From contig NZ_JACHIV010000001.1 in the NCBI RefSeq assembly GCF_014203325.1, forward strand, positions 2,977,501-3,041,500: a stretch of DNA of 64,000 nucleotides, in the 5' to 3' direction. The notes below the pieces were generated by a model. It did not search any database. It saw only the letters and a program-made list of their open reading frames with translations, and had not been told where the DNA came from. This document shows positions 1 through 64,000 of the stretch, piece after piece; within the stretch, counting starts at the first letter, position 1, and every line of letters starts with the position of its first letter. The translations under genes and the position numbers were made by a program. Origin of the DNA: Saccharopolyspora gloriosae. Lineage in GTDB: Bacteria > Actinomycetota > Actinomycetes > Mycobacteriales > Pseudonocardiaceae.

Positions 1-602
1 CCCATGCGCACCGGGTCGAGCGAGATGGTGCCGGGCAGCAGCACGAACACTCCGGCGGTGGCGAGCACGACGACGTTGTTGAGCACCGGTGCCCAGGCGG
101 GCGGTCCGAACACGTGCCGCGCGTTGAGCACCGCTGAGAGCAGCGCGGACAGGCCGTAAAAGAGGATCGCGGGCAGCAGCAGGTAGGCGAACGCGGTGGT
201 CAGCGCGGTGTTCGCGCGGGTGTCGGCGCCGAGGTAGAGGGCGGTGAGCAGGGGAGCGGTGGCCACGGCCAGGACGGTGGCGCCCGCCATGAGCACCCCG
301 CCTGTGGTGATCAGCCATTGCGCGTAGGACTCGCCGTCGCGTTCCCCGCGTTGCTGCGCCCGCACGAGCAGCGGGACGGCGACGCTGGTGAGCACACCGC
401 CGAGCAGGAGTTCGTTGACGACGGTCGGCAGGGTGTTGGCGACCGTGTAGGAGTCGTTGACCATGCCGAGTCCGAGGACGGCGACCAGCACGACCTTCGC
501 GGCCAGGCCGGTGATGCGGCTGACGATGGTGGCGATGGCCATCGTGCCGCCCGCCCGTGCCAGCGACGGCGGCCGGCGTGCTGATTCGGCCTGTTCGACC
601 AC
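1..602 (-). CDS. MurJ/MviN-family lipid II flippase, partial (C-terminus beyond left edge)
   Basis: About 200 N-terminal codons of a polytopic membrane protein of the MOP superfamily. The start region reads MAIATIVSRITGL and is followed by NTLPTVVNELLLGG and VLTSVAVPLLVRAQ, which is the family pattern of the first transmembrane helices of MurJ/MviN. Further hydrophobic segments follow up to the window edge. The family moves lipid II across the membrane for peptidoglycan synthesis. I place the start at a GTG at 602, which gives a short Arg-rich cytoplasmic lead of about 20 residues; an ATG at 542 would begin exactly at the first helix. No partner gene is visible. Because actinobacteria often carry several MviN paralogues, lipid II as substrate is inferred from family only. 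Confidence 0.82.
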   Translation of the reverse strand, partial: MVEQAESARRPPSLARAGGTMAIATIVSRITGLAAKVVLVAVLGLGMVNDSYTVANTLPTVVNELLLGGVLTSVAVPLLVRAQQRGERDGESYAQWLITTGGVLMAGATVLAVATAPLLTALYLGADTRANTALTTAFAYLLLPAILFYGLSALLSAVLNARHVFGPPAWAPVLNNVVVLATAGVFVLLPGTISLDPVRM

Positions 603-759
603 GGTGCCCCCAACCGTCCCCTGATCCGTGCCCTCGGCGACTGTGGCACGGATCAGGCAGGCCCGCGTCCCGGTTCACCGGGCGGGTGAGGCCGGTGGCG
701 GTTCGTGACAGGCTGGTGGCCGTCCGCACGATCGTCGGTGCGGCGGAGAGGTGTGCGCC

Positions 760-1236
760 ATGATCGCCGTGGGTGGAGTGCTCGTGCTGGCGGGCTTGAT
801 CACGCTCGTGGTCGGGGACTGGAGCGGGCAGTGGTGGTTGCTGCCCGGTGGCCTGATCGCGGCCGGGATCGGGGTGCTGGTGGCCGGGGTGGTGGCGCGG
901 GTGCGCCGCAGGCTCGCCCCGCTGCGGGCGGCTCGCCGGGTCGCGTCGTCGGCTCCCGGCACGGGTGGGCCGGTGCAGCGGCTGCGCGCGATCCCGTCGA
1001 TGATCGCGGCGCCGTGGCGCGGTGGGGAGGCGGCGGTGCCGCGGTACCAGACGGTGCTGTGGCTGGCGGGGGTGCTGTACTTGATCTGGCCGCTCGACGT
1101 GATCCCGGACCTGTTGCCGCTGGTGGGGATCACCGATGACATCGGGGTCGGTGCCTGGCTGGTCACGAGCCTCTACGCGGAGGCGGGCAACCAGATCGCC
1201 CGGCAGCGCGCGATCGGTGCCGCGGAGCAGGACTGA
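760..1236 (+). CDS. DUF1232 (YkvA-type) membrane protein
   Basis: A 158-aa protein with two N-terminal hydrophobic segments (about residues 1-20 and 28-48), a basic linker, and a C-terminal DUF1232 signature, YLIWPLDVIPDLLPLVGITD, followed by a hydrophobic helix. The Pro/Asp-rich hairpin is the diagnostic part of the YkvA family, whose molecular function is unknown. ATG at 760 is preferred because GGAGAGG lies about 9 bases upstream; the GTG at 751 overlaps that ribosome-binding site. It is convergent with the DoxX gene, the two stops being 7 bases apart, so it is probably its own transcription unit. Confidence 0.8.
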   Translation: MIAVGGVLVLAGLITLVVGDWSGQWWLLPGGLIAAGIGVLVAGVVARVRRRLAPLRAARRVASSAPGTGGPVQRLRAIPSMIAAPWRGGEAAVPRYQTVLWLAGVLYLIWPLDVIPDLLPLVGITDDIGVGAWLVTSLYAEAGNQIARQRAIGAAEQD

Positions 1237-1243
1237 CTCCTGG

Positions 1244-1678
1244 TCAGCGTCGGTCGCCCGCCGGGCTCGGTTCGCGGCGGGCGAAGCGGCTGAGCAGCCC
1301 GTGGTCGATCGACCAGCGCCCGCCGTTGAACCCGAGGGCGAGCGCGGCGACTCCGATGACCAGCACGAGTTCGTAGCCGTTGGGGCTGAACAGCCCGTAG
1401 GGCAGGTGCACGAACCAGGCCGCGCCGGCCATGAGCAGTGCGATGAGCACTCCGACGATCGGCAGCAGCAGGCCGAGGATGAGCAGCGCGCCGCCGACGA
1501 TCTCGACGAGCACGGTGAACCAGGCGGCGATCGCGGGCAGCGGGATGCCCAGCCGCCCGAAGGCGTCGCTGATCATCGGCATGCCGAGCCCGAGGAACTT
1601 CTGCAGGCCGTGGGCGATGAGCACGATGCCGATGGCGAGCCGGGCGATGAAGGCGAACAGGTCTCGCGCGATGTCCAT
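1244..1678 (-). CDS. DoxX family membrane protein
   Basis: A 144-aa protein with four predicted membrane helices. The N-terminus carries the family pattern RLAIGIVLIAHGLQKFLG, then AAWFTVLVEIVGGALLILGL, with a final segment near residues 102-120 before a polar Arg-rich tail. DoxX-like proteins are small quinol-oxidase-related membrane proteins; in mycobacteria one member forms an oxidoreductase complex with SodA and SseA, but neither partner is seen here. ATG at 1678 is supported by GGGAGAG 5 bases upstream. An open frame continues upstream of it without family similarity and is not used. Confidence 0.85.
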   Translation of the reverse strand: MDIARDLFAFIARLAIGIVLIAHGLQKFLGLGMPMISDAFGRLGIPLPAIAAWFTVLVEIVGGALLILGLLLPIVGVLIALLMAGAAWFVHLPYGLFSPNGYELVLVIGVAALALGFNGGRWSIDHGLLSRFARREPSPAGDRR

Positions 1679-1842
1679 GAGCTCTCCCGGATGTCGCGGC
1701 GCTGGTGCGGCGTCGGAGAGGTGTCTGGGGGTTCCAGTGTGCGGGCGGGTTCGGCGGCGGGCATTCCAGGTCGGGCCACGCCTGTGGCCCCCGGCAATGC
1801 CGGGGGCCACAGGTTCGGGAGTGCTCGGATCGTCTCGCGGGG

Positions 1843-3000
1843 TCAGCCCTTGAGCAGCGCGCGGGCCATCACCATGCGCTGGATCTGGTTGGTGCCCTCG
1901 TAGATCTGGGTGATCTTGGCGTCGCGCATCATCCGCTCGACCGGGAAGTCGCGGGTGTAGCCGGCGCCGCCGAACAGCTGCACGGCGTCGGTGGTGACCT
2001 CCATGGCCACGTCGGAGGCGAAGCACTTCGCGGCGGCGGAGATGAACCCGAGGTTGCCCTCACCGCGCTCGGCGCGTGCCGCGGAGATGTAGACCATGTG
2101 CCGGGCGGCCTCGATCTTCATCGCCATGTCGGCGAGCATGAACTGCACGCCCTGGAAGTCGCTGATGGACTTGCCGAACTGCTTGCGCTCCTTGACGTAG
2201 TCGATCGCCGCGTCCAGCGCGCCCTGGGCGATGCCGATGGCCTGGGCGCCGATGGTGGGGCGGGTGTGGTCGAGGGTGCGCAGCGCGGTCTTGAAGCCGG
2301 TGCCGGGCTCGCCGATGATGCGGTCGCCGGGGATGGTGCAGTCCTCGAAGTAGAGCTCCACGGTGGGCGAGCCCTTGATGCCGAGCTTCTTCTCCTTCGG
2401 GCCGACCACGAAGCCCGGGTCGTCCTTGTGCACGACGAACGCGCTGATGCCGTTGGCGCCCTTGTCGGGGTCGGTCACGGCCATGACGGTGTACCAGCTG
2501 GACACGCCGCCGTTGGTGATCCAGCACTTGCTGCCGTTGAGGACCCAGTTGTCGCCGTCGCGGTGGGCGCGGGTCTTCATGGAGCCCGCGTCGGAACCGG
2601 CTTCGCGCTCCGACAGCGCGTAGGAGGCGGTGGCGTTGCCCGCGGCGAGGTCGCCGAGGACCTTCTTCTTGAGGTCCTCGGAGCCGGACAGGATGATCGG
2701 CATGGTGCCGAGCTTGTTCACCGCGGGGATCAGCGAGGACGAGGCGCAGACGCGGGCGACTTCCTCGATGACGATGCAGGTGGCGATGGAGTCGGCGCCT
2801 TCGCCGCCGTAGACCTCGGGCACGTGCACGGCGGCGAAACCGGCCTTGACCAGGGCGTCGAGCGCTTCCTGGGGGTAGCGCTCCTGCTCGTCGACGTCGG
2901 CGGCGTGCGGCGCGATCTCCTTCTCGGCGAGTGCGCGCACCGCTTCGCGCAGGGCGTCGTGCTCGTCGGCCAGCCGGTAGGTCTCGAAGTTCGGGTTCAC
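1843..3000 (-). CDS. fadE25: acyl-CoA dehydrogenase, FadE25-like
   Basis: A 385-aa flavoenzyme of the acyl-CoA dehydrogenase family (first step of fatty-acid or branched acyl-CoA beta-oxidation, FAD-dependent). Visible signatures are ASYALSEREAGSDAGS and CWITNGGVSSWYTVMAVTD in the middle domain and KITQIYEGTNQIQRMVMAR at the C-terminus, where the catalytic Glu of this subgroup is expected (E368). The whole sequence matches what I recall of mycobacterial FadE25, including CIVIEEVAR and SLIPAVNKLGTM. GTG at 3000 is chosen because GGGAGG sits 6-7 bases upstream and because it gives the usual 385-residue length. It is divergent from a TetR gene at 3147, a likely regulator. Substrate chain length cannot be told from sequence. 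Confidence 0.9.
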   Translation of the reverse strand: MNPNFETYRLADEHDALREAVRALAEKEIAPHAADVDEQERYPQEALDALVKAGFAAVHVPEVYGGEGADSIATCIVIEEVARVCASSSLIPAVNKLGTMPIILSGSEDLKKKVLGDLAAGNATASYALSEREAGSDAGSMKTRAHRDGDNWVLNGSKCWITNGGVSSWYTVMAVTDPDKGANGISAFVVHKDDPGFVVGPKEKKLGIKGSPTVELYFEDCTIPGDRIIGEPGTGFKTALRTLDHTRPTIGAQAIGIAQGALDAAIDYVKERKQFGKSISDFQGVQFMLADMAMKIEAARHMVYISAARAERGEGNLGFISAAAKCFASDVAMEVTTDAVQLFGGAGYTRDFPVERMMRDAKITQIYEGTNQIQRMVMARALLKG

Positions 3001-3103
3001 CGCTTGCCTCCCGTCTCCAGCGTGCCGCTGGGGTCGTGGTGATCGCCGGATCCGGGTGCGCGGGCTGCTGCCGCGCCGCATCCTCGTTCGCCGGAATCCT
3101 AAC

Positions 3104-3116
3104 GGCACGCAGTGCC
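3104..3116. promoter_or_regulatory. candidate TetR operator between fadE25 and the divergent TetR gene
   Basis: A perfect inverted repeat, GGCAC-GCA-GTGCC, lies about 100 bases upstream of the fadE25 start and 30 bases upstream of the TetR start. A looser CCACC...GGTGG repeat follows immediately. Position in a divergent promoter next to a TetR gene makes an operator plausible. The arms are only 5 bases, so chance is possible. Confidence 0.4.
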
Positions 3117-3146
3117 ACCTACAATCAGGGTGGGTATATTTCGGCC

Positions 3147-3872
3147 ATGCCCGAGCAGCCCCGACCGCGAGCCGGTCGCACTCCGCAGGGACGTCGCCGG
3201 ATCCGCGGCACGGTGTCGCTGGCGGCGCTGGACCTGTTCGCGGCCAACGGGTTCGAGGCGACCACGGTGGACCAGATCGCCGAGGCGGCGGGCGTCGGCA
3301 GGCGCACCTTCTTCCGGTACTTCCGGTCCAAGGAGGACGCCGTGTTCGGTGATCACGAGGAGCGGCTCGCCGACGTCGCGGAGTTCCTGGAGGGCGCCAC
3401 CGGTGCCGAGGAGCCGCTGCTGGTGGTGAGCCGGGCCGCCGAGGAGGTGCTGGACACCTACCTCGCCGAACCCGAGGTGTCGCTGCAGCGCTTCGCGCTG
3501 ACCCGGCAGGTGTCGTCGTTGCGGGACAAGGAGATCGCCAGCACCGACGGCTACCAGCGGGCGTTCGCCCGCTACCTGCGGGGCCGCTACGCCCACGAGC
3601 AGGACGGGGCGCTGCGGGCGGCGGTGGCCGCGGCGGCGATCGTGGCCGCGCACAACCAGGTGCTGCGGGAATGGCTCAAGAGCGGCGCGGAGCTCGACGC
3701 GCGCACCCGGCTGCGCGGAGCTCTGGCGGTCGTGCGCACCGGCCTGGCCTCGGCCTGGGAGGGCGCCGGTGAGGACGTCGTCGTCGGTGTCGTGCGCACC
3801 GGGGCACCCGCCGCGGCGGTGCTCAAACAGCTGGAGGAAGCGCTCCGGGGTCTGCCCGAGGCCGGCCGGTAA
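3147..3872 (+). CDS. TetR/AcrR family transcriptional regulator (MftR-like)
   Basis: A 241-aa one-component regulator. The N-terminal helix-turn-helix is clear: FAANGFEATTVDQIAEAAGV followed by GRRTFFRYFRSKEDAVFGDH at about residues 35-75. The GRRTFFRYF form is typical of the actinobacterial subgroup that includes the mycofactocin regulator MftR, but no mycofactocin genes are seen here. The C-terminal ligand domain is all-alpha and unassignable. ATG at 3147 is used; an upstream extension would enter the fadE25 leader. Divergence from fadE25 suggests control of that gene by an acyl-CoA or fatty acid, which is inference. Confidence 0.85.
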   Translation: MPEQPRPRAGRTPQGRRRIRGTVSLAALDLFAANGFEATTVDQIAEAAGVGRRTFFRYFRSKEDAVFGDHEERLADVAEFLEGATGAEEPLLVVSRAAEEVLDTYLAEPEVSLQRFALTRQVSSLRDKEIASTDGYQRAFARYLRGRYAHEQDGALRAAVAAAAIVAAHNQVLREWLKSGAELDARTRLRGALAVVRTGLASAWEGAGEDVVVGVVRTGAPAAAVLKQLEEALRGLPEAGR

Positions 3873-3961
3873 CGGCACTTGGTGTCAACGCTCGCCGCGC
3901 GCTTCGGCACACCGCTGGAATCGCTGGAGCGGAACCGCGTGACGCAGTGCTGAGGAGAACG

Positions 3962-3990
3962 GACCGCCGAGCGGTGCGGGCTCGGCGGTC
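3962..3990. terminator. hairpin between convergent genes (candidate bidirectional terminator)
   Basis: Perfect 10-base inverted repeat, GACCGCCGAG and CTCGGCGGTC, separated by 9 bases. It lies 90 bases past the TetR stop on the + strand and 37 bases past the stop of the small minus-strand gene at 4027. There is no T-tract on either side, as is usual for high-GC actinobacterial terminator-like hairpins. Confidence 0.6.
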
Positions 3991-4026
3991 GTGAACCGAT
4001 GCGTGCGGCCGGTGCGGCGCCGACGT

Positions 4027-4188
4027 TCAGTCGTAGCCGCGGATCAGGTGGCTCTCGTCGGTTTCTTCGAGGTCGTAGGGCCACGGCTGCCGGTGCTGTG
4101 CTGGGATGGCGGCTTCCGGCATGAGGGTGTGCACGCTCCCACTGGGGGAGTCGAGGGCGTCGGCCCGGTCTCGCTCGGCGGGTTCCAC
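4027..4188 (-). CDS. small hypothetical protein, 53 aa
   Basis: Not a recognised family. GTG at 4188 follows GGAG with a 6-base gap. The frame has about 85 percent G/C at third positions and ends in TGA just before a strong hairpin at 3962-3990. The product is hydrophilic and acidic, begins VEPAERDRADALDS, has a central PEAAIPAQHRQPWPYD, and ends in an acidic/aromatic tail, DLEETDESHLIRGYD. No membrane segment and no cysteine. It lies 230 bases downstream of the FAD monooxygenase on the same strand. A structural role as a leader/core peptide is conceivable from size alone, but no modifying enzyme is adjacent. The opposite-strand frame has poorer codon use. Confidence 0.5.
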   Translation of the reverse strand: MEPAERDRADALDSPSGSVHTLMPEAAIPAQHRQPWPYDLEETDESHLIRGYD

Positions 4189-4420
4189 TGTCTGCTCCTA
4201 GTCCTTCGGGTCTCGGGAGGGTACGGCCGATGGTCCTGGGGAGTGGTGTAGATCGCACTCCCGCCACGCCGTCGATACCTTCAGTGCACCGGAATGGACC
4301 TCGATGGCTCGGATGTCCGTGGACGAGGAGCTGGAGCGCCCGCAGCGCTGGCCGGGACCGTCCCGGTTCGTCGCCCGCCACGGCCGACGTCGCCTTCGCG
4401 GAGCCCGGAGAGGGCCCGTT

Positions 4421-5929
4421 CTAGGCGTCGGCCGGGACGCCGAACCACCGCTCGACGGCGATGCGCAGCTCCTCCTGGTCGGGGCGAGCCTCCGATGACG
4501 CCCACACGACGTAGGAGTCCGGGCGGAGCAGCAGCGCGCTGACGTCGGTGTCCGCCGTGGCGCGCACGACCTCGATGCCGTCGGCGCGCAGGTCGCCGCG
4601 CTCGGAGAGGTCGATCAGCAGAGGCGTCCCGCCGCGGACCAGCTCGGCCAGGCGGACCGCCCCGCCGGCGGTGCGAAGGGTCAGATCGGGAGCGGGCCAG
4701 CCGGCGAGCGGATGGGCGCCGTCACCGACCGGGTGGCGCACGTCCGCGCCGGCGACGAGGTCGGCGAGGACCCGCACGACGTCCGATCGGGTGAGCAGCT
4801 CGCCGAACAGCCGACGCAGGCCGGTGATGTCGTCGCCGGGGGAGAGCAGCGCGGCCTGGGCCTGGGAGTACGTGATGGCGCGGTCGGCGATCGGGCGCCG
4901 CTCGGCAGCGTAGGTGTCGAGGACGTCGGCGCCGCCCCTGATCGCGGCCGCGAGCTTCCAGCCCAGGTTGATCGCGTCCTGCAAGCCGAGGTTGAGGCCG
5001 GTGCCACCGGCGGCGAACACGTGCGCCGCGTCGCCGACGAGGAAGACCCGGCCGTCCCGGTACCGGTCGGCGACCCGGGTGCTGCCGCCGTTGATCCGCC
5101 GCAGCACGTGCGGACCCTCGCCGGGCGGCGGCTCGATCGGCACCTCGACGCCGAGCACCCGGGTGATGCTGTCCCGCATCTCGTCGAAGGTCAGGGGCTC
5201 GCCGGAGGCGGGCTGGTCCCACTCGACGGTGGCGACCAGTGGCGGGAGGCCGGGCAGCGGCGCGTAGGAGAAGCCGCCGCGTGCGGTGCGGACGGGCAGG
5301 AACGGCAGCACCGGCCCGTGACCGGGCACCTCCAGCGCGCCCGTGGTCGGGTCGAGCCGATCGTGCGGCACGACGGCGTGCGCGGTGCGGCTCGTCGTGC
5401 GGTCGTAGGTGACACCGGGGAAGCCGATGCCCGCGGCCTTGCGGACGGGGCTGTGCGCGCCGTCCGCGCCGACGACGTAGCGCGTGCGCAGCTCGTAGTC
5501 CCGCCCGGCGGGGCCGCGGACGGTGAGCGCGACGCCGTCGTCGTCCTGGGCGAGACCGGTGAGCTCGTGGCCGCGGCGGATCTCGGCACCGAGTGCCGCG
5601 GCGCGTTCCGCCAAGACCCGCACGAGCGTCGACTCCGGTACCGGGAGGTTGTAGAGGGGGCTGTCGTCGAGCAGCCCGAGATCGAGCGGCATCGCGGCGA
5701 ACATGAAGTAGCCGCTGTTGGGCTGCGGCGGGCCGGGCCGGTCGCTGAGCCGCTCGAAAAGCCCGCGGCGGTCGACCATCCGCACGACCTGCCCGACGAG
5801 ACCGTTGGACCGGGGTTCCTCACTGGGCTCGGTCGAGCGTTCGAGCACGATCGGGCGGACACCGCCGAGCGCGAGCTCGCACGCGAGCATCATGCCGTTG
5901 GGTCCGCCACCGACGATGACCACGTCCAT
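4421..5929 (-). CDS. FAD-dependent aromatic monooxygenase (class A, PheA/TfdB type)
   Basis: A 502-aa single-component flavin hydroxylase that would use NAD(P)H and O2 to hydroxylate an aromatic substrate. The Rossmann dinucleotide motif VVIVGGGPNGMMLACELA is at the N-terminus, the middle DG motif reads RYVVGADGAHSPVRKAAG, and the second FAD motif is GRVFLVGDAAHVFAAGGTGLN near residue 285-305. A C-terminal thioredoxin-like domain ends the protein. This layout matches rifamycin monooxygenase and polyketide hydroxylases; the substrate is unknown. ATG at 5929 is 9 bases after GAGGGA; the GTG at 5938 would abut that site. The TetR gene 69 bases upstream on the same strand is probably cotranscribed and controls it. 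Confidence 0.88.
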   Translation of the reverse strand: MDVVIVGGGPNGMMLACELALGGVRPIVLERSTEPSEEPRSNGLVGQVVRMVDRRGLFERLSDRPGPPQPNSGYFMFAAMPLDLGLLDDSPLYNLPVPESTLVRVLAERAAALGAEIRRGHELTGLAQDDDGVALTVRGPAGRDYELRTRYVVGADGAHSPVRKAAGIGFPGVTYDRTTSRTAHAVVPHDRLDPTTGALEVPGHGPVLPFLPVRTARGGFSYAPLPGLPPLVATVEWDQPASGEPLTFDEMRDSITRVLGVEVPIEPPPGEGPHVLRRINGGSTRVADRYRDGRVFLVGDAAHVFAAGGTGLNLGLQDAINLGWKLAAAIRGGADVLDTYAAERRPIADRAITYSQAQAALLSPGDDITGLRRLFGELLTRSDVVRVLADLVAGADVRHPVGDGAHPLAGWPAPDLTLRTAGGAVRLAELVRGGTPLLIDLSERGDLRADGIEVVRATADTDVSALLLRPDSYVVWASSEARPDQEELRIAVERWFGVPADA

Positions 5930-5998
5930 GATCGTCACTCCCTCGTTCCGGGCATGCTGGAGAGCCCGTCGAGCGGGCTCTTGTCGGCGGGTCGGGCG

Positions 5999-6613
5999 CT
6001 ATCGGGGTTCGGGCAGCCCGGTTCGGATCTGGGCGAAGACCTCGCGCAGCAGGGACACCAGCGACCGGGTCGGGTCACGCGTCCAGTGCGCCATCGCCGT
6101 GGCGAGGCCGGTGCCGGTCACCGCGGCGACGACCTGCGGGTACAGGTCGGTGGTGTCGGCGCCGGTGCGGTCGGCGATGGCGGCGACCAGTTCGTCCTGC
6201 GATGTGAGCTGCGCGCGCTGCACCTCGTGCCGGATCGCGGGCTCGGCCAGCAGCCTCTGGAGCGCCGAGGTGTACCGCTGCTCGGCCGGGGAGGCGGTTC
6301 TGCCTTCCGGCGGCTCGAACTGCGCGAGGACCGCGTGGGTGACCGCGTCCCAGAGCGGTTCGTCAGCCGGGCGTTCCCGCAGCACCTCGACGATGCGGTG
6401 CCCGCGCTCGACGTGCGCTGCGACGACGGCTTCGGCCTTGCTCGTGAAGTAGTTGCGGAAGGTGCGCGCGGAGACGTTCGCCGCGGCGGCGATGTCGTCC
6501 ACCGAAACGTCGTCGAACCCGCGCTCCAGGGCGAGCCGGATGGTGGCCTGGCTCAACGCGAGGCGGGTCTCGCGCTTCTTGCGCTCGCGCAGCCCGCCGT
6601 CCTCCATCACCAT
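5999..6613 (-). CDS. TetR/AcrR family transcriptional regulator
   Basis: About 204 aa. N-terminal helix-turn-helix: LALERGFDDVSVDDIAAAAN followed by VSARTFRNYFTSKAEAVVAA, the standard TetR core, at about residues 28-65. It precedes the FAD monooxygenase on the same strand and is likely to repress both from the operator-like repeats at 6631-6668. The start is uncertain: in-frame ATGs are at 6640, 6613 and 6607, and an open frame reaches 6679, but the two longer choices would lie inside the putative operator. I use 6613. A short 5-prime leader or leaderless transcript is possible. Confidence 0.82.
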   Translation of the reverse strand: MVMEDGGLRERKKRETRLALSQATIRLALERGFDDVSVDDIAAAANVSARTFRNYFTSKAEAVVAAHVERGHRIVEVLRERPADEPLWDAVTHAVLAQFEPPEGRTASPAEQRYTSALQRLLAEPAIRHEVQRAQLTSQDELVAAIADRTGADTTDLYPQVVAAVTGTGLATAMAHWTRDPTRSLVSLLREVFAQIRTGLPEPR

Positions 6614-6630
6614 GACGCTCACGCTAGCCG

Positions 6631-6668
6631 AACTTTCCATAATTGCAAAGTTTCCATCGTGGAAAGTT
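6631..6668. promoter_or_regulatory. operator-like inverted repeats upstream of TetR-monooxygenase operon
   Basis: AACTTTCCA at 6631-6639 is the inverse of TGGAAAGTT at 6660-6668, and a tighter palindrome TTTCCA-TCG-TGGAAA occupies 6651-6665, so the half-site TTTCCA appears three times. The stretch is strikingly AT-rich for this genome. It overlaps the expected promoter/start of the TetR gene, which fits autoregulation. Confidence 0.55.
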
Positions 6669-6920
6669 TGGTGATGCACTGCGCTTCATCACTGCAGCGC
6701 GAGCGGCGACGGGTCCGCACCTGCGGGGCCATCGCAGGTGAGCTCTCCGTCCGCGCATCCCCGCCCTGAACAGCATCGCCGCAGACGGGCGATCCCTGGC
6801 GCCGCTGAGTTCCGACAGCGGCGATGCAACATGCTCATGCAATACTCGCAACAAGATCAGTGTCAGATGAAATCAACGCTCCAAGCGCAACACCTCACAA
6901 CACAAGGCCAGGACGACGAG

Positions 6921-8513
6921 TCAGTGGCTCGGGGTGAGCCGTCGGCCGTTCCTGCCGCCCAGGTAGCGGCCGCGGTCGACCACGAGACGACCGCCCAGCC
7001 ACACCCGCCGGATTCCGGCCGGCGGGTGGACGGGGTCGCGGTAGCCGCCGACGTCGCGCACGGTCGCGGAGTCGAAGGCGACGAGGTCGGCAACCTGACC
7101 GGGAGCGACGAGACCCCGGTTCGGGATGCGGAACGCCCGCGCGGGCAACGAGGTCATCTTGCGCACGGCCTCCGGCAGCGAGAGCAGGCCGAGGTCGCGG
7201 CAGTAGCGCCCGAGCACGCGCGGGAAGGTCCCGTGCAACCGCGGGTGCGGCTTGCCGCCGTTGCCGGGCGGCAGGCCGTCCGATCCGATCATGGTGTGCT
7301 CGTCGGCCAGCGCCTGGCGCAGATCGGTGTCCTGCATCGAGAAGTGGATCATCGCCACCCGGAGCCGTTCCCGCACGAGCAGGTCGGCGAGCACGTCGAC
7401 CGGCCCGGTCGCCCGCTCGGCCGCGAGTTCGGCGAGCGTGCGGCCTTCGTCCTGGTGACCGGCGGTGGTGGCGACGAGGATGTCGTCCCAGTCGTCGCGC
7501 CCGCCGAGTTCCGCGCGCAGCTCGGCCCGCCCCGCCTTGCCGGACAGCCGGGCGATGAGGGTGTCGGGATCGGTGCCGAGGAAGTCGGCGGGCAGCAGTG
7601 CGGTGAGCATCGTCGAGGAGGCGGTGTAGGGGTAGACGTCCTGCAGGACTTCGGCTCCGGTGTGCCGGGCGCGGGCGATCCGGGTCAGCGCGGCCGCCAT
7701 CGCACCCCAGTTGTCGCGCCCGGCGGCCTTGAGGTGGGACAGCTGGGTGCGCCCCGCGACCTGGCCGATGCGCAGCGCTTCGTCGATGGAGTCCTGCAGG
7801 TGGGCGCCTTCGTCGCGCAGGTGGGTGGCGTAGAGCCCGTCGCCGCCGAGGACTTCGGCCACGGCGGCGAGTTCGCGGGTGCTCGCGAACATCGCCGGCG
7901 GGTAGCCGAGTCCGCTGGAGAGGCCGAAGGCGCCCGCCGACATGCCTTCCTCCAGTGCGGCGCGCATGGCGTGCAGCGCCGTGTCGTCGGCAGGGCGGTC
8001 GGAGGTGCCGGTGGCGGCGATGCGCAGGCTGCCGTGCCCCACCAGGGGGCAGTGGTTGGTGACGTACCCGGCGGCGTCGGTGCGGGCGAACAGGTCCTGG
8101 AAGTTCGACCAGGTGAACTCGGTCGGCGGGAACAGGCGGCGCAGGAAGTCGCCGAGGGTGCCGGCGTGTGCGGTGCTGCGCGGGGCGAGGCTGAACCCGC
8201 AGTTGCCGACGACCTCGGTGGTGACGCCTTGCAGGATCTTGGTGGTGTCGTCCTCGGTGAGCAGCGGTGCGTTGTCGGCGTGGGAGTGGGCGTCGATGAA
8301 GCCGGGCGCGAGGGTGAGCCCGGTGAGGTCCTCGACGGCGCCGTGCGCGGGGAGGATGCCGGGCGGTTCGACGGCGGTGATGGTGCTGCCGGTGATCAGG
8401 ACGTCGGCTTCGCGCGGGGCGGTGCCGGTGCCGTCGACGAGTCGCGCTCCGGTCAGGAGAACGGGGGGCAGGAGGACGGGGGTCAGGAGCGCGGGCGGCT
8501 CGGGTGCGGTCAC
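6921..8513 (-). CDS. N-acyl-D-amino-acid deacylase (amidohydrolase superfamily)
   Basis: A 530-aa D-aminoacylase-type zinc hydrolase, predicted to release D-amino acids from N-acyl derivatives. The metal-binding DAHSHAD (H76, H78) follows an N-terminal beta-sandwich; EVVGNCGFS, TQLSHLKAAG and HTMIGSDGLPPG are the further family landmarks, and the C-terminal region returns to the sandwich with a D-L-V-A-F-D motif. Length fits the family. GTG at 8513 is 6 bases after AGGAG. It is the last gene of an apparent three-gene operon with the lipoprotein and DUF5703 genes, 58 bases downstream. D-amino-acid turnover would fit an envelope-related neighbourhood, but that link is inference. Confidence 0.88.
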   Translation of the reverse strand: MTAPEPPALLTPVLLPPVLLTGARLVDGTGTAPREADVLITGSTITAVEPPGILPAHGAVEDLTGLTLAPGFIDAHSHADNAPLLTEDDTTKILQGVTTEVVGNCGFSLAPRSTAHAGTLGDFLRRLFPPTEFTWSNFQDLFARTDAAGYVTNHCPLVGHGSLRIAATGTSDRPADDTALHAMRAALEEGMSAGAFGLSSGLGYPPAMFASTRELAAVAEVLGGDGLYATHLRDEGAHLQDSIDEALRIGQVAGRTQLSHLKAAGRDNWGAMAAALTRIARARHTGAEVLQDVYPYTASSTMLTALLPADFLGTDPDTLIARLSGKAGRAELRAELGGRDDWDDILVATTAGHQDEGRTLAELAAERATGPVDVLADLLVRERLRVAMIHFSMQDTDLRQALADEHTMIGSDGLPPGNGGKPHPRLHGTFPRVLGRYCRDLGLLSLPEAVRKMTSLPARAFRIPNRGLVAPGQVADLVAFDSATVRDVGGYRDPVHPPAGIRRVWLGGRLVVDRGRYLGGRNGRRLTPSH

Positions 8514-8571
8514 GCGGGTCTCCTGGGGCGTCGGGTCGTCCCAGTGTGCCGGTGACCACCGGGGCCGGTCG

Positions 8572-8844
8572 TCAGGTGAGCAGTTCGGGGATGCCGGGGG
8601 TGCTGCGCCTGCGGCGCAGCCAGACCTTGCGGGTGCCGTCGGCGTAGAGCAGCACTCGCGACAGCTCCCAGCCGGAGAACTCGGCGTGGATGCTCAGCTG
8701 GGTGGCGGCGCTGGGCCGCGTGATGCCGGGAGGCAGCCGCAGCGGGCGGTATTCCCACTTGTCGTCGGTCCAGCCGACGTCCCGCACCCCGCCGGTGGCG
8801 GGGGCGGGCAGGGAAGAGGTTTCGGGGTCCTGTTCATCGCTCAT
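8572..8844 (-). CDS. DUF5703 family protein
   Basis: A 90-aa soluble protein with the DUF5703 pattern: WEYRPLRLPPGITR followed by LSIHAEFSGWELSRVLLYAD and a KVWLRRR end. Function unknown. Its ATG overlaps the stop of the lipoprotein gene (ATGA at 8841-8844), so the two are translationally coupled. A DUF5703 gene next to an LppL-type lipoprotein and uppP matches the arrangement I recall from mycobacteria, which supports both calls. Confidence 0.8.
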   Translation of the reverse strand: MSDEQDPETSSLPAPATGGVRDVGWTDDKWEYRPLRLPPGITRPSAATQLSIHAEFSGWELSRVLLYADGTRKVWLRRRRSTPGIPELLT

Positions 8845-9821
8845 GGCGTCACCACCTGTAGTCCTGCCCCGGTGGCCGAGGCGACGTAGACGCGCCCGGT
8901 GTCGGGGTCGACGGTCACGGAGTCGGGTTGCTCGACGGTGGGCATGCGGTGCACTTCGCGGGGCTCGCCGCCTGCGATGTCGTAGCCGACGAGTTCGTTG
9001 GTCGCGGTGAGGGTGATCCAGGCGAGGTCGCGGGCGGGGTCGTAGGCGAGGCCGTAGGGGGCGCCGGGGACGGGGTAGCGCTGTTTCATGATCAGCGGCT
9101 TGGTGTCGAACGCGAGGAGTTCCTCGCCGCGGGTGTCGACGGCCAGGACGCGGCCGTAGCGGTCGGCGGTGGTGCGGGTGGCGCCGGTGCCCGCGCGCAG
9201 GGCGGGTTGCTTGTCGCCGGTGGTGATGTCGATGGGCGTCAGCGAGGTGGTGAGGGTGTCGAGGACGTGGACTTCGCCGTTGAGGGTGAGCAGTTCGGCG
9301 GGGCGTTGGAAGCCGGTCGCTCGGGCGCCGCCGGGCAGGGCGATGGTGTTGTCCGCGCGCAGGGCGACGGCGAGTCCGCCGGGCACGGGGGTGGCGTCGA
9401 GGGGGCCGCCGGGGTAGCGGAGTTGTTCGGCGGTGGCGGTGGCCGGGTCGATGCGCGCGACGAGGTCGGCGTCGGGTTGGGGCGCGAGCAGGTGGCCGTC
9501 TGGCGTGGCGCGCAGCGTGGCGGGGGTGCCGGGCAGCTCGAGGGTGCGGGGCGGGCGGTTGAGGTCGCGGGTGTCGTAGAGGGACACGGTGCGCTCGTGC
9601 ACGGTGGCGAGGATGCCCGGCAGGTAGGTGGTGAGGGTGGTGGGCGGTGCGGGCCGGACGTTGCCCGCGGGCGTGGTGGCCGCGCGGGGCGCGTGGGCGG
9701 GTTCGGCGGCCGTGAGGGTGTCGGTGACTTGCAGCGGGTCGTCGGCGCCGACGCTGCCGCAGCCGGTGAGCACGGTGGCGGTGATGCAGGCGGCGACCAG
9801 TCGGCGCAAGGGGTCCTCCAT
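8841..9821 (-). CDS. LppL-like lipoprotein with beta-propeller fold
   Basis: A 326-aa secreted lipoprotein. Signal peptide [16 protein letters not shown] ends in a lipobox with the modified Cys near residue 21. The mature part is a repetitive beta-rich chain with propeller-like blades such as [20 protein letters not shown] and [17 protein letters not shown], resembling YncE/lactonase-type propellers. It would sit on the outer face of the membrane. The neighbouring DUF5703 and uppP genes match the context of mycobacterial LppL, from memory. ATG at 9821 gives a normal signal peptide; no strong ribosome-binding site is seen. Confidence 0.82.
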
Positions 9822-10183
9822 GTGCGTGCGCCCGTGGTTCGGGCGGTGGCCGCTCCAGGATTCCTGATTTGGTGTGGTGGTCGTCCGCCCACCCCCGGTG
9901 TGCGGGGGTAAACGTCCAGCATGGCATCGGCGGGTGGGGGTGGGCCAGGGGTTCGGGGGTGGCGTGGCGTTCACGGCGGGTTCGCCGAGTGTTCGTGTCG
10001 GCCGGTGGGGCGGGTGCGCAGTGGTGGGGGCGTGGTCGTCGCTGGTGGGTGGTGGGGCCGGGGTGGTCACGGGAGGGTGCGGGCGGTGTTGCAAGATTTG
10101 CGATCGAGGGGGAGGCGTTCGCCCCGGGTGCGTGGCCGGTGCGCGCCTTGTTCATCTCTCGAAATGTGCTGGAGTGGGTTCAG
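9822..10183. other. divergent intergenic region, lipoprotein / uppP
   Basis: About 360 bases between the divergent lipoprotein and uppP genes. It holds a hairpin with 7-base arms, ACCCCCG and CGGGGGT at 9891-9909, and G-rich tracts. I see no gene in it; the open frames on the + strand have poor codon use. Promoters for both genes should lie here. Confidence 0.5.
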
Positions 10184-11011
10184 TTGTCGTGGTTGCAGGC
10201 CATGGTGCTCGCCGTGGTCCAGGGTCTGACCGAGTTCCTGCCGATTTCGTCGTCAGGGCATTTGCGGATCGTCTCGGAGTTGTTCTTCGGTGTGGACGCG
10301 GGTGCGTCGTTCACCGCGGTGACGCAGATCGGGACGGAACTGGCCGTGGTGATCTTCTTCGCGAAGGACATCGTGCGGTTGGTCGGAACGTGGTTCCGGG
10401 GTCTGGTGAATGCCGAGGTGCGGCGGACGCAGGACTACCGGTTGGCGTGGTTCGTGATCGTGGGCAGCATTCCGATCGCGGTTCTGGGGTTGTTGTTCCA
10501 GGACATGATCCGGGGCGCGTTGCGGAGCCTGTGGGTGACCGGGGCGATGCTGATCGTGTTCGGCGTGCTGCTGGGACTCGCTGAGCGGTTCGGCAGGCAG
10601 GTGCGGGCGCAGGACGAGCTCACGATGCGCGATGGCGTGCTGATGGGCTTGGCGCAGTCGTTGGCGTTGATTCCGGGCGTGTCCCGTTCCGGGGGTACGA
10701 TCACCGCGGGCCTGTCGCTGGGGTTGACGCGGCCGACGGCGGTGCGGTTCTCGTTCCTGCTGGCGATTCCGGCGGTGTTCGCGGCGGGGCTCTCGGAGAT
10801 CCCGCACGTGTTCGAGGGCGGTCCGGGTCTGCAGCCTTCGGGGGTGCAGATGATCGTGGCGACGGTCGTCGCGGGTGTGGTCGGTTTCGCCTGCATCGCG
10901 TGGTTGTTGCGGTTCGTGGAGCGCCACAGCGTGTACTTGTTCGTCTGGTACCGGATCGGGCTCGGTCTGCTGGTGTTCGCGTTGTTGGGCTTCGGTGTGA
11001 TGCAGCCCTGA
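10184..11011 (+). CDS. uppP: undecaprenyl-diphosphatase UppP
   Basis: A 275-aa integral membrane phosphatase that recycles undecaprenyl pyrophosphate for cell-wall synthesis and gives bacitracin tolerance. The hallmark motif [15 protein letters not shown] is at the N-terminus, and the second catalytic motif, [11 protein letters not shown], is near residue 165. Eight or so hydrophobic helices are visible. The start is not obvious: GTG at 10166 is in frame, but TTG at 10184 lies 9 bases after GGAG and aligns with the usual family start (M)SWLQ, so I chose it. Followed by the histidine-phosphatase gene, a conserved actinobacterial neighbour. Confidence 0.93.
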
Positions 11012-11133
11012 TCTGCGGTTCGCCCGCGCGGCGGCCCGGTGCCCGGTGGCGCCGGGCCGCTGTGCTTTTCGGGGTGTGCGATCGGACCCCGCCGCGAGAC
11101 CCGGGTGGTGCGTTGTCGTTACCCTCGGCGGTC

Positions 11134-11832
11134 GTGGCGACTCTCATCTTGCTCAGGCACGCACGGTCGGCGGCGAACGGTTCGGGGGTCCTCGCCGGGC
11201 GCAGCCCCGGGGTGGGGCTGGATGCGACGGGCACGTCGCAGGTGGCCGGCCTGGGGGCGCGGTTGGGTGAGGTTCCGGTGTCGTCGGTGGTGGTCTCGCC
11301 GTTGCAGCGGTGTGCGGAGACGGTGCGGGAGTTCGCGGCGTCGCGCGGGCTGGAACCGGTGGTGGACGAGCGGTTGTCCGAGGTGGACTACGGGCAGTGG
11401 ACGGGGCGGAAGGTCTCGGAGCTGACGGGGGAGTCGTTGTGGTCGGTGGTGCAGCAGCACCCGTCGGCGGCGGTGTTCCCCGGCGGTGAGGGTTTGGCCC
11501 AGGTGCAGGCGCGCGCGGTGGCCGCGATCCGGGAGCACGACGCGCGGGTCTCGGCGGAGTTCGGCCCGAACGCGGTGTGGCTGGCCTGCTCGCACGGCGA
11601 TGTGATCAAGTCCGTGTTGGCGGATGCGCTGGGTCTGCACCTGGATGGTTTTCAGCGGATCGTGGTGGATCCGTGCTCGTTGAGCGTCGTGCGGTACACG
11701 GAGACGCGGCCGTTCGTGGTGAAGGTGAACGACACAGGTGCGGACGTGTCGGCGTTGCTGCCCCCGAAGGAGGCGTCCTCCTCGGACGCGGTGGTGGGTG
11801 GTTCGACGGGATCGTCGGGCGCGGCGTCGTGA
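11134..11832 (+). CDS. histidine phosphatase family protein (MSMEG_4193 type)
   Basis: A 232-aa phosphoglycerate-mutase-like phosphatase. The phosphohistidine loop LILLRHARSAANGSG is at the N-terminus, followed by SPLQRCAETVREFA and VDYGQWTGRKVSEL; the second catalytic His is in WLACSHGDVIK near residue 155. The C-terminal 40 residues are Ser/Gly-rich and probably disordered. This subgroup is conserved beside uppP in actinobacteria; substrate unknown. GTG at 11134 is the only start matching the family. The downstream DUF6314 gene overlaps its stop. Confidence 0.88.
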   Translation: MATLILLRHARSAANGSGVLAGRSPGVGLDATGTSQVAGLGARLGEVPVSSVVVSPLQRCAETVREFAASRGLEPVVDERLSEVDYGQWTGRKVSELTGESLWSVVQQHPSAAVFPGGEGLAQVQARAVAAIREHDARVSAEFGPNAVWLACSHGDVIKSVLADALGLHLDGFQRIVVDPCSLSVVRYTETRPFVVKVNDTGADVSALLPPKEASSSDAVVGGSTGSSGAAS

Positions 11833-12272
11833 CCGGCGGCTTCGCGGTCGAGGACGTGGCGGCGTTCTTCACCGGCACGTGGGGCGTGGCGCGCGGGATC
11901 GTCGATGACGCGGGTGACCGGCTGGGTGGCTTCGAGGGCGAGGCGGTGTTCGCGGCCGAGCCCGACGGGTCGTTGGTGTACCGGGAGCGCGGTGAGCTGG
12001 TGCTGGGGGCGCATCGGGGTTCCGCGCAGCGCACCTTGCGCTACCGGGTGACGGGTCCCGGTCGGGCGTCGGTGTTCTTCGACTACGGGGACTTCTTCCA
12101 CGATCTGGATCTGCGGTCGGGCCGGTGGCAGGTGGAGCACCCGTGCCGGGCCGACCTGTACCGGGGCGAGTTCGTGGTGTCGGGCCCGGACGCGTGGTGG
12201 CAGCAGTGGCGGGTGGCGGGTCCGGCGAAGGCGCACACGTTGACGACGGATTTCGTGCGCGTCGCCGGGTAG
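11829..12272 (+). CDS. DUF6314 family protein
   Basis: A 147-aa protein of beta-barrel character: FFTGTWGVARGIVDD, then LVYRERGELVLG, then VFFDYGDFFHDLDLR and HPCRADLYRGEFVV, the recurring pattern of DUF6314. Function unknown; the fold suggests a small-ligand pocket. GTG at 11829 overlaps the previous stop by four bases, implying translational coupling in a uppP-phosphatase-DUF6314 operon. A candidate terminator follows at 12430. Confidence 0.75.
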   Translation: MTGGFAVEDVAAFFTGTWGVARGIVDDAGDRLGGFEGEAVFAAEPDGSLVYRERGELVLGAHRGSAQRTLRYRVTGPGRASVFFDYGDFFHDLDLRSGRWQVEHPCRADLYRGEFVVSGPDAWWQQWRVAGPAKAHTLTTDFVRVAG

Positions 12273-12429
12273 CGGTGCGGAAATTCGTTTGCGGGCGGGT
12301 TCCGCGGACCGTCATGATCGGTGCGGTCGGAGTCGAGGGAGGTGGTCCGGTGCGGCGGTCGTCGCGTTCGTGGTCCGGGTCGCCCGCGCGAGGGGGCGTG
12401 TTCTGACGCTGCCGCAGGTGCGGTGGTGA

Positions 12430-12458
12430 GGTCCGGGTCGGGTGGCTCGGGCCTTTTT
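12430..12458 (+). terminator. candidate intrinsic terminator or attenuator before rtcB
   Basis: GGTCCGGG and CTCGGGCC can form an 8-base stem (two G-T pairs) with an 8-base loop, followed directly by five T residues on the + strand. A T-tract is uncommon in this genome. It lies 157 bases past the DUF6314 stop and 53 bases before the rtcB start, so it could end the upstream operon or attenuate rtcB. Confidence 0.5.
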
Positions 12459-12470
12459 CGTTGTCTTGTC

Positions 12471-12491
12471 CCGGGAGGCGTGGCCTCCCGG
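12471..12491. other. strong hairpin just upstream of rtcB ribosome-binding site
   Basis: CCGGGAGGC and GCCTCCCGG form a perfect 9-base stem with a GTG loop. It ends 8 bases before GGGGAGG, the rtcB Shine-Dalgarno. The 5-prime arm itself contains GGGAGG, so the stem could compete for ribosome or RNA-binding-protein access; this is inference. Confidence 0.45.
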
Positions 12492-12510
12492 TGGTTCTGG
12501 GGAGGTAGTG

Positions 12511-13701
12511 GTGGCCGGTGTGGTCGGCGGTGCTTCGGTGCCGATCCGGATGTGGGCGGATCCGGCGCGGGTGGAGACCGCGGCGATGGAGCAGCTGCGC
12601 AACATCGCGAACCTGCCGTGGGTGCACGGCCTGGCGGTGATGCCGGACGTGCACTTGGGCAAGGGCGCGACGGTGGGCAGCGTGATCGCGATGCGTGATG
12701 CGGTGTCGCCGGCGGCGGTGGGGGTCGACATCGGGTGCGGGATGAGCGCGGTGCGCACGTCGTTGCGGGCCGCGGACCTGCCGGATGACCTGGGGCGGTT
12801 GCGGCGGCGGATCGAGTCGGCGGTGCCGGTGGGGTTCTCGATGCACGACGAGCCGGTGGACGTGTCGCCGGTGGGCGGTGAGTCCGGGTGGGACGGGTTC
12901 TGGGGCCGGTTCGGCGAGCTGCACGAAGGGGTGCGCGACCGCCGGAGCAGGGCGTTGCGGCAGTTGGGCAGCCTCGGCGGTGGCAACCACTTCATCGAGG
13001 TGTGCTTGGAGCAGGGCGGCGCGGACGCGGGGCGGGTGTGGTTGATGCTGCACTCGGGGTCGCGCAACATCGGCAAGGAGCTGGCGCAGCGCCACATCGA
13101 GGTCGCGCGGTCGTTGCCGCACAACGCGGATCTGCCTGATCGGGACCTGGCCGTGTTCGTGGCGGGCACACCGCAGATGGAGTCCTACCGGCGGGACCTG
13201 TTCTGGGCGCAGGAGTACGCGCGGCGGAATCGGGCGGTGATGGTGTCGCTGGTGCAGCGGGCGCTGGCGGCCACGGTGCCCGGCACCCGGTTCGACGAGC
13301 CGATCTCCTGCCACCACAACTACGTCGCGCAGGAGTCCTACGACGGGGTGGAGCTGCTGGTGACGCGCAAGGGAGCGATCCGTGCCGGCAGCGGGGACCT
13401 GGGAATCATCCCGGGCAGCATGGGCACGGGTTCGTTCATCGTGCGGGGATTGGGGAACCCGGAGTCGTTCGCCTCGGCGTCACACGGTGCCGGCCGGGCG
13501 ATGTCGCGCACGAGGGCGCGCCGGGAGTTCACGGCGGCGGACCTGGTGGCGCAGACCGAGGGCGTGGAGTGCCGCAAGGACGCGGGCGTGGTGGACGAGA
13601 TTCCGGCCGCGTACAAGGACATCAACGAGGTCATGCGGGCGCAGACGGACCTCGTGGAGGTCGTCGCGCACCTCAAGCAGGTGGTGTGCGTGAAGGGCTA
13701 G
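12511..13701 (+). CDS. rtcB: RNA-splicing ligase RtcB
   Basis: A 396-aa GTP- and Mn-dependent RNA ligase that joins 2,3-cyclic-phosphate and 5-OH ends. All landmarks are present: MPDVHLGKG (about 44-52), GVDIGCGM (about 71-78, the metal-binding Asp and Cys), SLGGGNHFIEV, LHSGSRNIGK, SCHHNYV, the GDLGIIPGSMGTGSFIVRG loop, and SASHGAGRAMSR with the guanylylated His. Length fits the shorter actinobacterial form. GTG at 12511 is 5 bases after GGGGAGG; upstream codons lack family similarity. No RtcA or archease gene is adjacent. It is followed by hairpin repeat copy 1. Confidence 0.95.
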   Translation: MAGVVGGASVPIRMWADPARVETAAMEQLRNIANLPWVHGLAVMPDVHLGKGATVGSVIAMRDAVSPAAVGVDIGCGMSAVRTSLRAADLPDDLGRLRRRIESAVPVGFSMHDEPVDVSPVGGESGWDGFWGRFGELHEGVRDRRSRALRQLGSLGGGNHFIEVCLEQGGADAGRVWLMLHSGSRNIGKELAQRHIEVARSLPHNADLPDRDLAVFVAGTPQMESYRRDLFWAQEYARRNRAVMVSLVQRALAATVPGTRFDEPISCHHNYVAQESYDGVELLVTRKGAIRAGSGDLGIIPGSMGTGSFIVRGLGNPESFASASHGAGRAMSRTRARREFTAADLVAQTEGVECRKDAGVVDEIPAAYKDINEVMRAQTDLVEVVAHLKQVVCVKG

Positions 13702-13754
13702 CGGGGTGGTGTGCACCTGGCTTCGGTGTCGGCCTGCGCACGGGTCCGCTCAGC

Positions 13755-13955
13755 GGAACCTCAGGTGTCTTCTCGCTGCGGGATCTTTTTCCCGAGTGGC
13801 TCTCCGCCACGAGGGAAAAGCCGTCCTCGCGAGAAGACACCTGAGAACCCGCCGGTGGTCGGCCTGCTCAAGCCGGTCACTGCTCAGCGGCTTCGCCGCT
13901 GACAAGGAAAGGACGAGGAACGCCGCTCACGCGGAGGGGCAAGATCAAGGGCAGA
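13755..13955. repeat. hairpin repeat element, copy 1
   Basis: About 200 bases similar to 18022-18220. Outer stem: 17 bases at 13760-13776 pair perfectly with 13829-13845. Inside, TTTTTCCC and GGGAAAA plus GTGGC and GCCAC form a continuous inner stem. A second hairpin, TCAGCGGC-TTC-GCCGCTGA, is at 13884-13902, and the similarity ends at the CAAGATCA...GGGCAG block. The element lies between the convergent 3-prime ends of rtcB and the XRE gene. Compared with copy 2, stem bases change in compensating pairs (see findings). No protein-coding potential. Confidence 0.85.
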
Positions 13956-13976
13956 TCGGCCGATCGCTCCGGGGCT

Positions 13977-14234
13977 TCAGGCGGTGCGGGCTGCGGGGGT
14001 GGTTTCGGTGTGCAGCACGTCGAGGGAGAGGCCGACTTCGGCGGCGACGGCGGCGACGGTGAAGAACGCGGGGGTGGGGATGCGTCCGGTTTCGATCTTG
14101 CGGAGGGTTTCGGCGGAGATTCCGGCGCCGGTGGCGACGTCGATGATGCTGCGGTCGCCGCGTGCGGAGCGCAGGAGTCGGCCGAGGTTCTCACCGCGGG
14201 TTCGTTCGTCCGGGCTCAGCGGTACGCGCACCAT
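13977..14234 (-). CDS. XRE family transcriptional regulator, short
   Basis: An 85-aa protein that is little more than a helix-turn-helix: LGRLLRSARGDRSIIDVATG followed by AGISAETLRKIETGRIPTPA, then AAVAAEVGLSLDVLH. ATG at 14234 is preferred over 14246 because the latter crowds the operator-like repeat at 14258. It is 39 bases downstream of the CPBP gene on the same strand and is likely part of a TetR-CPBP-XRE unit, with possible extra transcription from its own promoter. Confidence 0.82.
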   Translation of the reverse strand: MVRVPLSPDERTRGENLGRLLRSARGDRSIIDVATGAGISAETLRKIETGRIPTPAFFTVAAVAAEVGLSLDVLHTETTPAARTA

Positions 14235-14257
14235 GCCCGGGATCATACGTCCGGTAC

Positions 14258-14275
14258 AACTATCCCGGTATAGTT
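14258..14275. promoter_or_regulatory. operator-like palindrome upstream of XRE gene
   Basis: AACTAT-N6-ATAGTT, 6-base arms. It is AT-rich against its surroundings, overlaps the TAA stop of the CPBP gene by two bases, and lies 23 bases upstream of the XRE start. Typical of an XRE autoregulatory site. Confidence 0.5.
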
Positions 14276-15092
14276 ATCGCATCCAGCGTGTCCGGCCGAA
14301 CCGGCCGGTGCCCTGGTGCGACAGCGCCGGGGTGCCTCGGCGCCACCCCGGCAGCGCCGTCGCGGCGGCGGCCACGACAAAGCCGGTCGACATCGTCGCC
14401 GCGACGATCGGCGAGCCGTACTCCGGCAGCACCGTGCTGGCGAGGTTGAGCGCCGCGTGCCCGAGCACGGCGGTGGGCACGCTGGCTGAGGCGGCGTCGT
14501 AGGTCCAGCACAGCAGCACGCGCAGCGCGATGGTGCCGACACCCCAGGCGGCGATCCAGGTCGCGCCCCTACCCGCCTGGATCAGCGGGATGACGTGCCA
14601 GCCCGCCCAGAACGCGCCGAGCAGCAGTGCGACCCGGAGACCGCCGCCCCGGCGCGAACGGGCGTAGGCATGTCCCGTCCAGCCCAGTTCCTCGCAGATC
14701 GCGGCGATGAGGAACAGCGCCACCAGCACGGGCAGCGCTCGCCACGGCACGGCGAGGTCGGCGAGGCGGCCACCGGCCGAGGTGTGCGCGGCGAGCATGA
14801 CCAGCGGGATCAGCAGGACGGCGAAGGCGTACCAGCCGAGATCGGCCCGGCGCGGACGCAACCGGGCCAGCAGCCGGCGCGCACCGCCGGGGTGTTCTCG
14901 TCGGGCGAGCAGCAGCGCGGCCAGGGCGGGGGTCACGAACATCGACGCGCTGGCCGGAAGCCCGAGGGGCAGGTCGCCGGGACTTCCGATGACGGCTCCC
15001 AGCGCCCAGTGCGGCAGTGACAGGAGCAGCACCAGACCGTAGAACGCGTTCGGTCCGCGGCGCTCCCGGCCGGTCCGGTCGTGCTCAGCCAT
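14274..15092 (-). CDS. CPBP family intramembrane metalloprotease
   Basis: A 272-aa polytopic protein with at least seven hydrophobic segments. The three CPBP (Abi/Rce1-type) motifs are present: AAICEELGWTGHAYAR with the catalytic EE pair, GAFWAGWHVIPLI with His, and LGHAALNLAST with the last metal ligand. Such proteins cleave within membranes or act as bacteriocin self-immunity factors in some Firmicutes; no bacteriocin is seen here. Its ATG lies inside the end of the TetR gene (8-base overlap), so it is translationally coupled to that regulator. Confidence 0.88.
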   Translation of the reverse strand: MAEHDRTGRERRGPNAFYGLVLLLSLPHWALGAVIGSPGDLPLGLPASASMFVTPALAALLLARREHPGGARRLLARLRPRRADLGWYAFAVLLIPLVMLAAHTSAGGRLADLAVPWRALPVLVALFLIAAICEELGWTGHAYARSRRGGGLRVALLLGAFWAGWHVIPLIQAGRGATWIAAWGVGTIALRVLLCWTYDAASASVPTAVLGHAALNLASTVLPEYGSPIVAATMSTGFVVAAAATALPGWRRGTPALSHQGTGRFGRTRWMR

Positions 15093-15660
15093 CGGCCGGG
15101 GCGTGGTCGGTGAAGTGAGCGCACACCATTTCGACGAGCGCGGTGACGTCGGCGTCGACCATGGGGGCTCCGGTCATGCCCATCCGGTGCAGCAGCGTGC
15201 CGACGACGACGTCGATGAGGAACAGGACCCGGTGCTCCGGCTCTCCCAGCGCGTCCTGCAGCGCCAGCCGGTAGGGGTCCTGCAGGCGGGTGGCGAGGAC
15301 TTCGCGCAGGGCGGGATCGCTGACGCCGTCGGTGAACACGCCCGCGAATGCCGCGCCCACCCCCGGTTCGTTGATCTTGGCTGCGATCCAGTGCACGGCG
15401 GCGGAGATGTCGCCGCGCCGGTCGTCGCCGGTCAGCGGCGCCGGGCCGAAGGCGTCGACGAGGCAGTCGACGATCAGTGCGCCCTTGGTCGGCCAGCGGC
15501 GGTAGATCGTGGTCTTCGCGATGCCCGCCGCCTGAGCGATGCGTTCGACGGTGGCGCGGGCGTAGCCGAGTTCGTGGACCGTGCGCAGGGTCGCGGTGCG
15601 CACGACGGGCTCGACCCCGTCGCGGGGACGGCCGGGCGGTTTCGCGGCGGTTCGCGGCAT
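15085..15660 (-). CDS. TetR/AcrR family transcriptional regulator
   Basis: A 191-aa regulator: VHELGYARATVERIAQAAGI followed by AKTTIYRRWPTKGALIVDCL is the N-terminal helix-turn-helix (about residues 27-65), and the C-terminal domain is of the TetR_C_16-like actinobacterial type. It leads the TetR-CPBP-XRE unit and probably controls it through the GTTTCG...CGAAAC repeat at 15677-15701, 17 bases upstream of its start. Confidence 0.87.
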   Translation of the reverse strand: MPRTAAKPPGRPRDGVEPVVRTATLRTVHELGYARATVERIAQAAGIAKTTIYRRWPTKGALIVDCLVDAFGPAPLTGDDRRGDISAAVHWIAAKINEPGVGAAFAGVFTDGVSDPALREVLATRLQDPYRLALQDALGEPEHRVLFLIDVVVGTLLHRMGMTGAPMVDADVTALVEMVCAHFTDHAPADG

Positions 15661-15676
15661 GGCCGCACCGTAGCGA

Positions 15677-15701
15677 GTTTCGATACTTCAGGTTGCGAAA
15701 C
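15677..15701. promoter_or_regulatory. candidate TetR operator
   Basis: GTTTCG at 15677-15682 and CGAAAC at 15696-15701 form an inverted repeat with 13-base spacing, immediately upstream of the TetR start at 15660 and between it and the stop of the upstream hydrolase gene at 15741. Confidence 0.4.
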
Positions 15702-15740
15702 CAGGCGTACCGGAACCCGTTCGGAGCATGGGCGACGCCG

Positions 15741-16589
15741 CTACCGCGCTCCGATGCGTTCGGCGGCGGGGGTGGTGAGGAACTCCAGCAGGTCGGTGTG
15801 GAACTCGTCGCGGTGCGCGCCCACCAGGCCGTGCGGCGCGCCCGAGTGCACTTTGAGCGTCGCGTCCGGGACCAGGTGCGCCGAGTGCATCGCGGCGGCA
15901 CCGATCGGCACGATCTGATCGTCGTCGCCGTGCACGATCAACGTCGGCACGTCGATGCGGCGCAGGTCCTCGGTGAAGTCGGTCTCGGAGAACGCCGCCA
16001 CGCAGTCCAACGCGGCCTTGAGCCCGGCCTGCATGCTCATCAGCCAGAACGCGTCGCGCAGCCCGTCGGAGACCGCCGCCCCTGCCCGGTTCGCGCCGTA
16101 GAACGGCGCGGAGAGGTCCCGGTAGAACTGGGAGCGGTCGGTGGCCACCCCGGCGCGAATCTCGTCGAACACCTCGATCGGCTGCCCGTCCGGGTTCGCG
16201 GAGGTGCGCAGCATCAGCGGGGGCACCGCGCTCAGCAGCACCGCCTTGGCGACCCGTCCCGTGCCGTGCCTGCCGAGGTAGCGGGTCACCTCGCCGCCAC
16301 CGGTGGAATGCCCCACCAGGATCGCGTCGCGCAGGTCCAGGGCGTCGAGCAGCGCGGCGAGGTCCTCGGCGTAGGTGTTCATGTCGTTGCCGCCCCAGGT
16401 CTGGGCGGAACGGCCGTGCCCCCGGCGGTCGTGGGCGATGCCGCGGAACCCGTGCGAGGCGACGAGCATCAGCTGCTCGTCCCACACGTCGGCGTGCAAC
16501 GGCCAGCCGTGGCTGAACACCACCGGCGTGCCCGCGCCCCAGTCCTTGTAGAAGATCTCGGTGCCATCGTGGGTGATCAACGTCGGCAT
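15741..16589 (-). CDS. alpha/beta hydrolase (non-heme chloroperoxidase / esterase type)
   Basis: A 282-aa alpha/beta-hydrolase. Oxyanion-hole [10 protein letters not shown] at about 28-37, nucleophile elbow [10 protein letters not shown] with S95, acid in [11 protein letters not shown], and His in SGAPHGLVG near the end form the triad. The [20 protein letters not shown] stretch is typical of cofactor-free haloperoxidases, which in practice are esterases or perhydrolases. ATG at 16589 has GGAAGGA 8 bases upstream. Independent of the TetR operon by an 80-base gap. Confidence 0.88.
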
Positions 16590-16815
16590 CGGTGCGTCCT
16601 TCCCGTCGCGGTGTCACCCCCAGGTTCCCGGGCGGGACCGGGCTCGGCCGGAGGCTTTCGCCCCCACCTGCCCCGCGGGTGATTACCGTGCGCGCCGTGG
16701 TGGGAGCACACGGTGTGAGGATCACCGCACGGGCCCGCTCCACCACGGTCCGGCGGGCGCGGGCAGACTCGACCGGTAGGGGCCGAGAAGGCCAGTGCCG
16801 ATCGCAAGGGGAACC

Positions 16816-17994
16816 GTGAACAAGCACATCGCCGTGGTCACCGCGCCGGGCCACGGCCACATCAATCCGACGCTGCCGCTGGTCGAAGAGCTGACGCGGC
16901 GCGGGCACCGGGTCAGCTACGCCACCGGCGAACGCATGCTCGGCACCGTCGAGCAGGCCGGTGCCCGCGGCGTCGAGCTGCCCATGTCGATGCCGACGGT
17001 CACCCCCGGCATGGAGATGACCGTCGAGACGATGGCCGGGATGCTCGAATACCTGCACGGCGAATGCCGCGCCGCGCTGCCGGTGCTGTTGGAGCACTTC
17101 GAGCAGGACCGGCCCGACGTGGTGTGCTTCGACATGCTCACCCCCGCCGGGCGGATGCTCGCCGACAAGCTCGGCGTTCCCCTCGTGTCGCTGATGCCCA
17201 GCTTCGCCTCGAACGAGGACATGTCCCTGCAGCAGCGGATGATGCCCGCGGGCTTCGACCCGCAGGACCCCGTGCTGGTGAAGGCCGCGGCCCTGTTCGA
17301 GGAGATCGCCGAGGACTTCGCGCTGCCCGGCGACCAGTTCCCGATGCGCCCGGTCGCGGGCGCGACCAGCGTCGTGTTCCTGCCGAAGGCCTTCCAGATC
17401 GGCGCGGAGACCTTCGACGACCGGTTCCACTTCATCGGCCCCTGCCTGGGCAGCCGCGCCGAGCAGGACTACACCCCCGCCGACGAGCGGGCGCCGCTGC
17501 TGTTCATCTCCCTGGGCACCGCGTTCAACAACCGCCCCGACCTCTACCGCACGTTCCTCGACGCGTTCGGCGACGGCGCATGGCAGGTGGCGATGGCCAT
17601 CGGCGGCAGCGTCGATGTCGCCGACCTCGGCGAGATCCCCGCGAACTTCGACGTGCGGGCAGGTTTCCCGCAGCCCGGCGTGCTGCGGCGCGCCTCGGCG
17701 TTCGTCACCCACAACGGCATGGGCTCCACCACGGAGGCCCTGGCCTACGGGGTGCCGATGGTCGGGGTGCCGCAGATGCTCGAACAGGCCGTCAACGCCG
17801 ACCACGTCGCAGCGCTCGGTCTCGGCCGCCGCCTGCCCGACGACGAGCTCACCGCGGACGGGGTGCGCGCCGCCGTCGACGCGGTCGCCGCCGACGAGCG
17901 GATCCGCGCGAACCTCGCCGCGATGCGCGCCGAAGTGGACGCCTCCGGAGGCGCGGCCGCTGGGGCCGACGCGATCGAAGGCGCCTGCCGCTGA
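16816..17994 (+). CDS. macrolide-family glycosyltransferase (GT1, MGT type)
   Basis: A 392-aa GT-B glycosyltransferase. N-terminus: KHIAVVTAPGHGHINPTLPL, with the catalytic His of the family. The C-terminal donor domain shows FISLGTAFNNRPDLYRTF, FVTHNGMGSTTEALAYGVPM and GVPQMLEQAVNADHV, the UDP-sugar-binding signature. The MGT subgroup (OleD, OleI, Mgt) inactivates macrolides by glucosylation, so this is a likely intrinsic resistance or detoxification gene; acceptor is inferred. GTG at 16816 after AAGGGG fits the family start; GTG at 16795 is possible. Its TGA is the first base of hairpin repeat copy 2. Confidence 0.88.
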   Translation: MNKHIAVVTAPGHGHINPTLPLVEELTRRGHRVSYATGERMLGTVEQAGARGVELPMSMPTVTPGMEMTVETMAGMLEYLHGECRAALPVLLEHFEQDRPDVVCFDMLTPAGRMLADKLGVPLVSLMPSFASNEDMSLQQRMMPAGFDPQDPVLVKAAALFEEIAEDFALPGDQFPMRPVAGATSVVFLPKAFQIGAETFDDRFHFIGPCLGSRAEQDYTPADERAPLLFISLGTAFNNRPDLYRTFLDAFGDGAWQVAMAIGGSVDVADLGEIPANFDVRAGFPQPGVLRRASAFVTHNGMGSTTEALAYGVPMVGVPQMLEQAVNADHVAALGLGRRLPDDELTADGVRAAVDAVAADERIRANLAAMRAEVDASGGAAAGADAIEGACR

Positions 17995-18227
17995 CTGCTT
18001 GTCTTTGATCTCGGCTTGCGTGGAACCTCAGCGGTTTCCTCGCTGCGGGATCTTTTTTCCAAGTGGCTCCGCCACGAGGAAAAAAGCCGTCCTCGCGAGG
18101 AACCCGCTGAGAACCCGCCGGTGGTCGGCTTGCTCAAGCCGGTCACTGCTCAGCGGCTTCGCCGCTGACAAGACAACGACAGCAAACGCCGCTCATCCGA
18201 GAAGCCAAGATCACGGGCAGGCAGTGA
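17992..18227. repeat. hairpin repeat element, copy 2, with imperfect terminal inverted repeats
   Basis: The 18022-18220 core matches copy 1 at 13755-13955. Outer stem 18027-18043 pairs with 18095-18111 (16 of 17); inner TTTTTTCC/GGAAAAAA and GTGGC/GCCAC continue it; TCAGCGGC-TTC-GCCGCTGA is at 18150-18168. In addition the ends, 17992-18017 and 18202-18227, are inverse to each other at 20 of 26 positions, or 23 of 26 counting G-U pairs. The left end starts on the stop codon of the glycosyltransferase gene; the right end lies before the convergent mtnD stop. Confidence 0.82.
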
Positions 18228-18304
18228 GCACGCGCCACCAGCCCCCGGACACGGCGACGCCCCGCACCGTCGGTCGGTGCAGGGCGTGCGGTGCCGGTCG
18301 CGGA

Positions 18305-18880
18305 TCAGCCGCGGGAGGCGATCAGCTCGTCGAAACCGGGGAAGCGCTCCGCGGTGTCGGTGTTGAGGAACTCGCCGATCCAGCCGTCGTCGTCGTGGAA
18401 GAAGCGGATCGACACGAAGTCGGGGCTGGTGCCCATGTCGAACCAGTGCGTGGTGTTCGCGGGCACGCTCAGCAGGTCGCCCGCCTCGCACAGCACCGCG
18501 TAAACCTTGCCGTCGAGGTGCAGGTAGAACACCCCGGCGCCGCGGGCGAAGAACCGGTCCTCGTCGTCGTCGTGGGTGTGCTCGGACAGGAACTTCTCCC
18601 GCGCGGCCTTCGCCTTCGCCGGCCACTCCGGGTCGTCGGACGGGCTCATCGCGATCGCGTCGACCTTGATGTAGCCCTCGCTGTCGATGACCCGGTCCAC
18701 CTCCGCCCGGTAGGCGTCGAGGACCTGGTCGGAGGTCGGCTCCGCGGGCAGGTCCCGCAGTTCCCAGCGTTCGAAGCGCACCCCGAACTCCTTGAGGACG
18801 TCGCCGATCTCGGCGGGGTCCTCGGTGCGCACCGTGGCGGTGGCGGGATCGGTGTCGTCCCACACGGTCAGCAGCGTCAT
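18305..18880 (-). CDS. mtnD: acireductone dioxygenase
   Basis: A 191-aa cupin metalloenzyme of the methionine salvage pathway that cleaves acireductone to the keto-acid precursor of methionine and formate (Fe form). The metal-binding block SEHTHDDDEDRFFARG supplies two His and a Glu, and ANTTHWFDMG supplies the last His. Length fits. ATG at 18880 lies 13 bases after the mtnB stop. Last gene of the mtnA-C-B-D operon. Confidence 0.95.
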   Translation of the reverse strand: MTLLTVWDDTDPATATVRTEDPAEIGDVLKEFGVRFERWELRDLPAEPTSDQVLDAYRAEVDRVIDSEGYIKVDAIAMSPSDDPEWPAKAKAAREKFLSEHTHDDDEDRFFARGAGVFYLHLDGKVYAVLCEAGDLLSVPANTTHWFDMGTSPDFVSIRFFHDDDGWIGEFLNTDTAERFPGFDELIASRG

Positions 18881-18893
18881 GTGCCTCTCCTGT

Positions 18894-19532
18894 TCAGATG
18901 TGTCCGGCCTGGTTCGCGGCGAGGGTGAACGACACCAGCCACTCCAGGCACTCGGCGCGGTGCCGGGCCTGTTCGAGGTCGTCGCCCCACACGTACACGC
19001 CGTGGCGGGCGACGATCAACGCCGGTGTCGCCGGGTCGAAGCCGTCCTCGAAGCGGTCGCCCAGCCACGTCATGTCCTGCGAGTTGGCCACGACCGGCAC
19101 CGTCACCACGTCGTCGTGGGCGCCGCGGCCGAGGCCCTTGAGCATTTCCAGGTCGCGCAGCACCACCCCGCCGGGCCAGCGCTCGGCGGCCAGCACCGGG
19201 GCCAGCACGTGCACGTGCACCACCGCGCCCGCCCCGGCCACGCGGGCGATGCGGGCGTGCAACCCGGCCTCCGCGGAGGGCCGCTGATCCGGCCGCGGCT
19301 GGTCGGGGACGGCGGCGCCGTCGGCGTCGACGACCACCACGTCCTCGGCCCGCAGCAGGCCCTTGTCGCGTCCGCTGGCGGTCACCGCCAGCCGCAGCGG
19401 GTCCGACCGCAGCGCCACCGACAGGTTGCCGGAGGTGCCGCGCATCCAGCCCAGCCCCGCGAACCGCGCCGACTCCGCGGCCAGCGCCGCCCCGGCCCGC
19501 TCCAGCTCGGCCCCGGTGATCGTCTCGCTCAT
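18894..19532 (-). CDS. mtnB: methylthioribulose-1-phosphate dehydratase
   Basis: A 212-aa class II aldolase-fold zinc enzyme, the second step of methionine salvage. MRGTSGNLSVAL near residue 30 is the phosphate-binding region, VVHVHVLAPVLAAE holds two zinc-ligand His, and ALIVARHGVYVWG holds the third. Its ATG overlaps the mtnC stop by four bases. Confidence 0.94.
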   Translation of the reverse strand: MSETITGAELERAGAALAAESARFAGLGWMRGTSGNLSVALRSDPLRLAVTASGRDKGLLRAEDVVVVDADGAAVPDQPRPDQRPSAEAGLHARIARVAGAGAVVHVHVLAPVLAAERWPGGVVLRDLEMLKGLGRGAHDDVVTVPVVANSQDMTWLGDRFEDGFDPATPALIVARHGVYVWGDDLEQARHRAECLEWLVSFTLAANQAGHI

Positions 19533-20248
19533 GCGGGGACCTCGATGCTGATGTCGTCGAAGGTCTTCACCGTGCGGTGCGCGCCGAAATCGGCGTCGGC
19601 GAACGGTTCACCGGGCCGCGCCAGGCCCACGGTGCGCCAGCCCGCTTCGGCGGCGGCGTCGAGTTCGGCGGGCACGTCGGAGGCGAACAGCACCTCGTCC
19701 GGCGCGGTGGCGAGGACCTCGGTCATCGCCCGGTAGGAGTCCGCTTCCCGCTTCGGGCCCGCGTTGACCGTGTCGAAGTGGTGGGTGAACAGGTGGCGCA
19801 GGTCCCCGTCGGCGGTGTGCGAGAACGAGGCGATCTGCGCGGCCACCGAACCCGAGGAGAACACCGCCAGGCCCGCGCCCTGCTCGCGGAACTGCAGCAG
19901 CGCGCCCACGACGTCGGCGAACAGGTCGGTGCGCAGTTCCCGGTCGGCGTAGCCCTGCTGCCAGATCAAGCCCTGCAAGGTCTTCAGCGGGGTGGCCTTG
20001 CGGTCGGCGTCCATCCACCCGTGCAGGACCGCGACGATCGCGGCCGTGTCCGCTTCGGCGTCCAGCCCGGCTTCCGCGCGCACCGCTTCGACGGCCGCGG
20101 CGACCTGCGGGTCGTCGGGGTGCGCGTCGATCCATGGGCCCAGGCGCGGCCGGGCGTAGTCGTAGAGGACGCGGTGGACCTGGCTGGTCGGGGTCACCGT
20201 CCCCTCGATGTCGATCACGACCCAGCGGGCCGGTGTCGGTGCGGTCAC
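19529..20248 (-). CDS. mtnC: acireductone synthase (enolase-phosphatase E1)
   Basis: A 239-aa HAD-superfamily bifunctional enolase/phosphatase making acireductone. HAD motif I is VVIDIEGTVTPTSQVH, motif II is LAVFSSGSVAAQ, and motif IV is LFASDVPAELDAAAEAG. GTG at 20248 is placed behind GGAGGAGAG with a 3-base gap and overlaps the mtnA stop by four bases. An in-frame open reading frame continues far upstream through mtnA in another frame and is spurious. Confidence 0.94.
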   Translation of the reverse strand: MTAPTPARWVVIDIEGTVTPTSQVHRVLYDYARPRLGPWIDAHPDDPQVAAAVEAVRAEAGLDAEADTAAIVAVLHGWMDADRKATPLKTLQGLIWQQGYADRELRTDLFADVVGALLQFREQGAGLAVFSSGSVAAQIASFSHTADGDLRHLFTHHFDTVNAGPKREADSYRAMTEVLATAPDEVLFASDVPAELDAAAEAGWRTVGLARPGEPFADADFGAHRTVKTFDDISIEVPA

Positions 20249-21309
20249 GAGCTCTCCTCCCACTGCTGGGCCGTGGCGTAGCCGGCCAGGTCGTCCGGGG
20301 CGAACGGGCCGCGGTCGGTGACCACGGTGGTCACGAACCGCGGCGGTGTCACGTCGAACGCCGGGTAGTGCCCGCGCACCCGCTCGCTCGCGGTGCGCCG
20401 CCCCAGCGTGTGCAGCACGTCGTCGCCGTCGCGGTACTCGATGGGCACGTCGGCCGCGGTCGGCGCCTTCGGGTCGGGGCCGTGGCACAGCGCGTGGAAC
20501 GGCACCCCGAACGCGTGCGCTGCCACCGCCAGCTGCAACGTGCCCACCTTGTTGATCACGTGCCCGTCGAGGGTGACCCGGTCGCTGGCGGTGAGAAGGG
20601 CATCGACCTCGCCGCCGCTGAACAGCGAGGCGCCCATGCCGTCGGTGACCAGCGTGGTGGGCACCCCCATCTCGGCGAGGGTCTCCGCGGTCAACCGGGC
20701 GCCCTGCAGGTAGGGGCGGGTCTCGGTGCAGAAGAACGACAGCCGCTTGCCCGCGCGCAACGCGGCCGCGACCGTCTCGGTCAGGTACAGGTCGCCCCAG
20801 CAGTGGGTCAGGACGCGGCCCTCGTCGGGCAGCAGCGCCGCGGCGGCCACGCCCATCGACCTGCTGCGGCCCCGGTAGTCGGCGTCCCCGGCGCGCGCCC
20901 CGGCCAGCGCGGCGGCGGCCAGCTGCTCGGGGGAGTCCTCGCCGCGTTCCCGCGCGGCTTCGACCGCGTCGAGCACCCAGGACACCGCGATCCGCTGGTG
21001 GTCGTTGGTGGGGCGGGTGGCGATGAGCCGTTCGGCGGCCTCGGCCAGCCGCGCGCGCACCTGCCGGGGTTCGTCGGCGGCGGCCTGGCGCGCGGCCAGC
21101 GCCATCCCCCACAGCGCCGCGAAGTACGGGCCGCAGGACTGGGTGACCATGTCCTCGATGGCGCGGGCGACCTCGTCGACCGTGCGCGCGTGCACCCAGG
21201 TCCGCTCGAACGGGAACACCCTGCGGTCCAGCAGGTGCACCCCGTCGTCGCAGAGCCGCACGCTGTCGGCCAGCACCGGCGAACCGGCGGGTTCGGTGAT
21301 CAACACCAT
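20245..21309 (-). CDS. mtnA: S-methyl-5-thioribose-1-phosphate isomerase
   Basis: A 354-aa aldose-ketose isomerase, the entry step of this operon. RSRSMGVAAAALLP, VLTHCWGDLYLTET with the catalytic Cys, FFCTETRPYLQGARLTA, and the Asp/Asn of TASDRVTLDGHVINKVGT are the family motifs. AAAGGA lies 5 bases before ATG 21309. The four genes mtnA, mtnC, mtnB, mtnD overlap or nearly abut. The phosphorylase or nucleosidase/kinase that feeds the pathway and the final transaminase are not in the window. A perfect 12-base palindrome is upstream at 21404. Confidence 0.95.
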   Translation of the reverse strand: MVLITEPAGSPVLADSVRLCDDGVHLLDRRVFPFERTWVHARTVDEVARAIEDMVTQSCGPYFAALWGMALAARQAAADEPRQVRARLAEAAERLIATRPTNDHQRIAVSWVLDAVEAARERGEDSPEQLAAAALAGARAGDADYRGRSRSMGVAAAALLPDEGRVLTHCWGDLYLTETVAAALRAGKRLSFFCTETRPYLQGARLTAETLAEMGVPTTLVTDGMGASLFSGGEVDALLTASDRVTLDGHVINKVGTLQLAVAAHAFGVPFHALCHGPDPKAPTAADVPIEYRDGDDVLHTLGRRTASERVRGHYPAFDVTPPRFVTTVVTDRGPFAPDDLAGYATAQQWEESS

Positions 21310-21403
21310 CAGTGTCCTTTGTGGATTTTCAGGGACGGGCGACGGACCAGGATACTGAGCCGATCCCGCTGCGGCGCAACGCCTTCCAGATTCCGGGACT
21401 CGG

Positions 21404-21415
21404 ACATGCGCATGT
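21404..21415. promoter_or_regulatory. palindrome upstream of the mtn operon
   Basis: ACATGCGCATGT, a perfect 12-base palindrome, 95 bases upstream of the mtnA start and 13 bases past the methyltransferase stop. It could bind a dimeric regulator of methionine salvage. No SAM riboswitch structure is evident in the same leader. Confidence 0.35.
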
Positions 21416-21427
21416 GTTCCCGCGGCG

Positions 21428-22216
21428 TCACCCGGCGGTGCCGATCACCACGGTCGCCGCCACGTCCGGGTCGGTGACGGTCCGCGCGTCCAAGCCCTGC
21501 TCGGCGAGCGCGGCGGCCGTGCTCGGCGCCTGCTCGGTGCTCGTCTCGATCAACACCACGCCCCCGGCCGCCAGCAGGCCCGGCGCGGCCGCCGCGACGC
21601 GGCGGTGCACCGCCAGCCCGTCGGCGCCACCGTCGAGCGCCACCCGCGGCTCGTGGTCGCGGGCCTCCGGCGGCATCATCGCGATCCGCTCCGTCGGCAC
21701 GTACGGGGCGTTGACGGCCAGGACGTCCACCCGGCCGCGCACCGACTCCGGCAACGCCGCATCGAGATCGCCCTCGTACACCCGATCAGGGGGCAGGTTC
21801 CGCCGCGCGCACCGCACCGCCGCCGCGTCGACGTCGGCCGCGTGCACCACCGCGCCCGGAACGTCCGCGGCCACCGCCGCGCCCACCGCGCCGCTGCCGC
21901 AGCACAGATCGACCACGACCGGCGCAGGACCCGCCGCGTGCGCCGCGATCACCGCGCGCCGCGCCAAGAACTCGGTGCGCCGCCGCGGCACGAACACCCC
22001 CGGTTCCACCGCGATGCGCAGACCCCGGAACTCCGCCCAGCCCAGCACCTGCTCCAACGGCAGCCCAGAGGCCCGGCGCGCCACCGACTCCGCCAGTTCC
22101 CCGGCCGTGGCGGCGGCCTCCAGCAGCAGCCGCGCCTCGTCCTCGGCGAACACGCACCCGGCGGCCCGCAACCGGGCCACGACCTGATCGAACGAGGCGA
22201 CCTGCGACAACGGCAC
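21428..22216 (-). CDS. PrmC-related protein (glutamine-N5) methyltransferase-like, unknown substrate
   Basis: A 262-aa SAM-dependent methyltransferase with a small helical N-terminal domain, the PrmC-type EQVLGWAEFRGLRIAVEPGV, the SAM motif I VVVDLCCGSGAVGAAVAAD, and an active-site loop VDVLAVNAPYVPTERIAMM. The loop has N-A-P-Y where release-factor methyltransferases have N-P-P-Y, the mark of the PrmC-related subgroup of unknown target. GTG at 22216 follows AAGGG; earlier in-frame codons are Arg/Gly-rich and unlike the family. Confidence 0.82.
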   Translation of the reverse strand: MPLSQVASFDQVVARLRAAGCVFAEDEARLLLEAAATAGELAESVARRASGLPLEQVLGWAEFRGLRIAVEPGVFVPRRRTEFLARRAVIAAHAAGPAPVVVDLCCGSGAVGAAVAADVPGAVVHAADVDAAAVRCARRNLPPDRVYEGDLDAALPESVRGRVDVLAVNAPYVPTERIAMMPPEARDHEPRVALDGGADGLAVHRRVAAAAPGLLAAGGVVLIETSTEQAPSTAAALAEQGLDARTVTDPDVAATVVIGTAG

Positions 22217-22342
22217 CGAACCCTTCCCGTCTCCACCCGCGGACACCGCACGCGGGCGGGCCCGACCTGGGCGGCGACACCGTACCGGACGCGGCCCGCC
22301 ACACCCGCCGTCGGAGGGCACCCGAAAGGGGCCGGACATGCG

Positions 22343-22389
22343 ACGACGCGGCGGCCGAGCTCGTGATACGAACTCGGCCGCCGCGTCGT
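22343..22389. terminator. long perfect hairpin (terminator-like)
   Basis: 17-base perfect arms at 22343-22359 and 22373-22389, with a loop that itself pairs as TCGT and ACGA. It starts 11 bases past the stop of the Pro-rich gene and 127 bases upstream of the methyltransferase start. No T-tract. Best read as the terminator of the Pro-rich gene. Confidence 0.7.
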
Positions 22390-22399
22390 GGCAGAAGCG

Positions 22400-22960
22400 T
22401 CAGCGGCGCTTCTTCGGCGGATCCTTGCGCAGCAGATCCGGACCGATGATGCGGCGCACCACGCGGCGGGCGAGGCTGCGCCGCCGCACCGGCTGCTGCG
22501 CGGGCCGCGCCTGCGGCGCCGCCGGAGCGGGAGCCGCGTCCGGGATCGGCACCACCGGCTCGGCCGGTGCAGCGGGCTGGGCCACCGGCGTCAAGTCGGC
22601 GGCCGTTCCTTGCGGGGATCTCCGCGCCGCCGGTTCGGGGGTCGCGGCACGCGCGGTGGGCGGGTCCGGGTTGAGCCGCTTGGCGAACTCCGGCCGCTCA
22701 TCCCGGATCGCCGGGATGTAGGGCTGGGTCACCTCGACTCGATCCGGCCGCGGCACCGCCGGCTCCGAACGCGGCAGGAAGTCCTCCGGCCGGGCCGTGG
22801 GGCCTTGCGGGGTAGCGGGCGGTGCCGGTGCCGCATCGAGGGGCAATTCTCCGACGAAGCGAGTGGTCACGGGCCCGGCGTCAGGCCGCGAACGGTCCTG
22901 CTGCTCGGGCGAGACCGCCGGCTGGAACCAGGGGCGAACTAGATCGTCTTGAACAGTCAT
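22400..22960 (-). CDS. hypothetical Pro/Ala-rich protein with basic C-terminus
   Basis: 186 aa, not recognised. N-terminus MTVQDDLVRPWFQPAVSPE, a long Pro/Ala-rich low-complexity middle (about 35-150), and a strongly basic C-terminal tail, RRRSLARRVVRRIIGPDLL followed by a KDPPKKRR end, which might bind nucleic acid or acidic lipid. No signal peptide or membrane helix. ATG at 22960. Ends at a strong hairpin, so probably monocistronic. Codon use is typical of the genome. Confidence 0.7.
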   Translation of the reverse strand: MTVQDDLVRPWFQPAVSPEQQDRSRPDAGPVTTRFVGELPLDAAPAPPATPQGPTARPEDFLPRSEPAVPRPDRVEVTQPYIPAIRDERPEFAKRLNPDPPTARAATPEPAARRSPQGTAADLTPVAQPAAPAEPVVPIPDAAPAPAAPQARPAQQPVRRRSLARRVVRRIIGPDLLRKDPPKKRR

Positions 22961-23384
22961 CCGTATCGACTCTGCGGGGAGCAAACGGCCAGTACCACCA
23001 GTGGGTGACCCACCAGCGGATCAGACCCTACCGGTAACGGACCGGTAAAGCACCACCCGAGTGGGCGCGAAATGTGGGTGAGTCACCGCGCACCGTCACC
23101 GCCAGTGCGCGGCATCGCGCTCAACTGCGACGATCAACCCGACCGCTAGGGCCGAAGGCGGGATGCGTTCCCCGCCACACCCCGCCGCTCGTCGCCGACC
23201 GTGAGCACGAACACGGGCCGCCGGGGGCGGTTCCGGCGCATCCGTGCTCACGGTCAGTGTCGGTGCGCGCCCACATCCCCGGTCCGCAGCCCGCCCGCGC
23301 AACGCACAGCAACCGCTCCCGTCGTCGCGGACCCGCCGGGAGCGAGGTCGCCGAGCGACCACCGGTGTCGAACCGGAGCGGGAC
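22961..23384. other. intergenic region with several hairpins
   Basis: 424 bases without a gene. Near the Pro-rich gene start are a GTGGGT-GA-CCCAC type palindrome and two ACCGGTAA repeats 11 bases apart. The terminator-like hairpin listed at 23197 ends the beta-helix gene. Short open frames here have poor codon statistics. Confidence 0.5.
23197..23255 (-). terminator. hairpin downstream of beta-helix gene
   Basis: 13-base perfect arms, GACCGTGAGCACG at 23197-23209 and CGTGCTCACGGTC at 23243-23255, with a GC-rich 33-base loop. It lies 130 bases past the stop of the beta-helix gene. Terminator role is inferred from position. Confidence 0.5.
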
Positions 23385-25175
23385 CTAGCGGGGAGGCGGC
23401 CACGTGCCGCACGGCCAGGTGCCGTCCCAGCCGCTGTTGCCGGCGCCGAGGCGAACGTCGAACGCGCCCGCCTCCGGGCAGTTGTACACACCGGCCGCGC
23501 CCACCGACTCCGCGACGACGTCGCGCAACTCCGCCGAACCCGCCGTCTCGGCCTGCACGACCACGGTTCCCACTCCGCGCAGCTGCGCGCCGTCCACGGT
23601 GACGCCGCGGACCTCGTGGCCCTGTCCGCCGCCGGAGACGAACTCGAACACCCCGTACGGGCTGTCGACGGCCGTGGTGGCGGTGATCCGCACGTCGGCG
23701 TCGATCGGCGAGTCGAACGCGTCCACCCGCAACGCCCCCATCGGGTGCTGCCAGTTCGGGTTCATCGCACCCGTGCGCACCAGCTCGTTGCCCTCGACGG
23801 TGATCGTGCCCCGCAGCGGGAAGAACGGTTCCCCGAACGCCTGGTTCGAGATCGCGATCCCGCTGCCCAGCGCGTTGGTGTCGGCCACCAGGTTCTCGCG
23901 CACCACGAGGTCGGTGCCGCCGTAGAGCGCGATGCCGTTGGCCAGGTTCGGCGCCACCACCGTGTTCCCGGTGAACTCGCTGCCGCTGTTGGGCGCGTTG
24001 AGCGACCACATCGCCAGCGCGTCGTCACCGGTGTTGCGCAGGAAGTTGCCGCGCACCCGCACCCGGTTCGCCGACCCGTTGAGGTTGAGCCCGTCGGCGG
24101 TGGTGTCCAGGATCCGGTTGCCCTCGACCAGCAGGTCGTCGTTGACGCCGGTCAGCCACAACCCGACCTTCAAGTGCTGCAACCACAACCCGCTGACCTC
24201 CGACCCGGCGCCGAGGCTGCCGGTGACGAAGTTGTCCGGCGCGTCGTCGACGCGGTCGGTGACCTCGCCGATCACCGCGAAGTCCCGCAGCCGGACGCCG
24301 CCGACCGCCTCGGTCTGGTCGATCAGGTGCGAGCTCAGCAGCACCGACCGCCACGGCCCGGCACCGGTGATCGCGACCTGGTCCACCGGCAGCGGCGAGT
24401 CGACGCGGAACCGGCCCTCCGGCACCCACACCTCGCCGCCCGCGGCCTTGGCCTGCTCGATGGCGGCGGTGAACGCCTGCGCCGAATCCGCGGCACCCGT
24501 GGGATCGGCGCCGGCGTCGAGCACCGACACCGCGCCCTCCGGTGCCGGCGGGGCGGGCGCGACCTGCTCGAAGTCGGCGACGTCGACGGTGTACGACGAC
24601 ACCGACTCCGGTTCCAGCCGCACCACGTCCCCGGCGTGCACGTCCCGGCCCAGCAGCAGCCTCGCGTGGTCGAACAGGTGGTGGGTCTCGGAGCCGACGA
24701 TGCCGGGGGTGTCGAGGTAGGAGTACTCGCTGGTGACCTCCAGCGCGTGCTCCAGCCGCTGCCCGTTGACCGACACCGCCACCGAACCGCTCGTCCCGTC
24801 GGGCACGTTGCCCGACACCGTGACCGCGTTCGCGTCCGCGCCGACGGTGAACTCCACGTATTGACCGGGCCCGTGCAAGGTCACCGCGCGCCGCCCCGAC
24901 GCCTCCGAGGCGAGGCTGCCCTGGGTGAGGTCGGGGCCGATCGCGGTGCCGTTGGTGGCGGCGTCCTCGGCCTCCATCGACACGAACGGCGTCTGCGCGC
25001 CCGCGCGCGGCGCCGCCGCGGCCGGGGTGGTCGGCGCCGGTCGCGGCGCGGCGGACGGTTTCGCGGGAACGGTGAACGCGACGGTGCCGGCGACGACGAT
25101 CGTCGCCGCGGCCACCGCGGTGCAGCGGCACCACAACGGATCGCGAGCGGGGGAGGGCAAGTCGGGGCTTCGCAC
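23385..25175 (-). CDS. secreted CBM35-type / right-handed beta-helix protein (GH87-like)
   Basis: 596 aa. A short cytoplasmic lead is followed by a signal-anchor or signal peptide (about 19-38) and a Pro/Ala linker. A carbohydrate-binding module begins VSMEAEDAATNGTAIG and includes GPGQYVEFTVGADANAVTV. After LDAGADPTGAADSAQAF, a typical start of pectate-lyase-like folds, the rest is a parallel beta-helix with repeated N-x-I/V turns such as VEGNRILDTTADGLNLNGSA and NTGDDALAMWS. The order matches bacterial alpha-1,3-glucanase/mycodextranase-like proteins. An extracellular glycan-active enzyme is likely; the substrate is not shown. GTG at 25175 has AAGGA 6 bases upstream. Two C-terminal Cys may form a disulfide. 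Confidence 0.82.
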   Translation of the reverse strand: MRSPDLPSPARDPLWCRCTAVAAATIVVAGTVAFTVPAKPSAAPRPAPTTPAAAAPRAGAQTPFVSMEAEDAATNGTAIGPDLTQGSLASEASGRRAVTLHGPGQYVEFTVGADANAVTVSGNVPDGTSGSVAVSVNGQRLEHALEVTSEYSYLDTPGIVGSETHHLFDHARLLLGRDVHAGDVVRLEPESVSSYTVDVADFEQVAPAPPAPEGAVSVLDAGADPTGAADSAQAFTAAIEQAKAAGGEVWVPEGRFRVDSPLPVDQVAITGAGPWRSVLLSSHLIDQTEAVGGVRLRDFAVIGEVTDRVDDAPDNFVTGSLGAGSEVSGLWLQHLKVGLWLTGVNDDLLVEGNRILDTTADGLNLNGSANRVRVRGNFLRNTGDDALAMWSLNAPNSGSEFTGNTVVAPNLANGIALYGGTDLVVRENLVADTNALGSGIAISNQAFGEPFFPLRGTITVEGNELVRTGAMNPNWQHPMGALRVDAFDSPIDADVRITATTAVDSPYGVFEFVSGGGQGHEVRGVTVDGAQLRGVGTVVVQAETAGSAELRDVVAESVGAAGVYNCPEAGAFDVRLGAGNSGWDGTWPCGTWPPPR

Positions 25176-25392
25176 AGCACTTCCTTCACGTCGGAGCGGG
25201 CGGGGCCGGGCGGCGAAATGCCGCTCACCAGCCTGAAAGCGCTCACACGGTAGGGCCGGGCCGGCCCCGCGCCACCCCGATGGCAAGATCACGACAGGCC
25301 GGGCTGCTCCACGCGCAGCAGTACCCCCCGCACGGCCCGCCGCCGTCCGCCGCAGGTGCCGCCGACCCGCCCGCACCCACTTGGCGGCACGG

Positions 25393-26175
25393 TCACGCCG
25401 GCGCGTGGTGCACGACGTCGGCGCCCATCGCAACCGGCCAGTGCTCGGCGCGCGACCGCACCTCCGCCGCCCGCGACCGCAGCCCGTCGGCCTCGGCGTC
25501 GTCGGCGGCGCGCCCGGCCTGGCGTTCCAGGAATCCGGCGAAGTCGTGCTGCTGATCGCGGTGCCAGCCCGTCTGGTCCTCGTGCAGCAGCGCCAGCGGA
25601 CGGGTGCCGACCTCGGCCGGGTAGGTCTTGGCCAACCGCCACGCCAGCCGCGCGCACGCCAGCGCGTCGGCGGCCGAGTCGTGCGCGGCGTCGAGGCGCA
25701 CCCGGTAGTGCTCGCACAACGCGCCCAAGGTGCGCTTGCCCTTGCGGTAGCGGTCCAGGCGCTTGTCCAGGCACCGCGGATCCACCACCGGCCCGGTCAG
25801 CGCCAGTTCGCGGCCGTGGTGGCGCCGCAGCTCGCTGGTCAGCAGCGACAGGTCGAACGGCGCGTTGAACACGCACAGCGGGGCCGACGCGTTCCACGCC
25901 GAGGTGAGCGCCTCGGTGATCTCGGCGGTCACCTCCGCGGCGTCGCGGCCGTGCTCGCGGGCGTGCTCGGTGCTGATCCCGTGGACCTCGGCGGCCTCGG
26001 CGGGGATCTCCACTCCGGGATCGGCCAGCCACGTGCGCACCTGCGGCGCCGCACCCGGCTGGATCGAGATCAAGGTGCCGGTGACGATGCGGTCGGTCTC
26101 GGTGTCGGTGCCGGTGGTTTCCAGGTCGAAGGCCAGCAGCGGCCCATCGGCCCAGGACGACGCGGAGTTGCTCAT
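25393..26175 (-). CDS. 3-prime-5-prime exonuclease, DnaQ/DEDD type
   Basis: A 260-aa stand-alone exonuclease domain. ExoI motif LLAFDLETTGTDTETDR, ExoII motif CVFNAPFDLSLL, and ExoIII HDSAADALACARLAW give the DEDDh metal ligands and catalytic His. The last 70 residues (HEDQTGWHRDQQHDFAGF) are characteristic of actinobacterial DnaQ-like proteins that are not polymerase III epsilon. ATG at 26175 fits the family start. Likely roles are DNA repair or RNA/DNA end trimming. Confidence 0.87.
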   Translation of the reverse strand: MSNSASSWADGPLLAFDLETTGTDTETDRIVTGTLISIQPGAAPQVRTWLADPGVEIPAEAAEVHGISTEHAREHGRDAAEVTAEITEALTSAWNASAPLCVFNAPFDLSLLTSELRRHHGRELALTGPVVDPRCLDKRLDRYRKGKRTLGALCEHYRVRLDAAHDSAADALACARLAWRLAKTYPAEVGTRPLALLHEDQTGWHRDQQHDFAGFLERQAGRAADDAEADGLRSRAAEVRSRAEHWPVAMGADVVHHAPA

Positions 26176-26306
26176 GATCGAACCGTATCGAGATCCACCG
26201 ACGCGTCCACCCGCCGCGCCAGGCGGCGCCCGATCGGTGCGGTTCCCGGGCCGCTCGTGGCTAGAGTCGATCGTGCACCCGGCGCACCGCGAAGGAGATA
26301 CGCATC

Positions 26307-27740
26307 GTGACCGACCCGCTCGCCACCACCACGTCCGGACGGGTCCGCGGTCGTCACCGCGGCGGGATCGCGCGGTTCGACGCCGTGCCCTACGCGGCCG
26401 CGCCCGTCGGGGACCTGCGCTTCGCCGCACCGCGCCCGGCACCTGCCTGGGACGGGGTGCGCGACGCCACGAATCCGGGGCCGATCGCGCCGCAAGCGGT
26501 CGGTGCCGACCTGCCCGACCTCGACACCGCAGTACTGCGCGGACCGGACTGGGACGGCGGGCAGGACTACCTGACCGTCGACGTCAGCACCCCCGACCCC
26601 GGCGGTGGAGGGCTGCCGGTGCTGGTGTTCGTGCACGGCGGCGCGTTCGTCAGCGGCACCGGGTCGGCGCCCCTCTACGACGGCACCTCCTTCGCGCGTT
26701 CCGGGGCGGTGCTGGTGACCGTCAACTACCGGCTCGGCGCGGAAGGGTTCGCGCCCATCGGGGTGACCAACGCGGGCCTGCGCGACCAGCTCGCCGCGCT
26801 GCGCTGGGTGCGGGACAACGCCGCCGCGTTCGGCGGCGACCCCGGCAACGTCACCGTCTTCGGCCAGTCCTCCGGGGCGATGAGCATCGCCGACCTGCTC
26901 GGGTCCCCGCTGTCGGCGGGCCTGGTGGACCGGGCGATCGTGCAGAGCGGGCACACCGGCATGACCCGCGTCCCCGCGGCGGGCCGGCGCCTGACCGACG
27001 CGCTCGCGACCGCGCTGTCGATCCCCGCCACCGTCGACGCGTTCCGCGGCGTCGCCCCCGAGCGGCTGCTGGCCGCCCAGACGGCGCTGTCGGCACCCGG
27101 CCAAGGCCCCGACCTGCGCGATGAGCACGGCCACGACCCGAGCTTCGGGCTCAGCGCCTTCCTGCCCGTGCACGGCGACGACGTGCTGCCGGTCCCGCCC
27201 GGCGAGGCGATCGCCGCGGGCGGTGCGAGCGGGGTGGACCTGCTGGTGAGCACCTGCCGCGACGAGATGTCGCTGTACCTGGCCCCGACGGGCGCCGTCG
27301 ACGCCCTCACCGACGAGCAGGCCGTGGCCACGCTCGCCGCGTCCCACCCGGACCCGGCCGAGGCCCTCAAGCCTTACGGGCTGGGGGAGCGGCCCGCGGG
27401 CACGGTCCTCACCGAAGCGCTCACCGACCTGGTGTTCCGGCTGCCCGCGCGGGAATTCGCGGCGAGCCACCGCGATGCGGGTGGGCGCACCCACGTCGCG
27501 GAGTTCACGTGGCGCTCGCTCCGGTTCGACGGCCGCCTCGGCGCGTGCCACGGACTGGAACTGCCGTTCGTGTTCCACAACCTCGACGTCGCCACCGGCC
27601 CGCGCGGCCTGCTCGGCGAGGCGCCGGACGTGGAGCTCGCCGACGTGCTGCACCGGGCGTGGGTGTCGTTCGCGGCCACCGGCGATCCCGGCTGGCCGGA
27701 TCACCACGACGACCACGTGTTCCTCGCCGGACCCGCCTGA
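26307..27740 (+). CDS. type B carboxylesterase
   Basis: A 477-aa alpha/beta-hydrolase of the carboxylesterase/para-nitrobenzyl esterase family. Oxyanion-hole VFVHGGAFVSGTGS is at about 108-120; the nucleophile elbow is VTVFGQSSGAMS with S188, where most family members have GESAG; CRDEMSLYLAP and ACHGLELPFVFHNLD supply the acid and His. Cytoplasmic, no signal peptide. GTG at 26307 is preceded by AAGGAGA. Stands alone, divergent from the exonuclease. Confidence 0.9.
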   Translation: MTDPLATTTSGRVRGRHRGGIARFDAVPYAAAPVGDLRFAAPRPAPAWDGVRDATNPGPIAPQAVGADLPDLDTAVLRGPDWDGGQDYLTVDVSTPDPGGGGLPVLVFVHGGAFVSGTGSAPLYDGTSFARSGAVLVTVNYRLGAEGFAPIGVTNAGLRDQLAALRWVRDNAAAFGGDPGNVTVFGQSSGAMSIADLLGSPLSAGLVDRAIVQSGHTGMTRVPAAGRRLTDALATALSIPATVDAFRGVAPERLLAAQTALSAPGQGPDLRDEHGHDPSFGLSAFLPVHGDDVLPVPPGEAIAAGGASGVDLLVSTCRDEMSLYLAPTGAVDALTDEQAVATLAASHPDPAEALKPYGLGERPAGTVLTEALTDLVFRLPAREFAASHRDAGGRTHVAEFTWRSLRFDGRLGACHGLELPFVFHNLDVATGPRGLLGEAPDVELADVLHRAWVSFAATGDPGWPDHHDDHVFLAGPA

Positions 27741-27786
27741 GCGCGCTCGCCCCTGGTGCCGGAGGCCGGCACCAGGGGCGGAGCCG

Positions 27787-28521
27787 CTACTGGGCGCTGG
27801 CCGCGGGGCGCACCACGATCTCGTTGACGTCGACCTCCGCGGGCCGGGTCACGGCGAACGCGATGGCGTCGGCGATCGCCTCCGCCGGGATCGCCACCGC
27901 CCGGTAGGCCTTCATGTCCTCGCGGGCGCGCGGATCGGAGAGGGACTCGGCGAGCTCGGATTCGGTGACGCCGGGGGAGACGACGGTGACCCTGACGTCA
28001 CCCGACGATTCCTGGCGCAGCCCCTCGGACACCGCGCGCACGGCGAACTTCGTGGCGCTGTAGACCGCGGAGGTCGGCACCACCTCGTAGGCGCCGACCG
28101 AGGCGACGTTGACGAACTGCCCGCCGCCCTGGGTGCGCATGATCGGCAGCGCGGCGGCGATGCCGTGCAGCACGCCGCGCAGGTTGACGTCGATCATCCG
28201 ATCCCATTCGTCGATGCGGAGCTCGTGCAACGGCGACAGCGGCATCACCCCCGCGTTGTTGACCACCACGTCCACCCGGCCGTAGCTGTCCCGTGCCGCG
28301 GCTGCGAACGCCCGCACGTCGGCGGCGTCGGTGACGTCGAGCCGCCGGAACGCCGCCGTGCCACCGGAGGCGGTGATCTGCGCGGTCAGCGCTTCGAGCC
28401 GGTCGGTGCGCCGGGCCCCGAGGAACACGTGGTGCCCGTCGGCGGCGAGGCGCCGCGCGGTGGCCTCGCCGATGCCGCTGCTCGCGCCGGTGACCGCGAC
28501 GACCTTCGGTGCCCCCGTCAT
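27787..28521 (-). CDS. SDR family NAD(P)-dependent oxidoreductase
   Basis: A 244-aa classical short-chain dehydrogenase: VVAVTGASSGIGEATARRL (cofactor), VVVNNAGVMPLSPL, catalytic Ser in VNVASVGAYEV, and YSATKFAVRAVSEGL with the Tyr/Lys pair. It resembles YdfG/clavaldehyde-type SDRs. Its ATG overlaps the stop of the Atu4866-like gene by four bases, and a divergent MmyB-type regulator is at 28914, an arrangement seen repeatedly around stress-linked oxidoreductases. Confidence 0.9.
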   Translation of the reverse strand: MTGAPKVVAVTGASSGIGEATARRLAADGHHVFLGARRTDRLEALTAQITASGGTAAFRRLDVTDAADVRAFAAAARDSYGRVDVVVNNAGVMPLSPLHELRIDEWDRMIDVNLRGVLHGIAAALPIMRTQGGGQFVNVASVGAYEVVPTSAVYSATKFAVRAVSEGLRQESSGDVRVTVVSPGVTESELAESLSDPRAREDMKAYRAVAIPAEAIADAIAFAVTRPAEVDVNEIVVRPAASAQ

Positions 28522-28781
28522 GCCCGCTCCTCCCGGTGCAGCACGAGGTGCTCGTGGTGGAGCACGCCGTCGCGGAGGTCGCCGGTGGCGGTGAACCCGG
28601 TGTCGTCGACGTAGTCGAGGTGGTTCCCGGTCACGGTGTAGCGGCCGGTGTAGGCGCTGCGCCGCGCCCCGCGCGCCTCGTCGTAACGCCCGTCGGCGCG
28701 CAATTCCTGCCGGATGTGGCCGTCGGCGGTGACCCAGGTGCCCACCACGTCGGCGTTCGGCTGATCTGCCGTTGTGCTCAT
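28518..28781 (-). CDS. Atu4866-like small protein
   Basis: An 87-aa beta-barrel-type protein. VVGTWVTADGHIRQELRADG, YDEARGARRSAYTGRYTVTG and HLDYVDDTGFTATGDL match the Agrobacterium Atu4866 domain, whose structure is known but whose function is not. Translationally coupled to the downstream SDR gene. It probably serves the same pathway. Confidence 0.82.
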   Translation of the reverse strand: MSTTADQPNADVVGTWVTADGHIRQELRADGRYDEARGARRSAYTGRYTVTGNHLDYVDDTGFTATGDLRDGVLHHEHLVLHREERA

Positions 28782-28913
28782 CGTTTCGTCCTCGATCGCT
28801 GTGACTGCGTCGAGTTCGAGCTTCGGCGACCGGCGCCGCACCCGGCAGGACTCGCTGTGACGGGGTGCGCCGCACCCACCCTGCGCTGGCGGCGCCGACC
28901 TAGGCTGAGGGAC

Positions 28914-29741
28914 ATGAGCAGTGGTGAGCTGGGCGCTTTCCTGCGGGCCCGCCGCGCACAGCGGTCCCCTGATGACGCGGGCGTGCTGCACGCCGGGCGG
29001 CGCAAGGTCACCGGCCTGCGCCGCGAAGAGGTCGCGGTGCTCGCCGGGGTCAACGCCGACTACTACGCGCGGCTGGAGCAGGGCCGCGAAACCCACCCGT
29101 CGGCCCAGGTCTGCGACGCGCTGTGCCGCGCGCTGGACCTCGACGCCGACGCCCGCGACCACCTGCACCGGCTCGCCGGAACCGCCCCGGCGGGCACTCC
29201 CGACCCGGCACCGACGACCGTGAGCCCGCAGCTGCGGCAACTCATGGACGCCTCCCCGCACACCCCGGCGCTCGTGCTGGACCGGACGCTGGACGTGCTG
29301 GCCACCAACGCGCTCGCCGATGCCCTGTTCTCCCCGTTCGAGCGCGTCGACAACCTCGCGCGGATGACCTTCCTCGATCCCGCCGGGCGCCGCTTCTACG
29401 CGCGGTGGGACTGGACCGCGCAAGTCGTCGTGGCCAACCTGCGGATCGCGGAGGGCTACGCGGACCCGGCGCTACCGGACCTGGTCGCCGAGCTCAGCGC
29501 CGCCAGCGAACGGTTCCGCGCCCTGTGGGGGTCGCATTCGGTGCGCGGCAAAACCGGGGACCCCAAGCACCTGCACCACCCCGACGTCGGCCCGCTCACG
29601 CTGACCTACCAGGCGTTCGACGTGCGCAGCGCCCCCGGCCAGCAGCTGATCCTCTACCACGCGGAACCCGGCACCCCCAGCGCGCAGGCGTTGGCGCTGC
29701 TCACCAGCCTCCACGCGCCGACCCGCGAGCCGCACCGGTGA
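28914..29741 (+). CDS. XRE family regulator with MmyB-like ligand domain
   Basis: A 275-aa regulator. N-terminal helix-turn-helix: RKVTGLRREEVAVLAGVNAD followed by YYARLEQGRETHPSAQVCDA. The C-terminal MmyB-type domain (about 105-265, with LDVLATNALADALF and KHLHHPDVGPLTLTYQAFD) is known to bind fatty acids in relatives. Divergent from the Atu4866-SDR operon, which it likely controls. A paralogue lies at 39701. Confidence 0.9.
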   Translation: MSSGELGAFLRARRAQRSPDDAGVLHAGRRKVTGLRREEVAVLAGVNADYYARLEQGRETHPSAQVCDALCRALDLDADARDHLHRLAGTAPAGTPDPAPTTVSPQLRQLMDASPHTPALVLDRTLDVLATNALADALFSPFERVDNLARMTFLDPAGRRFYARWDWTAQVVVANLRIAEGYADPALPDLVAELSAASERFRALWGSHSVRGKTGDPKHLHHPDVGPLTLTYQAFDVRSAPGQQLILYHAEPGTPSAQALALLTSLHAPTREPHR

Positions 29742-29748
29742 GCTCGGG

Positions 29749-30072
29749 TCAGGAGGACCTCGGCGGGACGAGCCGGTCGCCGTCGTCGACGAGGTCCTGG
29801 TACTGCGGGTGCTTGCCGATGTAGGCGGCGGTGTACTCGCACAGCGGCGTGACCAGCGCCCCCTCGGCGCGCACCGCGTCGAGCGCCCCGGCGGTGAGCC
29901 GCCCCGCCCAGCCCTGGCCCTGGTGGGCGTCGTCGACCTCGGTGTGGGTGATCACCACCCGCCCCGGGCTCCGCCGGTACTCGGCGAATCCGGCGAGCAC
30001 GCCGTCGACGGTGATCTCGAAGCGGCTGCGGTCGGGCCGGTCGGTGACCCGCGCTGCGGACTGATCGCTCAT
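29749..30072 (-). CDS. GNAT-related N-acetyltransferase, YidJ/YjdJ type
   Basis: A 107-aa minimal GCN5-like protein. AGFAEYRRSPGRVVITHTEV, then DDAHQGQGWAGRLTAGALDA with the Q/R-x-x-G-x-G/A acetyl-CoA loop, then PLCEYTAAYIGKHPQYQDLV, which is the distinctive end of this subgroup. Substrate unknown. Convergent with the XRE gene (7 bases between stops). Confidence 0.87.
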   Translation of the reverse strand: MSDQSAARVTDRPDRSRFEITVDGVLAGFAEYRRSPGRVVITHTEVDDAHQGQGWAGRLTAGALDAVRAEGALVTPLCEYTAAYIGKHPQYQDLVDDGDRLVPPRSS

Positions 30073-30245
30073 CCCGCCCTTCTACCAGCACCCGCCCCGC
30101 ACCGGAAGATCTCCGCCTCCGGTGAACGGCGAGGCCCGGAGTTCTCGCCGGGAGCGAGGCGCGCCGCAACGATCTGGGTAGGGGCGCCCGGCGCTACGAC
30201 CCGCCCGTGCCCGGAGCAGCGGAGTGGCTCCTCGCCACGTCGATC

Positions 30246-30740
30246 ATGACGGCGCGGCTCCGGCTCGAACTGCTGCGGGTGGAGCACGCGCGCGAAGCCG
30301 CGCCGGTCTTCGACGACGTGCGGCCGCACGAGTGGATCGGGGGCACGCCGTGCACGCCCGCCGAGCTGGCGGCCCGGTACCGGCGGCAAGCGGTCGGCTC
30401 GTCCTCGGACGGCACGCGGGGCTGGTTGAACCGGATGCTGCGGCGACGATCGGACGGGCGGCTGCTCGGCACCGTCCAGGCCACCCTGTCCCGGCCGCCC
30501 CGAGGGATCACCGCGGAGCTCGCCCGGGTCGTCGGACATGATCACCAGGGTGACGGCTACGGGCGTGAGGGCGCGCGAGCGATGGTGGAGTGGCTGGGCG
30601 CGCACGGCGTCGTCGAGCTCACCGCGCACGTTCATCCGCGAAACGAAGCGTCGAACGCCATCCGCGGGCGGTGGGGTTGAACGCGACGAATACGGTCTCC
30701 GATGGCGAAGTCCGCTGGCGGTCGGCCGGCGCCTCGCCGA
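30246..30740 (+). pseudogene. GNAT acetyltransferase with frameshift near the 3-prime end
   Basis: The first frame begins MTARLRLELLRVEHAREA and runs through the acetyl-CoA-binding part, VVGHDHQGDGYGREGARAMV, to HVHPRNEASNAI, then ends abruptly in RGRWG and stop at 30680. The expected continuation is found in another frame: AVGLNATNTVSDGEVRWR at about 30665-30720, which is how relatives end. A single missing base near 30660-30668 explains it. No proper stop follows in that frame before the isochorismatase-fold gene, so the 3-prime end looks degraded. A sequencing error remains possible. An alternative GTG start is at 30207. Confidence 0.7.
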
Positions 30741-30815
30741 TGATCCACCGGCCGACCGCGGCGGGTGCTCGAGGTTCGGGCCGGTGCACGACGATCACAT
30801 CCCTGGAGGAACCCC

Positions 30816-31397
30816 ATGCCCGTCAGCACGATCGATCCGCGCGCGGCGCTGGTGCTCGTCGACCTGCAGAGCGGCATCACCGGCGCGCCCGGCACGCCCC
30901 GCTCCACCGATGAGGTCGTGACCCGCTCGGCGGAACTGGCCGAGGCGTTCCGCGGCCACGGCCTCCTGGTCGTGCTCGTGCGGGTCAGCTTCGCCGCCGA
31001 CGGTGCCGACGCCGCACCGGGCCGCACCGACGCCCCCGGACGCTCCGGGACGCCGCCCGAAGGGTGGGACGTGATCGTCGACGAACTCGCCGGGCACCCC
31101 GAGGACGTCGTCGTGACCAAGCGCAACTGGGGCGCGTTCCACGGCACCGACCTCGACGTGCAGCTGCGGCGGCGCGGCATCACCCAGGTCGTGCTCGGCG
31201 GCATCGCCACCAGCCTCGGCGTGGAATCCACCGCCCGCGCCGCCCACGAGCACGGCTACCACGTCACCCTCGCCACCGACGCCATGACCGACCTCGACGC
31301 CGACGCGCACCGCAACAGCATCGAGCGGATCTTCCCGCGCCTCGGCGAGAGCGGCACCACCGCGCAGATCCTGGACGTGCTCGCCGACACCCGCTGA
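30816..31397 (+). CDS. isochorismatase-family (cysteine-hydrolase fold) protein
   Basis: 193 aa. ALVLVDLQSGITG carries the catalytic Asp and VVTKRNWGAFHGTDLD the Lys. The segment where amidohydrolase members have the nucleophilic Cys reads GGIATSLGVESTARAAHEHG, with Gly in that place, so this belongs to the Cys-less subgroup and should not act as a thiol hydrolase. GGAGGA lies 5 bases before ATG 30816. Its 5-prime end abuts the degraded GNAT gene. Confidence 0.85.
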   Translation: MPVSTIDPRAALVLVDLQSGITGAPGTPRSTDEVVTRSAELAEAFRGHGLLVVLVRVSFAADGADAAPGRTDAPGRSGTPPEGWDVIVDELAGHPEDVVVTKRNWGAFHGTDLDVQLRRRGITQVVLGGIATSLGVESTARAAHEHGYHVTLATDAMTDLDADAHRNSIERIFPRLGESGTTAQILDVLADTR

Positions 31398-31414
31398 CGC
31401 GCCGGGGGAGGGGA

Positions 31415-32095
31415 TCACCGCTGCGCGAGGGCGGCGATGAGGCTGCGGCCCGCGTCGCGCACGTGGTCCTCGGCGGCCTGCTCCAACGAGTCGTGCCCGG
31501 CGCGCAGCAACCGCACCAGCTCGCGGTGCTCGGCGACGACGATCTCGCGGTACTGCTCGTCGCCGAGCCGCACGCGGGTGAGCTGGAACAGGTAGATCTG
31601 CGACCGGATCGCCTGCCACGCCGCCAGCAACCGCTGATTGCCCGCCAAGCGGTAGATCCGGTCGTGGAAGTCGATGTCCAGCGCCAGCAGGCGTCCCACC
31701 TCGGCGCCCGCGGTGAGTTCGGCGGCGATGACGTCGACCTGGGCGTCGAGTTCGGCGCAGTCGTCGGCGGTGGCGCGGCCCGAGGCCGAGCGCACCGCGA
31801 GCCGTTCCAGCGCGGCCCGCAACGCGTAGACCTCCTCGGCGTCGGCCGCGGTGACCTCGATGACCTTGGTGCCGCGGTGCCAGCCGCTGCGCACCAGCCC
31901 TTCCCGGGCCAGCACCGCGAGCCCTTCGCGCACCGCGCCCCGGCTGATGTCCAGCGATGACGCCAGCTCCACCTCGCGCAGCGGGTCGCCCGGCGCGACC
32001 ACTCCGGCGAAGATCGCCTCCCGGACGCGGTCGGCGGCCTCGTCGGCCAGGCCGCGGCGCTGCGCGGTGCGGATCGAACCCAACGACGATTCCAT
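31415..32095 (-). CDS. GntR/FadR family transcriptional regulator (FCD domain)
   Basis: A 226-aa regulator: winged helix-turn-helix with GDPLREVELASSLDISRGAV and REGLAVLAREGLVRSG, then an FCD ligand domain with DIDFHDRIYRLAGNQRL and VAEHRELVRLLRAGH, the conserved metal-binding Asp and His. Convergent with the isochorismatase-fold gene and divergent from the VOC-SDR operon, which is its most likely target. AT-rich TGTTGACATC is just upstream of its start. Confidence 0.88.
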   Translation of the reverse strand: MESSLGSIRTAQRRGLADEAADRVREAIFAGVVAPGDPLREVELASSLDISRGAVREGLAVLAREGLVRSGWHRGTKVIEVTAADAEEVYALRAALERLAVRSASGRATADDCAELDAQVDVIAAELTAGAEVGRLLALDIDFHDRIYRLAGNQRLLAAWQAIRSQIYLFQLTRVRLGDEQYREIVVAEHRELVRLLRAGHDSLEQAAEDHVRDAGRSLIAALAQR

Positions 32096-32160
32096 GTTCG
32101 AATGTTGACATCAGGACATGGTCGGGTCAAGGTGGCGGTAGTCCAGCGAACGGAGTCGCC

Positions 32161-32586
32161 ATGACCTCGACCCGCCCCGCCTTCCACCTCGCCATCCCGG
32201 TCGACGACCTCGACCGCGCCCGCGCCTTCTACGGCGACGTCCTCGGCCTCGACCGAGGACGCAGCGCGGACGCGTGGGTGGATTGGAACTTCCACGGGCA
32301 CCAGCTCGTCACCCACGTCGTCGACGGCCACCGCGGCGCCACCGGGCACAACCCCGTCGACGGCCACGACGTACCGGTCCCGCACTTCGGGCTGCTGCTG
32401 GCCACCGAGGACTTCCACGTGCTCGCCGACCGGCTGCGCGCCGCGGGCACCGAGTTCGTCATCGAGCCCTACCTGCGCTTCGCCGGGCAACCGGGCGAGC
32501 AGTGGACGATGTTCCTGCTCGACCCCGCGGGCAACGCGCTGGAGTTCAAGGCGTTCCGCGACGAAGCGCAGGTGTTCGCCCGGTGA
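32161..32586 (+). CDS. VOC family protein (glyoxalase/bleomycin-resistance fold)
   Basis: 141 aa. FHLAIPVDDLDRARAFYGDV at the N-terminus, a DWNFHGHQLVTHVV strand, HFGLLLATEDFHVLADRL, and the C-terminal FLLDPAGNALEFKAFRD with the metal-ligand Glu. This is a dimeric vicinal-oxygen-chelate fold; similar proteins are annotated as dioxygenase-like or glyoxalase-like, substrate open. GGAG lies 6 bases before ATG 32161. Its stop overlaps the SDR start. Confidence 0.88.
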   Translation: MTSTRPAFHLAIPVDDLDRARAFYGDVLGLDRGRSADAWVDWNFHGHQLVTHVVDGHRGATGHNPVDGHDVPVPHFGLLLATEDFHVLADRLRAAGTEFVIEPYLRFAGQPGEQWTMFLLDPAGNALEFKAFRDEAQVFAR

Positions 32587-33335
32587 GCCGCGGCGTCCTG
32601 GTCACCGGGGCCTCCCGCGGCATCGGCCGCGCCATCGCCACCGCGTTCGCCACCGCAGGCGACCGCGTCGCCGTGCACTGCTCCTCCCGCCCCGACGACG
32701 CCGCCCGCACCGTGCGGGAGCTGCCCGGGACCGGGCACGTGCTGCTGCGCGCCGACATCGCCGACCCCGGCCAGGTCCAACGGCTCGTCGCCGACGCCGT
32801 CACCGGGCTCGGCGCGCTCGACGTCCTGGTCAACAACGCGGCCGTGATGACCCCGCACCCGCCGGCCACCACCTCCTACGCCGACTGGCAGGACGCGTGG
32901 CGCTCCACCGTCGAGGTGAACCTGCTGGGCGCGGCGAACCTGAGCCACCAGGTCGCCGCGCACCTCATCGGGCGGGGCGCCGAAGGCCGCATCGTCAACG
33001 TCGGCTCGCGCGGCGCCTTCCGCGGCGAACCCGACCACCCGGCCTACGCCGCGAGCAAGGCCGCCCTGCACGCGCTCGGCCAATCCCTGGCGGTCGCATT
33101 GGGCCCGCACGGTATCGGCGTCGCTTCCGTCGCACCGGGGTTCGTCGACACCGAGCGCGTCACCGACCGGCTCGCCGGGCGGCAAGGCGAGGACATCCGC
33201 GCCCAGAGCCCGTTCCGCCGCGTCGCCGCACCCGAGGAGGTCGCCTCCGCCGTGGTCTACCTCGCGTCCCCGGAGGCGACCTGGTCCTCCGGCGCCGTGC
33301 TCGACGTCAACGGAGCGTCCTACCTGCGCACCTGA
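32583..33335 (+). CDS. SDR family oxidoreductase
   Basis: A 250-aa short-chain dehydrogenase: GVLVTGASRGIGRAIATAF, LDVLVNNAAVMT, VNVGSRGAFRGEPDHPAYAA followed by SKAALHALGQSL gives the Ser-Tyr-Lys triad. The GTG at 32583 overlaps the VOC stop, so the two are coupled. Target unknown; likely under the divergent GntR regulator. Confidence 0.89.
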   Translation: MSRGVLVTGASRGIGRAIATAFATAGDRVAVHCSSRPDDAARTVRELPGTGHVLLRADIADPGQVQRLVADAVTGLGALDVLVNNAAVMTPHPPATTSYADWQDAWRSTVEVNLLGAANLSHQVAAHLIGRGAEGRIVNVGSRGAFRGEPDHPAYAASKAALHALGQSLAVALGPHGIGVASVAPGFVDTERVTDRLAGRQGEDIRAQSPFRRVAAPEEVASAVVYLASPEATWSSGAVLDVNGASYLRT

Positions 33336-33464
33336 TTCACCACGGCCGTGGTGCCTCGCGGCGCCGTGGCGCGGGCCGCGCGCCCGGTATCCTCGGCCGT
33401 GGCCGCCGAACCCGGCCGGGGCGGCGAGCGCGACGGAATCCCGCAGCGTCGGCAGGAGCCAGCC

Positions 33465-33989
33465 ATGACCGAACGCAAACCGCTCGGCATGACCTTCGAG
33501 TCGTGGATCGACCGCCAGATCCGGGTGGCGCAGGAACGCGGCGACTTCAACGACCTCGAAGGCACCGGGAAACCGCTGCCCGGCGCCGGGCAACCGCACG
33601 ACGAGCTGTGGTGGGTCAAGGGCTACGTCGAACGCGAAGGCCTCTCCCGCGAAGCGCTGCTACCGACTCCGCTGCAACTGCGCAAGGAGATCGAGCGGCT
33701 GCCGGAGACCGCGCGCGAACTACCCACCGAACAGGCCGTCCGCGACGTCGCCGACGACCTCAACCGCCGCATCGTCGCCTGGCTGCGCACCCCGTCCGGG
33801 CCGCAAGTGCCCATCGCGACCGTGCGCGTCGACGACCTCGTCGCCCGCTGGCGCGACGACCGCGCCACCACCGGCCGAACGCCCACCCCGCCCGTCCAGA
33901 ACCGGCCCGTCGAGCGCGACGGGCGGTGGCGGCGGTTCACCCGCTACCTGCGCGGCACCACCCGCTTCCCGGCTCGCACCCGCCCCTGA
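33465..33989 (+). CDS. DUF1992 (DnaJ-homologue subfamily C member 28-like) protein
   Basis: A 174-aa protein with the DUF1992 domain in its first 70 residues: TFESWIDRQIRVAQERGDFN followed by DLEGTGKPLPGAG and ELWWVKGYVEREGLS. There is no J domain here despite the family nickname. The C-terminal third is basic and Pro-rich. AGGAG lies 6 bases before ATG 33465. Function unknown. Confidence 0.85.
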   Translation: MTERKPLGMTFESWIDRQIRVAQERGDFNDLEGTGKPLPGAGQPHDELWWVKGYVEREGLSREALLPTPLQLRKEIERLPETARELPTEQAVRDVADDLNRRIVAWLRTPSGPQVPIATVRVDDLVARWRDDRATTGRTPTPPVQNRPVERDGRWRRFTRYLRGTTRFPARTRP

Positions 33990-33998
33990 GCGCCCTGG

Positions 33999-35195
33999 TC
34001 AGTCGACGACGGCTCCTCGCGCCAGCACCAGGCACACGTCGGCGAGCGCGCCGAGATCGGCACGCGGATCGCCGTGCACGACCAGCACATCGGCGTCCCG
34101 GCCCGCCGCCAGCCGCCCCGTGACCTCGCCGAGGCCGAGCGCGGCGGCACTGGAGACCGTCGCCATCTCCAGGATGCGCCCCGGCGCGAACCCGAGGTGC
34201 GCGTAGAGCTCCAGAGCCCCGGCCAGGTCGTCGAACGGGCTGCCGGGAAGTCCCGCGTCGGTGCCGGTGATGAGGTCGACGCCCCGCTCGGCCATCCACG
34301 GGAGCCGCCCGTAGACCTGCTCGGCCACCTCAGGCGGCAACTTCTCGATGATCGTGCGCCAGTTCCGCGACGACGCCGCGCACGCGCGCACACCCCGGGC
34401 GGCCATCTCGGCGGCGGTCGCGGGATCACGCCGCACGCTGCGCTGACCCGTCATCCAGGAGCAGTGCTCGATGGTGCGCGCACCCGCGGCCACGGCGTCC
34501 CGGATCGCCTCGGTGCCGTGGGCGTGCGCGGCGACCGGCAACCCCAGCCGCTCCGCCTCCGCCACCAGGACCCGCAGCTGATCGCGGTCGAACTGGGAGG
34601 TCCAGCTCGGCGGGGAGTGCGGCGTGATCTGCCCGCCGGAGGCCATCACCTTGATCATGTCGACGCCGAGTTCCGCGTTGCGCCGCACCTGATCGCGGAT
34701 GCCGCGGTCGGAGCCGGCGGCCGCGCCGAGGAACCAGCAGTGCCCACCGGGAACCGTCAGCGGCGGCCCGGTCGCCACGATGCGCGGGCCGCGCGCGGCA
34801 CCGGCGGTGATGTCGTCGCGCACCCGCGCGGCCAGCCCACCGCGATCACCGCAGTCCCGCAGCGTCGTCACGCCCGAGCGCAATGCCGCCAGCGCGCGCC
34901 GCCCCATCGCGTGGCGCAACGACTCGTCCGACGCCGTGCGCACGGTTTCCACCAGCGCCGCCGCATCGGCCGAGGTCTCGTCGAACGCGAGGTGCACGTG
35001 CGCGTTGACCAGCCCCGGTAGCACGGTCGCGCCGTCGAAGTGCTGCCGTCCCGTCCCTTCCGGGGCCAGCGCCAGCACTTCCCGGCACGGCCCGACCGCC
35101 ACGACACGGGTGCCGTCGACGAGCACCGCACCGTCCTCGACGCACTCGCCTTCGGGGCCGGGCAACACCCGGTCCGCCGTGATCAGTCGCAGCAC
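33999..35195 (-). CDS. amidohydrolase family protein (paralogue of 59319-60518)
   Basis: A 398-aa metallo-dependent hydrolase. Metal motif VLPGLVNAHVHLAFDE, carboxylated-Lys candidate in VDMIKVMASGGQITPHSPPS, and His ligands in PVAAHAHGTEAI and RTIEHCSWMTG, ending with Asp in LITGTDAGLPGS. It resembles the imidazolonepropionase/prolidase-like group, some of which hydrolyse acyl-amino acids or dipeptides. GTG at 35195 has GGGAGG 6 bases upstream. A closely related gene is at 59319, suggesting duplication or parallel transfer. Confidence 0.88.
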   Translation of the reverse strand: MLRLITADRVLPGPEGECVEDGAVLVDGTRVVAVGPCREVLALAPEGTGRQHFDGATVLPGLVNAHVHLAFDETSADAAALVETVRTASDESLRHAMGRRALAALRSGVTTLRDCGDRGGLAARVRDDITAGAARGPRIVATGPPLTVPGGHCWFLGAAAGSDRGIRDQVRRNAELGVDMIKVMASGGQITPHSPPSWTSQFDRDQLRVLVAEAERLGLPVAAHAHGTEAIRDAVAAGARTIEHCSWMTGQRSVRRDPATAAEMAARGVRACAASSRNWRTIIEKLPPEVAEQVYGRLPWMAERGVDLITGTDAGLPGSPFDDLAGALELYAHLGFAPGRILEMATVSSAAALGLGEVTGRLAAGRDADVLVVHGDPRADLGALADVCLVLARGAVVD

Positions 35196-35372
35196 GCTCC
35201 GCCTCCCAGCACCGTCGCGGCCGATCCGCGAAGCACCCCGGCACCGGCAAGATCCACCGGGCGCGCGCGAAGAGGAACATCGCGGTGACGCAATTCGATC
35301 GGCCGCTGATCACCGGACCTTACCGATCACGGGTGGCTCGCCCGGCCGGATTCGTTCACACCGGGGAACCGC

Positions 35373-36389
35373 TCAACCGCGGGGTGAACCGGTCAGCAGC
35401 TCGTCGAGGCCACCGGCGAAGGGCGTCGCGCGCCAGTGCTCGACGGCCGGACCCACCGCGTCCGCGAGCATCGGCAACTGCGGCGCGAGCGCCAGGCACG
35501 ACACGGCCCGCAGCATGCCCACCGCGTTGACGAACCGCAGCACCCGCTCGTCCAGCCCGCGCAACCCACGTCGCCGCGCCTCCTTCTCGTAGACGGCTTC
35601 GCCCTCCGGGCCGAACGACGCCAGATCCCACTCGACCGGGCCGAGCGTGGCCAGCTCGAAATCGGAGAACAGCTCACCGCCCGACGTGGGCACGATGTTG
35701 ACCGCCGGAGCGTCCCCGTGGATCACCTGCAACTCCACGCCGGGGAACACCGCCTCGAACTCCGGCCGCGAGCCGACCACCGGCCCCAGGACCTCCCACT
35801 CGCGGCGAGCGCGGTCGAGATCCACCGCCGTGATCAACTCCGGGTAGGCGGCGAGGTCGGCCAGCGCGTCGGTGACCATCCTCGGATCCGCCGCCGACAG
35901 GAACGGCAGCTCACCCGGATAGTCGCGCAACGCCGCGTGCAGCTCGGCGGTCGAGCCGCACCGGCGCGCGTAATCGGGCTCGGCGTCGTGATCGACCTCG
36001 ACGAACTCCCAGAACGTCATCGAGAACCCGTCGCGCAGCACCGGTTCCCGCGCCACCAGCGGACTCGGCGGGATCACCGGGACGCCCTGCTCGGCCAGCC
36101 ACGCCGCCACGTCCAGCTCGACCCGCTGCTGCGCGGACTGCTGCTCGGCGTCCACGTGGCGCGGCAGCACGGTGGGGACCCGCACGACCACCGGGGACGG
36201 CGCGAGGTGCACGACCACGGAGAACACGTCGTGCAGCACCGTCGCCGCACTCACGTCCCATCCCAGGTCGCGCCCCGCTGCCACTGCGGCGGCGCGAGCC
36301 CGTGCCGTGCGCTCGGCGAGCTGATCGGAGGTCATCAAAGCGGACATGCCGGTGATGGTGGCACCCGCGGCTGCCGCACCGCGACGCAT
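35373..36389 (-). CDS. aminoglycoside phosphotransferase-fold (APH) kinase
   Basis: 338 aa, kinase-like APH family. Nucleotide-lobe region SVVVHLAPSPVVVRVPTVLP, catalytic loop VELQVIHGDAPAVNIV with the HGD motif, and SDFELATLGPVEWDLAS with the metal-binding Asp. Substrates in this family range from antibiotics to sugars and choline; there is no sign of which. ATG at 36389 is 5 bases after GAGG; ATGs at 36347 and 36335 are alternatives closer to the family start. Located 28 bases after the amidase stop, probably the same transcript. Confidence 0.82.
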   Translation of the reverse strand: MRRGAAAAGATITGMSALMTSDQLAERTARARAAAVAAGRDLGWDVSAATVLHDVFSVVVHLAPSPVVVRVPTVLPRHVDAEQQSAQQRVELDVAAWLAEQGVPVIPPSPLVAREPVLRDGFSMTFWEFVEVDHDAEPDYARRCGSTAELHAALRDYPGELPFLSAADPRMVTDALADLAAYPELITAVDLDRARREWEVLGPVVGSRPEFEAVFPGVELQVIHGDAPAVNIVPTSGGELFSDFELATLGPVEWDLASFGPEGEAVYEKEARRRGLRGLDERVLRFVNAVGMLRAVSCLALAPQLPMLADAVGPAVEHWRATPFAGGLDELLTGSPRG

Positions 36390-36417
36390 TTTCACCTCGA
36401 TCGTCGGCGGGTGAGCC

Positions 36418-37866
36418 CTACGGCGCCTGGAAACCGCCGATCACCTGCTCCAGCAGATCGGCCAGCCGCAGCGGGGTGCGATCCTCGAACATCGGACCGA
36501 TCAGCTGCACGCCCACCGGCAGCCCCTCGGGAGACCGGCCCGCCGGCACGGCCGTGGCGGGCAGTCCGGGCATCGTGGCCACCCCCGCCCAGACGAGCTG
36601 GTCGAAGTACGGGTGCTCGACGCCGTCGACGTCGATGCGGCGCGCCAGCGGATCCGGGGCGTGGTCGTGCGGGAACGCGGGAGTCGGCGTGATCGGGCAC
36701 ACCACGGCGTCGAACTCGCAGAACAGCCGCCGCCAGCCGAGGCGGTGCAGCTCGCGGCGGTCGTTGACCTGGAGCCAGTCGCGGTGGCTCAGCACCATCC
36801 CGCGCAGCCGAGCCGCCTCCAGGCTCTGATCGTCCGCGCTGAGCCCGGCGGCACGGGACCGCAGCCGCTCGTAGTCGTCGACGGGGAAGTGCGCGACGGA
36901 CCCCGAGAACTGCAGCTGCGTGTAGAGGATCGCGGCTTCGGCCGGATCGGGAAGCAGCTCGCTGCGCCGTTCGACGCGGCAGCCACCGTCGGCCAGCGCG
37001 TCGGCCACCCGCTCCACGCCCGCTCGCACCGCCGCCCCGGTCGGCATGAACGGGTGCTCGTCGAGGACGAGGACCCGGAAGTCGCCGAGCTGCTCGTGGC
37101 GCGCGGGCGGCAGCCGCACGTGGTGCGCCTTGCCGAGCGTCAGCGGGTCCGGCCCGGCCATGACGTCGAGCAGCAGTTCCAGGTCGCGGGCGGTGCGCGC
37201 CATCGGGCCGACGACGGCCAGGTCGAGGTCGACCGGCAAGGGCGGCGCCGTCGGCGCGACCATGCCGCGGGTCGCCGCCAGCCCGACGGTCGGCTTGTGC
37301 GCGTAGACGCCGCAGAAGTGCGCGGGGGTGCGCAACGAACCGGCGAGGTCGGAACCGAGGGACAGCGCGCCGAATCCCGACGCCAAGGCCGCCGCCGATC
37401 CGCCGGAGGACCCACCCGGGGTGCGGGCGTGGTCCCACGGATTGCGAGTGGTGCCGTAGATCTCGTTGAAGGTCTGGATGTCCTGCAGTCCCAGGGGCAC
37501 GTTGGTCTTGCCGAGCACCACCGCTCCGGCGGCCTTGATCCGCGACACCTGCACCGCGTCCTCGGCCGGCACGTGGTCCCGGTGTGGCGGCATTCCCCAG
37601 GTCGTGGGCATTCCGGCGACGTCGTAGGACTCCTTGACCGTCATCGGAACACCGAGCAGCGGCCGGTCCTCGCCGCGGGCACGCGCCCGGTCGGCCCGGT
37701 GCGCGGCGGCGCGCGCCCCGTCGAAGTCCGGCACGCAGATCGCGTTGATCACCTCGTCGTCCCGCTCGATGCGGGAGATGGCCTCCTCGGTCAGCTCCGC
37801 CGAGCTCACTTCACCGGCGCGCAACGCGGCCAGGACCGCTTCGGCCGACTGCTGGTTCCACTCCAT
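36418..37866 (-). CDS. amidase (amidase-signature family)
   Basis: A 482-aa Ser-Ser-Lys amidohydrolase. Catalytic Lys in GVPMTVKESYDVAG, the Gly/Ser-rich signature TPGGSSGGSAAALASGFGAL, and GSDLAGSLRTPAHFCGVYAH with the nucleophile Ser; FDAVVCPITPTPAF and VGVQLIGPMFEDRTPL complete the family pattern. ATG at 37866. It may be cotranscribed with the APH-fold kinase. Substrate amide unknown. Confidence 0.92.
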   Translation of the reverse strand: MEWNQQSAEAVLAALRAGEVSSAELTEEAISRIERDDEVINAICVPDFDGARAAAHRADRARARGEDRPLLGVPMTVKESYDVAGMPTTWGMPPHRDHVPAEDAVQVSRIKAAGAVVLGKTNVPLGLQDIQTFNEIYGTTRNPWDHARTPGGSSGGSAAALASGFGALSLGSDLAGSLRTPAHFCGVYAHKPTVGLAATRGMVAPTAPPLPVDLDLAVVGPMARTARDLELLLDVMAGPDPLTLGKAHHVRLPPARHEQLGDFRVLVLDEHPFMPTGAAVRAGVERVADALADGGCRVERRSELLPDPAEAAILYTQLQFSGSVAHFPVDDYERLRSRAAGLSADDQSLEAARLRGMVLSHRDWLQVNDRRELHRLGWRRLFCEFDAVVCPITPTPAFPHDHAPDPLARRIDVDGVEHPYFDQLVWAGVATMPGLPATAVPAGRSPEGLPVGVQLIGPMFEDRTPLRLADLLEQVIGGFQAP

Positions 37867-38026
37867 GGATCCGAAGCTAGCGGCCTTGCGCGAAGGGCAC
37901 GAAATCCCGCGTTGCACAAGGAAAAACGCAGGTCGGGAGGCAGGCGTGCCACCAGGGCGGGCAGGTGTTCGGCTGAGCCTCGCCTCGTGCAGATGACGGT
38001 GTCCGGCCAGGAGGATTCGCGCTGGC

Positions 38027-38071
38027 GCGGCGTCTCCCCGCGCTACCCGGTGCCCCCAGCGGAGACGCCGC
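38027..38071. terminator. hairpin downstream of aldehyde dehydrogenase gene
   Basis: 11-base perfect arms, GCGGCGTCTCC at 38027-38037 and GGAGACGCCGC at 38061-38071, with a 23-base loop. It lies 28 bases past the aldehyde dehydrogenase stop, on the side expected for its terminator, inside the 232-base gap before the amidase start. Confidence 0.55.
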
Positions 38072-38098
38072 TGAAGGCACCGACCCGCCCAACTCCGC

Positions 38099-39568
38099 TC
38101 AGAGTTCGAGCATGACGGTCTTGGTCTCGGTGTAGGCCAGCAGCGCGTCCGGACCGTGTTCGCGGCCGATCCCGGACTCCTTGAAACCGCCGAACGGGGC
38201 CGTGCCGGGCGCCATCGCACCCCAGGTGTTCACCCAGACCGTGCCCGCGCGCAGCTCGGCGCTGACCCGGTGCGCGAGCGACACGTCCCGCGTCCACACC
38301 GACGCGGCCAGCCCGTAGCGGGTGTCGTCGGCCAGCCGCACGGCCTGCGCGGTGTCGGTGAAGCTGAGCAGCGCCGCGACCGGGCCGAAGATCTCCTCCT
38401 GCGCGACGCGCATATCGGTGCGCACGTCCTCCAGCAGCGTCGGCGCGACGAACAGACCCGGCCGCGGCAGGCGGTGCCCGCCGGTGCTGATGGTGGCGCC
38501 CTCGGCGCGGGCCAGGTCGACGTAGCCGGTGACCCGCTCCCAGTGCGCGCGGAAGGCCAGCGGCCCCAGCGTCGTGGCCGGGTCGAACGGGTCGCCCGGC
38601 ACGAACCGCTCCATCGCCGCGCGCAGCAGCTCACCGAACCGTGCGCGCACGTCCCGGTGCACGAGGATGCGGGTACCGGCCACGCACCCCTGGCCGGTAC
38701 CCATGCAGAACGCGGCTGCGGCCGCGGTGGCGGCGGCGTCCAGATCGGCGTCCGGGAACACGATGAACGGGGACTTCCCGCCCAGTTCCAGGCCGACCCG
38801 CTTGAGCGTGTCGGCCGAGGTGCGCAGGACCTGCTTGCCCACCGGGCCGGAACCGGTGAACGAGACCTTGTCCACGCCCGGGTGGCCGATCAGCGCCTGC
38901 CCGGTGCTCGCGCCGAGCCCGGTGATCACGTTGACCACTCCGGCGGGCACGTCGACGTCGGTGAGCAGCTGCGCCAGCCGCAGCGCCGAGAGCGAACCGT
39001 GCTCGGAGGGCTTGAGCACCACGGTGTTGCCCGCTGCCAGCGCCGGAGCCAGCTTCCACGACGTCTGCAACGCCGGGCCGTTCCAGGCGATGATCGCCGC
39101 GACCACCCCGATCGGCTGGCGCAACGTGTAGTGCAGCCTGCCGGGACCGGCCGGGGTGGTGTGCCCGGTCAGCTTCGTCGGCCAGCCCGCGTAGTGCCGG
39201 TAGACCTCCACCGCGTGCTCGACCATGCCGCGCGAGAGCGCCAGCGGCGCACCCATGTCCAGGGAATCCAGCACCGCGAGCTCCTCGCGGTGGGCCTCGA
39301 CCACGTCGGCGATGCGCGACAGCACCGCCGCCCGGTGCTGCGGGGACACCGCCGACCAGGTCTCGAACGCCCGGCGGCCCGACCGCACCGCCTCGTCGAC
39401 TTCGTCGGGGCCCGCGACGCCGAGCCGGGTGAGGACCTGCTCGGTGGCCGGGTCCACGGTCGGGAACGTCTCCGGTGAACGGGGCCGCTGCCGACGCCCG
39501 TCGATGAGGAAACCGAGCGGGTCCTCGTCGAGCAGCGCGGGACGAGGGCGGGTGGCGGACGTGGACAT
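38099..39568 (-). CDS. NAD(P)-dependent aldehyde dehydrogenase
   Basis: A 489-aa ALDH-superfamily enzyme oxidising an aldehyde to the acid. GVVAAIIAWNGPALQTSWKL, KPSEHGSLSALRLAQLL, the Rossmann FTGSGPVGKQVL, catalytic Glu in LKRVGLELGGKSPFIVFPDA, and catalytic Cys in TGQGCVAGTRILVHRD; the C-terminal FGGFKESGIGREHGPDALL is typical. Divergent from an MmyB-type XRE gene at 39701. Confidence 0.92.
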   Translation of the reverse strand: MSTSATRPRPALLDEDPLGFLIDGRRQRPRSPETFPTVDPATEQVLTRLGVAGPDEVDEAVRSGRRAFETWSAVSPQHRAAVLSRIADVVEAHREELAVLDSLDMGAPLALSRGMVEHAVEVYRHYAGWPTKLTGHTTPAGPGRLHYTLRQPIGVVAAIIAWNGPALQTSWKLAPALAAGNTVVLKPSEHGSLSALRLAQLLTDVDVPAGVVNVITGLGASTGQALIGHPGVDKVSFTGSGPVGKQVLRTSADTLKRVGLELGGKSPFIVFPDADLDAAATAAAAAFCMGTGQGCVAGTRILVHRDVRARFGELLRAAMERFVPGDPFDPATTLGPLAFRAHWERVTGYVDLARAEGATISTGGHRLPRPGLFVAPTLLEDVRTDMRVAQEEIFGPVAALLSFTDTAQAVRLADDTRYGLAASVWTRDVSLAHRVSAELRAGTVWVNTWGAMAPGTAPFGGFKESGIGREHGPDALLAYTETKTVMLEL

Positions 39569-39700
39569 GGGAACCTCCAGGACGGTGCCGATCTCTGGTC
39601 GGTTCGAGCTTCACCGCGACCGGCCGGGCCCGGGGCGTTGCGCGAGTCCCTGGGAATCGCAGTCCCACCCTGCCCGGCGCGGCTGCGGCAGGATGGGGAC

Positions 39701-40582
39701 ATGGCCGGCACACGGGCACATCAGCTCGCCGAGTTCCTGCGGACCCGCCGCGGCCGGGTGCGCCCGGCGGACCTCGGCTTGGAACCCGGCAGCGGACGCA
39801 AGGTCACCGGCCTGCGCCGCGAGGAACTGGCGATGCTGGCCGGGGTCAGCACGGATTACTACCAGCGCATCGAGCAGGGCAGGGACGTCCGGCCGTCCGA
39901 TCACGTGCTCGACGCGCTCGCCCGCGCCCTGGACCTGACCGAGGACGAGACCCGGCACCTGCACATGCTCGGCCGAGCGGTGCGGCGCCCCGCCGCGACG
40001 CGACGCCGCACGCGCGAACACGTCCCGGACACGACCCGCCGATTGCTGCACACCATGACCGGACCGGCGCTCGTGCTGAGCAGCCACCTCGACGTGCTGG
40101 CGTGGAACGCGCTGGCAGGCAGCCTCTTCGGCGGTTTGGACGCGGTGCCCGCCGCTGAACGCAACGTGCTGCGCGCGATCTTCCTCAACCCCGACGCCCC
40201 GCAGGTGTGCCCCGACTGGGAGGCCAGCGCGATCGAGTACATCGGGATGCTGCGCGCCGCCGCGGCCACCGACCCCGACCACCCGCGCCTGCAGGAACTG
40301 GTCGGTGAGCTGAGCGTGCGCGGCCCGCGGTTCCCGAAGTTGTGGGCCCGCCACGACGTGCGGGAGAAGACCCGCGGCCGCAAGGTCTTCCACCACCCCC
40401 AGGCCGGGGCCATGACCCTCGACTGGGACGCCTACCCGCTGCCCGGCCGTCCCGGCCCCACGCTGATCGCCTACACCGCGGTCCCCGGTTCCGCCGACGA
40501 CGAGCGGCTCCGCGCGCTGGCCAGCCTGCTCAGCACCGAACCCGCACCGGCCTCGGCCCGCCAGGTGGGCACGCGGCTCTGA
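39701..40582 (+). CDS. XRE family regulator with MmyB-like ligand domain
   Basis: 293 aa, same architecture as the protein at 28914: helix-turn-helix RKVTGLRREELAMLAGVSTD and YYQRIEQGRDVRPSDHVLDA, then an MmyB-type domain with LDVLAWNALAGSLFGGL and KVFHHPQAGAMTLDWDA. Likely regulator of the divergent aldehyde dehydrogenase gene, 132 bases away. Its stop is 4 bases from the convergent zinc/coiled-coil gene. Confidence 0.9.
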   Translation: MAGTRAHQLAEFLRTRRGRVRPADLGLEPGSGRKVTGLRREELAMLAGVSTDYYQRIEQGRDVRPSDHVLDALARALDLTEDETRHLHMLGRAVRRPAATRRRTREHVPDTTRRLLHTMTGPALVLSSHLDVLAWNALAGSLFGGLDAVPAAERNVLRAIFLNPDAPQVCPDWEASAIEYIGMLRAAAATDPDHPRLQELVGELSVRGPRFPKLWARHDVREKTRGRKVFHHPQAGAMTLDWDAYPLPGRPGPTLIAYTAVPGSADDERLRALASLLSTEPAPASARQVGTRL

Positions 40583-40586
40583 GCGG

Positions 40587-41804
40587 TCACCGCTCCTCGC
40601 CAGGCGGAGCCGCCGGGGTCTCCTGCGCACGCCCGGTTTCCGGTGTGGGCGGCTGCGGGGCGTAGCGCTCCAGCACGGAGCGGGCGCGGTCGGCCACGTC
40701 CTCGGCGTCGGGCACGAGGACATCGGCCAGTTCGCCGTGCAGCCGCCCGAACCGCTCGTGGGCCGCGGCAGCGGTGGCGCGCTGGTCTGCGAGGTCGTGG
40801 GTGAGCACTCGGATCTGCTCGTGCAGCGGGGCTAGAGCGTCGGCGTAGGAGCGGGTCGCCTCGGTGAGCCGGTCGGTGAGTTCCCCGACGCGTCCCTCGG
40901 CCGCCGAACGGTCCGCCTGCATCCGCTGGGTGAACTCGTCGGCCTGCGCGCGCAGCCGCTGCTGGTGGTGCTCGTCGAGTTCCCGGCGCAACTCCTGCTG
41001 GGCCTGCTCGTGCTCCCGGCGCAGCACGTCGACGCGGTCGAGCGCCGTGGCGCGCTCGCCGGCGAGGGTGTTGTGCAGTTCGGTGATGTGCTGCTGGGCG
41101 GTGGTGGCCTGCTCCAGCGCGGCCTGCCGGTCCGCCCCGGCGCGGGTGGTCTCGTCGCGCGCGGCGTCGCGATCCGCGATCGCTTGATCGCGTTCCTGGT
41201 CGGCGTGCGTCGCGCGCTCCACGGCCTCGTCCCGTTCGGCGGTGGCCGCTTCGGCCCGCGCGTCGGCCTGCTGCGCGGCCGACAACGCTTCGTCGCGCTC
41301 GGCGACGGCCGCGCGAGCGGTGTCCTGCGCGTCGGTGCGCGCGGTCTCGGCTTCCTGGCGTGCGTCGAGCGCTCGGGCCAGCTCGGCGGTGGCGAGCTGT
41401 TCGAGACCGGCGATCTCGTCGTGCACCGGCGCGAGCGCACCCTTGAGGTCGGCCAGCCGGTCCCGGAGGCCACCGAGGTCGACCTTGGTCATCGGCTGGT
41501 CCGGGCCGTAGACCTGCATCCAGATCTCGCGCTGCTCGTCGAGCATCGCGCACGTGATCGTCTTCGCGCCCCAGTTGCCGTAGCGGTCGGAGTCGGCGGG
41601 GCAGTAGGGCGTGGGCCGCCCGCCCTTGGACGGCACCGGGGGCAGCGGTTCTCCGCAGTAGGCGCAGCGGGCGTCGAGCCCTTCGGCCATCGCGCGCAGC
41701 GTCCGCTCCCGCCGCTGCGCCCGCGTTCCCCGCCGCACCGGCGCTTCCGGGCGGTCCTCCTCGCCCTCGCCGGTTCCCTCCGCCACGTCCGGCGACTGCT
41801 CCAT
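40587..41804 (-). CDS. zinc-finger plus coiled-coil protein, unknown function
   Basis: 405 aa, no firm family. N-terminal acidic stretch, then a Cys4 module: C47 and C50 in RCAYCGEPLPPVPSKGG, C68 in PTPYCPADSD, C85 in KTITCAMLDE, probably binding zinc. From about residue 110 to 370 the chain is an almost unbroken Ala/Glu/Arg-rich coiled coil (for example ATAERDEAVERATHADQERD). The C-terminus is Pro-rich. Overall shape recalls KfrA-type plasmid DNA-binding or segregation proteins, by architecture only. Upstream is the AT-richest intergenic tract of the window. Confidence 0.72.
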   Translation of the reverse strand: MEQSPDVAEGTGEGEEDRPEAPVRRGTRAQRRERTLRAMAEGLDARCAYCGEPLPPVPSKGGRPTPYCPADSDRYGNWGAKTITCAMLDEQREIWMQVYGPDQPMTKVDLGGLRDRLADLKGALAPVHDEIAGLEQLATAELARALDARQEAETARTDAQDTARAAVAERDEALSAAQQADARAEAATAERDEAVERATHADQERDQAIADRDAARDETTRAGADRQAALEQATTAQQHITELHNTLAGERATALDRVDVLRREHEQAQQELRRELDEHHQQRLRAQADEFTQRMQADRSAAEGRVGELTDRLTEATRSYADALAPLHEQIRVLTHDLADQRATAAAAHERFGRLHGELADVLVPDAEDVADRARSVLERYAPQPPTPETGRAQETPAAPPGEER

Positions 41805-42250
41805 CTTTGCGCGCCCCTCTCATCCGATTCACCTGCGGAAAGCATCAAAACCATGATCTTCAGTTGCGAATCATAACACCAGGTTAGAGTTTTAAAACCT
41901 AAACCCAACTCCTGGGGATTCTGATCGACACCATATGGATAACCAGGATTATGGATATAGTGGGATCTTAGGGTCGAGCCGTCGAGTCGAGGGCTTGCAA
42001 TAGTGCAAAACGGACAGCCGCCCGGCTGATCCGGAGAGCGGAAGGGCAGCGGGGGCTATCGGGGTGCGCAAGTGAATCGCCCCGGCGTGGCACCCGGCCG
42101 CGACATGGCGATCAAGTCAGAGGCAGCGGGTAGCCGCAGGGGTACGGGCGCCGAGAGCGCCATCGGGCGAACTTGGGCACGTCAGCGAAACGATCATGCC
42201 CACCGGACACTTAAGTCACGGTGACGAAAAGAATCAGGCTGCGAGACCGC
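41805..42250. other. AT-rich gene-free region
   Basis: 446 bases without a convincing gene. About 41830-41980 is well below the GC content of the surrounding DNA and holds a GTTTTAAAAC palindrome (41889-41898) within AGGTT...AACCT, and two copies of TATGGATA (41934 and 41950). It should include the promoter of the coiled-coil gene. A GTCACGGTGAC palindrome is at 42215-42225, just past the epoxide hydrolase stop. Confidence 0.55.
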
Positions 42251-43468
42251 TCAAGGCCTGCGGCTGCGGAAGGTGCGGCGCAGGTCTTCCACCCAGGCCT
42301 TGGGGTTCTCCCAGGGGATGAAGTGACCGCCGCGCTCGTGGGCGGTGACGTTGACGTGGTTGAACCAGGCGGCCTGCGGGCTGTTCTCGAACGCCCGGAC
42401 CCGCTCGGCCGCGGTGCGGATGCCGGGCGGGTTCTCGTAGGTGACGAAGGTGAGGCCGACCGGTGCCTGCACGACCGGGCTGCGGTCGTGCGCGGGAGCC
42501 CAGGGGTGGCGGTTGGCGTTGGCGTAGTAGCGCATCGAGGTGGCGATGGAGTTGTTCACCCAGTAGATCGTGGCGTGGGTGAGCAGGTCGTCCTTGCTGA
42601 ACACGGACTCGACGTCGCCGCCGTTGTCGCTCCAGGAGTTCCAGCGCTCCAGCAGCCATGCGAGCAATCCGGCGGGGGAGTCGCTGAGTCCGTGGGCGAG
42701 GGTGGCGCCGTCGAGCATGTGCACGGCCAGGTGCGACGCCGAGCGGCGGTCCAGTTCGACGAGGCGGGCGCGGACGTCGGCGGGCTGCTCGTCGGACAGC
42801 GGCCGGTTGCGGGCGAAGTCCCACGCCCGGGGGCCGGTGAAGAAGTCCAGCGGCAGCCCGGAACCGATGTGGATGCCGTAGAGCTCGTCGGCGTACTTGT
42901 GTCCGAGCTGGCTGGAGATGATCCCGCCGATGTCGCAGCCCCCGGCGGCGTAGCGCTCGTAGCCCAGGGTCTCGGTCATCAGCACGTGCCAGAGGTCGGC
43001 GACCTTCCAGAAGTTGACGTCCGGGAAACCGGTCAGCGGGCCGGGGAAACCAAACCCGGGAAGCGAGGGCACGATGACGTCGAAGGCATCGGCGGGATCA
43101 CCGCCGGACGCGGCCGGGTCGGCGAGCGGGTCGATCACCTTCGACCAGTGCCAGAACGTCCACGGCCAGCCGTGAGTGAGGATCAGCGGGATCGGGGCGG
43201 GTCCGCGCCCGGGTTTGCGCATGAAGTGCACGGGCACGCCCGAGACGGTCGCCTCGTAGTGCTCGTAGGCGTTGATCGCGGCTTCGGCGGTGCGCCAGTC
43301 GTAGCCGTCGCGCCAGTACTCCACCAGGTCCCGCAGGTAGCCGGCCGGGACGCCGTAGGACCAGTCCGCGTTGCCCTCGTCCAGCGGTGACCGGGTCGCG
43401 CCGAGGCGGGCGCGCAGGTCGTCGAGGACGTCGTCGGGAACGTGGATCGCGGTGGCATGCGGCGTCAT
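42251..43468 (-). CDS. epoxide hydrolase (EHN domain, alpha/beta-hydrolase)
   Basis: A 405-aa enzyme of the microsomal-type epoxide hydrolase family. The EHN domain is at the N-terminus (VPDDVLDDLRARLGATRSPL), followed by the HGWPWTFWHWSKVI oxyanion motif, nucleophile Asp in AGGCDIGGIISSQLG, and His in ERGGHFIPWENP near the end. It opens epoxides to diols. ATG at 43468 has GAGGA upstream; a GTG at 43507 also has GGAG at good spacing and would add 13 residues. Same strand as, but separate from, the NmrA-like gene. Confidence 0.9.
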   Translation of the reverse strand: MTPHATAIHVPDDVLDDLRARLGATRSPLDEGNADWSYGVPAGYLRDLVEYWRDGYDWRTAEAAINAYEHYEATVSGVPVHFMRKPGRGPAPIPLILTHGWPWTFWHWSKVIDPLADPAASGGDPADAFDVIVPSLPGFGFPGPLTGFPDVNFWKVADLWHVLMTETLGYERYAAGGCDIGGIISSQLGHKYADELYGIHIGSGLPLDFFTGPRAWDFARNRPLSDEQPADVRARLVELDRRSASHLAVHMLDGATLAHGLSDSPAGLLAWLLERWNSWSDNGGDVESVFSKDDLLTHATIYWVNNSIATSMRYYANANRHPWAPAHDRSPVVQAPVGLTFVTYENPPGIRTAAERVRAFENSPQAAWFNHVNVTAHERGGHFIPWENPKAWVEDLRRTFRSRRP

Positions 43469-43546
43469 GGCGTGGTCCTCAGCGGAGTAGGACGAGTTGA
43501 TCTCCACATCTTCTCCTGCGGCACGGCCGACCGCCCTGAGTTCCCG

Positions 43547-44395
43547 TCAGATCGTGATGTGCTCGGCGAGTTGTTCGGCGGCGGTCCGTGGCGCGCGACC
43601 GAGCAACTCGCCGAGCACTGGAGCGCTTCCCGCGAAATGACCTTCGCGGGCGGCTTGGAACAGGGCGAGCTGCATCCGGGCTGCGAACTCCGGAGTGCCG
43701 TCGGCGATCTGCTCCGCGGTCCACCGCTCGTCGTCGACGACGACGCGTTCGACGGTGCGCCCGGTGAGTTCGGAGGCGATCCCGGCGAAGTCGTCGAGGG
43801 TGACGGCCGGGGCCGACAGCGCGACCGGGCCGTCGAACGTGCGCTCGCCCGCCAGGATGGCCGCCGCGGCCTCGCCCAGGTCTCCGCGATCGGTCCACGG
43901 GAGGGGGCCGTCGGCCGGTTGGGCGATCACGCCGGTCTGCCGCCAGGGGCCGAGCAGCGCCCCGAAGTCGCCGAAGAAGCCGCAGCGCAGCGCGGTCCAG
44001 GCGACTCCGGACTCGGCGAGGCTCGCTTCGGTGGCGGCGTGGACGGCGGCAGGCAGGTAAGGGCTGCCGACTGCCCCTCGCTGGCTGGTGTAGAGGATCC
44101 GCCGGGCACCGGCGGCGACCGCGGCGTCGATCGCGGTGCGGTGCTGGCCGACCACGTCGGCCGCCAGGTCGCTGGAGCTGACCAGGAGCACCTGCTCGGC
44201 GCCGGCGAAGGAGTCGCGCAGCGCGACCGGGTCGTCGTAGGAGCCCTGTCGCACGCGCACGCCGCGGTCGGCGAAGTGCCGCGCCTTGGTGACGTCGCGC
44301 GCGCTGACGCCGATCTGGTCGGCCGGGACCCGCCGCAGGAGGTGTTCGACGGTCGCTCCGTTGAGGGTGCCGGTGGCGCCGGTGACGACGATCAT
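43547..44395 (-). CDS. NmrA-like NAD(P)-binding oxidoreductase (QOR2 type)
   Basis: A 282-aa atypical SDR. Dinucleotide loop MIVVTGATGTLNGATVEHLL (usual form GATGxLG), VSSSDLAADVVGQHRTAIDA, and YTSQRGAVGSPY with no canonical Tyr-x-x-x-Lys. It resembles NmrA/YtfG quinone-reductase-like sensors. GAGGT lies 7 bases before ATG 44395. It is divergent from a TetR gene with two well-matched operator-like repeats between them, so it is almost certainly the target. Confidence 0.88.
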   Translation of the reverse strand: MIVVTGATGTLNGATVEHLLRRVPADQIGVSARDVTKARHFADRGVRVRQGSYDDPVALRDSFAGAEQVLLVSSSDLAADVVGQHRTAIDAAVAAGARRILYTSQRGAVGSPYLPAAVHAATEASLAESGVAWTALRCGFFGDFGALLGPWRQTGVIAQPADGPLPWTDRGDLGEAAAAILAGERTFDGPVALSAPAVTLDDFAGIASELTGRTVERVVVDDERWTAEQIADGTPEFAARMQLALFQAAREGHFAGSAPVLGELLGRAPRTAAEQLAEHITI

Positions 44396-44445
44396 GCTCG
44401 TGACCTCTTCTCGCGTGTCCGGACCCGCCACGGCGGAGCTCAAGT

Positions 44446-44460
44446 TGACCAGCCAGGTCA
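44446..44460. promoter_or_regulatory. operator-like repeat 1, TGACC-N5-GGTCA
   Basis: Perfect 5-base inverted half-sites with 5-base spacing, 50 bases upstream of the NmrA-like gene and 80 bases upstream of the TetR start. The same pattern recurs at 44491, which supports a true binding site. Confidence 0.65.
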
Positions 44461-44490
44461 GGTTTGTGCCGCCGGTGACGATAGGTAAAC

Positions 44491-44505
44491 TGACCCAGCG
44501 GGTCA
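44491..44505. promoter_or_regulatory. operator-like repeat 2, TGACC-N5-GGTCA
   Basis: Second copy of the same 15-base pattern with different spacer bases, 45 bases from the first centre to centre and 35 bases upstream of the TetR start at 44540. Two sites suit control of both divergent promoters by the TetR protein. Confidence 0.65.
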
Positions 44506-44539
44506 AATTGCCGATCGCGGAGAGGAGAGGCGCAGGTAC

Positions 44540-45130
<591 letters not shown>

Positions 45131-45177
45131 CGGGGTGCGCGGCGACGGGGAGCGGTTCAGACGAGGAGCGGGAGTTC

Positions 45178-46359
45178 ATGACCGAGGTGGCGGTGCTCGA
45201 GGAGGCCGGCAAGTCCGGCCGGGAGCGCTTCGCGGAGTTCCTGCGGATCTACGCGTCGCTGAACACCCGCGTCGCCTACGCCACCGATCTCGGCATCCCG
45301 CTGGACTGGGTCCCCGGCTACCGGGCGCCGGAACCGGGACGTCGCCGGGGCCGGGCGCGGCGCACCGAACCGACCGGGCTGGAATGGCTCAACTGGTGCG
45401 TGCGCAACGACTTCGCCTCGTTCGCCGACGTGCGCGTCGAGCACGTCGAGCGGTGGCTGGAGGAGCTCGCGCGCGCCGGGTACCGGGACGCGACGCGGGC
45501 CCGGATGCTCTCGGCGGTCTCGGCGTTCTACCAGAAGTACCTGCTGCGCGAAGGTCTCGCCGCGCACAACCCGGCGGCGCTGGTCGATCGCTCCGCCCAG
45601 CACCTCAACCGGGCGGGCGGGACGCCGTCGCAGACGGCGATGTGGTCGTTCGAGGCGTGCCGGGCGCTGCTGCTGGCCGCGCACCTGCTGGCCGGGGAGA
45701 GCCGCAACGGGCTGCGCGACCGCGCCATGGTCGAGGTGCTGATCGGTACCGGGGTGCGCGCGGAGGAACTGGTCGGGGTGAACCTCGACGACTACCACCG
45801 GCCCACACCGGGTGGTTCCGCCGCGTTGCGGGTGCACGGCAAGGGCGCCAAGGACCGCCGGGTCGCGCTGGCCGCGCCCGTCGCCGACGCCGTCGAGGCG
45901 TACCTGGCGGTGCGCGGCGAGACGGCGGTTCCGGCGTTGCCGGGCCAGGTCGGCCACCGCGCGCCCCGGCCGCTGCTGATCACCGGGACCGGGCGGCGGG
46001 TGCACGTTTCCCACGTGCAGGCGGTGCTGCGGCGGCTGTGCGCGACGTTCGCGCCCGCACCAGACGCGCCCGCGCCGCGTTCCCGGTGGCTGCGGGAGCT
46101 GCTGGCGGGGGAGCAGGCCGCGCTCATCGCCGCTCACCTGGGTCCGCTGCGCGACTCGATCCACCCGCATTCGGCGCGGCACTCCTACGCCACGCACGCG
46201 ATCACCCGCGGCGCCGAACCGCGCCAGGTGCAGCACGACCTCGGCCACGCCGCGCTGTCGACGACCGAGGGCTACCTGCACGACGCGGACGGCCTGGAGC
46301 AGTCGGCGGCCCACGAGCTGTCCCCCGCGCTGCACCGCGGTTGGCTGCCCGCCCGGTGA
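45178..46359 (+). CDS. tyrosine recombinase (phage-integrase/XerC-like)
   Basis: A 393-aa site-specific recombinase. SAM-like N-terminal core-binding domain (residues about 20-150, including RARMLSAVSAFYQKYLLREG). Catalytic set: Arg in IGTGVRAEELVGVNL, Lys in VHGKGAKDRRVAL, H331 and R334 in HSARHSYATHA, H357 in DLGHAALS, and nucleophile Y366 in TEGYLHDAD, so it is intact. Longer than XerC/D (about 300) through insertions after the Arg and before the HxxR box. ATG at 45178 lies after GGAG; ATG at 45127 overlaps the TetR stop and is an alternative. No tRNA or clear attachment site is adjacent, so it is probably not a canonical prophage remnant. Confidence 0.9.
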   Translation: MTEVAVLEEAGKSGRERFAEFLRIYASLNTRVAYATDLGIPLDWVPGYRAPEPGRRRGRARRTEPTGLEWLNWCVRNDFASFADVRVEHVERWLEELARAGYRDATRARMLSAVSAFYQKYLLREGLAAHNPAALVDRSAQHLNRAGGTPSQTAMWSFEACRALLLAAHLLAGESRNGLRDRAMVEVLIGTGVRAEELVGVNLDDYHRPTPGGSAALRVHGKGAKDRRVALAAPVADAVEAYLAVRGETAVPALPGQVGHRAPRPLLITGTGRRVHVSHVQAVLRRLCATFAPAPDAPAPRSRWLRELLAGEQAALIAAHLGPLRDSIHPHSARHSYATHAITRGAEPRQVQHDLGHAALSTTEGYLHDADGLEQSAAHELSPALHRGWLPAR

Positions 46360-46414
46360 CCTCCAGCGGCGATCGTTCGGGGCCGCGCTGAGGCGTTTCC
46401 GGCTCGGCGCCCGG

Positions 46415-47179
46415 TCAGCCGTGCAGCGCCAAGTAGGGCGCCAGCGCGAACAGGGTGATGATCAGCGCGAACTTGAGGCTGCGGGTGGGCAGGGCGTGGG
46501 CGATCTTCCAGCCCAGCAGCACACCGGCCAGTTCGGGGATGCCGACGAGCGCGGCCAGCGGCCAGTCGATGGCGCCGTGCGCGAGGTAGCCCAGCGTGCC
46601 GACGCCGGCGATGACGACCGACTGCGCTTGGGCGGCGGCGAGAGCTTCGAGCACCGGCACGCGCAGCGCCACCAGCAGCGGCACGGTGAGCATCGGCCCG
46701 CCGATGCCGACGATGCCGGAGACGACGGCCACCGCCAGCCCGAGCACCACCACGCGCGCCCCCGGTGGGTGCGCCCGCGTCTCCTCCGGCTCGCCGCGTT
46801 CGCGGTACCACACCAGGCAGGCCACCAGGGTCACGAGCACGGCGAGCACGATGCCGAAGGCGCGCTGCGACACGAGGGTGTTGAGCAGCACCCCGATCGG
46901 CGTGCCGAGCACGGCGGTGGCGGCCAGGATCAGCGCGGTGCGGCGGGTTTCGGGTTCGCGCAGCTGACCGGACCGGGTGTAGGCGATCGTGCCGAGGGCG
47001 CCGGTCGCGACGTGGGTGACGATGGCCGTGCCCGCGACTTGCGCGGGTGAGAGGTCGGTCAGCGCGAACAGGCCGATCGTGGGCAGCACGCCGCCCGGTC
47101 CTACGGCGGTGATGCCGATTCCTCCGATGAGCCCGAACAGTCCCAGCAGGACCAGCACGGGAACGCCGAGGCCCGTCAC
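46415..47179 (-). CDS. TauE/SafE family sulfite/anion exporter-like membrane protein
   Basis: 254 aa with about eight hydrophobic segments. N-terminal VLLGLFGLIGGIGITAVGPG and the internal repeat VVSGIVGIGGPMLTVPLLVA are the two Gly-rich family hairpins. The family exports sulfite, sulfoacetate or related anions. GTG at 47179 starts just before the first helix; no good ribosome-binding site is visible and an open frame extends upstream to 47272. Convergent with the recombinase. Confidence 0.87.
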   Translation of the reverse strand: MTGLGVPVLVLLGLFGLIGGIGITAVGPGGVLPTIGLFALTDLSPAQVAGTAIVTHVATGALGTIAYTRSGQLREPETRRTALILAATAVLGTPIGVLLNTLVSQRAFGIVLAVLVTLVACLVWYRERGEPEETRAHPPGARVVVLGLAVAVVSGIVGIGGPMLTVPLLVALRVPVLEALAAAQAQSVVIAGVGTLGYLAHGAIDWPLAALVGIPELAGVLLGWKIAHALPTRSLKFALIITLFALAPYLALHG

Positions 47180-49031
<1,852 letters not shown>

Positions 49032-49055
49032 GCGAAGGCCGCGGCGCGCCGCGGT

Positions 49056-49634
49056 TCAGCCGCGGGGCGGCAACGGCAGCGGCAGGCCCGGCAGGTCGTC
49101 GATGCTGGTCGCGATGTGCTCCTTCTTCTCGCAGTAGGCCGCGAACTCCTCGTCGCTCTTGCGGGCGAAGTGGCGGGCGTGCAGGTCGCGTTCCTCGCGG
49201 TAGTCCATGAACGGCACGGCGAATCCGCAGGAGTCGCTGATGCGCTCGGCGGCCACGACGATGATCGCCCGCAGCGCAGGCGCGTCGGCGTCGCCGAACC
49301 GCTCGATCAGCTCGGTGAACCGGGGGTCGTCGCGGAACACGGGGGTGCCGCGCCCGTGCACGCGCAGCACCTTCGGCGGTCCGGTGAACGCGCACCACAT
49401 GAGCGTGATGCGGGAGTTCTCCCGCAGGTGCGCGATGGTCTCGGCGTGGCTGCCGCCGAAGTCGAGGTAGGCCACGGTGTGCTCGTCGAGGACCAGCAGC
49501 GTGCCCGAACGGCCCTTCGGGGAGAGGTTGACGTGGCCGTCGCCGGACAGCGGCGCGGTGGCCACGAAGAACACCGGCTGCTCGGCGATGAACGTCCGCA
49601 ATCGCTGGTCGAGGCTCGCGTAGGTGGTTCCCAT
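49056..49634 (-). CDS. pyridoxamine 5-phosphate oxidase-family protein
   Basis: 192 aa with a split-barrel flavin-binding fold: PVFFVATAPLSGDGHVNLSP, then KGRSGTLLVLDEHTVAYLDF, then HLRENSRITLMWCAFTGPPK, the usual PPOX strands. The C-terminal half (SCGFAVPFMDYREERDLHAR) is typical of the FMN- or F420-binding actinobacterial subgroup. Cofactor and substrate are not fixed. ATG at 49634. Convergent with rox (24 bases between). Confidence 0.87.
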   Translation of the reverse strand: MGTTYASLDQRLRTFIAEQPVFFVATAPLSGDGHVNLSPKGRSGTLLVLDEHTVAYLDFGGSHAETIAHLRENSRITLMWCAFTGPPKVLRVHGRGTPVFRDDPRFTELIERFGDADAPALRAIIVVAAERISDSCGFAVPFMDYREERDLHARHFARKSDEEFAAYCEKKEHIATSIDDLPGLPLPLPPRG

Positions 49635-49960
49635 CCACCGATTATCACCGGCGGAACAAGAGAATTCCTCACGTTCGCGGGGAGTTCTCGGCTCGCTGCG
49701 CCGCGGTCGGTGCGAGCTTCGCGCTGCTGCTGGTAGCGCGGTTCGTGACGACACCGGCGGCCGGGGCGTTCCGGGCGGTCGTGAACGTGGCCGCTGCCCG
49801 CGCCGCGCCGACCCTCGTTCCCGCGGTCGCCCTCGCCGTCCGGCACCACCGGGCGGCGGCCCCCGCCTCCTAGGACAGTGAGGCCCGAGGCGGCCCACCT
49901 GCACCGGGCGTTCGACATCCGCGCCCGGGGGCATCCGAATCAACCCGTGGAGAACTTCTG
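49635..49960. other. intergenic region, PPOX / alcohol dehydrogenase
   Basis: 326 bases between divergent genes. A 56-codon open stretch at 49703-49873 (+) is Ala/Val-rich and ends in TAG but has no credible start or ribosome-binding site, and may be a decayed membrane gene. No repeats or hairpins of note. Confidence 0.4.
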
Positions 49961-51004
49961 ATGCGCGCAACGCTCATGTACGGCGCCGGCGACGTCCGGG
50001 TCGAGAACGTCCCGGACTCCGTGCTCAAGCACCCGACCGACGCGCTGGTGCGCGTCACCGCTTCCTGCATCTGCGGCAGCGACCTGCACCCGTACCACTC
50101 GATGCAGGCGGCCGACGGTCCCGTGCGGATGGGACACGAGCTGATCGGCGTCGTGGCGGACGTCGGCTCGGAGGTCACCACGCTGTCCCGGGGCGACCTG
50201 GTCGTGGCGCCGTTCGCGATCTCCGACAACACCTGCGAGTTCTGCCGCGAGAACCTGCACACGTCCTGCTCGCACCCGGAGGCGAACTTCTGGGACGGCA
50301 TGCCCGAGGAGGGCGGCCAGTCCGAAGCGGTGCGCGTGCCGCTGGCCGACGGCACCTTGGTGAAGCTGCCCGTCGCGCCCGATTCGGCGCTCGTGCCGTC
50401 GCTGCTGACCCTCGCCGACGTGTACGGCACCGGCTACCACGCCGCGAAGATGGGCGGCGTGACCCGGGGCAGCCGGGTGACCGTGATCGGTGACGGCGCC
50501 GTGGGCCTGCTGTCGGTCCTCTCGGCGCAGCGCCTCGGCGCCGAGCAGATCGTGCTCATGGGCCGCCACCGCGACCGCACCGACCTGGGCCGCGAGTTCG
50601 GCGCCACCGACGTCGTCGCCGAACGCGGCGACGAGGGCGTCGAGCGGGTCCGCGAGCTCACCGGCGGGCACGGCTCGCACGTGGTGCTCGAAGCCGTCGG
50701 GCACATGCCCGCCTACCAGCAGGCCCTCGGCGTCGTGCGCCCCGGCGGCGTGATCAGCCGCGTCGGCGTCCCGCAGTACGAGGAAGCGCCCGTCGGGTTC
50801 GCCAGCCTGTTCGGCCGCAACATCCGGTTGGCCGGTGGCCCCGCTCCGGTGCGCGCCTACGTCGAGGAGCTGATGCCCGCCATCCTCGACGGCACGATCG
50901 AACCGGGGAAGGTCTTCGACGCCACCACCGGCCTCGACGGCGTCCCCGACGGGTACCGGGACATGGACCGCCGCACGAGCCTCAAGGTCCTCGTCGAGCC
51001 GTGA
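49961..51004 (+). CDS. zinc-dependent alcohol dehydrogenase family protein
   Basis: A 347-aa MDR-superfamily oxidoreductase. Catalytic zinc ligands: Cys in ASCICGSDLHPYH and the His-Glu of MGHELIGVV; structural-zinc loop NTCEFCRENLHTSC; Rossmann motif VTVIGDGAVGLLSVLSAQ. It resembles the actinobacterial class of threonine/sorbitol-type dehydrogenases. TGGAGA is 6-7 bases before ATG 49961. Substrate unknown. Convergent with the VOC gene. Confidence 0.92.
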   Translation: MRATLMYGAGDVRVENVPDSVLKHPTDALVRVTASCICGSDLHPYHSMQAADGPVRMGHELIGVVADVGSEVTTLSRGDLVVAPFAISDNTCEFCRENLHTSCSHPEANFWDGMPEEGGQSEAVRVPLADGTLVKLPVAPDSALVPSLLTLADVYGTGYHAAKMGGVTRGSRVTVIGDGAVGLLSVLSAQRLGAEQIVLMGRHRDRTDLGREFGATDVVAERGDEGVERVRELTGGHGSHVVLEAVGHMPAYQQALGVVRPGGVISRVGVPQYEEAPVGFASLFGRNIRLAGGPAPVRAYVEELMPAILDGTIEPGKVFDATTGLDGVPDGYRDMDRRTSLKVLVEP

Positions 51005-51016
51005 TCCGGCCGGGCC

Positions 51017-51415
51017 TCAGCGGGCGAACTTCGCGATGGCCGCCGGGGTGACGGGCGTGAAGAAGTTGACGAGGTTGCCGTCGGGGTCGCGCAGCAGCAG
51101 CGAGCGGTTGCCCCACGGCATCGTGGTGGGTTCGGTGACGAACTCGTCCACGACGCCGGTCAGGTTCCGGTGCACCTCGTCGACGTCGTCGACGCGGAAC
51201 TCGACGATGACGCTGCGGTTGCTCGCGGGGTCGGCCGAGCCGGGGCCGAACAGCGCGACGGTGCGGGTGCTCGCGATCGCGAGGGTGGCCGAGGTGGTCC
51301 GGAGCTCGGCGAAGTCATCACCGGCCCGGTCCGCGCGCACGGCGGTGGCGCGCTCGTAGAAGTCGACGAGCCGGTTGACGTCGGCGGTGATGATGCGGAT
51401 CGAGACGAAGTCCAC
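51017..51415 (-). CDS. VOC family protein
   Basis: A 132-aa vicinal-oxygen-chelate protein: VSIRIITADVNRLVDFYERA at the N-terminus, VIVEFRVDDVDEVHRNLTGV, and LLLRDPDGNLVNFFTPVTP at the C-terminus. GTG at 51415 is 6-7 bases after AGGGAG. Divergent from a WYL-domain regulator, a pairing common in actinobacteria; a perfect inverted repeat lies between them. Confidence 0.87.
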   Translation of the reverse strand: MDFVSIRIITADVNRLVDFYERATAVRADRAGDDFAELRTTSATLAIASTRTVALFGPGSADPASNRSVIVEFRVDDVDEVHRNLTGVVDEFVTEPTTMPWGNRSLLLRDPDGNLVNFFTPVTPAAIAKFAR

Positions 51416-51462
51416 GGGGTGCTCCCTGTCGGATCGGTGCTGGTGAGCGCACGCTACGACCG

Positions 51463-51487
51463 ATACCGGGCAGAACCCGCCCGGTAT
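51463..51487. promoter_or_regulatory. operator-like inverted repeat, VOC / WYL divergent promoter
   Basis: ATACCGGGC at 51463-51471 and GCCCGGTAT at 51479-51487: perfect 9-base arms, 7-base spacer, 20 bases upstream of the WYL regulator start and 48 bases upstream of the VOC start. Probably the autoregulatory and target site of the WYL protein. Confidence 0.6.
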
Positions 51488-51506
51488 TCGCGGGAGAATT
51501 GCCGGC

Positions 51507-52499
51507 ATGCCCCGCCCCACCGCCCGCGTGCTGGCCCTGCTGGAACTCCTGCAGTCGGGAGGGACCCGCACGGTGGGCGAACTCGCCGACCGGCTCGGCG
51601 TGGACGAGCGCACGGTGCGGCGCTACGTCGAGCACCTGCTCGACCTCGACGTGCCCGTCGAGTCGGTGCGCGGTCGATACGGCGGATATCGGCTGGCCGC
51701 CGGTTACCGGATGCCGCCGTTGATGCTCGGCGATGACGAGGCGCTCGCGGTGCTGCTCGGCCTGGTCGCGGGACGCCGCGCCGGGTTGACGACGGCCGCG
51801 GGCGCGGCGAGCGAGACGGCGGCGGCGAAGATCCGGCGGGTGCTGCCGGAACGGCTCGGCCGCAGGCTCGACGCCGTGCTCGGGTCCCTGTCGTTCACCG
51901 CGGCGGCCGGTGCGCGGGCCGTCCCGGAGACCGGGGTGCTGCTGCCGATCGCCGACGCCGTCACCCACCACCGGCCGGTCGCGATCCGCTACACCGCCGC
52001 CGACGGCCGCCGCAGCGAACGCACCCTGCATCCCCACGGGCTGGTCGCCCACTCCGGCCGGTGGTACGTGTCCGGGACCGACCCCGAGATCGGCGAGCAG
52101 CGGACTTTCCGGCTGGATCGGATCGCCGACGCGCGGACCCTGCCGGGCTCGTTCGAGCGGCCCGCGGAGGTCGACCCCGCGCAGCGGGTCTTGGCGGGCA
52201 TCGCCACCGCCCCCTACCGGTACGAGGTGGTGCTGCGGGTCCAGGGGACCGCCGAGCAGGTGCGCGCGCGGCTACCCGCCGGCCTCGCGGTCGTGGCGGA
52301 GGAGTCGGCGGGCTGGTGCCGCGTGGAGCTGCGGGCGCAGCGGCTCGACTGGGTGCCCGGGGTGCTCGCGGCGCTGGACCTGCCGTTCGCCGTCGAACGG
52401 CCGGACGAGCTGCGCGAGCTCGTCGTGGCGTTCGCCGACCGGCTCGCGCGCTCGGCCCGGCGACGCCCGCGCAGCGCGGACGCGGAGCTCGACGACTAG
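51507..52499 (+). CDS. WYL domain-containing transcriptional regulator
   Basis: 330 aa. N-terminal HTH_11: RVLALLELLQSGGTRTVGEL followed by ADRLGVDERTVRRYVEHLLD, then a wing GRYGGYRLAAGYRMPPLML. The WYL domain spans about 140-230 (AIRYTAADGRRSERTLHPHG, then SGRWYVSGTDPEIGEQRTFR LDRI), followed by a WCX-like C-terminal extension. WYL domains sense nucleic acid or small ligands. Likely controls itself and the divergent VOC gene. Confidence 0.92.
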   Translation: MPRPTARVLALLELLQSGGTRTVGELADRLGVDERTVRRYVEHLLDLDVPVESVRGRYGGYRLAAGYRMPPLMLGDDEALAVLLGLVAGRRAGLTTAAGAASETAAAKIRRVLPERLGRRLDAVLGSLSFTAAAGARAVPETGVLLPIADAVTHHRPVAIRYTAADGRRSERTLHPHGLVAHSGRWYVSGTDPEIGEQRTFRLDRIADARTLPGSFERPAEVDPAQRVLAGIATAPYRYEVVLRVQGTAEQVRARLPAGLAVVAEESAGWCRVELRAQRLDWVPGVLAALDLPFAVERPDELRELVVAFADRLARSARRRPRSADAELDD

Positions 52500-52606
52500 C
52501 GGCGCACCACCCGCGGGTCCGCCCGGGGGCCGGGTCGGTGGGAACCCCGATGGTCCCGGCGGTGCGGATGCCTAGCGTGGGGCGCACCGAGATCGTGAGG
52601 AGACCG

Positions 52607-52936
52607 ATGGTGGCGGGCGTGTACGAGGTCCAGGTGCGGGGCTGCGCGTCGACGCGGGAGGCGTTGACGTGGCAGGAGCCGGTCGCACTGCTGCTGTGCC
52701 CCGAACCGGAGCACCAGGGGCCGTGCGAGGTGCCGTGGACGTTCACCGTCCGCGACGTGGGCGCCGCCGTGTGCCTGGTCGTCGCGATCATCGCGTCGGC
52801 CGAGGTCGCCGAGCGGATCGGCGACCGGGTCCGCGCGTTGACCGGGCGGGAGGTGGTGCTGCGGCGGGGTGATCCGGCGGAGTTCGAGGTGCTCGTCGAG
52901 CAGTACCGCGTCGAACGCGGGGAGCTGCCGGGTTGA
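52607..52936 (+). CDS. hypothetical protein, 109 aa
   Basis: Not recognised. MVAGVYEVQVRGCASTREAL at the N-terminus, a middle hydrophobic helix VGAAVCLVVAIIASAEVAER (about 55-75) and a charged C-terminus ending VEQYRVERGELPG. GAGGAG lies 4 bases before ATG 52607. The hydrophobic stretch could be a buried helix rather than a membrane anchor because charged residues surround it. Codon use is normal. Separate from the WYL gene by 107 bases. Confidence 0.65.
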   Translation: MVAGVYEVQVRGCASTREALTWQEPVALLLCPEPEHQGPCEVPWTFTVRDVGAAVCLVVAIIASAEVAERIGDRVRALTGREVVLRRGDPAEFEVLVEQYRVERGELPG

Positions 52937-53024
52937 AGTGGACCGTCCGGTCCGCGGCGGTGACGCGGATCGTGCTTTCCCGGATCCCGGGAATAGATGT
53001 CGATCTTGGAATGTTCGCGTGCTC

Positions 53025-54167
53025 ATGACAACGGACATCATCGGCGGCTCGGTCGCCTCGCTGCTCGACGCAGCCCGCACCGCGGCCGAGCGAGCAGCGG
53101 CCGAAGCCCCGGCCACCGAGCGGGACCGGCGGATCACGGCGGCGAGTGCGGCCGCCGCCCGGGCCGCCGGCGCGTTCGCGCTGGGCGTGCGCCGATCCGA
53201 CGGCGGCCTCGAAGCCGGTCTCACCACGCGGGTCAGGTTCCTGGCAGAGCTCGGACGGGGCTGCCCGTCGACGGCGTGGGTGGCGGCCACGACCTACGAA
53301 GCGAAGAGCCTGCTGCAGATCGGCACCACCGACGAGGCGTACGCGGACGCGTTCCGCGACGTCGACGCCGTGGTGTGCTCATCGGCCCGCACCGGCACCG
53401 CCGTCCGCGAGCCCGGCGGGCTGCGCGTCTCCGGCCGGTGGCCGTACGCGTCGGGCTGCGAACTGGCCGAATGGGCGATGCTGTCGGTGCAGCTCCCGGC
53501 GGAGGGAGATCGCCCGGCGCGGCCCGGCGCGGTGTTCGCCCGCACCCGCGATCTGACCGTCGAGCGGGACTGGAACATGGCGGGGCTGGGCGGCACCGGC
53601 AGCCACACGCTGGTCGGCGAGGACGTGTGGATCCCCGATTCGCACCTGCTGGATCTGGCCCGGATCGGGGCGTCGCTGTCGAACCTGGCGATCGCGGTCG
53701 GGCTGTTCGCCCCGCTGTGGGGCGCCGCGCGCGGCGCGCTGGACGTGGTGACCGAGGTCGTCGCCAAGCGCACCTCGCCGAACCCGGGTCATGCGACGAT
53801 GGCCGATTCGCCCGGTGCCCGCAGGAACCTCGCCGTCGCCGCGCACGGCATCGACACCGCGCACCGGCGGATGCTCGGCATCGCCGAAGCCCTCGAAGCC
53901 GCCCCGCCCGGCGAGGCCCTCCCCGCCGAGGAGCGGGCCCGGTTGCGGCTGGATCTGATCACCGCGGTGCGCGAGTGCCGCAGCGCGCTGGAGGATCTGC
54001 TGGACCTGCACGGTTCCAGCGGGCTGGACGCCGCGAACCCGTTGCAGCGGTACTGGCGGGACTTCGCGGTCGGGTCGCGGCACGTGCAGTTCACCTCGCA
54101 CGTCGTCGAGGACGACTTCGGCATCCTGCTGCTCGGCTTGGATGCGGCGCCGTCCGGACTGCTCTGA
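53025..54167 (+). CDS. acyl-CoA dehydrogenase-fold flavin-dependent monooxygenase/hydroxylase-like protein
   Basis: 380 aa. The fold is that of acyl-CoA dehydrogenases, but the catalytic-Glu segment is absent; RFLAELGRGCPSTAWVAATT, SGRWPYASGCELAEWAML and RDWNMAGLGGTGSHTLVGED match the group D two-component hydroxylases (HsaA, HpaB-C2 type), and HGSSGLDAANPLQRYWRDFA is the C-terminal flavin-domain pattern of that group. These enzymes use reduced flavin from a separate reductase, not seen nearby. ATG at 53025 (GTG at 53019 is possible). Substrate unknown. Confidence 0.83.
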   Translation: MTTDIIGGSVASLLDAARTAAERAAAEAPATERDRRITAASAAAARAAGAFALGVRRSDGGLEAGLTTRVRFLAELGRGCPSTAWVAATTYEAKSLLQIGTTDEAYADAFRDVDAVVCSSARTGTAVREPGGLRVSGRWPYASGCELAEWAMLSVQLPAEGDRPARPGAVFARTRDLTVERDWNMAGLGGTGSHTLVGEDVWIPDSHLLDLARIGASLSNLAIAVGLFAPLWGAARGALDVVTEVVAKRTSPNPGHATMADSPGARRNLAVAAHGIDTAHRRMLGIAEALEAAPPGEALPAEERARLRLDLITAVRECRSALEDLLDLHGSSGLDAANPLQRYWRDFAVGSRHVQFTSHVVEDDFGILLLGLDAAPSGLL

Positions 54168-54298
54168 GGTCGCGCGTCCCAGCAGGCTGAGTCGGGTGGG
54201 TAGGTGTGCTGCCCTCGACGCTGCCCTCCCGGACCTCCACTTCGCCCGTCACTCCCGATACACCGGTAGTGACGGTTCTTCGAGGAGGGGTTGGTCTC

Positions 54299-55975
54299 AT
54301 GCACGCACGACACCGAACGACCGGCCCCTCAGAGCGGACCGATCGCACCGCGAAGGCGCCGGCGGCGGATGCCGGTCCCACCGTCCAGCAGATGCTCGCC
54401 TGGCACGGGCGGGTCGGCAACGCCGCCGTGGCCTCGTGGGTGGAGCAGCGCCGCCGCGGCGACCTGCCGTCGGCAGGATCCTCGCGAAGTCCGGAAGACC
54501 GCTGCGTGCAGCGCTACGTCAAGGTGAACACCAACGTCCATAGCGATGACCCCGCTCGTCGTCTCGGGAACCTGCCGTTGAAGACCGCAGCGGACTTGAT
54601 GGCCGAGGTTCGCACGGCTGTTCAAGAGTCCGGGGACTCGACGTTGCAAGAAGAGTTCGCCAAGAACGAAGCCGCGATCGCTGACCAGGCGGACAAGTGG
54701 GTGAAGGACTCCGCGATAGGCGGTGGCGCAGACGAGAACCACAAGTTCGGCAGGAAGAACCAGTGGCGGACCTACCGCGACTACGAGGAGGCGGGGCGAG
54801 CGCTGGTCGGCTGGGTCCTGCAGAAACCGGGGCGCCGCGAGGAGAAGCGCTACGCCCGCGCCATTGTCACTGATCCCCAAGTCTCCGCCGACGTCGACAG
54901 CGTGCTGCGCAGGGTCGAGGGTTGGATCGCCTCTGCCGCGAAGGACGAGGAGCGACCGCGGGATCTCGACAAAATCCTCGATCAGCTCACCACCGGGTTG
55001 GGAGAGGGACAAGGTGGGGAGAAGCAACACTTCGGTCCCTATCAGCGACACTTCGATGCGAAGGAACCCCGCCATCACACGCGCTTCCGCGGCGACTTCC
55101 GCTCCGTGCTGCGGAACCCCGAGCGGTTCTCAGTTCGGGACAAGATGGTGTGCCTGCACGACATCTACGAGTACTTCAGGGAGACACCCGAGGGCCGTGG
55201 CGAACCGGACACCGAGGGCCGCGGCCTGCTGGCCGAACCCACGGGAGACCGCATAGCGAGCACCACGAGCATGCACTCCGACGGCACCCCGGCGAGCCGA
55301 GGCGAGGACAAGGGGACATTCGCGGGCACGGTGCGCGCCGAGAAAGCCCCTTCGACGCTCATGGCTCGCGAGCACCGCATTCCGGTCGTGGCCGGGCAGT
55401 CCTACACCACCGCCCGGTTGCTGAGTTTGAGCGAGCTGGCTGGAGCCACGAAGCAGGAGCGGAACTCCGTTGCGCTCGGCATCTTCGCGTTCTGGCGCAT
55501 CGATTACGACCACACCGTGCGACTGGCCGCGCACACGCTGCACGAGGTTCTCGACATCGCCATGAATTTCGGGGTGGACTACAACTTGAAGGCACCCCAG
55601 CGAGGGTCGTTGAGGTATCCGGCGATCTTGGCGCAGCGGGTGCGCTACACCACCGCCAAACTCGCCGCGCAAGTGGATCCGCTCGAGAACGCGATCGCCG
55701 CGATGAAGAACGATCGCGCGTCACGGTTCGCCCGGTCGCTGGGCGGCTCCGGTCGCACGGCCGCGCAGTTGAGGGACATTCTCATGTCTTTCCGAGCAGA
55801 GCTCGCGAAATGCGAGAAGACCGAGCATGCCGCTGCCGCACCGGCCTACGCCACCGCCTTGGGCAGTGCTCTCGAGCTTTACACGACGTTGTGCAGTGAG
55901 GTGAAGGCGAAGCGGATCACCGACACCGTCACCCGCGACGACAGGGAAGCGGTGGAGGCCCGGCGAACAGCATGA
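54299..55975 (+). CDS. GNAAV-motif protein, candidate secreted or injected effector
   Basis: 558 aa, function unassigned. The N-terminus is a polar tail with VQQMLAWHGRVGNAAVASWV (GNAAV at residues 40-44) and then CVQRYVKVNT near 70. This G-N-A-A-V...V-Q-R pattern is shared by many actinobacterial DUF4157-type and extracellular contractile-injection-associated proteins. The remainder is mixed alpha/beta with charged central segments and a His-rich region (KEPRHHTRFRGDFRSVL; FWRIDYDHTVRLAAHTLHEV). No signal peptide or membrane helix. GAGGAGGGG precedes ATG 54299. Base composition is less GC-biased than in neighbours and it stands alone, suggesting transfer. No injection-system genes are in the window. 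Confidence 0.72.
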   Translation: MHARHRTTGPSERTDRTAKAPAADAGPTVQQMLAWHGRVGNAAVASWVEQRRRGDLPSAGSSRSPEDRCVQRYVKVNTNVHSDDPARRLGNLPLKTAADLMAEVRTAVQESGDSTLQEEFAKNEAAIADQADKWVKDSAIGGGADENHKFGRKNQWRTYRDYEEAGRALVGWVLQKPGRREEKRYARAIVTDPQVSADVDSVLRRVEGWIASAAKDEERPRDLDKILDQLTTGLGEGQGGEKQHFGPYQRHFDAKEPRHHTRFRGDFRSVLRNPERFSVRDKMVCLHDIYEYFRETPEGRGEPDTEGRGLLAEPTGDRIASTTSMHSDGTPASRGEDKGTFAGTVRAEKAPSTLMAREHRIPVVAGQSYTTARLLSLSELAGATKQERNSVALGIFAFWRIDYDHTVRLAAHTLHEVLDIAMNFGVDYNLKAPQRGSLRYPAILAQRVRYTTAKLAAQVDPLENAIAAMKNDRASRFARSLGGSGRTAAQLRDILMSFRAELAKCEKTEHAAAAPAYATALGSALELYTTLCSEVKAKRITDTVTRDDREAVEARRTA

Positions 55976-55978
55976 TCC

Positions 55979-58900
55979 TCACAGCAGGCTGAGCTGGGTT
56001 GCGCGGGCCTTGCGCGGGGCGGGGGTGTCGGGGCGGGTGACGGCGTCGCCGAGGCCGGTCAGGAACGGCGACGGACTGCGGTCGCGGACCTGGCCGTGGC
56101 GGGTGCGGCGGGTGGCGTGGGTGAGCCACAGGTGGTCTTGGGCGCGGGTGACGCCGACGAAGAACAGCCGCCGCTCCTCCGCGATCTCCTCGGCGGTGGC
56201 CTCGGATCCGGGCCAGGTCAACGGGAGCAGGCCGTCTTCGCAGCCGACGAGGAACACCACGGGGAATTCGAGGCCCTTCGACGCGTGCAGCGTCAGCAGC
56301 GAGATCGCTTCGGCTCGCGGGTCGAGGGTGTCGACTTCGGCGCCCAGCAGCACTTCGCGGCGGAACCGCTCCAGGTCGTTCTCGCAGCGTGTCGCCAGCG
56401 GCGTGAGCAGTTCCAGCGCGTGGTGCACGTCGGGTTGGACGTCGTCGGGGACGGTGAACACGACGCTCGTCGCGGCGGCGCGCAGCTTGTCGAGGACGCT
56501 GCCGGAACGGTCGGCGACGTGGCCGAGTTCGGTGATCAGCAGGTCCACCCCGGGCCGCGCCGACAGCGGGTCGTGGGAGCGTTTCTGCACCGGCAAGCCC
56601 GCGCGGGCGAATTCGTCGAGCAGCAGCCGGGATTGCGCGTCGGTGCGGTAGAGCACGGCGATGTCGTTGAAGCCGATGCCGCCGGGTCCGTCGCCGTCGA
56701 CGCGTCCGCTGTCGAGGGAGTGGAACGACGAGCCGCCGAGCAGCCGGTCGATCTCGCGGGCGACGAAGGCGGCTTCGGCTCGTTCGTCGGCGGCTTCGTG
56801 GCGGATCACGCGGTGCGGGTCGCGGTCGGAGGCGGCGTGCAGGGCGCGGCCGGGCACGAGGGTGCTGGGGGCGACGGCGCGCACGGCGGTGTCGATGATG
56901 TGGCGTCCGCTGCGGTAGTTGCGGGTCAGCGCGTGCACGGGCGCGCTCGGGTAGTCCTGTTCGAAGCGCAGGAAGAATCCGACGTCGGCGCCGCGGAACG
57001 AGTAGATCGCCTGGTCGGGGTCGCCGATGGCTGTCAGGTTCGCCTCCGGTGGTGCTAGGGCGCGCAGCAGCCGGTACTGGGTGGCGTCGACGTCCTGGTA
57101 CTCGTCGACGGTGATCCACCGGTAGCGATCCCGGTAGTTCTCGGCGAGGGCGGGGTCGTTCTCCAGCAGCCGCACCGGTTCGGTGAGCAGGTCGTCGAAG
57201 TCGACGAGGTCCAATTCCCGCAGCCGCCGCCGGTACCGGTCGGCCGCCTCGGGGTCGGCGTCGGCGAGTTTCGGCAGCAGCCGGCGGGCGGCCTTGTCGT
57301 CACCGGTGATCTCGGTGAGCACGGCGAGCCTGCGCGCGGTGTCGGCGACGGTGAACTCGGCGCTGAGCCCGAGGGCGTCGTGGTGTTCGCGCAGCAGTTG
57401 CAGCCCGAAGGAGTGGAAGGTGCCGACGGTGATGCCGGCGGCGGCCGGGCCGATGAGCGCGTGGAGGCGTTCGGTGAGTTCTTCGGCGGCGCGGCGGGTG
57501 AAGGTGATCGCGAGGCAGTCGGCGGCGGGCACGTCGCGTTCGAGCACCAGGTGCGCGAGCCGGTGGGTGACGGTGCGGGTCTTGCCGGTGCCGGGCCCGG
57601 CGACGATGAGCAGCGGCCCACCGGGCACTTCGGCGGCGGCGCGCTGATCGGGATCGAGTCCGGCGAGCACGCCGTGCGCCGGTGTTTCCGGTGCTGCGGC
57701 GGGGGTTTCGGCCGGTTCCGCGAGGGGTTCCGGTTCGGAGACCGCCAGCCGGGGTGCTTCGGCGGCCGGGGCGAACAGGGCGTCGTCGAACAGGCTGTAG
57801 GAGTCGCCGTTGCGCAGCCGCGCGAGTTCGGCGGGCTGGAACACGCGGATGGTGCCGTACTCCCCGTCGAAGCCCGCGTCGCGCACGACCTCACCGGCGC
57901 GCAACCGCCCGATGGCTTCGGCGACGCGCGGGTCGCTGCGCCCCAGCTCGTCGAGCGGCACGTCCTCGAGGATGCCCAGTTCCGGCCCGTGGGCGGCCAC
58001 GAGATCGGACACGGCGCCGAAGACCTTCTTGCTCTTGGGCCCGACGCCGTGGATCTCCCCGACGATCTCCGGCAGCGGGATGAGGTTGCGGAACCCGGCG
58101 GCCCCCTCCGGCCGGACGCCGCCGGTCCGGTCGGCGAGGTCGTCGACGCGGTGCTGCACGCCGACGGTCAGCGGTTTCGCGCATTCAGGGCAGCGCCCGC
58201 CGCGTGCTTTGGTGTCGGCGGGTTCCAGCCGCACGCCGCACTTGCGGTGCCCGTCGAGGTGGTACTTGCCCTCTTCGGGGAAGAACTCGACGGTGCCGGC
58301 GAATCCGTCGCGGGTTTCCAGCGCGCGCTTCATCGCGTGGTAGTCGAGGTCGGTGTCGAACACCGTCGCCTCGCGCCCGAGCATCGGCGGGGAGTGCGCG
58401 TCGGAGTGGCTGACCAGGGTGTAGCGGTCGAGCCCGGACACGCGCCAGTTCATCTCCGGGTCGCTGGACAGGCCCGTTTCCAGCGCGAAGACGTGGTCGG
58501 CGAGGTCCCGGTAGGCGTCGTCGATGGAGTTGAACCCGGCTTTCGAGCCGAGCACCGCGAACCACGGCGTCCACACGTGCGCGGGCACCAGGTACCCGCC
58601 GCACTCCAAGGTGATCTCCAGCAGGTCGCGGGAGTCCAGGCCGAGGATGGGCCGCCCGTCGGAGGCGAGGTTGCCGATCTTTCCTAGGCGCCGGGAGAAC
58701 TCTTCGGCGGAGGCGAAGTCCGGCATGTAGCACAGGTGGTGGATCTTGCGCGTGTAGTCGCCGCGCTTGTAGATGGTCGAGATCTCCGAGGACAGCATGA
58801 ACCGCACGTCGCCGCCGCAGTTGGCGGGCATCGCCGCGGTGATCTCCCGGTCCCGCTCGGGCCGCAGCCGCAGCAGCCCCGGCTCGGCCGGTTCCAGCAC

Positions 58901-59062
58901 TTCTGCGAGGTGCGCGAACCACGCGGGGTGGGTGAGGTCCCCGGTGCCCACCACGGAGATGCCCTTGCGCCGAGCCCACCAGGTGAGGTGCTCGATGTCG
59001 CAGTCCTTGCTGCACGCGCGGGAGTACTTCGAGTGGATGTGCAGATCGGCGTAAAAGCGCAC
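55979..59062 (-). CDS. EndoQ-type PHP endonuclease fused to UvrD/Rep helicase
   Basis: 1027 aa. Residues 1 to about 400 match EndoQ: ADLHIHSKYSRACSKDCDIE, VVGTGDLTHPAWFAHL, SSEISTIYKRGDYTRKIHHL, SHSDAHSPPMLGREATVFD, and a Cys4 zinc module (CGVRLEP...CPEC). EndoQ cuts 5-prime of deaminated bases and abasic sites. After a Pro/Ala linker, about 505-1010 is an SF1 helicase: GPGTGKTRTVTHRLAHLV, TVDEYQDVDATQYRLL, GDPDQAIYSFRGADVGF, SLLTLHASKGLEFPVVFLVG, FVGVTRAQDHLWLTHA. Predicted role: damage incision coupled to unwinding. GTG at 59062 fits the EndoQ start (RFYADLHIHS). Its stop is 4 bases from the convergent GNAAV gene. Confidence 0.9.
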   Translation of the reverse strand: MRFYADLHIHSKYSRACSKDCDIEHLTWWARRKGISVVGTGDLTHPAWFAHLAEVLEPAEPGLLRLRPERDREITAAMPANCGGDVRFMLSSEISTIYKRGDYTRKIHHLCYMPDFASAEEFSRRLGKIGNLASDGRPILGLDSRDLLEITLECGGYLVPAHVWTPWFAVLGSKAGFNSIDDAYRDLADHVFALETGLSSDPEMNWRVSGLDRYTLVSHSDAHSPPMLGREATVFDTDLDYHAMKRALETRDGFAGTVEFFPEEGKYHLDGHRKCGVRLEPADTKARGGRCPECAKPLTVGVQHRVDDLADRTGGVRPEGAAGFRNLIPLPEIVGEIHGVGPKSKKVFGAVSDLVAAHGPELGILEDVPLDELGRSDPRVAEAIGRLRAGEVVRDAGFDGEYGTIRVFQPAELARLRNGDSYSLFDDALFAPAAEAPRLAVSEPEPLAEPAETPAAAPETPAHGVLAGLDPDQRAAAEVPGGPLLIVAGPGTGKTRTVTHRLAHLVLERDVPAADCLAITFTRRAAEELTERLHALIGPAAAGITVGTFHSFGLQLLREHHDALGLSAEFTVADTARRLAVLTEITGDDKAARRLLPKLADADPEAADRYRRRLRELDLVDFDDLLTEPVRLLENDPALAENYRDRYRWITVDEYQDVDATQYRLLRALAPPEANLTAIGDPDQAIYSFRGADVGFFLRFEQDYPSAPVHALTRNYRSGRHIIDTAVRAVAPSTLVPGRALHAASDRDPHRVIRHEAADERAEAAFVAREIDRLLGGSSFHSLDSGRVDGDGPGGIGFNDIAVLYRTDAQSRLLLDEFARAGLPVQKRSHDPLSARPGVDLLITELGHVADRSGSVLDKLRAAATSVVFTVPDDVQPDVHHALELLTPLATRCENDLERFRREVLLGAEVDTLDPRAEAISLLTLHASKGLEFPVVFLVGCEDGLLPLTWPGSEATAEEIAEERRLFFVGVTRAQDHLWLTHATRRTRHGQVRDRSPSPFLTGLGDAVTRPDTPAPRKARATQLSLL

Positions 59063-59318
59063 CGGGTGATCTTGCCAGTCCGGTGGCGCCGCGCGGAGAT
59101 GGGGCGCGGATTTCCGGAGTGCGCGGCGGGTTCCGGCGATGCGCCCCGCGCCACCGCCCGCGCCGAGTAGCCTCGGCGGCGCTCGCCGGATCACTGGGGC
59201 GGCGAGCGCTCGAACCCCGACGCGCCGCCGCAGGGAGTCCTGCACGGCTCCGGCGCACCCACCCCGAATCGGTGCTCGCGGCGGGCGTCGGCGCACCCGA
59301 TCACTGGGAGGCCCTTCC

Positions 59319-60518
59319 GTGCTGCTGCTGACCGCCGAGACCGTCCTGACCGGACCTGACGGCGACCGTATCCCCGGCGGCGCCGTGCTCGTCGACGGGA
59401 CCACGATCGTCGCCACCGGCCCGCGCGCCGAAATCGACCGGCACCCGGGCGCCGCCGGGGCCGAGCACCGCGACTTCCCCGGCGCGACGATCCTGCCCGG
59501 CCTGATCAACGGTCACGCGCACCTGGTGTGGGACGCGAGCTTCGCGATGCTGCAGCACTACTTCGACGCCGACGACACCGAACTGCTGCTCGGCGTCGTC
59601 GGCCGCTCCCAGCAGGCGTTGCGCGCCGGTGTCACGACGCTGCGCGACCTGGGAGATCGCCGCGGCCTGGTGCTGCGGGTGCGGGACGCGATCAACCGAG
59701 GCGAGCTCACCGGCCCCCGCCTGCTCGGTTCCGCCGCGCCCCTGACCCCGCCGAAGGGGCACTGCTGGTTCTTCGGCGGCGAAGTCGACGGCATCGACGC
59801 GATCCGCGCGCAGGTGCGGCACAACGCCGACCTCGGCGCCGACGTCATCAAGGTCATGGCCTCCGGCGGGGAGACGACCCCGGACTCCCCTCCGACGTGG
59901 GCGCAGCAGTTCAGCGCCGAGGAACTGTGCGTCGTGGTCGCCGAAGCCACCGCCGCCGGCCTGCCCGTCGCCGCGCACGCCCACGGCGCCCAGTCCATCG
60001 CCGACGCCGTCGCGGCCGGGGTCTCCACCATCGAGCACTGCTCGTGGCTGGGCGCCGAGAACTCCGGCCCGGACCTGCGCGAGGACGTCGCGCGCGAGAT
60101 CGGAGCCCGCGGCATCGCCGTCTGCCACGCCTACCCGCCGGACTGGCGCGGCTTCGCCGAATTCGTCGGCGAGCAGCGGTTCCAGGCCGCGCTGGACCGG
60201 GTCCGCTGGATGGACCAGCACGGCGTGACGTTCCTGCCCGGCACCGACGGCGGCCTGCCCACGTCCGTGTTCGACAACTACGCCGGAGCCCTGTCGTACT
60301 ACGTGGAGGCCGTGGGCTGGACGCCCGGCCGGGTCGTGGAGATGGCCACCACCGGCGCGGCGGCAGCCCTCGGACTCGACCACGTCGGCCGCGTCGCGGA
60401 GGGCTTCGACGCTGACCTCCTCGTCGTCGACGGCGACCCGAGCGCGGACATCCACGCCCTGCACCGGCAGCGGTTGGTGGTCGCCCGGGGTGAGCCGGTC
60501 ACTCCCGAAACGAACTGA
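59319..60518 (+). CDS. amidohydrolase family protein (paralogue of 33999-35195)
   Basis: A 399-aa metallo-dependent hydrolase: LPGLINGHAHLVWDASFAML, DVIKVMASGGETTPDSPPTW, PVAAHAHGAQSIADAVAAG, STIEHCSWLGAENSG, and TFLPGTDGGLPTS. It shares long stretches with the gene at 33999, including HCWF, the IKVMASGG block and the AAHAHG block. GTG at 59319 has GGGAGG 7 bases upstream. Divergent from the EndoQ-UvrD gene; ends 10 bases from the convergent WD40 fragment. Substrate unknown; acyl-amino acid or dipeptide hydrolysis is possible. Confidence 0.89.
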   Translation: MLLLTAETVLTGPDGDRIPGGAVLVDGTTIVATGPRAEIDRHPGAAGAEHRDFPGATILPGLINGHAHLVWDASFAMLQHYFDADDTELLLGVVGRSQQALRAGVTTLRDLGDRRGLVLRVRDAINRGELTGPRLLGSAAPLTPPKGHCWFFGGEVDGIDAIRAQVRHNADLGADVIKVMASGGETTPDSPPTWAQQFSAEELCVVVAEATAAGLPVAAHAHGAQSIADAVAAGVSTIEHCSWLGAENSGPDLREDVAREIGARGIAVCHAYPPDWRGFAEFVGEQRFQAALDRVRWMDQHGVTFLPGTDGGLPTSVFDNYAGALSYYVEAVGWTPGRVVEMATTGAAAALGLDHVGRVAEGFDADLLVVDGDPSADIHALHRQRLVVARGEPVTPETN

Positions 60519-60528
60519 CGCGCCCAGG

Positions 60529-62229
60529 TCACGAGCAGGGGCGGTCCCTGCTCGCTCCGCGAGGCAGCAGCTCCGCTTCCTGCTCGGTGAACTCACGATC
60601 GGAAATTCGGCACAGTTCGCGGAACCACGCATTCGGGTCGAGCGGGATCGCCTGACGACGGCCAGGTTCCCGCACGACCAGCTCACCATCGACGAGCCTG
60701 GGTTCGGCCGAGGTGATGAGGGGAATTGAGCCGATCTGGCGGCGGGTGCGCCAATCCCACATCTCGATACCCCTGCCTCCGCCATCGCCTTCAGCGAACA
60801 GGTACTGCTCGGAGAGCGCGACGAGCTTGGTGAAGTTCCCGGTGACCCGCGGCTGGATCGAACCCGAGCGCAGGTCGATCAGCACGGCGGCTGAGTCCTG
60901 GTCGGCGACCGCAACTAGCGAACCGTCCGGGGACACCACTGGCAGCGCCGGGCTGAGATCGGCGGACTCCACCGGGAAGTGCTGCACGCGCGTACCGCTG
61001 CGCAGGTCCCACAGCGCCACCGCGTCGCGGGTGCGCACCAGGATTTGATCGGGATGTTCAGGCCGCACCGCGATGGCGGGCCCGGAGGGTATCGGCTGGG
61101 TCGGGTGCCCAGGATCGTCGATCAGCAACGGTGGTCCCGTCTGCCGCGCGGCATCCATGTCCCATGTCGAGACCATCCCGAATTCGCCGGCCAGCACGTG
61201 CCCGTTTGGTGCGGTGATCAGGTGCGGGGCCCTGCTCGCCGTGGCGTCTGCTTCAACGCGTCCTGCGGGTAGCGGCAGCGGGAGACCGGGTTCGGGCACG
61301 AGTCCCTCGGTCCGCCACGCACGCAGGGTCGCCCCGACGATCGCGACGACGCGATCTCCTGAACCGGTGAACACTAGCTCGGTGGTGCCCGGCGTCAACG
61401 GAGCTCGGGCCAGCGGTGCCCCGTGCTCGTCGGACAGGACGAGTTCGCCGCCCGCGGTGTTCCCATCCTGCGACGGGGCGAAGGTGATCCAGCGCCGACC
61501 GTCGGGGCTTCGCGCGTGCAGCTGCGTCGACTCCGTCCATTGCGCGGGTGCGGGACCGGTCGCCGCGGTCGCGGTGAGCACGGATTCGTTCTTCAGGCGC
61601 ACGACTCGTCCCGTGCCGTCAGGGGCAGTGGTGATCACCGATCCGGGGCCGTCCCAACGATCACCGTCGAGCTCGGGCCAGTGCAGGATCCGGCCGGTTC
61701 GCCAGTGCACGGCAGTGGGTTCGCCCAGCGAGACGACGTGCTCGCCGGTCTGGTCGACCCCGAGCGTGCACCTCGGCAGCGGAACCCGTCGTTGCGGGGT
61801 ACCGGTGGCGAAATCCAGCACGGTCAGTTCACCCGCAGTGCAGGTTCCGAGGTGCGTGCCGTTGCCGAGCAGCGCGCTCTCGTTGCCGGATACGGGTGGG
61901 AACGTGGTGACATCGGCGCCGGTCTGGCGGTTCCGCACGACCGGGGTGACGCGGAAGTCGCCGTCTGCTCCCCGGTGCTCGAAGGTCACCAGCTCCTTCC
62001 CGTCGGACGACGGGTATGCCTCCGTGATCGAGTGCAGGCCGTCGGTACCGCCGGTGAACACGACACCGCTGCGCAGCTCGCGCGAGGCGATGAGGTCCCA
62101 GACCGGCACCGGCGTGTTGACCGGAACCCCGCGGAAGAGGGGCAGCGCGGTCAGGAAGCGACCGTTCGCGCTGAACGCGGGCGGCCGGTACTCGGTTCCG
62201 GGGTCGAGCAGGACCGGCCGGAAATCAGG
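60529..62229 (-). pseudogene. WD40 beta-propeller part of a frameshifted trypsin-nSTAND1-WD40 gene
   Basis: About 567 codons without their own credible start. The protein is a repetitive propeller: YRPPAFSANGRFLTALPLF, SPDGRRWITFAPSQDG, LPVVSPDGSLVAVADQD and VALWDLRSGTRVQHF are blade-like. It continues, after a one-base shift, the propeller that begins in the upstream reading frame (ending in LRVWDLATP). With four instead of five C residues at 62228-62232 the two frames would join as LATP-DFRPVLL. So this is the 3-prime part of one gene, separated by a +1 frameshift; it may be silent, error-derived or made by slippage. Confidence 0.8.
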
Positions 62230-64000
62230 GGGTGGCGAGGTCCCATACCCGCAAGCCCGCTTCCTCGCCCACCGCCGCGAGCCATTTGCCGTCCGGGCTG
62301 ATCGTGATCGCTCCCGCCACGTCCTCGTCGATCGTTCGGCTCGTCGGGTGGGGTGTGAGCAGTCCCCACCACACCACGACGCCCTTGCCCGGTTTGATGA
62401 GTGCGAGGACGTTCCCGTCGGCGCTGGCCACGATGCCGTCGACTTCATCGACCAGTTGCGGTGGCAGCACGCGCTCGGCGCCGCGCCAGGTGGCCAGCTG
62501 GGTCAGCAGCGCTCCGCGCGCGTCCGAACTGCCGGGGTCCTCCCGCCACGAGGCGAGCGCCAATTGGAGCGCGGTACCCGCGTCGGCGTCGGTGGCGAGG
62601 TTCGCTTGCTGCGCGATCAGAGCGGAGTTCGTGGCCCGCAGCGTTCGGTCGAGTTCGGCGGAGTTGCTGATCGCCACGGCCGTCAGCGCCGCCGACACCA
62701 GCGCGAGCGTGGTCGAGATCGCGGTGATGGTGATCCACCGGCGTCGACTCCGGCTCTCTGCGGTGAGGCTGCGCCGGATGAAGGACGCCGATCGCTGCGA
62801 GAGGTCCTGTTCGCGCCGGCCGAGCCATCGGGTCGCTTCGTCGAGAGCCGCGCCGCGCAGCAGCACACCGGAACGTTCCAGATCGTCGACTTTCGCCTGC
62901 CACACCAGGAAATCGGCATCTTCGGCCAGCCAGGCGCGCAGTTGCGGCCAATGGTCGATGAGAGCTTGGTGGGCGAGGTTGACGCGTGTGTCCTCGATGA
63001 CCAGCAGCCGCTCCGCCGCCAGCTCACGCGCGATCTCCTGCAGGTCCTCGCCCAGTTCCGCGAGCTGCCCGCTGCGGCGGGCGTGGCCGCCTTCGCCGTC
63101 GGGGCGGGTGAGGCCGACGAGCAGGTGCCGGATCTTGGTGCGGCGTTGCCGCTTGTGCTCGGCTTGGCGTGGGGTGTCGTGCTCGTCGGGTTCGGGCAGG
63201 GCGCTGTCGGCGTGGCGGCTGAGTGCACCGGGGACGCGGCCGAGGTGTTCGTAGGCGTCGTGGGTGAGCCAGGCTCCGTGGCGGTGCTCCCACAGCTGTT
63301 CCAGCACGAGCGACACCAGCGGCAGGGTGCCGTCACCGGCGTCGTCGAGGATGCGCTGCACGAGTCCGGCTTCGAAGGCGAGTCCGCCGATGGCGGCGGC
63401 GGGTTCTTCGACGGCGGCGGCCAGCTGGTCCCGCGACATCGGTTCGAGGAACCACACCGCGCGGTTGAGGTCGTCGGCGGTGTCGTTGCTGATCAGCTCG
63501 TCGAGCGATCGGGAGCGCAGGGTCAGCACGGCTCGCAGCGACGGGCGACGTCGCAGTGCCGCCGCGAGGTCGGCGAGGCGCTGCCGGGCGGCGGCCGGGT
63601 CGGCGACGACGGCTTCTTCGAACTGGTCGAGGACCAGCAGCCCGTCGGTGCCGGGGAGGTCGTCGTGCGGGCCGAGTTCGACGACGGGCGTTCCCGCTTG
63701 CTTGAACTTCGGTACCAGCCCGGCTCGCACGAGGGAGGATTTGCCGCTGCCGGAGGGCCCGGCGACCGCGACGAGCCGCCGTTCGGCCACCAGCCCTGCC
63801 AACCGCTCGATGTCGTCGTCGCGCCCGCGGAACAGCTCGGCGTCTTCCTGCCGGAACGACCGCAGCCCCCGGTACGGGTTGCGGCTCGGCGTGGTCCACG
63901 CGTCGCCGAGCGCCGTGGTGGGCACGAGGTGCGCGGTGGCGGCGTTGCGGGCGGTGGTCGTCACGACCATGCCGACGACTCCGGCGAGCTCGTCGTCCCA
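62225..64000 (-). CDS. trypsin-like-nSTAND1-WD40 NTPase, 5-prime partial, ends at frameshift
   Basis: Open to the right edge; 591 codons visible. The first residues, WDDELAGVVGMVVT, look like the end of a trypsin-like protease domain (usually preceded by GDSGSPV), followed by the nSTAND1 module: NPYRGLRSFRQEDAELFRGR, Walker A VAGPSGSGKSSLVRAGLVP, Walker B GLLVLDQFEEAVV, and a winged-helix/superhelical part with LAHQALIDHWPQLRAWL. A membrane helix, WITITAISTTLALVSAALTA, follows, then the first WD40 blades (GAITISPDGKWLAAVGEEAG). Translation stops at 62225 right after a run of five C. An internal ATG at 63970 is not the likely start. STAND proteins are signal-activated switches; several serve antiphage defence. 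Confidence 0.85.
   Translation of the reverse strand, partial: WDDELAGVVGMVVTTTARNAATAHLVPTTALGDAWTTPSRNPYRGLRSFRQEDAELFRGRDDDIERLAGLVAERRLVAVAGPSGSGKSSLVRAGLVPKFKQAGTPVVELGPHDDLPGTDGLLVLDQFEEAVVADPAAARQRLADLAAALRRRPSLRAVLTLRSRSLDELISNDTADDLNRAVWFLEPMSRDQLAAAVEEPAAAIGGLAFEAGLVQRILDDAGDGTLPLVSLVLEQLWEHRHGAWLTHDAYEHLGRVPGALSRHADSALPEPDEHDTPRQAEHKRQRRTKIRHLLVGLTRPDGEGGHARRSGQLAELGEDLQEIARELAAERLLVIEDTRVNLAHQALIDHWPQLRAWLAEDADFLVWQAKVDDLERSGVLLRGAALDEATRWLGRREQDLSQRSASFIRRSLTAESRSRRRWITITAISTTLALVSAALTAVAISNSAELDRTLRATNSALIAQQANLATDADAGTALQLALASWREDPGSSDARGALLTQLATWRGAERVLPPQLVDEVDGIVASADGNVLALIKPGKGVVVWWGLLTPHPTSRTIDEDVAGAITISPDGKWLAAVGEEAGLRVWDLATP

Follow-up and report, generated by a model that had tools for sequence, protein, structure and literature searches.

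What kind of element is present twice in the window, the 64,000-nucleotide stretch of Saccharopolyspora gloriosae DNA analysed here, and what keeps its two arms complementary while their sequence changes? A preliminary description had reported two copies of one hairpin element, and both were found where it had placed them. As it had described, the outer stem, read off the sequence, pairs at 17 of 17 positions in copy 1 and at 16 of 17 in copy 2, four outer pairs and one inner pair (C-G to T-A) have changed on both sides, and a second hairpin has the same sequence in both copies. Both also lie between convergent gene ends: a called gene ends at 13701 and the next gene has its 3' end at 13977 around copy 1, the corresponding positions around copy 2 being 17994 and 18305. 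The features are as follows, G001 being a relative used for comparison.

13712..13946, + strand: copy 1, the DNA missing from the matching place in G001 (boundaries about +/-20 bp, since the two alignment blocks of G001 share 19 bp)
13753..13852, + strand: copy 1 core hairpin (E 5.3e-23 and fold)
13884..13902, + strand: copy 1 second hairpin, TCAGCGGC-TTC-GCCGCTGA
17992..17994, + strand: TGA stop of the upstream gene, which is also the left-hand unit of the 3-bp duplication at copy 2
17995..18224, + strand: copy 2, the entire inserted element, 230 bp, at a site that is empty in G001
17995..18017, + strand: copy 2 left terminal inverted repeat
18020..18118, + strand: copy 2 core hairpin (E 3.5e-25 and fold)
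18150..18168, + strand: copy 2 second hairpin, same as that of copy 1
18202..18224, - strand: copy 2 right terminal inverted repeat, like the left one at 18 of 23 positions
18225..18227, + strand: right-hand unit of the 3-bp duplication (TGA) at copy 2

The element consists of a core flanked by the second hairpin and, where recognisable, by terminal inverted repeats. This core, an imperfect palindrome of 99 nt, has a stem whose sequence varies and whose arms are complementary; in copy 1 it runs from GCGG through an AAC loop, the 17-bp stem and an 8x8 internal loop to the inner stem. The stem variant is GTGTCTT/AAGACAC in copy 1 and CGGTTTC/GAACCCG in copy 2. Folded as single-stranded DNA on the + strand the two copies reach z values of -7.26 and -5.69, and none of 200 shuffles folded as well. 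Terminal repeats had been proposed for copy 2 with 20 of 26 bases matching; they are present, and the comparison with G001 refined their extent to the 23-bp ends. Such repeats stand out in copy 2 and in copies that have paired ends; of 148 left ends, no more than 19 carried a known end type (11 L1, 8 L2).

The two copies belong to a large family, and in this respect the preliminary observation was correct but understated. Allowing up to 2 mismatches, the pattern GCTGCGGGATCTTTT was found 343 times in the chromosome of 6.8 Mb, whereas its reversal, used as a control, gave 9 matches. The elements are short and non-coding, with 1 of 106 cores overlapping a called gene. Of 297 Pseudonocardiaceae genomes sampled, 77 carried the core and the other 220 had no match; by genus, it was present in 15 of 46. 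In a class-wide sample of 394 genomes, matches occurred in members of this bacterial family only. No match to window positions 13700-13980 was found in plasmid or phage records, and two core patterns had no exact match in viral contigs. A search of the literature gave nothing recognised as this repeat family, though published reports of it may exist. A replication-strand bias was considered and rejected: among the matches listed almost all were on the + strand up to 3.0 Mb, a seeming run that arose because only part of the matches was listed, and an even sample gave both strands (one chromosome half had 25 + and 12 -, the other 25 + and 26 -).

The pairing of the stem was analysed on filtered cores. 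A first filter gave 215 rows that contained false anchors; rows were retained if each arm differed from the fixed positions by no more than 5 mismatches, which left 149 cores. This filter also removes decayed copies, and 60 of the loci used were picked as best or exact matches, so these figures may overstate how well old copies pair. Among the 149 cores the 7 variable positions are fully Watson-Crick paired in 117, against a mean of 10.2 and a maximum of 22 in 1000 re-pairings; there are 26 distinct fully paired 7-mers, and a spanning tree requires no fewer than 31 paired changes. Alignment A1 comprised 46 of the 149 cores (the 55-nt middle part, with distinct stems, 42 from this genome and 4 from G001) and also took 11 of 17 usable cores from the genomes G017 and G018. 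In 57 cores from four genomes, 169 double-change cells were counted against 48.6 +/- 5.8 after shuffling, 18 of 35 pairs had changed on both sides, and neither figure was reached in 500 shuffles; with partners slid by 1-3 columns the count of double-change cells fell to 65 or fewer. The stem changes in further copies thus compensate, as the two window copies had suggested. Covarying stems also occur in further genera, with the internal loops kept nearly fixed in the 8 genera read. The earlier claim that structure and not sequence is selected therefore stands for the pairing, which is maintained, but not for the internal loops, which are nearly invariant in sequence across genera.

Pairing of this kind might arise without selection, if template switching at the palindrome copied the mutations of one arm to the other. 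Such arm-to-arm correction would fit the rare variant GGGTTC, found in 6 of 149 left arms: in five of these the left arm is the complement of the right arm, and the sixth has GGTTCC in its right arm, so that the core is inverted relative to the arms. It would also fit the lack of any G-U preference. Correction would, however, erase the asymmetric AAC/AAC loop that lies outside the variable stem at a distance of 5 bp. This loop reads GCGGAACCTCAG in 132 of 149 left arms and CTGAGAACCCGC in 137 of 149 right arms and is retained across genera too, and the C16.A84 mismatch is found again in five other genera, where the positions next to it change. We regard this explanation as improbable.

The same loops and stems bear on the proposal of an RNA element. 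If the element acted as a conserved, structured RNA that is non-coding, transcribed from a single strand and bound by a protein, this would explain why the stems covary and the internal loops hardly differ in the 8 genera, and would suit a location in probable 3' untranslated regions. The bottom strand fits the outer stem better, since a top-strand A-C cell is a G-U pair on the bottom strand and A-C exceeds G-T there (22 vs 15 in the 149 cores of this genome and G001, p 0.32; 18 vs 8 in 40 other cores, of which one is misaligned); the inner stem is without this lean (5 vs 1 in 46 distinct cores of this genome and G001, 5 vs 8 in the 40 others). The top strand, which is transcribed with the upstream gene, shows no G-U excess: G-T cells are about as frequent as A-C cells (10 vs 12 in the 149 cores, 26 vs 25 in a second count). 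This speaks against selection of a + strand RNA and is as expected if pairing of DNA matters, and the pairing data hence give no support to the RNA element of the preliminary description. Among 4227 Rfam families the window had no match at gathering score, and at E<=1 only two miRNA chance matches appeared; the hundreds of copies and their unstable sites also argue against an RNA, which we hold to be an unlikely reading.

That the elements move is evident from insertion sites that differ between close relatives. Host DNA is 92-95% identical between this genome and G001. When 21 cores of this genome within 328 kb were compared with G001, 11 were short insertions missing there, both window copies among them; 6 were in larger gaps, at 3 sites element DNA was present in both genomes, and at 1 site the outer arms were kept and the core was missing. 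The short insertions correspond to gaps of 234-289 bp in this genome. A 3-bp duplication was seen at both sites that could be resolved to the base, TGA at copy 2 and TCA at the other; as to the other 9, the alignment blocks overlap at copy 1 and the remaining ones have 5-92 unaligned bases in G001. Copies of this genome with paired ends and no empty site, inspected by eye, did not agree, one being flanked by an 8-bp repeat and one having no clear repeat. Seven of the 8 larger gaps looked at code for ordinary-looking proteins, as judged from called proteins (the eighth was viewed by coordinates only).

The elements avoid divergent gaps between genes. They were expected in divergent gaps at 31.9% and occur there in 0 of 98 cases, whereas 54 of 98 are in convergent gaps, which make up 13.2% of intergenic bases. 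The expectation that copies sit mainly between convergent genes was thus borne out for these 54, and the other 44 lie between tandem genes, where 30 are in sense and 14 are not (p 0.023). In 71 of 99 cores the core starts within 52 bp of a facing stop codon; for a left end placed at random, a distance of at most 20 bp from such a stop is expected in about 3.7%. Targeting of TGA stops was considered and rejected, as the stops adjoining elements (TGA 62, TAG 12, TAA 1) show no TGA enrichment over a genome sample (1603/154/35 for TGA/TAG/TAA).

This placement, directly behind stop codons, in sense in tandem gaps and absent from divergent ones, is also what a portable transcription terminator or 3' mRNA-end cassette would show, its hairpins ending or protecting transcripts, often of two convergent genes, and being kept paired by selection on the host. 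Small, terminator-like hairpins followed by T runs number 4 in 13600-18400 against 1.2 (sd 1.1) in shuffles, three of them inside cores and one in the right part of copy 2, and by eye the site at 3797836 of this genome holds an element where G001 has a hairpin. In the inner stem, however, T lies in the 5' arm and A in the 3' arm, the wrong order for a U-tract following a stem, whichever strand is read, and the T run is not conserved in other genera (CGATTT, CCCGTT, CCTCGA). A native-looking hairpin, seen by eye, is still present after the element at copy 2, the family is confined to 15 of the 46 sampled genera, and G-U pairs are not in excess. We give a role as terminator a low probability.

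Overall, our data demonstrate a many-copy family with covarying stems within and between genera, differing insertion sites and sense placement behind stop codons. We favour, at a probability of about 0.55, the interpretation that these are short, non-coding, non-autonomous REP/MITE-like mobile elements whose folded DNA is recognised by a putative enzyme. Such an enzyme, acting in trans, would recognise the DNA folded as a hairpin; the fixed loops may be its contact points and the stem may be needed merely as a helix. Copies with a non-pairing stem would cease to move, and selection at the level of the element would in this way keep the arms complementary. Insertion behind a stop codon would do little harm, and recombination between copies may have shuffled left ends, cores and right ends. 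Against this interpretation we count that the searches described below found no enzyme, and that nearest neighbours among 104 sampled elements of this genome are a median of 87% alike, which is lower than expected for young copies. The interpretation offered in the preliminary description is partly supported, the parts upheld being that structure is maintained, that the copies form a large family, that they lie between convergent genes, and the REP/MITE-like reading.

The accompanying suggestion of a REP-associated tyrosine transposase was not borne out, as no Y1_Tnp gene (PF01797) was found in this genome or in G001, G002 and G003. Among hand-picked genomes, Y1_Tnp was present in 11 of 28 that bear the element and in 2 of 19 without an element match (Fisher p 0.046, not corrected for kinship). 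No DDE_Tnp_4 gene was found in this genome, and DDE_Tnp_1 was rejected as a source, its 5 loci all being without these element ends. A search of this genome for a parent transposon with one end type gave no inverted end pair 1-3 kb apart among 100 listed of 101 places. It is tempting to speculate that a recombinase outside the Y1 transposase family reads the 99-nt folded strand by its loops, inserts in sense behind stops and rewrites both stem arms together, so that copies diversify faster than host DNA and stay paired, as a new class of DNA-hairpin mobile element; we consider this very unlikely, and the host identity of 92-95% weakens the part concerning faster change.

MITEs are shorter than about 600 bp, and integron attC sites are recognised as one folded DNA strand with the boxes RYYYAAC / GTTRRRY. 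The ends found here, GCGGAAC / GAACCCGC (by eye, alignment A1), do not fit these boxes, and the copies are dispersed among syntenic genes with no cassette array, unlike attC; attC arms are likewise variable but self-complementary and placed behind a gene (see PMC2727003). REP sequences, according to the available part of PMC8266576, are hundreds of intergenic imperfect palindromes of 20-50 nt with a GTAG-type tetranucleotide and conserved stem mismatches. The present family resembles such REP/TnpA-REP (RAYT) systems, for example E. coli REP, in its hundreds of intergenic imperfect palindromes, in a conserved stem mismatch, the AAC/AAC loop, and possibly in the GTGG or GTAG immediately before the palindrome in 74 of 106 cores (GTGG 53, GTAG 21, TCAG 20, others 12). 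It differs, as far as that part of the source describes REP, in its longer core, its second hairpin, its terminal repeats, its tight sense placement behind stops and the lack of a Y1_Tnp gene. ERIC, Correia, RUP and BOX are classed as MITEs in the accessible portion of the review PMC10969869, and the present elements share with them a short, non-coding, intergenic and strongly folding sequence and presence or absence at the same place in relatives, and may share terminal repeats and a 3-bp duplication (here at two sites). In contrast to MITEs as that portion treats them, no parental transposase was found, the stem is hypervariable yet paired, the loops are fixed and several end types occur per core. 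SPRITE and uptake-sequence terminator repeats are repeated hairpins, some of which are proposed as terminators in the available parts of PMC10969869 and PMC2267715; unlike these, the stem-then-T-run arrangement is not kept across genera here.

With hundreds of copies in one genome, and relatives in many genera, the family amounts to a large natural experiment: the sequence of the stem can vary as long as its arms pair, and that of the loops stays almost constant. It offers a way to test if selection acts on folded DNA or on RNA, by which enzyme the element is moved and what accounts for its landing behind stop codons. Gene annotation is affected as well, since by eye some called stop codons adjoin or fall inside the left end of the element.

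The element to which both window copies belong was located as follows.

13753..13852 (+), core of copy 1
18020..18118 (+), core of copy 2
17995..18224 (+), copy 2, whole insertion

The coordinates, the pairing and the compensating double changes of the two copies all agree with the preliminary description, and the genome-wide search for further copies was clearly positive: a 15-base piece of the core, allowing at most 2 mismatches, gave 182 + 161 matches in the 6,825,909-bp chromosome of S. gloriosae, compared with 2 + 7 when the pattern was reversed. With copy 1 as query, 40 of 468 candidates were scored and gave 48 matches, of which 40 have 82–100% identity, while the other eight are reverse readings of palindromes already found (seven) and a short piece adjoining a found copy. 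The sign of GC skew switches in this chromosome at about 3.0 Mb and 6.7 Mb, and the window lies near one of these two points.

In the core, GCGG is followed by an AAC loop and CTCAG-NNNNNNN-CTCGC; next come the 8x8 internal loop (TGCGGGAT / CTGTCCTC) and the inner stem, which carries a small hairpin, after which the order runs back. To its right two main types are found among 106 cores, the hairpin TCAGCGGCTTCGCCGCTGA in 63 and GACGTGGGCTAT with arrays of short hairpins in 35; several left-end types exist and are mixed across the right types. The arrays of the second type can be long, with many repeats of e.g. GGCACGGCTTCGCCGC (at 15448 (-) and 6052298 (-) of the chromosome, loci L061 and L149, and others). 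Coreless versions of 112–117 bp with paired ends occur at 24857, 125273, 1753608 and 3429728, and may be older forms or deletions. A long G run was seen shortly to the right of the element near 6698190.

Covariation of the stems was analysed in 149 cores (141 from S. gloriosae and 8 from the relative G001), taken from the window, from 100 segments of 20 kb at even spacing, and from further retrieved loci. All seven variable positions are Watson-Crick paired in 117 of these, compared with a mean of 10.2 and a maximum of 22 in 1000 trials of re-pairing, and the fully paired 7-mers comprise 26 distinct sequences, which a spanning tree connects by no fewer than 31 paired changes. Across four genomes (57 cores), 18 of the 35 pairs change on both sides, and double-change cells number 169, where shuffling gives 48.6 ± 5.8 and where sliding the partner by 1–3 columns gives at most 65. 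The inner stem also covaries (CTTTTT/AAAAAG, CGATTT/AAATCG, CCCGTT/AACGGG, CCTCGA/TCGAGG). Twenty further cores, 17 from six other genera and three from the same genus, have the same loops; 13 pair completely in both the outer and the inner stem, seven have one A-C mismatch, and changes on both sides extend here to CTCAG/CTGAG -> CTCAC/GTGAG and CTCGC/GCGAG -> CTGGC/GCCAG.

Selection on the plus-strand RNA of the element would predict more G-U than A-C pairs, but no such excess is seen in the variable stem of the 149 cores (10 against 12) or in all helices of the 57 cores (26 against 25). In the outer stem A-C pairs are somewhat commoner than G-U pairs (22 against 15 in the 149 cores; 18 against 8 in 40 others, one of them misaligned), one position shows a recurrent C.A mismatch in five other genera, and the inner stem leans neither way. 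This weak lean would fit selection on the bottom strand, whether in the form of RNA or of folded DNA. Copying from arm to arm would also keep stems complementary and may occur now and then, the candidates being five of the 149 left arms and one copy with an inverted core; acting alone, however, it would eliminate the asymmetric loop next to the stem, a loop that most copies retain. At 3409769 (-) (L110) the core is inverted relative to the outer arms, GCGGGTTCTCAG...CTGAGGTTCCGC.

Core-pattern counts in S. gloriosae and five others of its genus are 343, 151, 245, 116, 38 and 36 (controls 3–9), while among 74 other relatives only G017 (49, control 10) and G018 (67, control 4) are clearly above control. 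By covariance model the core is found in at least 77 of 297 genomes and at least 15 of 46 genera of the Pseudonocardiaceae; at most 13 candidates per genome were scored under strict filters, so that per-genome counts are floors and weak cases were possibly missed. Class-wide, with no more than 10 candidates scored in each, two of 394 genomes were positive, both from this family.

Movement is indicated by comparison with G001, which is 92–95% identical in the blocks that were compared. Relative to G001, copy 2 is an insertion of 230 bp flanked by TGA on both sides, and the copy at 3,839,089 has the duplication TCA. Among 21 cores compared, 11 are short insertions without counterpart in G001, six lie inside larger gaps, one site has the outer arms without the core, and three have element DNA in both genomes. 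One shared site has different stems in the two genomes, yet six of seven variable positions are paired in each, which suggests conversion by another copy. In contrast to the sites empty in G001, nearest-neighbour identity among 104 S. gloriosae elements has a median of 87% and a maximum of 95%; as the sample covered only about one third of the genome, closer source copies may exist elsewhere in it. At the place of copy 2, the relative G003 has a hairpin that is shorter, resembles the element in its outer arms, has the loop CTCGCGAG and lacks the inner part. A decayed coreless element in opposite orientation occupies the intergenic spot of copy 1 in the relative G002, hinting that this place has been used repeatedly.

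With genes called by a purpose-written caller (1862 genes on 2.248 Mb), 54 of 106 cores lie in convergent gaps, 44 in tandem gaps, seven at edges, one over a gene and none in divergent gaps, where random intergenic insertion would place 31.9%. Of the cores in tandem gaps, 30 have the sense orientation and 14 do not (p 0.023). Placement is tight for the left end but not for the right. A facing stop codon lies within 52 bp of the core start in 71 of 99 cases, whereas randomly placed left ends would fall within 20 bp of one in 3.7%; this comparison assumes a left end of roughly 30 bp. Some called stops appear to lie inside the left end (gene-end distances -1 to about 26), and the element may therefore supply the stop codon of its neighbour. 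A terminator role would fit the placement, but not the way in which T and A runs are arranged.

We therefore favour a non-autonomous mobile element that is read as folded DNA. Like REP elements (features as given in PMC8266576), it keeps a mismatch in the stem and has GTGG/GTAG before the palindrome, the latter in 74 of 106 S. gloriosae cores; it differs in its terminal repeats, where these can be recognised, and in a core at least roughly double the upper size of REPs. It is also MITE-like, except that a search of the S. gloriosae genome with one end type found no parental transposon with the same ends. The REP-associated transposase gene that the preliminary description proposed to look for was not found in the S. 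gloriosae genome, which has no Y1_Tnp gene; in sets hand-picked from the 297-genome survey, Y1_Tnp is present in 11 of the 28 genomes that bear the element and in two of 19 without an element match.
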